Counted from the first letter of the stretch, positions 1-36,207 are shown. The stretch: DNA of 36,207 nucleotides from Candidatus Bathyarchaeota archaeon (GCA_004376295.1 SOJZ01000036.1:1-36207); one strand, 5' to 3'. The notes: generated by a model from the sequence alone, not told the origin. A program made the numbers and translations.

Positions 1-108
1 ACATGCAGAACAGCCAACAACATCAAAGACGCTACACAACTAATAGAAAACGGATTCGATTACATCACACAAATAGACGGATTAAAACTATTCCGCAAAA
101 GAAAGTAA
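1..108 (+). CDS. C-terminal end of a probable tyrosine recombinase/integrase (5' end outside window)
   Basis: Frame 1 is open from the first base to a TAA at 106-108 and encodes 35 residues ending in GLKLFRKRK. The segment (…IKDATQLIENGFDYIT…) resembles, from memory, the C-terminal tail of archaeal site-specific integrases, which often finish with an 'xxIEAGFxYVxxxxGxKLFRKRK' signature. No catalytic residue lies inside the window, so this is tail similarity only. A pyrimidine-rich run at 115-130 just after the stop could act as a terminator. If correct, it marks the right edge of an integrated element or of a relic of one, consistent with the odd ORFs up to about 1500. It could instead be another lysine/arginine-rich DNA-binding protein. 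Confidence 0.5.
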   Translation, partial: TCRTANNIKDATQLIENGFDYITQIDGLKLFRKRK

Positions 109-326
109 AATATAACCCCCCTCTTTTTTCTATCAAATCGCTTCAAGCCATCATTCGCACTCGCTATGCTCGTGCTCATATCAACAAAAAGGCAAGCAAC
201 CTACCCAATAACATAAACCCTAGAATACAAAACATGGACAGGACCAAAACATGCATGCATGAAATAGTCATGAAGTGTGTGGGACTGAATTTTAATAAAT
301 ATGTGCGCACTAGCTCCTTTGTCAGT

Positions 327-524
327 TTATGCACCTTTTTTAAGCCATGAAGATTTTTTGGGTTTCGACTCTTTGCGGAAATATTCTCTGGGTTTATCGT
401 CTTTTTTCTTTGTTGTTTTATTACACCAAGGGCAGTCCCTCGGCAGTTCCGCGCCCAAGTCCCATTGCCACTGGGTGAGGCTGACGTTCCGCCTACAGGT
501 CGGGCATTGTTTAATCGCCAGCTT
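327..524 (-). pseudogene. Small zinc-ribbon protein with damaged or non-canonical start
   Basis: Reading leftwards from 524 there is a 65-residue open frame that begins KLAIKQCPTCRRN, with CPTC at residues 7-10 and CPWC at 31-34. A lysine-rich tail (KKKDDKPREYFRKESKPKK) follows, and the stop is at 327-329. The paired CxxC knuckles and a Trp/Asp-rich linker look like a genuine zinc ribbon. No ATG/GTG/TTG opens the frame: an in-frame TAG sits directly before the AAG codon. On the minus strand the bases there read GGAGATAATAG-AAG, so a single inserted A in an original ATG would explain the loss and would leave GGAG as SD. It is either a fresh pseudogene, a CTG-initiated gene or a sequence error. 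Function is unknown. Confidence 0.5.
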
Positions 525-846
525 CTATTATCTCCTTTAGGTTTTGAATTATGAGCCTAGCTAAGCTAGCTCGTTAAACCTATTAGGCTATTAGGTATTT
601 TATTAATCGCGCGAATGGGCATAACAACACTCTCTTTTTTCTGTATCAGCAAGTAATTCAAACCATTGCTCAAGTCGCTCCGCTCCATTCGCGCGCGCCT
701 AGCGCTCATCGTCACTACGTTCCGTTTGCAACAACAAACACATCTCGATACGAAACATACGTCTTAGAAATGCGCGCGTAGAACTCAGGTTCTTCATGAA
801 ACAAAACATCTAATATCAGTGCTTGAAACAGAGGTCTTGATATAAA
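525..846. other. Intergenic stretch with an 11-bp inverted repeat and GCGCGC runs
   Basis: No convincing gene is seen. The sequence CGCGCGAATGG (608-618) is repeated in inverted orientation as CCATTCGCGCG (685-695), 66 bases apart. Alternating CG runs occur at 690-699 and 771-779. A TAGCTAAGCTAGCT-type near-palindrome lies at about 556-571. The 81-residue minus-strand frame across 715-960 overlaps the more plausible plus-strand gene at 847 and has no recognisable features. Confidence 0.4.
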
Positions 847-1503
847 ATGGATTACTTTGTTTGTTGGCAGTTTACTAAGAGAAATTCTCTCCCTTATACA
901 TCTCAAGAAGAAATTATTGTTTCTAATTTGATTCCTTTGGTCAGAAGTAAGACTTTCCAAGCGAAAGTAACTAGTTTCTATATAACAAGAATCTTTCTTA
1001 CAACAGTTAGATTACAGATATTTACAACAGATGAACACTTGGAAGACATTCAAAGAATTATTGAATCTTCTACATCTTCACTTTTGTTATATGAAAAGAA
1101 CGGTCCGAATTCAAACCCCAAAGTAGTGAGTGGGTATGGACCCCCTGAATATGAAGTAGATTTTCGGGAATATCTAGAAGACATCACAAAAATAGGTCTC
1201 GAACTACTATTAGGAGATTTGAATCTTGCCAAGCGGTTTGCAGTGAGTGCTCGTTTTGAAAGTCAGCCTCGTGGAACTTTACACCCACAAGAAATACTTG
1301 GAGAACACTTTCATGATTCTAGCGAGTATTATCGTTCACTAGAAAGAGACACCAATAGACTTATCGAATTTTGGGATAGGTTCCGTCTTCATTATGTAAA
1401 TCGTACGCCTTGGGACCATTTCTATTACAATATAGTATTAGGAGCAGATGCTCCTCCTGGTGTTTCTCGTGAGCAATTTGTCGAAGCTATCGGACTCTCT
1501 TGA
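847..1503 (+). CDS. Orphan hypothetical protein (218 aa)
   Basis: I do not recognise this protein. It is soluble, with no signal peptide, membrane helix or cysteine pair, and is rich in aromatic residues (MDYFVCWQF at the start, WDHFYYN near residue 190). The C-terminal half is predicted helical (LEDITKIGLELLLGDLNLAKRF; SSEYYRSLERDTNRLIEFWDRFRLHYV). There is a weak overall resemblance to the C-terminal domain of lantibiotic/thiopeptide dehydratase-associated proteins (an early arginine in a beta-rich half, a YGPPEYEV segment, then helices), but it is too weak to name. The ATG is the first in frame, and no clear SD precedes it. It stands alone between palindrome-rich spacers, next to the presumed integrase tail, so it may be cargo of a decayed element. 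Confidence 0.6.
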   Translation: MDYFVCWQFTKRNSLPYTSQEEIIVSNLIPLVRSKTFQAKVTSFYITRIFLTTVRLQIFTTDEHLEDIQRIIESSTSSLLLYEKNGPNSNPKVVSGYGPPEYEVDFREYLEDITKIGLELLLGDLNLAKRFAVSARFESQPRGTLHPQEILGEHFHDSSEYYRSLERDTNRLIEFWDRFRLHYVNRTPWDHFYYNIVLGADAPPGVSREQFVEAIGLS

Positions 1504-1755
1504 ATGAAGGCAGCGCGCGCAACAAACTTAGGGGGAAACCTTCTGTTTCCCCCTACTTGCATCTCTCCAAGATACCCCCTTCTGAGACCATGCATGCATT
1601 CTTGTAGTAGGTGAACAGTGACCAAACTCATATTATTGGTTATTTGCTCGCTTTACATACGTCGTCCTTCGCTGAGGAAAGAAGTTGAGGCTTAGAACCA
1701 AGCCTTTATGAATAGCTCCTACTGATATCGGATGTCCTTATAAAGAGGTGCTCAA
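1504..1755. promoter_or_regulatory. Spacer upstream of the TBP gene with palindromes and an SD
   Basis: This 252-base spacer holds an alternating GCGCGCGC run (1513-1520), a TGCATGCA palindrome (1591-1598) and a hairpin with arms AGGCTT/AAGCCT (about 1689-1706). GAGGTG at 1745-1750 serves as SD for the GTG start of TBP at 1756. AT-rich stretches at about 1650-1658 and 1704-1711 are possible TATA boxes, but neither is decisive. Confidence 0.4.
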
Positions 1756-2313
1756 GTGCCAGAGGTTAAAGCTTCAATCAACATTGAAAACGTTGTTGCA
1801 TCCGCATCATTGGATCAAAGAATTGACTTGAACGATGTCGTGAAAAGTTTTCCTGGAGTTGAATATCGTCCAGAACAGTTCCCAGGACTCGTTTTTCGTT
1901 TGAAAAAGCCGAAAACAGCCACTCTGATATTTAATTCAGGGAAAATGGTTTGCACAGGAGCCAAGTCGGAAAAAATGGCGAGAAGGGCAGTAATGAAAGT
2001 CGTCAAAGAACTGAAGGAAGGCGGAATACTAATCATTGGCAAGCCGAAGATAAAGATACAGAACATCGTCGCTTCAGCAGGCCTAAGAGGAAATATTGAA
2101 CTTGAAAAGGCAACTTATTCACTGGGGAAAACCATGTACGAGCCTGAACAATTCCCTGGTCTAATCTACCGAATGGCCGAACCGAAAGTCGTGATACTTC
2201 TATTCGCAAGCGGAAAACTGGTATGTACAGGAGCTAAGCACGAAGAAGATGTTTATCAAGCAGTCAACATACTCCATCAGAGACTTGAAGATAAAGAGCT
2301 GATATACTACTAG
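1756..2313 (+). CDS. tbp: TATA-box-binding protein (TBP)
   Basis: This is the archaeal general transcription factor that binds and bends the TATA box and recruits TFB and RNA polymerase. The 185-residue protein has the two imperfect TBP repeats, with the hallmark strands repeated as FPGLVFRLKKPKTATLIFNSGK (from residue 42) and FPGLIYRMAEPKVVILLFASGK (from residue 133), each followed by VCTGAK. Length matches the family (180-190). The tail ends DKELIYY and lacks the acidic C-terminal extension seen in some euryarchaeal TBPs. Start is GTG at 1756, placed by GAGGTG five bases upstream and by the usual N-terminus (PEVKASINIENVVASA). The gene is monocistronic, and a TGCATGCA palindrome lies 20 bases after the stop. 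Confidence 0.97.
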   Translation: MPEVKASINIENVVASASLDQRIDLNDVVKSFPGVEYRPEQFPGLVFRLKKPKTATLIFNSGKMVCTGAKSEKMARRAVMKVVKELKEGGILIIGKPKIKIQNIVASAGLRGNIELEKATYSLGKTMYEPEQFPGLIYRMAEPKVVILLFASGKLVCTGAKHEEDVYQAVNILHQRLEDKELIYY

Positions 2314-2772
2314 ACGTAGTTGAATTCTCTCCATGCATGCATTAGACTTCATACTCCTTATTTAGAGCATCATTTATCTAACATTCAGAAAGAGGTAAAC
2401 ACACCACCTATTTTCCAGATAGAAAGAGGTAAACAACATGAAACAAACAAACCCTCTAGAAAATACTAAGCCCGTAAGACGGGTTACGTCCAGCACACCA
2501 GCCCTTTTAGACTGTATACCGTCTTGCATGCATGCAGCTAGCTTCGGATTCAAATAACTATGAAAAAGGTTATATGCAAGTTCAATCCATTGGAATCTGT
2601 ATATCATATATTGAAAAGCCAATTTTAAGTTAGGTCTTCGGGGGATATCTCCACTGTTTAGGGGTTTGGAAAAGCCCCTCAAACTCGGTTAGATTTGTAC
2701 TTTCTTATGGAAAAAGCGGTTGGGTAGGGGTAATCAATTGATTAATAAGTCTTGATGTAGAAAAGTAGTCTC
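2314..2772. other. Long spacer with a duplicated SD-like repeat, hairpins and TGCATGCA motifs
   Basis: No firm gene is seen in these 459 bases. Visible structure: TGCATGCA at 2334-2341 and twice, overlapping, at 2525-2536; a perfect 15-base direct repeat AGAAAGAGGTAAACA at 2387-2401 and 2421-2435; and a small hairpin CCCGT-AAG-ACGGG near 2471-2483. A strong hairpin also lies at 2656-2684 (GTTTAGGGG … CCCCTCAAAC, one bulged base). The second repeat copy is followed three bases later by ATG 2438, opening a 39-residue frame to 2557 with no recognisable homology. A structured RNA or a short leader peptide is possible, but neither is proven. Confidence 0.4.
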
Positions 2773-4131
2773 ATGTATTTACAAAAAATTTACGAATACA
2801 TTGACGACCATTCCCAAAAATTCATCGGCGATCTCGTCCGACTTGTAAAACAGCCAAGTGTGTCAGCGAAAGGAGAGGGAATGCAGGAGTGCGCAGAAAT
2901 GGTGGAGAAAATGATGAGAGAAGTTGGTCTCTCCACAAGAATTATTCCAGAAGAGGAGGGGAACCCCGTTGTTTACGGCGAAATAAAATCAGAGACATCA
3001 AAAAAGACGCTTTTATTCTATAACCATTACGACGTTCAGCCACCAGAACCACTTGAAGAATGGATTTGCGCCCCGTTCAGCGGCGAAATACGCGACGGAA
3101 AAATATACGGCAGAGGAGTATCCGACGACAAAGGAAACATTGTTTCTAGGCTAAAGGTTGTTCAAGCCTTTCTAGAAACCGTGGGAAGCGTTCCAGTTAA
3201 CATAAAATTCGTGATCGAAGGAGAAGAAGAGATAGGGAGTCCCCACTTACCACCCGTCATTCAAAAGCATAAAAACCTCTTTTCAGCCAATGCAGCCATC
3301 TGGGAATTTGGAGGCACCGACCGAAAAGGGCGCCCCGATGTCTACCTAGGACTAAAAGGCGTTTTATCCGTCGAGTTAAGAGCTAAAGGTGCCAGCAGAG
3401 ATGTGCATTCCGCGAATGCTCCACTTGTTCCCAACCCCGCTTGGCGTCTGACATGGGCGCTGAACACGTTGAAAAACGAAAAAGACGAAATTTTGATCGA
3501 TGGCTTTTACGACAATGTTGAAACTCCCTCCGCTGAGGAGATTGAGTGTCTTAAAACTATTCGCTACGAGGAAGAGGAAGAAAAGAAAGAGTTAGGGTTA
3601 AAGGAGTACCTTCACAACGTGTCTGGACTAGACGTCCCAAAAGCGTTGTTGTATCAGCCTACATGCACGATCAACGGATTCATCACTGGATATACGGATG
3701 TGGGCTCCAAAACCGTGTTACCTAACAAGGCGATGGCAAAACTAGATTTTCGTCTAGTTCCCCGCCAGATGCCAGATGAAATCTTTGACAAACTCGTGAG
3801 ACATCTAAAAAATCGTGGGTTCGGGGACATTGAAGTGATTAATCACGGTTCAACGGAACCCGTAAAGACACCGATCAACGACAAGTTTGTTCAAACGGTT
3901 ATAAAAACTGCTGAAAAAGTCTACAGCAAAGAAGCCTCCATATATCCGACGAGCGCTGCGTCTGGGCCGATGCACCTGTTTCGAAACAGGCTTGGCTATC
4001 CTGTTGTTTCGGTTGGGTGTAGCCACGCAGAATCACGTGCACATGCACCTAACGAAAACATCACAGTGGAAGGATTCATTAAAGGAACAAAATTCATAGC
4101 CACACTTGTACACGAGTTTAGTATGTCTTAA
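2773..4131 (+). CDS. M20-family zinc dipeptidase/carboxypeptidase
   Basis: This is a di-zinc metallopeptidase of the M20 (ArgE/DapE/carnosinase-like) family, a cytoplasmic enzyme that hydrolyses dipeptides or N-acyl amino acids. The 452 residues match the CNDP-type branch. Metal-site motifs are in order: YNHYDVQPP with His85, GRGVSDDKG with bridging Asp118, EGEEEIGS with the catalytic/metal glutamates at 152-153, and a C-terminal SRAHAPNE supplying the last histidine. The lid/dimerisation domain lies between about 195 and 320. Start is ATG 2773; no strong SD is visible (TGTAGAAAAG upstream). The 3' end lies 25 bases before the translin gene, so the two may be co-transcribed. Substrate cannot be read from sequence. 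Confidence 0.9.
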   Translation: MYLQKIYEYIDDHSQKFIGDLVRLVKQPSVSAKGEGMQECAEMVEKMMREVGLSTRIIPEEEGNPVVYGEIKSETSKKTLLFYNHYDVQPPEPLEEWICAPFSGEIRDGKIYGRGVSDDKGNIVSRLKVVQAFLETVGSVPVNIKFVIEGEEEIGSPHLPPVIQKHKNLFSANAAIWEFGGTDRKGRPDVYLGLKGVLSVELRAKGASRDVHSANAPLVPNPAWRLTWALNTLKNEKDEILIDGFYDNVETPSAEEIECLKTIRYEEEEEKKELGLKEYLHNVSGLDVPKALLYQPTCTINGFITGYTDVGSKTVLPNKAMAKLDFRLVPRQMPDEIFDKLVRHLKNRGFGDIEVINHGSTEPVKTPINDKFVQTVIKTAEKVYSKEASIYPTSAASGPMHLFRNRLGYPVVSVGCSHAESRAHAPNENITVEGFIKGTKFIATLVHEFSMS

Positions 4132-4156
4132 GTTAATGCCTTTGGTCGTGAATTAC

Positions 4157-4807
4157 ATGTCACTGAAATCACTTCTTGGCAAGATTCAAGACGAGCTGAG
4201 GAAGAGAGAAGAGATTCGAGAAGCAGTTAAAAACGACATGCGTAAAGCAACCCGCTTGTCGAAACAATCGATTCTTTTTACGCACCAAAAAAGATTTGAC
4301 GATGCGAGAAGATTGCTTAAGGAAGCAAACGGGCTGTTTGCCAAACTTCGCAAAGTGTCGAAAAGCCATCCAGACTTGGTTTACTCTGGTTCAGTCAATG
4401 CAGCATTTGAGGAATACACTGAAGCGCACGTACTCCTCAGATTGATTGAGAAAAATCAGTTTGTCGGCCCTGAGGAACTCGGGGTTCCATCGATTTCTTA
4501 CGTGCTTGGACTAGTGGATGTCATTGGAGAACTGAGACGTGACGCTCTTGATTCGCTTCGAAAAGGAGACTTGAAAACGGCGGAAAACTATCTTCAAATG
4601 ATGGAACACATTTATGTTGAGCTTACGGCTATGGACGATGCCTACTTCCTTGTTCCAGGATTGCGAAGAAAATGCGACATTGTCAGACGTGTAATCGAAG
4701 CTACCAGAGGAGACGTTACGATTGATGCTCGAAGAACCTCGTTGGAAAGCGCTATAAAAAGGCTTACGAAAGTCGTTGAAAGAAAAAGCAAGAGTGAAAA
4801 GAGCTAA
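4157..4807 (+). CDS. Translin-family protein
   Basis: This all-helical archaeal translin homologue belongs to a family that forms octameric RNA/DNA-binding barrels; some members have endoribonuclease activity. Family features include ELRKREEIREAVKNDMRKATRLSKQ near the N-terminus, the pattern AFEEYTEAHVLLRLI (about residues 78-92), GVPSISYVLGLVDVIGELRR and DALDSLRKGDLKTAENYLQMMEHIYVEL. Start is placed at ATG 4157 (MSLKSLLGKIQ…) because the helical family core begins there. Earlier in-frame codons at 4106 and 4136 either overlap the preceding stop or add a non-helical leader, and none has a good SD. The lysine-rich tail is typical. It lies just after the M20 peptidase and before endonuclease V, in a loose run of plus-strand genes. 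Confidence 0.85.
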   Translation: MSLKSLLGKIQDELRKREEIREAVKNDMRKATRLSKQSILFTHQKRFDDARRLLKEANGLFAKLRKVSKSHPDLVYSGSVNAAFEEYTEAHVLLRLIEKNQFVGPEELGVPSISYVLGLVDVIGELRRDALDSLRKGDLKTAENYLQMMEHIYVELTAMDDAYFLVPGLRRKCDIVRRVIEATRGDVTIDARRTSLESAIKRLTKVVERKSKSEKS

Positions 4808-4859
4808 GATCAGATAACAATATCTTGGAGCTAATTGTCTCACCGAGGCTTAGACGAAG

Positions 4860-5519
4860 TTGCCTATCAGACTTAGCCCAAGGTTTTCCGTAGAGAAAGC
4901 ACACGCTATGCAGTTACAGTTGTCCAAACTGGTGATACGTAAGGATATGCTCCCTGAAACTATCCACTACGTAGCTGGGGTGGACGTTGCGTACAAAAAG
5001 AGAATATCCATTGGCGCCGTGGCTGTTCTCGACTTCGCTTCATTATCACTCATAGAATCACAGGTGGCTCACGTCAAAACAAGATTCCCTTACATCCCCA
5101 CCTTGCTCTCTTTTAGAGAAATTCCGCCAGTCTTTTCAGCTATAAGAAAACTACAGGTGCATCCAGATGTTTTTCTAGTCGACGCTCATGGAATCATGCA
5201 TCCCTATCAACTCGGTTTCGCTGCCCATCTAGGTTTAGTGATAGACAAACCTACGATAGGTGTTGCAAAAAGCCCTTTATATGGTAAGGTTGAATCTGCC
5301 ACTGATCAAGAGTGGGTGCCTATTATGGATAAGGAAAAAATCATTGGTGCCAAGCTTTTCACAAAGGCGGGAAAAGAACCGGTATACGTTAGTATTGGGC
5401 ACAAAGTTTCATTACAAAGAGCCATAAACATAGTAACTCGTTGCATACGACTTCATAGAATCCCTGAGCCCACATGGAAAGCCCACATAATAGCGAATGA
5501 AGAGAAAAGTAAAACTTAG
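4860..5519 (+). CDS. nfi: Endonuclease V (deoxyinosine 3' endonuclease)
   Basis: This enzyme cleaves DNA at the second phosphodiester 3' of deoxyinosine, repairing adenine deamination; some homologues act on inosine in RNA. Motifs match the RNase H-like EndoV fold: AGVDVAY with Asp42, the PYIP wedge followed by TLLSFRE with Glu87, VDAHG with Asp108, then HPYQLGFAAHLG. YKK at 45-47 and GVAKSPLYG also fit. The 219-residue length is normal. TTG 4860 is used as the start because conserved family sequence (FSVEKAHAMQLQLSKLV) begins upstream of the first ATG at 4908; GAGG at 4844-4847 is a weak SD. It follows translin by 52 bases. Confidence 0.93.
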   Translation: MPIRLSPRFSVEKAHAMQLQLSKLVIRKDMLPETIHYVAGVDVAYKKRISIGAVAVLDFASLSLIESQVAHVKTRFPYIPTLLSFREIPPVFSAIRKLQVHPDVFLVDAHGIMHPYQLGFAAHLGLVIDKPTIGVAKSPLYGKVESATDQEWVPIMDKEKIIGAKLFTKAGKEPVYVSIGHKVSLQRAINIVTRCIRLHRIPEPTWKAHIIANEEKSKT

Positions 5520-5600
5520 CAAGATATCCTTTTTAACAAAAAACTCGACAAGCATAAAATAAGAGTAAGCCGATGGTTGTAGATTGACGGAGGAGTACTT

Positions 5601-6290
5601 TTGGACCCTCGACTTGAGAAGATCGTGAAAAAAATAAGGGATAAATCGCTTCGGGAAAAAGTATCTTCAATCATCGAAAACCCCTTGGTCGAAATAGAGG
5701 GAAAAGTGTACACTGGTTTACCTCTAAATAGATCACCTGCCGGCTTGTCCCGTCATCACAGTTACCCAGAAGGCTTTCTTGAACACACGATGGCTTCAAC
5801 TGAGATCGCCTTAACACTCTGCAAGGTCATCGAGAAAATCTATCACGGGAAGATAGACAGAGATCTGGTAATCGCAGGGATGGTTTTGCACGACATCTTC
5901 AAGCCCCTAACCTACAAAGAAGAAGAAAACGGAACCTACGGAACAACCCCCTTAGGCGAACGAATTGACCACCTGACACTTGCTGTTTCAGAACTTGTTC
6001 AAAGAGGCTTCCCCCTTAACCTGATCCACATAGTTTGTGCGCATCATGGAGGCCAGGCAGGACCCATCTGGCCTAGAACAATCGAAGCATTAGTTTGCCA
6101 CCTGGCAGACATCACGGATTCCCGACTAAACGGTGAGGTGTTGAGAGCAGCAAGATATCTTTCAAGAACAGCTACTGGCGAGGAACTACACATCACCACG
6201 TCGAAGGAAGCCTTCGAAATAGTTCACTCGAAAGTGATCGAAGGTTGGGATGGGGTAAAAAAAACTGTGGAGAAGATAAGACAGGCCTAA
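5601..6290 (+). CDS. HD-domain metal-dependent phosphohydrolase (MptB-like)
   Basis: This HD-superfamily phosphohydrolase has the metal ligands in order: EGFLEHT with His62, VLHDIFKP with the His97-Asp98 doublet, CAHHGGQ with His148/149, and HLADITD with Asp170. The HHSYPEGFLEHT block and ~230-residue length recall the archaeal cyclic-phosphate phosphodiesterase MptB (dihydroneopterin 2',3'-cyclic phosphate) of tetrahydromethanopterin synthesis, but the specific substrate is inference. TTG 5601 is selected by a strong GGAGG at about 5590. The gene converges with the metallophosphoesterase 10 bases downstream. A general nucleotide phosphohydrolase is the alternative. Confidence 0.8.
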   Translation: MDPRLEKIVKKIRDKSLREKVSSIIENPLVEIEGKVYTGLPLNRSPAGLSRHHSYPEGFLEHTMASTEIALTLCKVIEKIYHGKIDRDLVIAGMVLHDIFKPLTYKEEENGTYGTTPLGERIDHLTLAVSELVQRGFPLNLIHIVCAHHGGQAGPIWPRTIEALVCHLADITDSRLNGEVLRAARYLSRTATGEELHITTSKEAFEIVHSKVIEGWDGVKKTVEKIRQA

Positions 6291-6300
6291 TGTGTGAATT

Positions 6301-6798
6301 TCACGTCAGCGGAATTATCTTCGCGTCGAGCGTTTCAGTGTTCAGCGTAGCTATGGTCGATTTTCCAGTAACGTATCCGCAGACTTCCCCTGGGTTTATG
6401 ACAAGCGTTTTTTCCTTCCTGTAAGTTTTCGCCATGTGCGTATGACCATGCACAATCACGTCGTGGCTCTCTGCGTCGATGAGTGAATGAAGCAGCTCCT
6501 CGTCTTTTCCGTGCAACATCGCAATTCTTAGGCCATCGATTTTAACTTCGGCGAACGCTCTACGAAGGTCGAATCCATATTCTGCAAACTTCTTTCTCAG
6601 CAGTTCATGATCGCCGTCGTTATTGCCAAAAATCCCAATTAGATTGGCTTTTAAGGGTTTGAAGCGTGGAATTACAAAGCCTGCGATGTAGTCTCCGGCG
6701 TGCAAGACCAATTCAACCTTTTCTTCGTTTAGCCTTTTCACAGCTTTGTCTACTAGAGGCAGGTTATCATGCGTGTCCGCCATTATTCCTATAATCAT
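6301..6798 (-). CDS. YfcE/MJ0936-type metallophosphoesterase
   Basis: This small calcineurin-like phosphodiesterase has the di-metal motifs of the YfcE/MJ0936 group: MADTHDN (Asp8, His10), LHAGDY (Asp36), FGNNDGD (Asn59), MLHGKDE and VIVHGHTHMAK. Members hydrolyse model phosphodiesters such as bis-p-nitrophenyl phosphate; the natural substrate is uncertain. The 165-residue length is typical. Start is ATG 6798, preceded on the minus strand by GGTGAGAGT, a usable SD. It lies directly downstream, on the same strand, of the degraded oxidoreductase gamma-subunit gene, so it may once have been the last gene of that transcript. Confidence 0.9.
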   Translation of the reverse strand: MIIGIMADTHDNLPLVDKAVKRLNEEKVELVLHAGDYIAGFVIPRFKPLKANLIGIFGNNDGDHELLRKKFAEYGFDLRRAFAEVKIDGLRIAMLHGKDEELLHSLIDAESHDVIVHGHTHMAKTYRKEKTLVINPGEVCGYVTGKSTIATLNTETLDAKIIPLT

Positions 6799-6872
6799 AT
6801 ACTCTCACCATAATGTGGCTTTAACATCTTTACGCATAAAGAGTATTACTTTTAAAAATATCTATTCTAAAT

Positions 6873-7170
6873 TCATCTGGCTTCTCTTTTCCCTAAAAGC
6901 TTCTTCCCGTACTCATAGCCTTCATCAAATGATGCCAAGTTCAACTCTTTAGTTCCCTTGGGAACGTTACTGAGAATAGCCTTTTTTCATGGCCTCTGCG
7001 GTCACCAAATTGGTTGTGGAAGCGAAGGCGCCGAGCATAACAACGTTGGCAACGATTGTTGAACGCACGCATACACGTCTTTCTTATACAGCGGAATCAA
7101 GTCAAGACCTTTACGTTTGTAAACCTTTATATTCAAGCGAAATCCTAGAAAAATACGTTGCAGAGGCTTA
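6873..7170 (-). pseudogene. Frameshifted remnant of a 2-oxoacid:ferredoxin oxidoreductase gamma subunit
   Basis: No intact minus-strand frame exists, but joining three frames gives GLDLIPLYKKDVYACVQQ, then STIVANVVMLGAF followed by ASTTNLVTAEAMKK, then AILSNVPKGTKELNLASFDEGYEYGKK, ending at TGA 6873-6875. The middle and last pieces match the conserved C-terminal half of gamma subunits of pyruvate/2-oxoglutarate:ferredoxin oxidoreductases ('vANMVMLGAl… lvs.ea…al……elN..A…Gye'). One shift sits at the A6 run of the AEAMKK codons (about 7000) and a second around 7060. The N-terminal ~70 residues, including the first glycine-rich motif, are missing. The remnant stops where the aconitase leader begins, suggesting truncation when the neighbouring block arrived. 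The short plus-strand frame over 6989-7171 is its antisense shadow. Confidence 0.72.
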
Positions 7171-7198
7171 AACAAAGTGGCTGAGGAGGAAAATATGT

Positions 7199-9133
7199 AT
7201 GGGGCAAAGTATAACTCAGAAGATATTGGAGGAGCATTTAGTAGAGGGAAAATTTGAACCCGGCAAAGAAATAGCCATTAAACTGGATCAGACTTTGACA
7301 CAGGATGCAACTGGAACCATGGCCTATCTTCAATTTGAGGCAATGGGAATGTCAAGGGTCAAAACTGAGCTTTCTGTGAGTTATATAGATCACAATACAA
7401 TCCAAGCGGGGTTTGAGAATGCAGATGACCATCGCTATCTTCAGTCAATCGCAACTAAATATGGCATATTATTGTCGAGAGCGGGAAACGGAATTTGCCA
7501 TCAAGTTCACCTTGAGCGGTTTGGAAAACCAGGAAAAACATTGTTAGGATCCGACAGCCATACGCCAACTGCAGGCGGATTAGGGATGATCGGTATTGGA
7601 GCTGGGGGATTGGATGTTGCCGTTGCCATGGGAGGTGAGCCCTTCTATCTTACATGCCCAAAGGTAATCAAAATAAATTTGAAGGGAAAACTAAGGTCAT
7701 GGGTTTCTGCAAAAGATGTGGTTCTAAAGGTTTTGAAGGTTTTCACTACAAAGGGTAATGTTGGTTGCGTGTTTGAATATGGCGGCGAGGGAGCAAAAAC
7801 GCTTTCTGTTCCTGAGAGAGCAACCATAACAAATATGAGCGCGGAATGTGGTGTCACTACTTCCGTTTTTCCATCTGATGAAATTACAAAACAGTTTCTA
7901 AAAGCTCAGGGCAGAGAAAAGGATTGGGTTGAAGTCAAAGCTGATGAAGATGCTAAATATGACCGGGTGGTTGACGTTGACCTGAGCGAAATAGTTCCAC
8001 TCGTAGCTTGTCCACATAGCCCCGGGAGCATCAAGACAGTGAAAGAGTTGGAGGGAATGAACGTAAATCAAGTATGTATTGGGAGCTGCACAAATTCTTC
8101 CTATAAAGATCTGATGACTGTTGCAAAAATACTGAAAGGAAAAAAAATCCATCCTTCTGTTAGCTTCGTTATTTCCCCCGGCTCAAAACAAGTACTTGAG
8201 AACCTTGCTAGGGAAGGAGCATTAACAGATCTATTATCTATCGGAGCGCGAATTACAGAGCCCATCTGCGGATTCTGCATTGGAAACAGCCAATCGCCTC
8301 AAACAAATGCAGTGTCAATCCGTACATCCAATAGGAATTTCCTCGGTCGTTCTGGAACAAAAAGTGCAAAGCTATATCTAACAAGTCCTGAAACAGCTGC
8401 TGCAGCAGTCATTACAGGGAAAATGACAGACCCAAGGGACCTTGGAATGGATTATCCTCAAGTAGAGAGGCCCGAGAAATTCTATATAGATGACAGCATG
8501 ATTATTCCTCCTTCGGACACACCAGAGCAGGTTCACATATACCGGGGTCCAAACATTGGAGAACCACCGTCTAATACTCCAATGTCAGCTAGCATCTCTG
8601 GAATTGTTACCATCAAGGTAGGGGACAAAATCACTACAGGTCATATCATTCCAGCTGGAAGTAGGATGAAATACCGGTCTAACGTGCCTAAATACTCGGA
8701 GTTCGTATTTGAAATAGTGGATGACACCTTCTACAAAAGAGCTGTGGAATATAGAGATAAAGGAAAACACAACATCATTGTAGGAGGACTAAGCTATGGC
8801 CAAGGTTCTTCACGGGAGCATGCAGCTCTGTGTCCAATGTTTTTAGGAGTAAAAGCGGTCATCGCGAAATCTTTTGAGAGAATACATTCAGCAAATCTAA
8901 TCAATTTTGGAATCATTCCTTTGACCTTCAAATCAGAATCTGACTATGACGAAATAGACTCTGGAGATGAAGTCGAGATTCCCAATATTAGGGATTTGAT
9001 ATCAAAAAATGAGCCGTTGATCGTAGAAAACCTTACAAAGAAAAAGGATTTTGAGGTCGACTATGAATTATCAGAAAGACAACGCAATATTCTCTTTGCT
9101 GGTGGAATGCTTTCCTATATCAAAAGTAAATAG
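7199..9133 (+). CDS. Aconitate hydratase (Aquifex-type aconitase)
   Basis: This [4Fe-4S] enzyme interconverts citrate and isocitrate. Visible motifs: QDATGT (35-40), GSDSHTPTAGGLG (117-129), the cluster cysteines Cys297 (IGSCTNSS) and Cys357/Cys360 (CGFCIGNS), and the C-terminal swivel domain with YGQGSSREHAA (about 536-546). At 644 residues it is shorter than AcnA (~890) and has the layout of the putative 'Aquifex type' aconitase subfamily, known from reductive-TCA bacteria. ATG 7199 is chosen over ATG 7195, which is out of frame; GAGGAGGA at 7183-7190 is the SD. It is the first gene of the aconitase-aclB-aclA-icd run. Confidence 0.95.
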   Translation: MGQSITQKILEEHLVEGKFEPGKEIAIKLDQTLTQDATGTMAYLQFEAMGMSRVKTELSVSYIDHNTIQAGFENADDHRYLQSIATKYGILLSRAGNGICHQVHLERFGKPGKTLLGSDSHTPTAGGLGMIGIGAGGLDVAVAMGGEPFYLTCPKVIKINLKGKLRSWVSAKDVVLKVLKVFTTKGNVGCVFEYGGEGAKTLSVPERATITNMSAECGVTTSVFPSDEITKQFLKAQGREKDWVEVKADEDAKYDRVVDVDLSEIVPLVACPHSPGSIKTVKELEGMNVNQVCIGSCTNSSYKDLMTVAKILKGKKIHPSVSFVISPGSKQVLENLAREGALTDLLSIGARITEPICGFCIGNSQSPQTNAVSIRTSNRNFLGRSGTKSAKLYLTSPETAAAAVITGKMTDPRDLGMDYPQVERPEKFYIDDSMIIPPSDTPEQVHIYRGPNIGEPPSNTPMSASISGIVTIKVGDKITTGHIIPAGSRMKYRSNVPKYSEFVFEIVDDTFYKRAVEYRDKGKHNIIVGGLSYGQGSSREHAALCPMFLGVKAVIAKSFERIHSANLINFGIIPLTFKSESDYDEIDSGDEVEIPNIRDLISKNEPLIVENLTKKKDFEVDYELSERQRNILFAGGMLSYIKSK

Positions 9134-9167
9134 ACCGGTTGAACGGAATTGACAGGAGGCGAAGAAA

Positions 9168-10451
9168 ATAGCTCAAAGAGGAATACGTGAATATCATGGA
9201 AAGAAAATGATGGCAAAATATTGGTCTGAATATTTCAAAGACCTTGAAAAATACGAGGGAAAAGTAACGTTGATTGATCCGAAAACAACTATGGATGACC
9301 TTGCCAAACAAAATCCTTGGTTGAAAAAAGAAAAGTTGGTGGTCAAGCCGGATCAATTATTTGGAAAAAGAGGGAAACACAGCCTCATACTTCTTAATGC
9401 TACATTTGAGCAGGCAAAGAACTGGATAAAGGAGCGAATGAATAAGGAAATTACAATAGGAAAAGTAACAGATAAACTCTCTCATTTTCTAGTCGAACCC
9501 TTTGTTCCCCATGACAAGAACAAGGAATATTACATCGCCATAACCTCTAATAGAGAAGGGGATGCCATCCATTTCTCAGCTCATGGAGGGGTAGACATTG
9601 AGGAAGTTTGGGATACCGTTGTGACCATACAGGTTCCCATCCTCTCTAGCATTGAGGACATTGAAATAAAGGAAAAACTACCCAAAGATCTTCCTGGCGA
9701 AGAAAAGGACATGGTTACTAGGTTCATTAAAGGGTTGTTCAAGTTTTACTCTGACCTTGGTTACGCCTATCTCGAAATAAATCCCGTAGTAGTAACCAAG
9801 GGAGGCTTTATACCTGTAGATACGGTTGCACGCCTCGATGACACAGCCCAATTTGTGTGTGGGAAGAAATGGGGCGGCATAGAATTCCCAGCGCCTTTTG
9901 GAAGAAGTCTTACCGAGGAAGAAAAATTCATTAAGGATATGGATGAAAAAAGCGGTGCTTCTTTGAAACTAACCGTATTGAACACAAAAGGCAGAGTCTG
10001 GACAATAGTAGCCGGCGGTGGCGCCAGCGTTGTCTATACAGATACTATTTTTGACCTAGGTTTTAAAGATGAACTAGCCAATTATGGAGAATATAGCGGG
10101 AATCCATCTAAAGATGAGACCTATCAGTATGCCAAGACAATCATTGATCTCATGACAAGGGGAAAAGATCCAAGAGGAAAAATCCTAATTATTGGAGGCG
10201 GTATTGCGAATTTCACTGATGTTGCTAAGACTTTCACAGGTATAATAAATGCCTTAAAGGAATACAAGCAAAAACTCATTGATAACAACGTTAAGATTTT
10301 TGTTCGCAGGGGTGGGCCAAACTATCAAGAAGGATTAAAGAACATGAAAGAACTTGGCAAGACCCTCGGCGTTCCCATCGAAGTATTTGGACCTGAGGCA
10401 CATATGACATCGATAGTTCCAATGGGACTTACGGAAAAAGCGCGCGCGTGA
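9168..10451 (+). CDS. aclB: ATP-citrate lyase small (beta) subunit, apparent AUA start
   Basis: This is the ATP-grasp/CoA-binding half of ATP-citrate lyase, which with AclA cleaves citrate plus CoA and ATP to acetyl-CoA and oxaloacetate. It aligns from memory with the N-terminal half of animal ACLY: LVVKPDQL (57-64), LVEPFVPH, GGVDIEEV, YLEINPVVVTK (201-211), VAGGGASVVYTDT (281-293), NYGEYSGNPS (305-314), RRGGPNYQEGL (380-390). The first standard start is ATG 9207, but conserved N-terminal sequence (AQRGIREYHGKK) lies upstream in frame. A strong AGGAGG at 9154-9159 is ideally spaced from ATA at 9168, and the frame is closed by TGA at 9150. ATA is therefore the likely initiation codon, or a mutated ATG. 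The stop overlaps a possible GTG of aclA. Confidence 0.94.
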   Translation: MAQRGIREYHGKKMMAKYWSEYFKDLEKYEGKVTLIDPKTTMDDLAKQNPWLKKEKLVVKPDQLFGKRGKHSLILLNATFEQAKNWIKERMNKEITIGKVTDKLSHFLVEPFVPHDKNKEYYIAITSNREGDAIHFSAHGGVDIEEVWDTVVTIQVPILSSIEDIEIKEKLPKDLPGEEKDMVTRFIKGLFKFYSDLGYAYLEINPVVVTKGGFIPVDTVARLDDTAQFVCGKKWGGIEFPAPFGRSLTEEEKFIKDMDEKSGASLKLTVLNTKGRVWTIVAGGGASVVYTDTIFDLGFKDELANYGEYSGNPSKDETYQYAKTIIDLMTRGKDPRGKILIIGGGIANFTDVAKTFTGIINALKEYKQKLIDNNVKIFVRRGGPNYQEGLKNMKELGKTLGVPIEVFGPEAHMTSIVPMGLTEKARA

Positions 10452-10456
10452 TAATA

Positions 10457-12325
10457 ATGAAGGATTATAAATTATTTGATAAAAACACGCAGGCCATTAT
10501 TTTTGGATATCAGCAAAGAGCTATTCAAAGGATGCTTGACTTCGACTATGCGTGTGGAAGGGAGACTCCTAGCATTGCTGCAATCGTTAATCCAACAAGA
10601 GGCGGATATCATAAATGTTTCTGGGGATCTAAAGAAATCATTCTACCAATGTATACAACCATTGAAGAAGCATCCAAAAATCATCCCCAAGCTGATGTGA
10701 TGATTAATTTCGCATCGTTTAGATCAGCTTATCCTAGGACAAAAGAAGCCCTTGAAATTGATAACATACGTACGGTTGCGATCATTGCTGAAGGAATTCC
10801 CGAAAGATACACAAAAGAACTCATTGCAATTGCGAAACAGAAAGGAAAGTGGATAATTGGTCCTGCAACAGTTGGCGGGATTAAGGGAGGAGCTTTCAAG
10901 ATAGGAAATACCGGCGGCATGATTGATAACATTATAGCATCACGCTTGCACCGGCCGGGAAGTGTTGCGTTTGTATCAAAATCAGGGGGATTACTAAACG
11001 AATTAAATAACATCATTTCCCGAAACAGCGATGGCGTCTATGAAGGCATAGCTATTGGTGGAGATCTTTACCCAGGCAGTACTTTCAAGGATCACATAAT
11101 GAGGTATGAAAAGGATCCAGATGTAGCTATGATCGTTCTTCTCGGTGAGGTTGGAGGTAAAGATGAGTATGATGTTGTAGATGCACTAAAGAAGAGAGCG
11201 ATCACAAAGCCTCTGGTGGCATGGTGCATAGGGACATGCTCCAAAATGTTTCCAACTGGTGTACAGTTTGGTCATGCTGGGGCAAAAGCAAGAACGGATT
11301 TGGAAACGGCTGATGCAAAAAATGAGGCTTTGAAAGAAGCAGGTGCCATCGTTCCAGATTCCTTCGATGATCTTGGTCAAAAAATAAAAGAAACTTTTGG
11401 CAAGCTAGTGAAAGAGGGTAAAGTTAAGCCAAGGCCTGATAGGGAGCCGCGGGTGGTACCTATGGATTTAAGCAGAGCTCTGGCTGAGGGTAAAATAAGA
11501 GTGCCAACCCATTTCATTAGTACAATTACCGATGAGAGAGGGGATCAGCCTCTGTATGCTGGTATACCATTAACTGAGGTTATTGAAAATGGCTATGGAA
11601 TTGGCGGAGTCATTGGCCTTCTCTGGTTCAAGAAAAAATTTCCCAAATGGGCTAGAGGTTTTATTGAATTGGTTTTGCAGATAGTGGCTGATCATGGTCC
11701 TGCAGTATCGGGTGCTCACAATGCCATTATAGCTGCAAGAGCGGGAAAAGATCTTATATCCTCCTTAGTAAGCGGTCTTTTGACAATTGGTCCACGATTT
11801 GGAGGGGCTATTGATGGAGCAGCCTATTGGTTCAAAAAGTTTCATGATGAGGAAAAGGAGCCAGATGAGATGGTTAGTGGAATGAAGGAAATGAACATAC
11901 TAATTCCTGGAATTGGCCATCGTGTTAAGTCGGTGATAAATCCAGATAAGAGAGTAGAGATGCTTAAAAAATATGCAAGGGAGAATTTCCCGAAAACTGA
12001 ATATCTGAACTATGCTCTGAAGATTGAGAAAATAACCACTGCAAAGAGAGACAATCTCATTCTGAATGTTGATGGATGCGTAGGAATTTTGTTCCTTGAC
12101 CTGCTTAACAGCTTAGATTTCTCAAAGAAGGAGATCAGCGACATCATTGAAACTGGAGCATTAAACGGGCTATTTGTACTTGGACGCAGTATTGGATTCA
12201 TGGGTCATATCCTAGATCAAAAACGCCTTAAAACAGGGCTGTACCGACACCCATGGGATGATATACTTTATGCATCTCCTAAGAAAGAAGAATTGAAAGA
12301 AGAAGCTAAAAAATGGGGGGATTAA
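10457..12325 (+). CDS. aclA: ATP-citrate lyase large (alpha) subunit
   Basis: This is the catalytic subunit of ATP-citrate lyase. The N-terminal succinyl-CoA-synthetase-like part carries the autophosphorylated histidine in FGHAGAKA (His273 counted from ATG 10457). The C-terminal citrate-synthase-like part (about 350-610) carries ADHGPAVSGAHN, PGIGHRVKS (His488) and the family-ending GLYRHPWDDI. It corresponds to the second half of ACLY and to bacterial AclA, at the normal length (~610-625). Start: ATG 10457 gives the usual short leader before LFDKNTQAI. GTG 10448, which overlaps the aclB stop as GTGA, would add three residues. No SD is present, so translational coupling to aclB is likely. IDH follows after three bases. 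Confidence 0.96.
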   Translation: MKDYKLFDKNTQAIIFGYQQRAIQRMLDFDYACGRETPSIAAIVNPTRGGYHKCFWGSKEIILPMYTTIEEASKNHPQADVMINFASFRSAYPRTKEALEIDNIRTVAIIAEGIPERYTKELIAIAKQKGKWIIGPATVGGIKGGAFKIGNTGGMIDNIIASRLHRPGSVAFVSKSGGLLNELNNIISRNSDGVYEGIAIGGDLYPGSTFKDHIMRYEKDPDVAMIVLLGEVGGKDEYDVVDALKKRAITKPLVAWCIGTCSKMFPTGVQFGHAGAKARTDLETADAKNEALKEAGAIVPDSFDDLGQKIKETFGKLVKEGKVKPRPDREPRVVPMDLSRALAEGKIRVPTHFISTITDERGDQPLYAGIPLTEVIENGYGIGGVIGLLWFKKKFPKWARGFIELVLQIVADHGPAVSGAHNAIIAARAGKDLISSLVSGLLTIGPRFGGAIDGAAYWFKKFHDEEKEPDEMVSGMKEMNILIPGIGHRVKSVINPDKRVEMLKKYARENFPKTEYLNYALKIEKITTAKRDNLILNVDGCVGILFLDLLNSLDFSKKEISDIIETGALNGLFVLGRSIGFMGHILDQKRLKTGLYRHPWDDILYASPKKEELKEEAKKWGD

Positions 12326-12328
12326 AAA

Positions 12329-13519
12329 ATGGGGAAAGAAATTGAAGAAGCGAAGGAACATTTTGGAAAGCTACTGGAAGAACAGCTTGAAAGAGTCGAA
12401 CGCATGAAAAAAGCAGAGGAATGGATAGACTATGCCAAGCTAAAACCAATAATAATAGGAATCATTGGTGGAGATGGAATTGGTCCATATATCGCCAAGG
12501 AAGCAAAGCGCGTTCTAGAGTTTCTGCTGAAAAAAGAACTTGAAAATGGGAAGGTTGAATTCAAAGTCGTCGAGGGATTGACTATTGAGAACCGCGTGAA
12601 GGTCATGAAGGCAATACCCGATGATATTTTGAAAGAGATCAAAAAATGTCACATTATACTCAAGGGTCCACTATACACTCCTAAGAAAGGGGATAAATGG
12701 CCAAATATTGAGAGCGCGAACGTTGCAATGCGACGAGAGCTTGATTTGTTTGCAAACGTAAGACCAGTAAAAGTCCCCAAGGAAGGGATAGACTGGATAT
12801 TCTTCAGGGAGAACACAGAGGGAGCATACATACTTGGGCGGAAGGGTATAAATGTCACTGATGATCTTGCCATTGACTTTAAAGTTATAACCAGCCAAGG
12901 TTCTGAAAGAATAATTCGAATGGCATTTGATTATGCTAAGAGAAATAAAATTAACAAGGTAACAGTCGTGACAAAGGCAAATGTTGTAAAAACAACTGAT
13001 GGAAATTTCCTCAGCATGGCGGAACAGGTAGCTGAGGATTATCCTGAAGTGGAGTGGGATGACTGGTTTATTGATATCATGGCTGCTAAGCTTGTGGATC
13101 CAAAAAGGAGGACACAGTTCAGAGTAGTAGTGCTGCCAAATCTTTATGGAGACATTATCACTGATGAAGCAGCTGAATTTCAAGGTGGTGTTGGCACAGC
13201 TGGAAGCGCAAATATTGGCAAGAGATATGCAATGTTTGAAGCAATACATGGTACGGCTCCAAGAATGGTTGAGGAAGGAAGAGCCAAGTACGCTGACCCA
13301 TCTAGCATCATGAGAGCTATTGTTATGCTCTTAAACCACATTGGTCTTGCTGACGAAGCTAGGAAACTTGAGATGGCCCTTGACATCTGTGGCCAGTATG
13401 AGAAGAAACTTGATGTAACAGGAAGATCGAATGGTGTTACTGGAGCAGAGTTTGCCGACTATGTAATGAAGACAATCCAGGATCCAAATCTAGAAAGTAA
13501 GTGGCAAAGCTATCAATAG
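12329..13519 (+). CDS. icd: Isocitrate dehydrogenase (IDH/IMDH family)
   Basis: This beta-decarboxylating dehydrogenase interconverts isocitrate and 2-oxoglutarate plus CO2. Motifs: IGGDGIGP (46-53), RENTEGAY (160-167), the catalytic lysine in TKANVVK (about 216), NLYGDIITDEAAE with the metal aspartates (275, 279), and EAIHGTAP (304-311). The residues after HGTAP are R-M-V rather than the K-Y of NADP enzymes or D-I of NAD enzymes, so coenzyme preference is open. An N-terminal helical extension of about 38 residues precedes the Rossmann-like core. Isocitrate rather than isopropylmalate activity is inferred mainly from the operon with aconitase and ATP-citrate lyase. The ATG lies four bases after the aclA stop, with GGGGGGA overlapping the end of aclA as SD. 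Confidence 0.9.
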   Translation: MGKEIEEAKEHFGKLLEEQLERVERMKKAEEWIDYAKLKPIIIGIIGGDGIGPYIAKEAKRVLEFLLKKELENGKVEFKVVEGLTIENRVKVMKAIPDDILKEIKKCHIILKGPLYTPKKGDKWPNIESANVAMRRELDLFANVRPVKVPKEGIDWIFFRENTEGAYILGRKGINVTDDLAIDFKVITSQGSERIIRMAFDYAKRNKINKVTVVTKANVVKTTDGNFLSMAEQVAEDYPEVEWDDWFIDIMAAKLVDPKRRTQFRVVVLPNLYGDIITDEAAEFQGGVGTAGSANIGKRYAMFEAIHGTAPRMVEEGRAKYADPSSIMRAIVMLLNHIGLADEARKLEMALDICGQYEKKLDVTGRSNGVTGAEFADYVMKTIQDPNLESKWQSYQ

Positions 13520-13729
13520 CTCAAAAATCTTGACCGTTTAGACTCCAAGTGCATGCATACACGAGCTCCATCCACGCGCGCCTTGTCACCGTTTCTTTCG
13601 CTGAGTAGTTACACTATCTTTACATAGATCGTCAGTATAGAGTATATTACGACAATATGTCTGGCAAAGGGCATATTGTATAGGCATACAACAAAAGAAC
13701 TGTTGAACAAAAATGCAGGTGTAAGAACA

Positions 13730-14077
13730 ATGTTGGATTTGTTGCTGTGTAGTGTTTGGTTTATCTTCGGAGCATACAGCTTTTGGTTCTGCACCCAAAC
13801 AAAAACGTTCCAGCCTCTAACCCTAGACGACCTCGCCTTAACATGGAAACTGCACAAACAACAGACAAGATGCAAAGCGTCACACATCCGCAGCATACTC
13901 ACAAAAAATGATGAGGTTGTTGGATTCAAATGTGACTGTGGCCATGAGTTCCTGCAAAGACGCTTGATCACTCAAAAAGCCCACAAGCATGTGCACACGG
14001 ACATGCATACACTACAAAAAACGAGCGGCTTTCTAAAAAATCTAGGTTTCCATTACTCGTACATCAAAGAAATCTAA
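13730..14077 (+). CDS. Small membrane-anchored protein with CxC-H motif (115 aa, unknown)
   Basis: I do not recognise a named family. The N-terminus (LLLCSVWFIFGAYSFWF, residues ~4-20) is a single hydrophobic segment, either a membrane anchor or an uncleaved signal. The rest is basic and soluble, with ALTWKLHKQQTRCKASH, a knuckle-like FKCDCGHEF and a histidine-rich tail (HKHVHTDMHT) that could bind metal. ATG 13730 is preferred because AGGTG at 13717-13721 is a good SD; the upstream in-frame TTG 13676 lacks one. GAGTATATTAC at about 13638-13648 is a plausible TATA box. The NitrOD5-like gene follows after 11 bases. Confidence 0.6.
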   Translation: MLDLLLCSVWFIFGAYSFWFCTQTKTFQPLTLDDLALTWKLHKQQTRCKASHIRSILTKNDEVVGFKCDCGHEFLQRRLITQKAHKHVHTDMHTLQKTSGFLKNLGFHYSYIKEI

Positions 14078-14088
14078 CTAGTTTGAAC

Positions 14089-14466
14089 ATGAGGAGAGTG
14101 ATTCTTATCGAAGCACAACTATCCGTTAAAGAAGAAGACTACAAATTCAAGAGGACTCTATTGGAAGCCATAGATGAGAGTTTCAACAAAATCTTAGGGG
14201 AAACTGCCACACAAGCCATCTATTTCCATCTTGAACAAGACCACCATCTGAAACGAGAAGACATTCCAGACAACCTTGAGGATTTTCTGTTCAACTTAGA
14301 AAGAATTTTCGGGATCGGAGCACTGGTGATAGAAAAGACAATCATGGAAAACCTGTACTCACGGCTTAGCCTCAATAACAAAGACCTCAGTTTCGAATAC
14401 AAGGACAAAGAACAGTTCAATTTCATAGATTACATAACGGATTTGAGAAGCATCTGCGTTAAGTAA
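14089..14466 (+). CDS. NitrOD5-like output-domain protein
   Basis: A 125-residue soluble protein with LLEAIDESFNKILGETATQAIYFHLEQ, EDIPDNLEDFLFNLERIFGIGALVIEKTIMENLYSRL. This arrangement ('AIYFHLE… IP..iE.F…LE.IFG.GA…E..IM..LY') is the one I associate with the NitrOD5 output domain common in thaumarchaeal and bathyarchaeal proteins, thought to read out phosphorelay or sensory input. Here the domain stands alone. Start: ATG 14089; TTG 14083 in frame would add two residues. No SD is visible, so translation may be coupled to the gene 11 bases upstream. Confidence 0.65.
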   Translation: MRRVILIEAQLSVKEEDYKFKRTLLEAIDESFNKILGETATQAIYFHLEQDHHLKREDIPDNLEDFLFNLERIFGIGALVIEKTIMENLYSRLSLNNKDLSFEYKDKEQFNFIDYITDLRSICVK

Positions 14467-14625
14467 GCTGTAAATACTCCTTCAGTTGTTCCACACAGTT
14501 TTCTTAGAAAGCTTTGAAACGTTTTTGACGCGCACGCATTTCTCGTTGCAAAGCTTATTTTTGGCTCAATTCAATAACTTCGTCGATAAAGCCTTCACGT
14601 TTTCAACGACCACATCAAACAAAAC

Positions 14626-15399
14626 TTACTTCGCGAGTCTAGGAAGTAAGAGAGAAAACAAATCACACAGAGTTGAACTGTAACAAACAACTCCCAGATC
14701 CTTTTCAGACCTCAAGTTCGCTAAAAAGAAAGCTTGATCATCAACACACAAATAGAGCAAAGGCGAACCAACGTCGACGTGCTTGACTTTGCATATGTGG
14801 TTGAGTTCCCGCGCTAGGCTAGCATTATGAGAGTTAATCGGAGTTCCTATCTGAACATTCACACCATTCTCAGCCAGCTTGTCAAGCAATTTGCCGAAAG
14901 TCTTGTAAAACAATACGAAGCCGTCTTCCGTTGTTACGACACCAACGCTCTTCTTGGCTCGAGACAGCATCTCCCTCATTTTCTTAAGCATTTCAGACTT
15001 GCCCTGAACGATCCACACTTCTTCCTTCCGAGGCTCAATAGTCGACTGCGTTTTCTCATAGGCTTCTTCAAGCGAAGACACAACCTTATCGGCTTCCACC
15101 AACGAAATCACTCTATCAGAAGTCCTCTCTTTGAAATGCACCAGATACTGTTCGAAAGCCTCACCTGGAGACGTAGGAGCAAATTTCCGAGGCTCCCCCA
15201 GCAGCTCAAGCACTAAACCCCTTTCCATCAACTTCTTCAACGTAGCATAAACCTTCGTCCTAGGCACTCCACACCTCATGCTCAGCCTTCTCGCCTCAGA
15301 AACGCCTTCCGTAACTAGAGACACATAAACCCTCGCCTCATACTCCGACAACCCGAGATGCCTTGAGACCTTCTGACACACAAGCGTAGAGGATTCCAC
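14626..15399 (-). CDS. TrmB-family transcriptional regulator
   Basis: The N-terminal winged helix (about residues 14-75: LGLSEYEARVYVSLVTEG … CGVPRTKVYATLKKLMERGLV) is the TrmB/sugar-regulator type. It is followed by a coiled linker (about 85-125) and a PLD-like effector domain (EEVWIVQGKSEMLKKMREMLSRAKKSVGVVTTEDGF …). Such proteins repress or activate sugar and central-carbon genes on binding a ligand. Start is GTG 15399 with GAGGG nine bases upstream. The AT-rich element ATTATAATAATTATG at about 15453-15467 fits a TATA region read leftwards. It could control the divergent or neighbouring MFS or IDH blocks, but no operator can be assigned. Confidence 0.85.
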   Translation of the reverse strand: MESSTLVCQKVSRHLGLSEYEARVYVSLVTEGVSEARRLSMRCGVPRTKVYATLKKLMERGLVLELLGEPRKFAPTSPGEAFEQYLVHFKERTSDRVISLVEADKVVSSLEEAYEKTQSTIEPRKEEVWIVQGKSEMLKKMREMLSRAKKSVGVVTTEDGFVLFYKTFGKLLDKLAENGVNVQIGTPINSHNASLARELNHICKVKHVDVGSPLLYLCVDDQAFFLANLRSEKDLGVVCYSSTLCDLFSLLLPRLAK

Positions 15400-15588
15400 C
15401 TATTTTCCCTCACCGTCAACAGCAAGACGAATATCTCGTTCAGCGCCAACACATTATAATAATTATGAAATCAAAATTCGGATTGTTAATATTATGAATT
15501 CAGATTCAGAATCCAACAATCACAAACAATACTTGCTCAAAAACAACATCTACGTTAAGAAACAGACAAAGTGCGCGCGCTGTCTAGT

Positions 15589-15804
15589 TCAATTAGATGC
15601 TTTCAACCAGTTCATAAAGCGTTTCAGTATTTGCAGTAGATTTTTCTTGGATATGTCCTTGCGATAGATGATATAAGACATGATTAGAACTATGATGGCG
15701 ATTGGAAAGAATAAGGCTATCCAAAAGAGTTGGTAAAGGCTATGACGCTTTGCGCTTATGATAATGCGCTTCAACTCGTTTTTAGCCGTGCTGTTTTCGC
15801 TCAT
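15589..15804 (-). CDS. Small single-pass membrane protein (71 aa)
   Basis: One clear membrane helix (LYQLFWIALFFPIAIIVLIMSYIIY, residues ~23-47) is flanked by basic segments (KRIIISAKRH before, RKDISKK after). This suits an inner-membrane peptide with a positively charged C-terminal side. The ATG at 15804 has no SD, so leaderless translation is possible. No homology is recognised. It lies between the TrmB and MFS genes on the same strand. Confidence 0.5.
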   Translation of the reverse strand: MSENSTAKNELKRIIISAKRHSLYQLFWIALFFPIAIIVLIMSYIIYRKDISKKNLLQILKRFMNWLKASN

Positions 15805-15889
15805 AACTGAAAAAATGATGCTTCAAGTATTTGTGGCTTTTCTTTTAATCCACTTAAGCTGAGTGCACGTGCTATTTAGTTTTAATTTT

Positions 15890-17176
15890 TCAATAATTAC
15901 CGATCTTTTTTTCCTTTCTCGGCGGTTCTTCAACAAAGACAAGTAGAAGCACTAAAGCTATTAATCCTATTATTCCACTTACGAAAAATGGGAGTCCAGC
16001 TCCTTTAACTATCAGGCCTCCAAGCCATTCAATCTTAAATTCTTGAAATTGGAACGTCTGGAAGAGCCATGGTCCTATGAGAACTCCTGCAATCATACCC
16101 ATGTCGAAGAATGCAGTGAACCTTCCGAATAATTTTCCCCTTATTTTTGCGGGAGCGAGATCTGCTCTTAATGCTCTTCCCGCAGGCATGGCTACGTTTA
16201 TCCCTAAGGATCTAAACGCCATAACTCCTGTCGCTTGCCAAAGATTCGAGGCAAATGGCAATACTATCGACCCGAGTCTGGATGACAGACTTCCAATGGT
16301 TATCACCGGCTTTCTTCCCCATTTGTCAGCTAGTTTTCCCGCGAAAAAATTGCATGCTATTCCCACGAACCCCGATATAGATAGGATTGCTCCAATCTGG
16401 AAGGTTACGGCTCCGAAGATCTCGGCTAGGAAGAGAACGCCCACTGGAGCGATGAAGCCTACTGCGAAGCCGTTAGTCAGGGTTGTAACATACAGAACTC
16501 TTATGGAACGCAGAACCCATCCAGTAAGCTTAAAGTCGTCTTCTTCCACGGTCTCCGTTCTTTTTAAGTCAGATCTTTCTCCTCTTGTCTCTTTGACCTT
16601 CCACGCCACTAATCCTATGGCGATTACGGATAACAAGGAATCTACAAAATATGGGATTCTGTAACTATCTTCCAAAGTTAATCCTAACGTGGTCTCTGAA
16701 AGGAATTGAATAGTCCCACCGAAGATGGGGCCTATGAACCATCCCACCATGGTTAGAGTTAGGAAGAATCCTAGGGCTTCGCCTTTTCGTCTTTTTGGAA
16801 CTTGATCGATTAAAGAAGCTTCTGCTGCTGGGCGAACTGCTGCTGTAGCCACCCCATTTAGGGCTCTAATGATGAGTAGCGTCTGCCAATTCGGAACTAA
16901 ACCTGTTAATATGCCTAGGAAAACATCTGCTAGTAGTCCAGCTTGAATCAGTTTCTTCCTGCCAGCTCGATCAGAGAGACTCCCAAACGGGGAAGAGAGA
17001 AATGCGCTCGTAACCATGAAGGCAGCTATGAACACTCCTATAAACCAGATTTCAGCCCCTAAGGAGGTTGCGTAATAGGGGAAGTAGGACATAGGTAGGG
17101 CGCCTGCTATGTTCTCGACCATGGAAGTTATTGACAGTACTATAACGCTCGCTGAGTATAATTCTGAACGCCGCAT
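15890..17176 (-). CDS. Major facilitator superfamily transporter
   Basis: This is a twelve-helix MFS permease. The loop 2-3 signature GSLSDRAGRKKLIQAG lies near residues 66-81 and its pseudo-repeat GKLADKWGRKPVITIGS in the second half (about 282-298). The central loop is charged (KETRGERSDLKRTETVEEDD). Short ends and drug/sugar-porter-like motifs do not define substrate. ATG 17176 is chosen; TTG 17179 just before it is in frame. It is divergent from the dehydrogenase-hydantoinase genes, so export or import of an amino acid or cyclic amide is a reasonable but unproven idea. Confidence 0.9.
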   Translation of the reverse strand: MRRSELYSASVIVLSITSMVENIAGALPMSYFPYYATSLGAEIWFIGVFIAAFMVTSAFLSSPFGSLSDRAGRKKLIQAGLLADVFLGILTGLVPNWQTLLIIRALNGVATAAVRPAAEASLIDQVPKRRKGEALGFFLTLTMVGWFIGPIFGGTIQFLSETTLGLTLEDSYRIPYFVDSLLSVIAIGLVAWKVKETRGERSDLKRTETVEEDDFKLTGWVLRSIRVLYVTTLTNGFAVGFIAPVGVLFLAEIFGAVTFQIGAILSISGFVGIACNFFAGKLADKWGRKPVITIGSLSSRLGSIVLPFASNLWQATGVMAFRSLGINVAMPAGRALRADLAPAKIRGKLFGRFTAFFDMGMIAGVLIGPWLFQTFQFQEFKIEWLGGLIVKGAGLPFFVSGIIGLIALVLLLVFVEEPPRKEKKIGNY

Positions 17177-17302
17177 CAACCATCCCGTTTTAATCCTTAA
17201 AGCTTCTAATCATAAATGAAATCTGACATATTTATGCTCGCACACTCAGAATACACCTATATCAGAGTAAAACGCTACGCATAACAAAAGAAGGACTGAA
17301 CT

Positions 17303-18331
17303 ATGGAGAACGTGAAAATAGTTCTATACGGAGTAGGCGCCATGGGAACCCGCATAGCCAAGTTCCTACTTAAGAAGAAAGGAGTAGAAATCGTTGGTGC
17401 CATCGATGTTGACAAAGAGAAGGTTGGAAAAGACCTAGGAGACGTTTTAGACATCGGCAAACGGTTAGGAATCACGGTATCCAATAACCCTGACAATGTG
17501 CTTTCTAAGGCTAATGCTGACGTAGTAATTCACTCAACAACCTCATTCCTCAAACAAACATACCCACAGATAGCAGCAGCCATAAAACACGGAGCAAACG
17601 TGATATCCACATGCGAAGAACTTTCATATCCATACGCCACGGAACCGGAAATAGCTGAAAAACTTGACAAACTAGCAAGAGAACACAGCGTAACCGTTTT
17701 AGGCACGGGCATAAACCCAGGTTTCCTCATGGACACCCTCGTCATCACCCTCACTAGTGTATGCCAAGAAATCGAGCAAATCAAGGCAACTAGAATAATG
17801 AACGCTGCCACGCGGAGGGCTCCATTCCAAAAGAAAATAGGAGCAGGACTCACAATCAACGAGTTCAAAGAAAGAATAGAAAAGAAAACCATTACAGGAC
17901 ACGTTGGACTCACACAATCCATAGCCATGATAGCTAACGCCTTAAAATGGAAACTTGACAAGATCGAGGTAGACCCCGTGGAGCCGGTGATAGCTGAGAC
18001 ACAGGTGGAAAGTGAGGCGGTTAAGGTGGAACCCGGTCAAGTGGCTGGCTTGAGACAATATGCAAGAGGCATAAAGGAAGAAAAAGAATTGATTTCACTC
18101 GATTTTCAAGCGTACATAGGCGCAAAAGAGGAATATGATGCTATTACTATCAAAGGGGTGCCAAACGTCCACGAGAAAATAGCACCATGCATACACGGCG
18201 ACTCAGGAACCGTAGCGATAATCGTAAACTCTATTCCCAAGGTGATGAATGCAGCGCCAGGCTTGGTGACCATGAAGGATTTACCTGTTCCATCAGCCGC
18301 GCTTGAGGACATGAGAAACTATTTTGGTTGA
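17303..18331 (+). CDS. Rossmann-fold dehydrogenase related to 2,4-diaminopentanoate dehydrogenase/DapB
   Basis: NAD(P)-dependent oxidoreductase with an N-terminal nucleotide-binding motif (YGVGAMGTRIAKFL, residues 9-22), an acidic residue after the second strand (AIDVDKEKVG), and a dihydrodipicolinate-reductase-like C-terminal domain (GTGINPGFLMDTLV; GLTQSIAMIANALKW). The 342-residue layout matches the Ord-like (2,4-diaminopentanoate dehydrogenase) group rather than true DapB (~260). ATG 17303 is preceded by GAAGGA. A TATA-like CATATTTATG lies at about 17227-17236. It precedes hyuA by 81 bases on the same strand, so it probably acts in the same amino-acid or lactam catabolic route. Confidence 0.8.
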   Translation: MENVKIVLYGVGAMGTRIAKFLLKKKGVEIVGAIDVDKEKVGKDLGDVLDIGKRLGITVSNNPDNVLSKANADVVIHSTTSFLKQTYPQIAAAIKHGANVISTCEELSYPYATEPEIAEKLDKLAREHSVTVLGTGINPGFLMDTLVITLTSVCQEIEQIKATRIMNAATRRAPFQKKIGAGLTINEFKERIEKKTITGHVGLTQSIAMIANALKWKLDKIEVDPVEPVIAETQVESEAVKVEPGQVAGLRQYARGIKEEKELISLDFQAYIGAKEEYDAITIKGVPNVHEKIAPCIHGDSGTVAIIVNSIPKVMNAAPGLVTMKDLPVPSAALEDMRNYFG

Positions 18332-18412
18332 CGAAAACACGATCTCTTCGATTGAACAAATTTTCCTTCCAAAACTTATCTAAACTTTATCAGCCATTGT
18401 CGCCAAGGCAAT

Positions 18413-20542
18413 ATGGGAGTTACGAAAAGCTTGCCGGAATACAGGGTCAGTGTAGACATTGGAGGCACATTCACAGACCTAATTGCACTAAACGAAAAAA
18501 CTGGCAAGCTAATGAATTTCAAGGTGTCCTCAACTCCGAAGAAGCCTGCAGATGCAGTCATCGAGGTTTTCAAACATTTTCTCAAAAGAGTTGAACCCGA
18601 AAAAATTTCCACAATAACGCATGCCACAACGATAGCAGTAAACGCATTGCTTGGGCAGACGGGTCTTGAACTCCCCAAAGCTGCGTTGATCACAACGAAG
18701 GGATTTAGAGACGTCTTAGAAATAGGTCGGCAGAGGAGGCATGAGTTATACAACCTTTTCGTTCAAAGGCCTCGGATGCTTGTACCCAGAAAGCTTAGGT
18801 ACGAAGTTAATGAAAGAATCGGGTCGGAAGGTGAAGTGTTAGAGCCGTTAAACACCAAGAATGCCCGATCTCTCGCAGTTGAGTTAAAACGTGAGAAAAT
18901 CAAAGCTGTAGCAATCGCGTTGCTTCACTCTTATATGAACCCGAAGCACGAGCAAGAAATCAAGAGTATACTTCAAGAGGGATACCCACAGACTTTTGTA
19001 ACCTGCTCCTCTGAAATTGCACCTGAATACCGCGAATTCGAGAGAACAAGCACGACAGTAGTGAACGCGTGTCTAATGCCAATCGTGTCAGTCTATATGA
19101 ACGATTTATCTGATAGAATTCAAAAATTAGGCGTTTCCAGTCCACTTTGCGTGATGCAGTCCAGTGGCGGTATAGCTTCTAAAAATGTGATTATTGAAAA
19201 ACCGGTAAGCATGGTTGAATCTGGCCCAGCAGCCGGCGTCATAGCATCATCCTTCTACGGAAAAATGCTCAAAATCAAGAACATAATAAGCTTCGACATG
19301 GGAGGAACCACAGCTAAAGCAGGAATCGTACAAGGCGGAATCCCAGAAGTTGTGACAGAGTACGAAGTCGCTGGCAAAGTCCACAGCGGAAGAATCGTGA
19401 AAGGAAGCGGATACCCCGTAAGATTCCCCTTCATAGACCTAGCAGAATGCAGCGCCGGAGGAGGAACAATCGCCTGGGTTGACACAGGCGGAGCCTTAAG
19501 AGTCGGCCCACTAAGCGCAGGAGCTGATCCTGGTCCAGCCTGCTATGGAAAAGGCGGAGAGAAACCCACCGTAACCGATGCTAACCTAATTCTTGGAAGG
19601 CTTAACCCCAACTATCTGCTTGGAGGAAGAATGAAAGTATTCCCAGAGTTGTCTCAAAAATCCATTGATAAAGAAATCTGCGAGAAAGCCAATCTGGAAT
19701 TAGCTGACGCCGCTGCAGGTATAATAAGAATAGTAAACTCGACCATGGCCAAGATTCTAAGAATCGTTTCGGTGGAGCGAGGCCACGACCCGAGACAATT
19801 CACATTAAATTCCTTTGGTGGAGCCGGCCCAATGCACGCTTGCGCCCTCGCTGAAGAATTACACATATCCAGCATTATTGTGCCAACTAATCCCGGTCTG
19901 TTTTCAGCGCTTGGACTCCTCACAGCTGATTTCACCTATAGCCTCGTAAAAGCCATCATGAAAACGATGAAAGATGTTCAACTAAGCGACGTTGAAGCGG
20001 CGTTTAGGAAACTGCAAGCTGAAGGCATGAAAATACTGGAATCGCAGAGAGTCAAACCTGATAACATGACGTTTCTGCGACAGTTGGACATGAGGTACTT
20101 TGGCCAAGGGTACGAGCTTACCATTCCAGTGCTTGCTCCATTAACCAAAGAAGAATTTGACAGAGTCATAGAAAGTTTTCATGGCAAACATAAGGCAGTC
20201 TATGGATATGCAGTAAGAGAAGAAAATGTCGAGCTGGTGAATGCTAGGCTGGTCGCAGTCGGCATCGTGATGAGGCCTAAATTGATGAAGCAAAAATTAT
20301 GCACGCGGGAGCCACCTGCAGAGGCTCTTCTGACTACGCGGAATGTGTTCTTTGAAAAATACAAAGACTATGTCGAATGTCCCGTGTATGTCAGAGAGAA
20401 GCTTAAGCCGGGAAATATAATCTGTGGTCCAGCAGTGATAGAGCAATACGATGCTACCACGGTTGTCTATCCTAGTTGGAAAGCCAGAGTAGACTGGTTT
20501 GGAAACTTTCTATTGAACCTTGCAGGAGGAGAGCACTGTTGA
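18413..20542 (+). CDS. hyuA: Hydantoinase/oxoprolinase family subunit A
   Basis: This is the ATP-binding subunit of the hydantoinase A/5-oxoprolinase/acetone carboxylase family, enzymes that use ATP to activate a cyclic amide or ketone. An actin-like phosphate motif stands at the start ([13 protein letters not shown], residues ~14-26). A second block is [14 protein letters not shown] (about 297-310), followed by [22 protein letters not shown] and [10 protein letters not shown]. Length (709) is typical. It overlaps the next gene by four bases (TTGA), so A and B are translationally coupled. The exact substrate (hydantoin, 5-oxoproline, other) cannot be read. Confidence 0.93.
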
Positions 20543-22269
20543 AAGTTGACCCTGTAACCGTTGAAGTGATTAAAGGTGCTTTGACATATGCAGCTGAGGA
20601 AATGGGAATCGCCCTAAGAAACTCCGCCTATTCCCCCAACATCAAAGAAAGAATGGACTGTTCATGCAGCATCTTCGACCATAAAAAGAGGCTAGCAGCC
20701 CAGGCTGAGCACATCCCCGTTCACCTTGGATCTATGGCTTGGGCAGTTCAAGAAGGACTAGAACATTTCGAGGGAGAGCTTGAAGAAGGCGATATGATAC
20801 TATTTAATGACCCCTACATCAGTGGCACTCACCTACCAGATATCACGTTGATTAGTCCTATCTTCCTTGATGACGAGATAATCGGCTATGCAGCGAACAA
20901 GGCACATCACTCTGATGTCGGTGGCAAGGCTCCCGGAAGCATGGCTGGCGACGCCACTGAACTGTATCAAGAGGGCATAATCATACCCCCTGTTAAGTTC
21001 ATAGCAAAAGGGAAAATCAATGAAGACCTTGCAAGTTTAATCTTGAGTAACGTTCGAACCCCAGATGTTAGGATGGGTGATTTAAGAGCTCAGATGGCGG
21101 CTAACATTCTCGGCGAACGCAAGGTTGTTGAAATCGCGAAAAGATATGGTGTTGGTGTTCTTCATGAAGCCATCGAAGCAGTTATGGATTATTCGGAGAA
21201 AATGATGAGGGCTGAGATAGATAAGATGCTTGAGGGACGGTACGAGGCTGGAGATTTTTTGGAGGATACAGGGGTCAGTGATGAAGCCGTTAAAATAAAA
21301 GTCGCTGTAACCGTCCGAGGAAGTAACTTGAAAATTGACTACACAGGCACAGATACCCAAGTTGACGGCCCAATCAACGCTGTATGGGGAGTCACGCTTT
21401 CCGGCGTCTACTACACTCTAAAATGCGTCACCGACCCCACGATACCTACAAATGACGGCTGCTATAGACCAGTCGAGGTTTATGCACCGAAAGGAACAAT
21501 CTTAAATCCTGTCCCACCAGCTCCGGTGGCCGGGGGAAACGTGGAGACTTCTCAAAGGAATGTGGATGTTTTGTTAAAGGCGTTTGCACAGATCGTTCCG
21601 AAGAGAGTTTGTGCGGCGTGCCAAGGAACCATGAACAACGTGTCTGTGGGAGGAGTTAATCCTAAGACAGGTAAGCCATGGTCGTTTTATGAAACGATTG
21701 CAGGCGGTTTTGGCGGCAGACATGGATTAGATGGTATAGACGCGATACATACGCATATGACGAACACGATGAATACGCCTATTGAAGCGATTGAGGGGAT
21801 TTACCCGATAAGATTTCTCAAGTACGAGTTGAGGAGGGATTGTGGTGGACCCGGCAAGTGGAGAGGTGGTGTAGGCGTGGAACGAAGCTGGATGTTGCTT
21901 GCTCCTTCTGCTACCCTCTCCGTGTTGGCTGAAAGAAACAAGTTTCCTCCATGGGGATTATATGGAGGTAAGCCTGGAGCCAAAGGCGAATATCTAATCA
22001 TGAAACAGGACGGTAGCAAGGCTAAGTTAAAGTCGAAATGCACCGTAAAAATGAGCCAAGGCGATACATTCGTTGTCAGGACACCTGGTGGAGGCGGCTA
22101 CGGTGATCCACTGGAACGAAAACCAGAATTGGTCCTTAGAGATGTCATCAACGACTTAGTTTCACTGGATTCAGCTCGAAACGATTATGGAGTCATTATT
22201 GATTCGGAGACGATGAAAATCGATTGGGAAGCCACCGAAAAACTTAGGGAGAAAATGAAAAACGAATAG
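20539..22269 (+). CDS. hyuB: Hydantoinase B/oxoprolinase family subunit B
   Basis: This partner subunit begins [22 protein letters not shown] and carries the family blocks RMDCSCSIFD, HIPVHLGSM, GDMILFNDPYISGTHLPDITL, NKAHHSDVGGKAPGSM and the C-terminal RTPGGGGYGDPLER. The start is TTG 20539. It is placed by AGGAGGA at 20524-20530 (eight-base spacing), by the family N-terminus, and by the four-base overlap with hyuA; upstream ATG 20476 would lie inside hyuA without an SD. The result is 576 residues, normal for the family. It converges with the DUF6125-like gene. Confidence 0.93.
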   Translation: MKVDPVTVEVIKGALTYAAEEMGIALRNSAYSPNIKERMDCSCSIFDHKKRLAAQAEHIPVHLGSMAWAVQEGLEHFEGELEEGDMILFNDPYISGTHLPDITLISPIFLDDEIIGYAANKAHHSDVGGKAPGSMAGDATELYQEGIIIPPVKFIAKGKINEDLASLILSNVRTPDVRMGDLRAQMAANILGERKVVEIAKRYGVGVLHEAIEAVMDYSEKMMRAEIDKMLEGRYEAGDFLEDTGVSDEAVKIKVAVTVRGSNLKIDYTGTDTQVDGPINAVWGVTLSGVYYTLKCVTDPTIPTNDGCYRPVEVYAPKGTILNPVPPAPVAGGNVETSQRNVDVLLKAFAQIVPKRVCAACQGTMNNVSVGGVNPKTGKPWSFYETIAGGFGGRHGLDGIDAIHTHMTNTMNTPIEAIEGIYPIRFLKYELRRDCGGPGKWRGGVGVERSWMLLAPSATLSVLAERNKFPPWGLYGGKPGAKGEYLIMKQDGSKAKLKSKCTVKMSQGDTFVVRTPGGGGYGDPLERKPELVLRDVINDLVSLDSARNDYGVIIDSETMKIDWEATEKLREKMKNE

Positions 22270-22281
22270 TGTGGTCGCTCT

Positions 22282-22824
22282 TCATGTCTTATCCTTTTTC
22301 AACTTGAACTCCCATTCGCACCAAATGTCTTGAGGGTGTTCACCTGGTGGGCAGATCTTGCAATTCACTTCTACGTTGGGGTTCATTTCTTCAGCGAAGC
22401 TTTTCAGATAGCCGAATCTAACTTTTTTGCAGGGAAACTCTGCAAGTCCCTTGCGGATTCTCGTCAGCTGAGTTCTGCATTTGGTTACTCTGTAAATGCC
22501 TCTAGTCTCTGATACCTCGGTTTCTTTGTCTCTTTGGTCCAGTGACCAGCTTGTGTTCCTTAACGCATGTATCAGGGAAGCAACGTCGTTTCCTTTTATT
22601 CCTAACGTCTTTTTAAGCGCTCTAGCTTCTAGTTTTCCCATCAATCGCCAACAATTCGCATCTATCTCCGTAGCGGCACCGGTGCCGAATTTCTCTTCTA
22701 TTCCAAGGAAATATAGGCCGTCTACTCTCCATAGATTTCTGATGTGCAAGAAGAACAAATCAAGCAGTTTGTCTTTTGGCATACTGTCCAACATTTTGCG
22801 GTCTTGATCTACAATCTGACTCAT
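22282..22824 (-). CDS. DUF6125-like cytosolic protein
   Basis: A 180-residue soluble protein with the pattern LLDLFFLHIRNLWRVDGLYFLGIEEKFG followed by ATEIDANCWRLMGKLEARALKK. I recognise this as the DUF6125-like family found in archaea and anaerobic bacteria. Several cysteines are conserved-looking (CRTQLTRIRKGLAEFPCK, NCKICPPGEHP, WCEWEF), and such proteins resemble the L-2-amino-thiazoline-4-carboxylate hydrolase fold. Function is not established. ATG 22824 has AGGTG upstream. Confidence 0.75.
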   Translation of the reverse strand: MSQIVDQDRKMLDSMPKDKLLDLFFLHIRNLWRVDGLYFLGIEEKFGTGAATEIDANCWRLMGKLEARALKKTLGIKGNDVASLIHALRNTSWSLDQRDKETEVSETRGIYRVTKCRTQLTRIRKGLAEFPCKKVRFGYLKSFAEEMNPNVEVNCKICPPGEHPQDIWCEWEFKLKKDKT

Positions 22825-22880
22825 TTTTAAACACCTAATCGGTAGCCTTAGATAATCACGGACTGACTTTTTGTGGAAGA

Positions 22881-22892
22881 TGATATAAAAGC
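22881..22892 (+). promoter_or_regulatory. TATA-like box upstream of the 23030 gene
   Basis: GATATAAAAGC is a good archaeal TATA match in the spacer between the minus-strand DUF6125-like gene and the plus-strand zinc-ribbon membrane protein. If it drives the latter, the leader would be about 115 bases long. Confidence 0.35.
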
Positions 22893-23029
22893 ATTGTAGT
22901 TCATCGAGTAGGATTCGAATGGTGGGCTCTTACGGAAGAAAAAATATGATAAGCCTGGTGATCTTTTTTGGTAATATATCGATTTTAGAAACATATGTCT
23001 TATAGAAGAACTCTATAGAACAAAATGCA

Positions 23030-23653
23030 GTGAACCCTGAAGGTTTCGATTTGCCGGTTAAGAAAGGAATGGGTGTATGGATATTTGGGTTCTTAACCTT
23101 TCTAGGAGTTTTGCATACTTTAGACGCTGTTCTTTCTTTCACGCTTGGAGGCACAAATCCACTGCTGAAACTTAGTCCATTTTATGGATTGATTTATAAT
23201 ATGTTTGGGGAAATAGGTGCTGCATCGTATTTTTGGGCATCCATGATTTTTACATTCGTTCTTTTCGGTATGAGTTGCGTTATTGCGTTTCACGATCCGA
23301 TTGCAACCTTCATTAATAGAGTAATTTCAGACGCCAAATCAGAAGAGAATCCAGCTGATCTTCATTTGGAATCTGGCATAAACGTTTTTGAAATGATTAA
23401 TGATTCTGTGACATCTAATAGTATACTTCTTAATAAGGTCAAAGAGAGCACGGAGAACGTCAGAGACAGCGTAAACGCCGTAAAAATCGAACTGAAGATG
23501 TTGGGGGCAAAACTCGGAAAAATGGAAACAGACTTAGCAACCCCTAAGAAATGCCCTTCGTGTGGAAAAGACGTATCGCCGGACTTCAAGCAATGTCCTT
23601 ACTGTGGAGAAAAATTGCTATTTTACGTACAAATATCCACCGTACGCCAATAG
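23030..23653 (+). CDS. Two-helix membrane protein with coiled coil and C-terminal zinc ribbon
   Basis: Unknown family. Two membrane segments (about residues 16-39 and 65-87) are followed by a heptad-like amphipathic stretch (about 125-168) and a zinc ribbon CPSCGKDVSPDFKQCPYCG (Cys175, 178, 189, 192). The plan, membrane anchor plus cytosolic coiled coil plus zinc ribbon, recurs in many archaeal proteins of unknown role and suggests a membrane-tethered scaffold. GTG 23030 is the best start for the full first helix. The next ATG, at 23069, would still keep most of it. No clear SD is present. Confidence 0.65.
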   Translation: MNPEGFDLPVKKGMGVWIFGFLTFLGVLHTLDAVLSFTLGGTNPLLKLSPFYGLIYNMFGEIGAASYFWASMIFTFVLFGMSCVIAFHDPIATFINRVISDAKSEENPADLHLESGINVFEMINDSVTSNSILLNKVKESTENVRDSVNAVKIELKMLGAKLGKMETDLATPKKCPSCGKDVSPDFKQCPYCGEKLLFYVQISTVRQ

Positions 23654-23755
23654 AACAACTGTCTTCAGAGGAAACTTATTTTTTTCTTGGCGAGAGAAAA
23701 ATTGATGAATGACTTATTAATAGACTAACGTAGTAATTTGTGCAAGGTGAAGAAA

Positions 23756-24526
23756 ATGCCAATCTCAGGTAGTTACTATTTTTGGGGTGAGAAAGCAAGG
23801 AATGTTCTGTCTAAAGCCGCTGTGTATGAACTTTACGATGAGAACTATCGGCTGATGTTCGTGGGAGAATGTTCAAACCTTAAGGAAAGATTTGCAGAGT
23901 ATTTAGAGACACACTTTTCGAAGGAGCCGTGTAAAGTTGCTACGAAATATTATAAGAGAGAGTTTACTTCTAACACTAAAGAACGAAAGAAGGAGATTTT
24001 AGAGGAGTATAAGAAGAAATATGGTAAGCTTCCGAAATGCAACATTGTTGGGGGGGAATTCGTGATAGGAGCGGAAAGAGAAGTTGGTGTTGAGAAGGCC
24101 TTTTACTTCTACGAAGACTTGGACCAGCCGTTACATCAGGTTGCGGTTAGTTTGAAAGACTTTCTAGAAAAAGTCAAAGAAGTATCAGTGACTTCAATAG
24201 ATTTTCATCAAAACAGAGGAGATTTCGCAAAGTGGATTCGAGACGCTTTTGGAGCTGTTCCATTAGCTGATGCCGTTGAGACCGTTAAGGAGACTGGTGA
24301 AGGTCTCAGGAGACAGCTCATAGAGATAGTAGGCCACCCAGAAGCTGCTGTTCTAGCTAGCTGTCCTCAATGCAGAACTCAGACGAGACCAAAGAAGATT
24401 TGGAGTATGGCTGGTAGGCCGAGCAGGACGGGGGAGCGGCTGAAGCTAACTATAGGCTATTATCGATGCTCCAAATGTGGCAAACCGTTCCGAAAAGTGA
24501 TTGCTAAAGAAAAAGTAAAGCGTTAA
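23756..24526 (+). CDS. GIY-YIG-like / DUF5752-like / zinc-ribbon fusion protein
   Basis: Three parts are visible in 256 residues. (1) Residues ~1-100 resemble a degenerate GIY-YIG nuclease: VYELYDENYRLMFVGECSNLKERF has VYEL and FVG in place of GIY and YIG, plus a conserved-looking Arg45, and the following TSNTKERKKEILEEYKKKYGKLPKCN is typical of the archaeal variant. (2) Residues ~113-192 (FYFYEDLDQPLHQVAVSLKDF … FHQNRGDFAKWIRDAFG … GLRRQLIEIV) match the DUF5752 pattern. (3) CPQC (203-206) and CSKC (238-241) form a zinc ribbon. ATG 23756 follows an AAGGTG SD. A role in nucleic-acid processing is inference. Confidence 0.65.
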   Translation: MPISGSYYFWGEKARNVLSKAAVYELYDENYRLMFVGECSNLKERFAEYLETHFSKEPCKVATKYYKREFTSNTKERKKEILEEYKKKYGKLPKCNIVGGEFVIGAEREVGVEKAFYFYEDLDQPLHQVAVSLKDFLEKVKEVSVTSIDFHQNRGDFAKWIRDAFGAVPLADAVETVKETGEGLRRQLIEIVGHPEAAVLASCPQCRTQTRPKKIWSMAGRPSRTGERLKLTIGYYRCSKCGKPFRKVIAKEKVKR

Positions 24527-24592
24527 CAGAGAAAACATAGTATGCTCGCAATTGGAACTTAAAACCCAGTGAACTGCCTTAAGGGTTGAACA

Positions 24593-24943
24593 TTATTTTG
24601 TCGGCTTAGTCGTGAGTCTGAGATTTTTGAGGAGGCATTCTGTGATTTGCCGGCATGCCAGGCATTCCTTTGGCGTCGGGAAATCTTTGGATATTTGTTT
24701 CAGCTCTGCTAGATATCCAAAGTGAAATAGGCATGCCATTGGGGGTGCTTCTTTTGCGTTTCCGTGGGATTTGATGGAAAGTAAGTTTTGGTTTTCAACG
24801 AATATGTCAACTCTGGACTTGCAGTGAGGACAAGCGTAGTAGGTGCCTCGAGGTATTGTTGTTGCATCGGTTAGCATAATGAGTTTGCCAAACTTTTTTG
24901 CACAGTTGTTGTAGGGGCACACGAGGCTCCTTGGATTATGCAT
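24593..24943 (-). CDS. Zinc-ribbon protein with second cysteine cluster (116 aa)
   Basis: No named family is recognised. An N-terminal zinc ribbon (Cys9, Cys14, then CPHC at 38-41) is followed by a second cysteine set (Cys71, Cys94, Cys97, Cys103; CLFHFGYLAELKQ … ECLACRQITECLL). The spacing of the second set could bind a metal or a cluster. Start is ATG 24943. It overlaps a TGCAT, and a TATA element 25-35 bases upstream implies a very short leader. It is monocistronic and divergent from the 38-residue CxxC protein. Confidence 0.6.
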   Translation of the reverse strand: MHNPRSLVCPYNNCAKKFGKLIMLTDATTIPRGTYYACPHCKSRVDIFVENQNLLSIKSHGNAKEAPPMACLFHFGYLAELKQISKDFPTPKECLACRQITECLLKNLRLTTKPTK

Positions 24944-24966
24944 ATTCTTGCCTTCTAATTAAGTTC

Positions 24967-24982
24967 GTCAATATATATTAAG
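24967..24982 (-). promoter_or_regulatory. TATA box for the 24593-24943 gene
   Basis: On the minus strand the bases read CTTAATATATATTGAC, a strong archaeal TATA motif centred about 30 bases before the ATG at 24943. This spacing predicts a nearly leaderless transcript. Confidence 0.5.
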
Positions 24983-25013
24983 TATTAAGATTTAATAAGT
25001 ATTTCTGTTGATT

Positions 25014-25047
25014 TGTTCAACACTAAAACAGTTTAACTGTTCAACAC
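25014..25047. repeat. Direct repeat TGTTCAACAC flanking an AACAGTTTAACTGTT dyad
   Basis: TGTTCAACAC occurs at 25014-25023 and again at 25038-25047, with a start-to-start distance of 24 bases. Between them AACAGT-TTA-ACTGTT forms a near-perfect dyad (about 25027-25041). The position in a divergent promoter region suggests an operator. No binding protein can be named. Confidence 0.45.
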
Positions 25048-25226
25048 AAATGAAGATGATGTGATGAAGCAAGCTCTCAGCTACGCGAACCCCTGAGGCG
25101 GAGATTCGTTGGAGAAATGGTAATCAATGGTGTGAGCTTTTAGAATTTCGTGTTGGGAATATGTCGTTCTAGGAAATAAATGGTATATTAAGGCTTCAGA
25201 TAAGACTAGAGATGAGGCTCACAATA

Positions 25227-25343
25227 ATGAATTCAGAGGCTAAAGAACTCAACAAATTGTTATGTAAAAACTGTAATGAAAAGAATTATGAAAACTGTCA
25301 ATCGTGTAAGGTCTACCTTTTAATCAACTCTTTAGCTTCCTAG
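25227..25343 (+). CDS. 38-residue double-CxxC mini-protein
   Basis: A short frame starts at ATG 25227 with GATGAGG about nine bases upstream as SD, and reads MNSEAKELNKLLCKNCNEK … ENCQSCKVYLLINSLAS to TAG 25341-25343. Two CxxC pairs (CKNC and CQSC, eleven residues apart) fit a zinc knuckle, with a helical C-terminus. A TATA-like GGTATATTAAG lies at about 25180-25190. Good SD, promoter and cysteine pattern support a real gene, despite its size. A role in binding nucleic acid or a partner protein is speculation. Confidence 0.55.
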   Translation: MNSEAKELNKLLCKNCNEKNYENCQSCKVYLLINSLAS

Positions 25344-25593
25344 GTACTGAAAGAGAAGGGAGAAAGCGTTTAGAGCTGCAGAGAGGTCCTTCACCCTCCT
25401 TCCTCTCTCAGCGATGACATTAATATAACAACGCACAAAGATTCTTTGTATTTTTTTCCGTGATTAGCCTAATGGTGTGATAGGTGAGATTCTAATCCGT
25501 CAAATTCTTACAAAAGATAAGTTTATCAATCAGTTTTAAAAGAAGGCAGCAATTGATGTATCTTCGAGTCTGTCAAACGTTAAGTGAATCGTC

Positions 25594-26208
25594 ATGATTG
25601 GAATACCAGAGTTTATAGTGCTAGCAGTTACTTCTATTATCGCTGTGATGGAACCCCCTAGCACTATCGCGATCTATCTCACCTTGACGAAAGATATGAA
25701 GGAGAGTCAACGTCGCCGAATTATTGCAAAGTCTATGCAGATATCTTTTCTAGTTCTATTGTTCTTCGCCTTGACAGGCCAGTTTCTCTTTTCAATATTT
25801 AACATTACGATCGCCTCCTTCAGAATAGCAGGAGGCATCTTACTAGTCACCGTTGCTTTCAGAATGCTTAATCCTAGAAAAAGCGAATACTCTCAAGAGG
25901 AACTTGAGGACATCGCCATAGTTCCGCTTGCGTTCCCTCTCACTGCAGGCCCTGGCACAATCACTACAGTGATTCTTCTTGTCTCCGAGGCGGATAGTCT
26001 GTTGCAGGGTTCTCTTGTTCTTGTGGCAATTGCAGTGGGAATAGCTGTATCATACGTGGGGATGAAGTATGCTTCTAAGATAAGTGGACTTGTAGGCGGT
26101 GAGGGGCTTCGCGTTGTTACGAAACTCATGGCCATACTCGTCTTGGCTATTGCAGTGCAATTTGTGATAAGTGGTATCACCGAGGCTATACCTCAAATTC
26201 TAAGCTAG
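25594..26208 (+). CDS. MarC-family integral membrane protein
   Basis: A 204-residue polytopic membrane protein of the MarC/NAAT group. Six helices are expected: IPEFIVLAVTSIIAVMEPPSTIAIYL, FLVLLFFALTGQFLFSIF, FRIAGGILLVTVAFRML, AFPLTAGPGTITTVILLV, LVLVAIAVGIAVSYVGM, LMAILVLAIAVQFVISGI. The re-entrant-like PLAFPLTAGPGTIT block (about residues 109-122) is the family hallmark. Members are described as possible amino-acid transporters, but physiological function remains unclear. The ATG at 25594 has no strong SD. The gene stands alone. Confidence 0.88.
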   Translation: MIGIPEFIVLAVTSIIAVMEPPSTIAIYLTLTKDMKESQRRRIIAKSMQISFLVLLFFALTGQFLFSIFNITIASFRIAGGILLVTVAFRMLNPRKSEYSQEELEDIAIVPLAFPLTAGPGTITTVILLVSEADSLLQGSLVLVAIAVGIAVSYVGMKYASKISGLVGGEGLRVVTKLMAILVLAIAVQFVISGITEAIPQILS

Positions 26209-26437
26209 AAGTATCATTGTGCCCCGCACTCGTATTTCAAACGGTTGAAAAAGCTCTGCTCCACATATTCAAGATCAATAGGCGATTTTTTTTTGGAATT
26301 GACCCAGCGAACCCCTTACATCAGAGGTTCATCGTGTATAGATTTAAATTGGAAAGCACTTCCAACCAAAATTGTAATATTTATGAGATAGGGTAAACTT
26401 GTTAATCTCTCATGATAGTATTTGGAGAAGATGAGTC

Positions 26438-27883
26438 TTGTCGCTCGAGAAAATCGCATCAAAGTATGAAAAGCTGAGGGTTCAGTTTTCAGAGCAACGC
26501 TACAATCAAGATGCTGGGTTGCCGTACGACAGAAATATGATGAAGAAGCTTTCGGAACGGCTCACAGAAGTTAGCCTCGAGTTTCTTGAGAATTTTGTGG
26601 AACCGCGAAGCATGTACCTAGCTTCGATAGCAACTATTGCGGATGCTGAGAAACTGGAGACGGAACTCGATCTCCACGATCAACGGATGGAGAAGATATC
26701 TACCGAGAAGTATAGAATCGCAGGTCGCAAGGTGAATTGGGGAAACTGGCGGCAATTCAACTCTAGGACGAATGATTACATGAAACGGAAGGAGGTATTC
26801 GACGATTTCATTGCGAAGGCTCCCGACATAGCCTTTCTCGTCGAGAAGCGGATGGGCATCTCAAATGATGTGTACGAGAGGTATAACCTTACTCCTCTGG
26901 ATAGTTATTTGGAGTTTGAAGGCATAAGATACGATGAGTTGCGGGATTTGCTCATTAGGTTAGGGGATGGAGCTAAAGACACGTTCTTGGCTGCGGCTGA
27001 ACATTTCGCAACCGAGGTTTTGGGCAAGAAGAAAACGGAATATTATGATGATTATTATACTTGGAGAGGCCGCATATACCAACCATTGAATAAGTATTTT
27101 GAGAAGATAGACGCCTTAGATGAGGTCAGGAGTTTTCTTGTAGCCTTCGGATTTAACCCTTCCAAAATCATTGTAGACGCTGAAGACCGCGAGAAGAAGA
27201 GCCCCAGTGCTTTCTGCTTTGGAATCCAGATTCCTAACGATGTCCGAGTTTGCTTCCGCAAAGTATCACCCTTTACGGATTTTGGAAGTGTCTTCCATGA
27301 GTTCGGGCATGGTATCCATGGTGTATGCGCTAATCCAGATGATTCTGTGTGGAAACGCTATGTTGTCCCTATGGGTGTGGCTGAAACCTTCAGCATCCTT
27401 ATTGAGAGCATGCTTGACACTCCGCTATTTCTCAAGCAAGAATTGAAACTAGCGGACAGCGTCGTCAATGAAATCATTGATCGTAGAAGATTCATGGAGC
27501 TGGCGTTCCTAACATTCTACGCGGCGAACGGCATCATGAAGATGGAGTTCTGGAAGAAGGGTTACAGCATCGAAGAAGCTGCAAAGCGGTGGCAAGAACT
27601 CACTAAGCGATTTTTCATCGAGGTTCCTGGGAACTATTGGTTGCTTCATCACGTAATGCCCAGCTACGACATGTATTCGCCGAGCTACGTGATCGCTTCT
27701 ATGAGGGTTGCAGCAGTCAGAGAAAGATTAAGGCAGGACTATGGTGATGTGTGGTGGAAAAATTCGGATGCTGGAAATTTTGTGAGGGATCTCGCTGAGA
27801 TGAGGGGAGAATTTGATGTTAAAGCGTGGAAACTTGACGCCGAGAGTTACCTTGAGGAAGCACGGGCCCTCAGCTTCCTCTAG
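26438..27883 (+). CDS. M3-family oligopeptidase
   Basis: This is a zinc metallopeptidase of the thimet/PepF type that cuts short peptides in the cytoplasm. The active site FHEFGHGIHG has zinc ligands His287 and His291 with catalytic Glu288. The third ligand is Glu316 in PMGVAETFS, 25 residues after the second histidine, as expected for M3. The C-terminal substrate-binding tyrosines fit PSYDMYSPSYVIASM. At 481 residues it is shorter than classical PepF (~600), mostly at the N-terminus. Start TTG 26438 has GGAG upstream; ATG 26431 is out of frame. A short inverted repeat ATGAGA…TCTCAT lies at about 26384-26413 in the leader. Confidence 0.88.
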   Translation: MSLEKIASKYEKLRVQFSEQRYNQDAGLPYDRNMMKKLSERLTEVSLEFLENFVEPRSMYLASIATIADAEKLETELDLHDQRMEKISTEKYRIAGRKVNWGNWRQFNSRTNDYMKRKEVFDDFIAKAPDIAFLVEKRMGISNDVYERYNLTPLDSYLEFEGIRYDELRDLLIRLGDGAKDTFLAAAEHFATEVLGKKKTEYYDDYYTWRGRIYQPLNKYFEKIDALDEVRSFLVAFGFNPSKIIVDAEDREKKSPSAFCFGIQIPNDVRVCFRKVSPFTDFGSVFHEFGHGIHGVCANPDDSVWKRYVVPMGVAETFSILIESMLDTPLFLKQELKLADSVVNEIIDRRRFMELAFLTFYAANGIMKMEFWKKGYSIEEAAKRWQELTKRFFIEVPGNYWLLHHVMPSYDMYSPSYVIASMRVAAVRERLRQDYGDVWWKNSDAGNFVRDLAEMRGEFDVKAWKLDAESYLEEARALSFL

Positions 27884-27933
27884 CCGCAATCAAGTTTCTT
27901 CTTTTTCGTAATTTGTTGCGACATCGACTCAAC

Positions 27934-27948
27934 AATATTTTAATATGT
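27934..27948 (+). promoter_or_regulatory. TATA box of the hypA-hypB operon
   Basis: ATTTTAATATGTAAC lies 20-35 bases before the hypA ATG at 27969. With archaeal TATA-to-start spacing of about 25 bases the transcript would begin at or just before the ATG, and no SD is present, so hypA is probably translated leaderless. Confidence 0.45.
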
Positions 27949-27968
27949 AACTGGTCTGTAGGCTCACT

Positions 27969-28367
27969 ATGCATGAATGGGCTTTGGCGGAAGCAGTGGT
28001 CTCTACTACCCTCAAAATAGCGGAAGAAAAGGGGCTAAAAGAGATAATTGAACTTAAAATCAAAATCGGTGAATTACAGCAGATAGATCAAGAGATATTC
28101 GAGTTCGCTTTATCTCAACTTCGGTCTCCCATGCTCAAAAACGCCAAATTTAGTTTGGAGACCGTAAAGGCTGAATTAAAGTGCAGAGTTTGTAATCATA
28201 AATGGAAGTTTAGCACGAAGAACATGGACGAAGACGTGTCAGAGTTCATTCACTTTGTCCCAGAAATCGCTCACACATACCTGAAATGTCCCAAATGCGG
28301 GAGCCCAGACTTCGAGATTCTGATGGGACGTGGGGTTTGGCTGGACTCTATAAAAGGGGTGAAATAA
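27969..28367 (+). CDS. hypA: HypA, nickel insertion chaperone for [NiFe] hydrogenase
   Basis: This maturation factor delivers nickel to the large subunit of [NiFe] hydrogenases. It starts with MHEWALAEA; Met1-His2-Glu3 form the nickel site. The zinc domain has CRVC (72-75) and CPKC (107-110), with a longer insertion between the pairs (FSTKNMDEDVSEFIHFVPEIAH), as in Thermococcales HypA. The 132-residue length fits that archaeal type. It is followed after three bases by the Mrp-type ATPase, the same pairing as HypA with ATPase-type HypB in Thermococcus. No hydrogenase structural gene lies in the window. Confidence 0.92.
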   Translation: MHEWALAEAVVSTTLKIAEEKGLKEIIELKIKIGELQQIDQEIFEFALSQLRSPMLKNAKFSLETVKAELKCRVCNHKWKFSTKNMDEDVSEFIHFVPEIAHTYLKCPKCGSPDFEILMGRGVWLDSIKGVK

Positions 28368-28370
28368 TCT

Positions 28371-29096
28371 ATGGTTGACCCCAGACTAAACATCATTAAT
28401 GAAAGACTGGCAAAAATAAGGAAGATAATAGCGGTCTCCAGCGGCAAAGGAGGAGTGGGCAAGAGCATGATCGCATCCACTTTGGCACTCGCCTTATCAA
28501 GAAGAGGCTACAAAGTGGGTCTGCTGGACCTAGACTTCTCCTGTCCCTCCACACACGTAATACTAAACATCAAGGGGCTTTATCCAGAGGAGGAGAAGGG
28601 AATTATTCCGCCTGAAGCTCACGGCCTAAGATACATGTCGATTATTTACTATGCCCGTGACGAACCTTCACCGCTAAGAGGCGTTGACATCTCCAACGCG
28701 ATAATAGAACTATTCGCTATAACTCAGTGGGGCTCGCTGGATTTTCTGGTCATCGATATGCCTCCAGGCATCGGAGACGCGACCTTGGACATGATCAGAT
28801 TCGTCAAGGGAATCAACTTTCTCATAGTGACAACTCCTTCCAAGGTAGCGTTTGAAACAGTCAGAAAACTGATGCAACTGTTAAAGGACTTGAAGGTGCC
28901 CATCCTAGGCGTCGTCGAGAACATGAAGATGAGGGATTCGCCGTTCATCCGAGAGCAGGTTGAAAGGCTTGGTGTACCTTTTTTGGGGGAGATAAAATTC
29001 GACTATATGCTTGAAGACTCGATGGGGGATGTAAAGAAGCTATTGGAAACCGAGTTCGTGCAAAGCGTGGAAGAAATAGTTTCAAAGAAACTCTGA
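28371..29096 (+). CDS. Mrp/MinD-family ATPase, ATPase-type HypB partner of HypA
   Basis: A deviant-Walker P-loop ATPase: SGKGGVGKS at residues 24-32, LLDLDFSCPS (switch I region), VIDMPPGIGD (Walker B/switch II), TTPSKVA and VVENMK. The 241-residue length and position directly after hypA match the HypB-AT protein of Thermococcus, which replaces the GTPase HypB and drives nickel transfer with HypA. It lacks the C-terminal CxxC of Fe-S carrier Mrp/NBP35 proteins, supporting a metallochaperone rather than an Fe-S carrier role. GGGGTGA at 28356-28362 is the SD; ATG 28371. The assignment to HypB function rests on context. Confidence 0.85.
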   Translation: MVDPRLNIINERLAKIRKIIAVSSGKGGVGKSMIASTLALALSRRGYKVGLLDLDFSCPSTHVILNIKGLYPEEEKGIIPPEAHGLRYMSIIYYARDEPSPLRGVDISNAIIELFAITQWGSLDFLVIDMPPGIGDATLDMIRFVKGINFLIVTTPSKVAFETVRKLMQLLKDLKVPILGVVENMKMRDSPFIREQVERLGVPFLGEIKFDYMLEDSMGDVKKLLETEFVQSVEEIVSKKL

Positions 29097-29108
29097 AACA
29101 TTATTTTA

Positions 29109-29199
29109 TGGCGCGGCGGGTGGGATTCGAACACACATACCCCATTTGGGACGAATCTTGAGTTCTTACTATTAGCTACCAAGCTTGCCAAGCTAGCCA
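29109..29199 (-). pseudogene. Degenerate tRNA-Leu(CAA)
   Basis: On the minus strand the 3' part of a class II tRNA is clear. It has an anticodon loop CTCAAGA (anticodon CAA) in a stem with one mismatch and a variable-arm hairpin (CCCAAATGGGG). The T-arm GTGTG-TTCGAAT-CCCAC has one mismatch, and the acceptor 3' strand CCGCCGC is followed by an encoded CCA (29109-29111). The sequence is homologous to the intact tRNA-Leu 700 bases away. The required 5' strand GCGGCGG is absent. The corresponding bases are the last codons (WLAWQAW) of the SCP2-cupin gene, and no D-arm folds. It is either a decayed tRNA copy or, less likely, a 3' half-gene of a split tRNA. Confidence 0.65.
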
Positions 29200-29862
29200 A
29201 ATCATTTTTACGTCTTTTTCGGCGATTATTTGATGTATACTATTTCTTGGGATGTATATCACAGTTTCAGGCTTTATTTCGAATGTTTCCTCTCCCACAA
29301 TTGCTTTTCCTTTTCCTTCCAGAATGATAAAGCTCTGAGGCCACGGATCTTTCTCTTTCTCCTTGTTTAGAATCTCTCCGCGTTTAACAAGAATCCAGCT
29401 GTACCGTATTCCATTCCAATATACCAACGGAATTGGGTGTGCCCCATGAGCATAACCAGCTAGTTCGAGATTGAGATTCTTGACTTTGATTTTTCCAGGA
29501 GTAAAGAAATAGGTTAGGAGTGCTTTCCCTGTTTCCCAAATCTCTTTTGAGCGTTCTTTAGTGTAAATTTCGAATTCTATGGGTCTCACTTCATCTGCTC
29601 TGCCTCTACCGGCAAGCGCGAAGGCATCTGCCTTTCCTTCAGCAATACTTTCCAGCACTCTTCTCTTCATCACTATCTTACCGTCAGGTTTCACTGAGCC
29701 TTCAAGAACCTTAATTCCTTCTCCCAAAACTAATGTTGCGGATTCACCTGTGTCGGAAAGTTCCACACAAACCCGGATTTCACTGTCCTCCGTCTTGATC
29801 AAGTCCATGTACAGCGAGGCATCCTTCGATAATTTCTTTATGATCTGTAGGCACTTATTCAT
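29176..29862 (-). CDS. SCP2-like / cupin two-domain protein
   Basis: The N-terminal ~115 residues look like an SCP2 (sterol-carrier-type) domain, a hydrophobic ligand binder (CVELSDTGESATLVLGEG … VMKRRVLESIAEGKADAFAL). The C-terminal ~90 residues form a cupin barrel (SFIILEGKGKAIVGEETFEIKPETVIYIPRNSIHQI), with only one obvious histidine ligand, so metal binding is doubtful. Start is ATG 29862 with AGGGCGAT upstream. The reading frame ends inside the decayed tRNA-Leu, which supplies its last seven codons and stop. Binding a small hydrophobic molecule is the most one can infer. Confidence 0.7.
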   Translation of the reverse strand: MNKCLQIIKKLSKDASLYMDLIKTEDSEIRVCVELSDTGESATLVLGEGIKVLEGSVKPDGKIVMKRRVLESIAEGKADAFALAGRGRADEVRPIEFEIYTKERSKEIWETGKALLTYFFTPGKIKVKNLNLELAGYAHGAHPIPLVYWNGIRYSWILVKRGEILNKEKEKDPWPQSFIILEGKGKAIVGEETFEIKPETVIYIPRNSIHQIIAEKDVKMIWLAWQAW

Positions 29863-29906
29863 GATATCGCCCTGACCTGATTCGTGTGTTCATTTTTTGT
29901 AAAGCT

Positions 29907-30012
29907 TGGTGCAGGGGATGGGATTTGAACCCATGTACCCCTTCGGGACGGGATCTTGAGTCCCGCGCATAAAGTCCCTCTATGAGGATTGACCAAGCTC
30001 TGCTACCCCTGC
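29907..30012 (-). tRNA. tRNA-Leu(CAA) with an ~18-nt insertion in the D-arm
   Basis: The acceptor stem GCAGGGG (30012-30006) pairs perfectly with CCCCTGC (29917-29911), followed by discriminator A and an encoded CCA (29909-29907). T-arm ATGGG-TTCAAAT-CCCAT, a long variable arm typical of class II tRNAs, and the anticodon stem CGGGA/TCCCG with loop CTCAAGA (anticodon CAA) are all intact. The gene is 103 bases without CCA, too long by about 18. The surplus lies between the GGTCAA of the D-loop and the D-stem 3' strand, roughly 29971-29988, and contains a small hairpin CCTC-ATA-GAGG. Removing it restores GCA/TGC D-stem pairing. A non-canonical archaeal tRNA intron is the simplest reading. Confidence 0.93.
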
Positions 30013-30151
30013 ACCATCTCACAAACTACCATCTCGCTTCTATTATTTTTTTCCAACACCACGACTAAGACTAGTCAGCAGAACAAGTTAAAATTCTTGA
30101 AAACGACCATCCAACCAGTGTCCACCTGCACACGCCCGCACCAAACCACAA

Positions 30152-30163
30152 CAATTATAAACA
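30152..30163 (+). promoter_or_regulatory. TATA box of the TPP-riboswitch operon
   Basis: CAATTATAAACA lies about 40 bases before the riboswitch core. Archaeal spacing puts transcription start near 30180, so the RNA would begin just upstream of the aptamer. Confidence 0.5.
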
Positions 30164-30189
30164 CAAACTATCACTCACACAACATCCAT

Positions 30190-30287
30190 CAGAAAAGAGG
30201 GGAGCTAGGGGCAAAACCCAGCTGAGAGGACGGCAAAACGCGTCGTCGACCCTTAGAACCTGATCCAGATAATACTGGCGGAGGGAA
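30190..30287 (+). promoter_or_regulatory. TPP (THI-box) riboswitch
   Basis: The leader carries the conserved TPP-aptamer segments in order: GGGGAGC (from about 30199), CTGAGA (30222-30227), GACCC (about 30248-30252), and the distal block CCTGATCCAGATAAT (30259-30273) followed by CTGGCGGAGGGA. Direct TPP binding is expected. GGAGGG at 30280-30285, the aptamer's 3' end, is also the SD for the ATG at 30291. This suggests translational control: TPP-bound RNA hides the SD and lowers expression. I could not find a conventional P1 closing stem, because the bases flanking the core are A-rich on both sides. The switch mechanism is therefore uncertain even though the aptamer is clear. Confidence 0.92.
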
Positions 30288-30290
30288 AAA

Positions 30291-30836
30291 ATGAAAAATA
30301 ACACTAATTCTCAAACTGTAAGTGCCCAACCTAGAGCTACTATAAAATTGGCCATGACAGCAGTGATGTCCGCATTAATCGCAGTAACCACCGTAACAGC
30401 TATACCCATGCCCCCCCCACTCTCCACCATAACGCTAGCCCCGATAGTGATATTCGTAGCGGGCATACTCATGGGCCCAATCCCAGCCCTAATCTCCTCT
30501 ATCATTGGATCTGGACTCGGTTTCCTCGGAGGAGCAACTATAGGATCGATAAGCGTGCCTCCAGGGTTTATGGGTGTATTCCTTTTAGGAATTGTCGTCG
30601 CTAGAGGACCAATGGGCTTCACTGTAGGTCTGCTTAGAAAGACGGATGAGGTGGCAGCTATGACGGCGGGCGTGTTAGTGGAGACTGCAATTTTCTTCTT
30701 TATGGATTGGTATCTATTCGGTTTTGAAGTGGCTCTAATAGTTCTGGGAACACTCATCGATCTAGTATTTGTACCCTTTGGCTACCTTGTTCTCAAGGCA
30801 GTCAAAAAGATGTGGGATGTTACTACATTGGAGTAG
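30291..30836 (+). CDS. Membrane S-component-like transporter for thiamine or a precursor
   Basis: A 181-residue integral membrane protein with five or six hydrophobic segments (LAMTAVMSALIAVTTVTAI; ITLAPIVIFVAGILMGPIPALISSIIGSGLGFL; FMGVFLLGIVV; MTAGVLVETAIFFFMDWYLFGF; ALIVLGTLIDLVFVPFGYLVL). The pattern resembles substrate-binding (S) components of ECF transporters such as ThiW/ThiT/HmpT. Its position directly behind a TPP riboswitch supports uptake of thiamine, HMP or a thiazole. No ECF ATPase or T component is adjacent. It would have to share a general energising module, or work alone. A hydrophilic 20-residue N-terminus precedes the first helix. Confidence 0.8.
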   Translation: MKNNTNSQTVSAQPRATIKLAMTAVMSALIAVTTVTAIPMPPPLSTITLAPIVIFVAGILMGPIPALISSIIGSGLGFLGGATIGSISVPPGFMGVFLLGIVVARGPMGFTVGLLRKTDEVAAMTAGVLVETAIFFFMDWYLFGFEVALIVLGTLIDLVFVPFGYLVLKAVKKMWDVTTLE

Positions 30837-30841
30837 TAATG

Positions 30842-31519
30842 ATGCAGAGGGATGCTTGGTACTTTCAAGAGGACATCGTCAAGACTTATGAGTCTTATTA
30901 TCAGAAGAAGTATAAAAGAGCGGACGAATTAGAGAAGGCTCTGTTGAAAAAGCTGTTAGACACGCTGGGACCGACAGAAACTTTACTTGAAGTAGGTTGT
31001 GGTACAAGTCATTTCACAAGATGGTTCGAATCCTTAGGTTTAAAGTGCTATGGATTCGATTTATCCGATTTGATGTTGAAGGAGGCTAAGAGCCTATGGC
31101 CTGAGGGAGACCTATTGCGCGGTGAATCTTCCTTTTTACCTTTCCAAAATAATTCCTTCGACATCGTAGCCTATGTAGCCTGCATGATATACATGCTTAA
31201 TCCTGTAAAAGTCATACGCGAAGCGTCGAGAGTCGCTCGTAAAGGGATAATCTTCGGATTGATAAACAAGTGGAGTCTACCCACCTTAAGAAGGATCATT
31301 CAAGTAAAAATGGGAAAAAACCCTTATTACAAAAACGCCAAGTTTTATTCAATCAACGGCATGAAACGGACGTTAAAGGACGCCCTCGACGACAAGTATA
31401 TAATACCCTATTGGAGCACAACGGTCTTTCCCAAGATTTTTGGAAAGGTACAGTCCTCCTTTTTTCCCTTTGGCGCATTCGTAGGAATAGCTGTCAAATT
31501 GGGGGAAAAACTTGATTAA
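30842..31519 (+). CDS. Class I SAM-dependent methyltransferase
   Basis: Rossmann-type methyltransferase: SAM motif I is LLEVGCGTSHFTRWF, acidic residue at the end of strand 2 (GFDLSDLML), motif with LPFQNNSFDIVAYV. Like the UbiE/COQ5-type small-molecule enzymes it lacks an extra domain, and 225 residues is normal. GGAG at 30830-30833 precedes two adjacent ATGs (30839, 30842), of which the second has the better spacing. The gene starts within six bases of the previous stop and overlaps the next by eight, so it is firmly part of the TPP-responsive operon. No methyltransferase is needed in the standard thiamine route, so its substrate is an open question. Confidence 0.85.
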   Translation: MQRDAWYFQEDIVKTYESYYQKKYKRADELEKALLKKLLDTLGPTETLLEVGCGTSHFTRWFESLGLKCYGFDLSDLMLKEAKSLWPEGDLLRGESSFLPFQNNSFDIVAYVACMIYMLNPVKVIREASRVARKGIIFGLINKWSLPTLRRIIQVKMGKNPYYKNAKFYSINGMKRTLKDALDDKYIIPYWSTTVFPKIFGKVQSSFFPFGAFVGIAVKLGEKLD

Positions 31520-32573
31520 CCTATCTAAAGTTGGAAAGTTCTCTCCAGATCTAATGGAAAAAATCGTATATCAAAGGTTAGGAAGAAAAAGACCAGAAAT
31601 TCTCGTAGGCCCAAATCATGGACTTGACAATGCCGTAATTCAGTTAGGATACAACCAGGTTTTAGTGGTCACATCAGATCCATTATCAGTCATCCCTGTT
31701 CTTGGCTTGCAAGATTCCGCTTGGCTCTCCGTACACCTACTATCCTCAGATATAAGCACTTGCGGGTTTCCGCCACAATTCATTATGGCCAACTTTAGCC
31801 TTCCTCCACACATGAAAGACGAAGAGTTCGAGGAATATTGGGACGCCTTTCACAGAGAGTGCGACAAACTGAGCATCGCTATTCTAGGAGGACACACCGG
31901 TAGATATGCGGGATGCGACTACACAATTATAGGCGGAGGGGTCATGATGACCTTGGCTCCAGAAGACCGCTACCTGTCCAGCAGCATGGCAAGGCCAGGA
32001 GACCTGGTAATCATGACGAAGGGAGTAGCCATAGCAACTACCGGAATACTGGCGAAGACGTTTCCTAGAACCGTTGAAAGCGCGTATGGGGCGTCCTTCC
32101 TTAAGAGCGCGCAATCGCATTTTTATCAATTTAGCGTAGTCAAGGATGCTTTGACCGCTGCCTCAGTAGGCTTAAGAGATGAGGGAGTCACAGCTATGCA
32201 TGATGTAACTGAGGGTGGGCTACTGGGGGCTATATATGAGCTTGCAGAAGCTTCTAAAGTAGGTATACAGATCGACCTTTCTAATGCTATAATGACTCAA
32301 GAAGCGAAGCTTATTTGTGATTTATTTGACTTGGACCCCTATATGACGTTAAGCGAAGGGACTCTACTGATCACTACGAAGTCAGAGAAGGCTCAAGAAG
32401 TTCTCAAGGCTCTACAGTCAAGTGGGATTAAGGCTAAGATCATTGGAAAAATAATGAGAAAACAACATGGAAGATGGATAGAAAAAAATGGAGAACACCA
32501 ACGGTTAAGAAAGCCAACCACCGACCCCTATTGGGAGGCGTATTGGAAAGCTCGTCAAAAGGGTTGGAAGTGA
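31512..32573 (+). CDS. AIR-synthase/HypE/ThiL-superfamily protein
   Basis: Member of the PurM-like ATP-binding superfamily (AIR synthase, HypE, SelD, ThiL). It has GLDNAVI (37-43) in place of the usual GDDAAVI, an SDPLS strand, SVHLLSSDISTCGFPPQF, ILGGHTGRYAG, and HDVTEGGLLGAIYELAEAS typical of the HypE-like branch. It lacks the C-terminal PRxC of HypE, so it does not carry the thiocarboxamide cysteine. In a TPP-controlled operon a ThiL-like role (thiamine phosphate kinase) is tempting, but the sequence is closer to the general AIRS-related group. TTG 31512 has GGGGG six bases upstream, overlapping the methyltransferase end. Confidence 0.75.
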   Translation: MINLSKVGKFSPDLMEKIVYQRLGRKRPEILVGPNHGLDNAVIQLGYNQVLVVTSDPLSVIPVLGLQDSAWLSVHLLSSDISTCGFPPQFIMANFSLPPHMKDEEFEEYWDAFHRECDKLSIAILGGHTGRYAGCDYTIIGGGVMMTLAPEDRYLSSSMARPGDLVIMTKGVAIATTGILAKTFPRTVESAYGASFLKSAQSHFYQFSVVKDALTAASVGLRDEGVTAMHDVTEGGLLGAIYELAEASKVGIQIDLSNAIMTQEAKLICDLFDLDPYMTLSEGTLLITTKSEKAQEVLKALQSSGIKAKIIGKIMRKQHGRWIEKNGEHQRLRKPTTDPYWEAYWKARQKGWK

Positions 32574-32577
32574 TTCG

Positions 32578-33216
32578 TTGAAAAGATTACAAGGTTTGTA
32601 TCTTGTGGTTGACCCAACAATGCCTCACCGTAGGCTACTTGACGTAGTTGAGAAAGCCTTGAAAGGAGGGGTTGCCATACTGCAGCTTTGGGCAGCTTGG
32701 CAGAAAAAGTCTAAACCTTTGGAACTGGCTAAGAAATTACTAAATTTGGTAAATGGTTACAATGTGCCGCTAATCATAAACAACGATATACAACTGGCAA
32801 AAGAAGTTGAAGCGCACGGGGTACATATGGATAGATATAACGTCGTCCCAGCGGATGTAAGGAAAGCGCTCGGTGAGCAAAGCATAGTAGGCTACACTGT
32901 GGGCAATGACTTGGAAAGAGTCAAATGGGCTGAAACTGTTGGAGCGGATTACGTGTCTTTCTGCGCTGTCTTTCCAACCACATCCGTCACTCAATGCGAG
33001 ATAATACCTCTTAGCACCATAAGATTGGCTAAATCCTTAACCCATCTACCAGTGTTCGCATCAGGGGGCATAAATCTAAGCAACGCTCACCTAGTCCTTG
33101 AGACTGGGGTGGATGGAATCGCCGTTATATCGTCTATACTCAAAGCTCAGAACCCAGAAAAAGCTGCAGAATCCTTCAAGAAGATCATTAATGAATATAA
33201 AGACAAAATCAAGTAG
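32578..33216 (+). CDS. thiE: Divergent thiamine-phosphate synthase (ThiE-like)
   Basis: A TIM-barrel protein of the ThiE/TenI family: GLYLVVDPTM, GVAILQLW (32-38), PLIINND (64-70), GVHMDRYNV, GADYVSFCAVFPTTS (122-136), FASGGINLSNAHLVLETGVDGIAVISSI. Classical ThiE couples HMP-PP with thiazole phosphate. Several usual ligands look replaced here: the VQLR-x-K region reads LQLWAAW, IND-D reads INN-D, GQxD reads DRYN, and the PT-x-TK loop reads PTTSVTQ. The fold is secure, but the reaction may differ. TTG 32578 lies four bases after the previous stop. It ends the riboswitch operon and converges with the MBL gene three bases away. Confidence 0.8.
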   Translation: MKRLQGLYLVVDPTMPHRRLLDVVEKALKGGVAILQLWAAWQKKSKPLELAKKLLNLVNGYNVPLIINNDIQLAKEVEAHGVHMDRYNVVPADVRKALGEQSIVGYTVGNDLERVKWAETVGADYVSFCAVFPTTSVTQCEIIPLSTIRLAKSLTHLPVFASGGINLSNAHLVLETGVDGIAVISSILKAQNPEKAAESFKKIINEYKDKIK

Positions 33217-33219
33217 AAT

Positions 33220-34065
33220 TCATTTTTTTGATTTCACAAACTCATCTAAACCCTTCTGTTTTCTCTCTGTCCTTCGCACCCGGATTTCCTCACCCACGCT
33301 TATGCGCATCCCATCCGAAGCCACTGTGGTAGGAACTCCAGTTCTCTGCTCGATTGATTTCGCCTCGCGATAAGGCCCACTAAAGATCATCTGCATTCCG
33401 AAGTGTGTCATCACAACCATCTCCGGACCCGCTTCCTCTACAATTTTGATTGCATCATCAGTGGTCATGTGTCCTTTCCAAGGCTTTCCAGAAGGTCTCA
33501 TAACACACAACAACAGGAGTCGAACACCTTCATACTGTTTTCCAACGCCCTCGAAGAACTCGGTATCAGAGCTGTAAGCGATGTCTCCGAAATCTTTGTT
33601 TTCTAGTCGAAATCCCACGGTGTCTGGATCCGTGTGTCTGGCCTCAGTGGTTATTATTTTCATGTCGCTAATGTTGAAAGTAACACCTGGTTTCAACTCT
33701 ATCACTTTCTCGGGCATCTGCTGATGATATTTTGAAATCACCGGTCCACACACTTCATTGCCAAATAGGACGCTGCGGGATGTGGCTAAGATTCCTCTTC
33801 TTCTAGTCGTTCCTTGGGTCATGGCTTCGATGAGAACTTCTGCGTCAGTGTAATGGTCTGGATGACTGTGGGAAACCAGTATTGCTCGGATTTTTTGAGG
33901 GTTTAACCCCATGTTTAGAGAGTGTACGAGAGCGCCTGGTCCTGGGTCTAGGTGTATGTTTAGTTTTTCGGAGAGTATGCGGATTCCGGCGGTTCTCCGT
34001 TTCTGGGTGATTGTTGTGAATCTTCCGCCTCCGGTTCCTAGGAAGATGAGTTCGAGTTGGGGCAT
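33220..34065 (-). CDS. Metallo-beta-lactamase-fold hydrolase (RNase Z-like)
   Basis: MBL-fold metal hydrolase: FLGTGGGRF at the N-terminus, HLDPGPGAL, the zinc motif SHSHPDHYTDAE, a later histidine in TTEARHTDPDTVGF, Asp in YSSDTEFF, and MTHFGMQM. The 281-residue layout is like the RNase Z/arylsulfatase-type group, without the tRNA-binding exosite I can recognise. Start is placed at ATG 34065, where MPQLELIFLGTGG begins as in homologues. The frame stays open 38 codons further upstream, but that extension is low-complexity (THTEQKTKKSSQTQ) and lies in the UMP kinase promoter region. Substrate unknown. Confidence 0.85.
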   Translation of the reverse strand: MPQLELIFLGTGGGRFTTITQKRRTAGIRILSEKLNIHLDPGPGALVHSLNMGLNPQKIRAILVSHSHPDHYTDAEVLIEAMTQGTTRRRGILATSRSVLFGNEVCGPVISKYHQQMPEKVIELKPGVTFNISDMKIITTEARHTDPDTVGFRLENKDFGDIAYSSDTEFFEGVGKQYEGVRLLLLCVMRPSGKPWKGHMTTDDAIKIVEEAGPEMVVMTHFGMQMIFSGPYREAKSIEQRTGVPTTVASDGMRISVGEEIRVRRTERKQKGLDEFVKSKK

Positions 34066-34248
34066 TTTTATCTCTCTGGGATTTAGACTTGTTATTTGGG
34101 TTTGTGACGATTTTTTTGTTTTCTGTTCTGTGTGAGTTAGAGTACGGGTGTTTAGATATACAGATGGTGACACAGACACATGTAAGAGAGTAGCAGGGAG
34201 AGTTTTATTTATGCTCTGTTGTGAACATTAGGTGGTAAGGTGGTTTCG

Positions 34249-34923
34249 TTGAGGGTTGTGGTTCGTGTCGGCGGTTCGGTGGTAGCCTCTCCAGTGGAGT
34301 CTACGCTTATAGTCAAGTATGTGGATTTGTTGAAGGATTTGAAGAAGCTGGGGCATGAGGTTGTTGCGGTTGTTGGTGGCGGCGTGTTGGCGCGTGATTT
34401 TATTAGGGTTGCGGGTGAGCTGAAGTTAGATGAGTCGAGTAAGGATTGGGTTGCGATTTTTGTTTCACGTTTGGTTGGTTTGTTGTTTGTTATGCGTTTA
34501 GGTGAGTTGGGTTGTGGTTCTGTGCCGATTTCTTTGGATGAGGCTGTTGAGTGTTTGAAGCGTGGGAAGATTGTTGTTATGGGTGGTTTGAAGCCTGGGA
34601 TGACTACGGATGCGGTTGCGGCTTTGGTGGCTGAGAAGGTGAAGGCTGAACTGTTAGTAAAGGCCACTGATCAACGTGGCATCTATACTAAGGATCCGAA
34701 GAAGCATCCGGATGCAAAAAAGATTGATAGGTTAGGTTTTGACGATTTGTTTCGATTGTTTGATGAGAATAAACATAAGGCTGGGATAAATCAAATTTTA
34801 GACCCTGAGGCTGTTCGTGTTCTTCAGAAAAGTAGGACGAAGACGGTTGTGGTGAATGGTTTTGAGCCGAAAAATGTGTTGTTGGCTGTGAAGGGTAAAA
34901 AAGTTGGGACGGTGATCTGTTAG
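34249..34923 (+). CDS. pyrH: Uridylate kinase, archaeal type
   Basis: Amino-acid-kinase-fold UMP kinase that makes UDP in pyrimidine synthesis. Motifs: VVVRVGGSVVAS, VVAVVGGGVLARDFI, GGLKPGMTTDAVAAL, ATDQRGIYTKDPKKHPDAK and DPEAVRVL. The 224 residues match archaeal PyrH, which is shorter than the bacterial enzyme. TTG 34249 is preferred because the family starts at this 'MRVVVRVGGS' position and AAGGTGG lies five bases upstream; GTG 34240 would add three residues. The first 400 bases are strongly GT-rich (many GTT/GTG/TTG codons) compared with neighbours. It overlaps the convergent cupin gene by four bases. Confidence 0.92.
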   Translation: MRVVVRVGGSVVASPVESTLIVKYVDLLKDLKKLGHEVVAVVGGGVLARDFIRVAGELKLDESSKDWVAIFVSRLVGLLFVMRLGELGCGSVPISLDEAVECLKRGKIVVMGGLKPGMTTDAVAALVAEKVKAELLVKATDQRGIYTKDPKKHPDAKKIDRLGFDDLFRLFDENKHKAGINQILDPEAVRVLQKSRTKTVVVNGFEPKNVLLAVKGKKVGTVIC

Positions 34924-35246
34924 GTGTTTTTTGTTTCTTCTTCTAGTCTTACTACGTCTGCTAGTTGAGGCGTGGACACTTCAAATAGGACTGAGTTCTT
35001 TTTGCCTATGATTCTGTGGATCGTTCGTTGATCGAGGGTTATGTCGTCTCCTTCTTTCAGCGTGACTACGCGGTTTTTTAGGATTATATCTACTTCGCCT
35101 TTGAAGCAGTATATGGTTTCTTTTTTGTCTTTGTGGTAGTGTTGGCTTGTGTGGTGGTTTTGTTTTATGATGAGGATTTTTCCGCCGTATTCTTTTTCTT
35201 GTGCTATCCAGAGTTCTTTTACCCAGTTTTTGAGTACCTCTTTCAA
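34920..35246 (-). CDS. Small cupin-domain protein
   Basis: A single cupin barrel of 108 residues. The metal motif is NHHTSQHYHKDKKETIYCFKGEV (two histidines about five apart plus glutamate), followed by the second motif LDQRTIHRIIG with the last histidine. The resemblance is to mannose-6-phosphate isomerase-like or D-lyxose-isomerase-like cupins. Substrate cannot be told. TTG 35246 is the first start in frame; a GGGAG lies rather far upstream. The stop codon overlaps the stop of pyrH on the other strand. Confidence 0.75.
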   Translation of the reverse strand: MKEVLKNWVKELWIAQEKEYGGKILIIKQNHHTSQHYHKDKKETIYCFKGEVDIILKNRVVTLKEGDDITLDQRTIHRIIGKKNSVLFEVSTPQLADVVRLEEETKNT

Positions 35247-35410
35247 ACTGATGTTTTACTCCCTTTTGGTATGATATTTTTTGTTTCGGCGTCTTAAAAA
35301 AGAGAAAGGTTGTTACGTTACTTGTGAGTGTCGCTCTCTCATAGACCCCCCTTTATATAGCCCCCTACAATTTTTGCATGCATTACTGAGAGGCACAGGA
35401 AGAATCCAGT

Positions 35411-35554
35411 CTACTTCGTAAACTTCCTTCGATTCCTTTTGAATCTCTTCTTGCATTTCACACTACAGAAATAGTAATTTTCTCCTTCATGCTTGATCTT
35501 AAATTTAGCAGTTTTTTCGTTCAGAACCGCGCCGCAAACAGGATCTCTAGGCAT
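35411..35554 (-). CDS. YHS-domain protein (47 aa)
   Basis: A short frame from ATG 35554 to TAG 35411-35413. It reads MPRDPVCGAVLNEKTAKF … GENYYFCSVKCKKRFKRN, the YHS pattern (DPVCGxxV … YYFCSxxCxxxF) found in metal-trafficking proteins and linked to copper/heavy-metal handling. GGTGAGG upstream is a good SD. It starts 11 bases after the OB-fold gene ends, so the two are probably one transcript. The lysine/arginine-rich tail could also bind nucleic acid. It is short, but complete for a lone YHS domain. Confidence 0.75.
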   Translation of the reverse strand: MPRDPVCGAVLNEKTAKFKIKHEGENYYFCSVKCKKRFKRNRRKFTK

Positions 35555-35565
35555 TGTCTCGCGCC

Positions 35566-36207
35566 TCACCCATGTGTGCGCGTTGCGATGCTGTTTAGGC
35601 TTGGCGTATGTTCTAGTTCTCTTGCGCGGACTCCCTTATGATTCTCGATAACTCTTATTTTCCCTTGTCTCCCGATTCGCAGTTGAGTTTCACCTCTATA
35701 AGCAGTGACCCGTGCGTTTTCAATTTCAACTATGTCATTGACGGAAAACGAGTTTATTCGACTGTTCCATAGAGTCAGTTTCACAGTGCCCGTTTCATCT
35801 GTCAAAGTTGCGTTGGCAAACATAACATAATCGTTGTATTTTGTCAGAGCTTGTTGTGGTCTTGAAATCGAGAGGACACGGGCTTTCAAGTTAATCCGCT
35901 TCATTCCAGCCTTCAAATCTCCAATTTTATGATACCCCACTGCCCTAGCATTTCTCTTCTTCATTAGAGCATCTTTCTCACGTTCAATTACATGTGCAAA
36001 CCGTTTCAGCGGAGCTGTTTGCTTAAGAAGGTTCCTTGACATCGGAAATTGCGCAACTACTTCATGATTCTTAGTTATAAGAAAAATGGCGTGGTCTCCC
36101 ATTTTTTCGCGGCACTGAATTGTTAATTGCTTGCACTTAGACCTTCCATTCTTCCAAGCATACACAATCTTATCAAAGAGCTTGTCTGGGTCAATTCTAT
36201 GTTTTAG
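35566..36207 (-). CDS. OB-fold single-stranded DNA-binding protein (RPA-like), 5' end outside window
   Basis: The C-terminal part is an OB fold of the archaeal RPA/SSB type: IGDLKAGMKRINLKARVLSISRPQQAL, FANATLTDETGTVKLTLWNSRINSFSVNDIVEIENARV and GETQLRIGRQGKI. This is the family's 'v.D.TG.i.ltlW…i..GdvV.i.na.v..y.g.lqL' pattern. The N-terminal ~85 residues are basic and helical. The frame is open leftwards from the window edge through LKHRIDPDKLFDKIV without a start, so GTG 36165 is probably internal and the protein continues beyond 36207. A likely role is ssDNA binding in replication or repair. The YHS gene follows on the same strand. Confidence 0.8.
   Translation of the reverse strand, partial: LKHRIDPDKLFDKIVYAWKNGRSKCKQLTIQCREKMGDHAIFLITKNHEVVAQFPMSRNLLKQTAPLKRFAHVIEREKDALMKKRNARAVGYHKIGDLKAGMKRINLKARVLSISRPQQALTKYNDYVMFANATLTDETGTVKLTLWNSRINSFSVNDIVEIENARVTAYRGETQLRIGRQGKIRVIENHKGVRARELEHTPSLNSIATRTHG

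Follow-up and report, generated by a model that had tools for sequence, protein, structure and literature searches.

A TPP-riboswitch operon of Bathyarchaeia combining a GGHTGRY-type AIRS protein with a linked methyltransferase and a divergent ThiE

In the genome of a Bathyarchaeia member (GCA_004376295.1), an operon located behind a TPP riboswitch was found to encode an ECF-type S component, a methyltransferase (MT), a protein of the AIRS/PurM superfamily (AIRS) and a protein featuring the thiamine-phosphate-synthase fold with replaced active-site residues (ThiE-like protein). The operon, which resides on a stretch of DNA of 36,207 nucleotides (SOJZ01000036.1:1-36207; referred to as the window), probably serves an undescribed way of handling vitamin B1 or fragments thereof, its chemistry being predicted from gene context, conserved residues and the chemistry of related enzymes. 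Members of the AIRS family were also detected without the other two enzymes, while MT and the ThiE-like protein recur together, next to AIRS, in at least four deep lineages.

Results

The aptamer (positions 30188..30303, plus strand) was recognized by the Rfam model RF00059 with a score of 59.6 bits (gathering score 54.3, E-value 2.1e-9), includes the conserved core, and was the sole TPP aptamer detected by Rfam search in the host genome (1.89 Mb, completeness 99.8%). In the Rfam alignment, all five P1 pairs are non-standard, the closing P1 helix is not evident, and P1 was not recovered by single-sequence folding of the window aptamer. The lack of an evident P1 represents a weakness for this single aptamer, yet the same element, scoring between 59.7 and 64.0 bits, was found in the same position ahead of the orthologous operons L032, L033, and L034. 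Direct control of the translation start by the aptamer is plausible, because a GGAGG motif and the start codon of gene 1 are located within its 3' end, gene 1 beginning at 30291 and the aptamer model ending at 30303. A candidate TATA-box-like sequence, ATTATAAA (30154..30161, plus strand), was read from the sequence approximately 27-34 bases 5' of the aptamer, corresponding to the spacing expected for an archaeal promoter. For related operons from Kryptonia and those encoding an APC permease, no TPP riboswitch was found at the Rfam level.

The four genes downstream of the aptamer are separated by 5, -8, and 4 bases, which agrees with the preliminary description of a TPP aptamer preceding four tightly packed genes. 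The first gene encodes the ECF-type S component, i.e., the substrate-binding membrane subunit (30291..30836, plus strand), and matched PF07155 with 26.7 bits, exactly at the cut-off of 26.7, its relative in L032 achieving 38.8 bits. Orthologues of this subunit featuring 50-56% identity adjoin MT or AIRS in L032, L033, and L034, and identity to those in the other Bathyarchaeia family amounted to 26-31%. The transported substrate is probably thiamine or a precursor. MT (30842..31519, plus strand) represents a SAM-dependent class I methyltransferase (PF08241, 60.7 bits), for which the ATG aligned with its relatives was taken as the start instead of the upstream GTG at 30812 given in the ORF list. 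Its SAM motif is intact (E50-x-G-C-G-T and D73) and is conserved across ten aligned MT sequences, save one exchange of Cys to Ser. The genes for AIRS (31512..32573, plus strand; PF00586 and PF02769) and the ThiE-like protein (32578..33216, plus strand; PF02581 and TIGR00693) complete the operon.

Genome-wide family searches with working controls covered ThiC, ThiD, ThiN, Thi4, ThiM, ThiE, and ThiL. In the host genome (G000), no match was obtained for ThiC, for ThiN or, using PF08543, for ThiD; the latter also applied to the Bathyarchaeia genome G131, and G152 featured a partial match of 26.7 bits. ThiM was not found in G000 by means of PF02110, since the only match obtained turned out to be an NAD(P)H-hydrate dehydratase on checking; following this result, the other PF02110 matches were interpreted as enzymes of the same type or as sugar kinases. 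Likewise, Thi4 was not found in G000: the Thi4 matches exceeding the cut-off in all genomes were short Rossmann stretches within frames of 300-1200 aa. No second ThiE/TMP-TENI protein was detected in G000 beyond the window's copy. A canonical ThiL is present (G000:C12, 266.9 bits), and therefore the conversion of TMP to TPP is covered. Judging from its gene content, the organism is unable to make thiamine by the known pathway.

AIRS was previously considered to be neither a clean ThiL nor HypE, and its scores are indeed far below both equivalog cut-offs: 82.6-83.1 bits for TIGR01379 (thiL; cut-off 184.15) and 86.2 bits for TIGR02124 (hypE; cut-off 251.6). For TIGR00476 (selD), 73.7 bits were achieved, compared to a cut-off of 125. 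The HypE-type C-terminal cysteine occurs in none of the 22 aligned family members, and the SelD-type N-terminal Cys/Sec was not seen in the family alignment. Instead, the signature GGHTGRY, HDxTE[GC]G, and a C-terminal DPYW characterize the family. The AF2 model (pLDDT 93.5) is nearest to the folds of HypE, ThiL, and SelD, and PDB profile and fold searches did not separate a ThiL-like from a HypE-like assignment. With a 12-member alignment as the query, a scan limited to a single genome for each species yielded at least 567 relatives; the best 80 come from Bathyarchaeia, from other archaea, and from numerous bacterial phyla. By these comparisons, AIRS forms a separate family, and an ordinary ThiL role is unlikely because the canonical ThiL is encoded elsewhere in the genome. 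A ubiquitous paralogue featuring approximately 35% identity (G000:C23) was considered as a candidate for the same function and was rejected, as it does not possess the GGHTGRY motif. On plasmids, the search returned only 'AIR synthase family protein' entries of approximately 30-34% identity in haloarchaea and two bacteria.

A TPP riboswitch precedes the AIRS gene in many unrelated operons and phyla, also where MT or ThiE are missing, and three contexts were distinguished. In context (i), found in Bathyarchaeia possessing ThiL and lacking ThiE, ThiN, ThiC, and ThiD, the only companion of AIRS is an ECF S gene; the step missing in these organisms is the conversion of thiamine to TMP. Context (ii) comprises bacteria in which AIRS follows the riboswitch (RS) either alone (RS-AIRS) or as RS-AIRS-tenA-thiE-thiL-thiD, ThiM being absent in all five bacterial genomes tested. 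In context (iii), AIRS is located between MT and the ThiE-like protein. Because AIRS often occurs alone or beside ordinary tenA-thiE-thiL-thiD genes, it should have a function independent of MT and the ThiE-like protein. A single activity, phosphorylation of a hydroxyethyl group, would fit all three contexts; considering also the chemistry of the superfamily, the most likely substrates of AIRS are thiamine and/or free thiazole, phosphorylated at the hydroxyethyl arm, which would feed ThiL.

The ThiE-like protein passed the TIGR00693 cut-off of 145.1 with 158.9 bits, and its AF2 model (pLDDT 94.1) best matched B. subtilis ThiE (PDB 1g4s, TM 0.86). The altered active-site motifs noted previously were confirmed: R59, K61, and K159, the pyrophosphate residues of the B. 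subtilis enzyme, correspond to W38, A40, and V137 in the window protein, and D93, which binds magnesium together with D112, corresponds to N69; S130 and G151 are replaced as well. Among the full-length MT-linked copies (n = 12; the copy of locus L121 ends at the contig edge), R59, K61, and K159 are lost in all, and D93 in 11, with only L187 keeping it. Q57 and N92 were kept in twelve and eight copies, respectively. The positions T/S156, T/S158, GG, and S209 are also retained (T134, S136, GGI, and S185 in the window), T156, T158, G188, and S209 of the B. subtilis enzyme being its thiazole-phosphate residues. Furthermore, 12/12 MT-linked copies share an invariant D85, T107, C129, and C140 (numbered as in the window protein), and the two cysteines are absent from canonical ThiE copies. 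AIRS-linked ThiE proteins without MT, on the other hand, kept R59, K61, D93, and S130 in 12 out of 12 cases. The MT-linked copies formed one clade with a support of 100/100 and, by this tree, share a single origin. In the putative leaving-group pocket, positive and metal-binding residues are swapped for neutral and acidic ones. A strict aromatic cage formed by W38 and Y87 was also considered; this idea was weakened, as W38 is found in 10/12 and Y87 in 7/12 copies, with I or L replacing W38 in the two closest relatives.

The trio of MT, AIRS, and ThiE-like protein was found in Bathyarchaeia (the window, L094/L032 in G152, and L033 in G131), other archaea (L101, L130, and L154), Acetothermia/Bipolaricaulota (L095 in Acetothermia; L096 and a second copy, L187, in Bipolaricaulota), and Kryptonia (L097, L098, and L100), i.e., in at least four deep lineages, with a further locus (L121) being cut by a contig end. 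In all trio loci, MT directly precedes AIRS and the ThiE homologue directly follows. A set assembled by local chance, as initially considered, is not compatible with this recurrence. The transporters vary between an ECF S component, an NMT1/THI5-type ABC system, and an APC permease. Thus, the part of the preliminary description that concerns the existence of the set and the divergence of its members is real, but the proposal that the four genes form one undescribed route has to be narrowed: judged by their distribution, MT and the ThiE-like protein are a linked pair, whereas AIRS is widespread without these partners, so that the operon does not represent a single, inseparable route.

Full-length ThiD was absent from all 12 MT-type genomes (G000, G152, G131, and G257-G265), the genomes compared being mostly MAGs and the bacterial ones coming without completeness figures; in Kryptonia, weak partial PF08543 matches of 36-42 bits were obtained, which could hide a divergent HMP kinase. 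In comparison, ThiD was detected with 296-344 bits in 5/5 tested genomes encoding AIRS and a canonical ThiE (Fisher p 1.6e-4, a value that ignores relatedness and hence overstates the evidence). Among the 16 genomes accessed by way of their loci, 15 lacked ThiC. Because of the residue changes in 12/12 copies and the absence of full-length ThiD in 12/12 genomes, use of HMP-PP by the ThiE-like protein is very unlikely, and ordinary ThiE activity is unlikely.

Discussion

The explanation tentatively favored here, with a confidence close to even, is a TPP-repressed thiamine-acquisition operon combining an AIRS kinase with an MT/ThiE-like pair that acts on the pyrimidine side and does without a pyrophosphate leaving group. 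The ECF S component would import thiamine or a fragment thereof, and AIRS, as an ATP-dependent kinase related to, and distinct from, ThiL, would phosphorylate thiamine and/or free thiazole at the 5-hydroxyethyl group, whereupon the chromosomal ThiL would yield TPP. The ThiE-like protein appears to have kept the thiazole-phosphate pocket and to lack the HMP pyrophosphate/magnesium pocket; as a putative transferase, it would join or exchange the pyrimidine with a different leaving group. MT probably readies the pyrimidine; in one such scenario, an aminomethylpyrimidine obtained by salvage would be methylated at an amine or thioether and thereby become able to leave. The creation of a leaving group by methylation is the most speculative step proposed. 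We infer that MT and the ThiE-like protein either replace the ThiD-ThiE chemistry or process an imported relative of thiamine. Aminomethylpyrimidine (AmMP) and FAMP are thiamine breakdown products occurring in the environment (PMC10470507). In those Bathyarchaeia encoding AIRS and an ECF S component only, AIRS needs neither MT nor the ThiE-like protein, which counts against the favored explanation, as do the Kryptonia and APC-permease operons, for which no TPP riboswitch was found at the Rfam level.

A more specific version, considered rather improbable, regards MT and the ThiE-like protein as a pyrophosphate-free thiamine synthase, in which SAM would provide an onium leaving group and coupling would occur to the thiazole phosphate delivered by the AIRS-family kinase, bypassing ThiD, ThiM, and HMP-PP. 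An onium leaving group would explain the SAM methyltransferase, the pocket devoid of positive residues, and the invariant aspartate; the idea of an onium in an aromatic pocket is weakened by the replacement of W38 with I or L in the two closest relatives. The fixed C129 also permits a covalent mechanism resembling that of thiaminase or TenA.

Mere uptake represents the most serious competitor, albeit an unlikely one. Here, intact thiamine would be imported and converted to TMP by AIRS and to TPP by ThiL, with the ThiE-like protein serving as a TenI-like isomerase, a binder of TMP or HET-P or a repair enzyme, and MT acting on damaged or methylated thiamine. The core of AIRS and transporter suffices in Bathyarchaeia with ECF S and AIRS only, and the ThiE-like protein retains the thiazole-phosphate pocket, as TenI does, TenI being also a fold match. 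However, the TenI model scored 82 bits against 251, G000 showed no sign of a Thi4-type thiazole synthase, and the strict linkage of MT and the ThiE-like protein would be left unexplained. About as improbable as the onium version is phosphorylation or activation by AIRS of a target other than the hydroxyethyl arm, e.g., the amide of FAMP. Enzymes of the PurM superfamily (PurM, PurL, and HypE) often activate amide oxygens, and genes of NMT1/THI5-type transporters adjoin AIRS in L096 and, by gene order, in L095; genomes featuring AIRS and ECF S without ThiE, ThiD, and ThiN argue against this proposal, as a pyrimidine fragment would be useless there.

Still less probable is a role in degradation or base exchange, in which the ThiE-like protein would reverse the ThiE reaction, using a nucleophile and C129 to cleave TMP or an analogue, and MT would act on a product. 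Thiaminase I and TenA use cysteine, and the invariance of C129 and C140 in MT-linked copies and their absence from canonical ones would suit such a mechanism, but the TPP riboswitch normally turns genes off when TPP is plentiful, G000 lacks ThiD and ThiM for reuse of the fragments, and the operon transporters point to acquisition. Finally, an ordinary ThiE affected by sequence drift, coupling HMP-PP and HET-P with the help of a non-orthologous HMP kinase and with MT as an unrelated passenger, would be in accordance with the fold and the TIGR00693 score. This is very improbable, because 12/12 copies from several phyla carry changes at the same residues, four others became newly fixed, and MT accompanies AIRS and the ThiE-like protein every time.

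In the open-access literature searched, no description of the MT-AIRS-ThiE-like set was found. Should AIRS prove to be a thiamine/thiazole kinase, a gap in the pathways of many uncultured archaea and bacteria would be closed, and a family of at least 567 detected relatives would receive a name. If MT and the ThiE-like protein make TMP without HMP-PP, they represent a new chemistry for joining the halves of vitamin B1; the present annotation of such genes as encoding an ordinary thiamine phosphate synthase would then be a misreading, and HMP use would be wrongly predicted.

Among known systems, TPP-riboswitch salvage operons (thiXYZ, tenA, thiD, thiE, and thiM) share the TPP control and the leading transporter followed by salvage enzymes, and the same AIRS family is located ahead of tenA-thiE-thiL-thiD in bacterial ones; unlike these, the window operon lacks thiD, tenA, and thiM, and encodes MT and the ThiE-like protein instead. 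AIRS resembles ThiL, HypE, and SelD in its N and C domains, its acidic residues D39, D56, D80, and D231, and its fold. It differs from ThiL, which features GGDT and is encoded in canonical form elsewhere in the genome, by its GGHT motif (also present in SelD), and from HypE and SelD by missing their C-terminal Cys and N-terminal Cys/Sec, respectively. With B. subtilis ThiE (1g4s/2tps), the ThiE-like protein has in common the fold, Q57, N92, the thiazole-phosphate site, and a TIGR00693 score over the cut-off, whereas R59, K61, D93, K159, S130, and G151 are missing, no ThiD partner is encoded, and AIRS and MT are always adjacent. A ThiE fold without HMP-PP chemistry and with a thiazole-phosphate pocket is also known from the thiazole tautomerase TenI; with 82.1 bits compared to the TenI cut-off of 251, however, the ThiE-like protein is nearer to ThiE in both sequence and structure.

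Genomic context of the AIRS and ThiE* proteins

The divergent ThiE homologue of the operon (ThiE*, window 32578-33216) was found to score above the NCBIfam ThiE cut-off, though its catalytic residues are lost, and automatic annotation will therefore label it as thiamine phosphate synthase. In one Bipolaricaulota genome (G258), the set of SAM methyltransferase, AIRS and ThiE* genes was detected twice, at loci L096 and L187, the copies having diverged, which suggests that they serve two substrates or that one set was gained separately. Downstream of the AIRS set, a dihydrolipoamide dehydrogenase gene was identified at three archaeal loci (L101, L113, and L154), and a lipoyl ligase gene at two of them (L101 and L154). 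Since both genes come after AIRS in several archaea, the set was linked to TPP/lipoate-dependent 2-oxoacid dehydrogenases.

Most genomes of the class Bathyarchaeia carry a second AIRS protein with approximately 35% identity to the operon-encoded paralogue. In the genome studied, it is located at G000:C23:24672-25661 (L049:8655-9680), and it was ruled out as HypE by score. It is directly preceded by an ECF S-component-like gene of the TIGR04002/FolT-like type (L049:7823-8584); this AIRS-transporter pair possibly serves a different vitamin.

TPP aptamer and other features of the window

The TPP aptamer (30188-30303) appears to lack a standard P1 closing helix, and in the aptamers of archaeal relatives the 5' flank pairs alternatively with AACC or GGAGG. 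On the minus strand (29908-30016), a candidate tRNA gene was noted that would be intron-containing, with an extended variable arm; neither ARAGORN nor Rfam returned a match for it. Further upstream (27969-29096), a putative HypA-like gene is followed, after a 3-base gap, by a predicted Mrp/NBP35-type ATPase gene. Judged by sequence, this arrangement would resemble the HypA-HypB pair, with an Mrp-like partner in place of an ordinary HypB.
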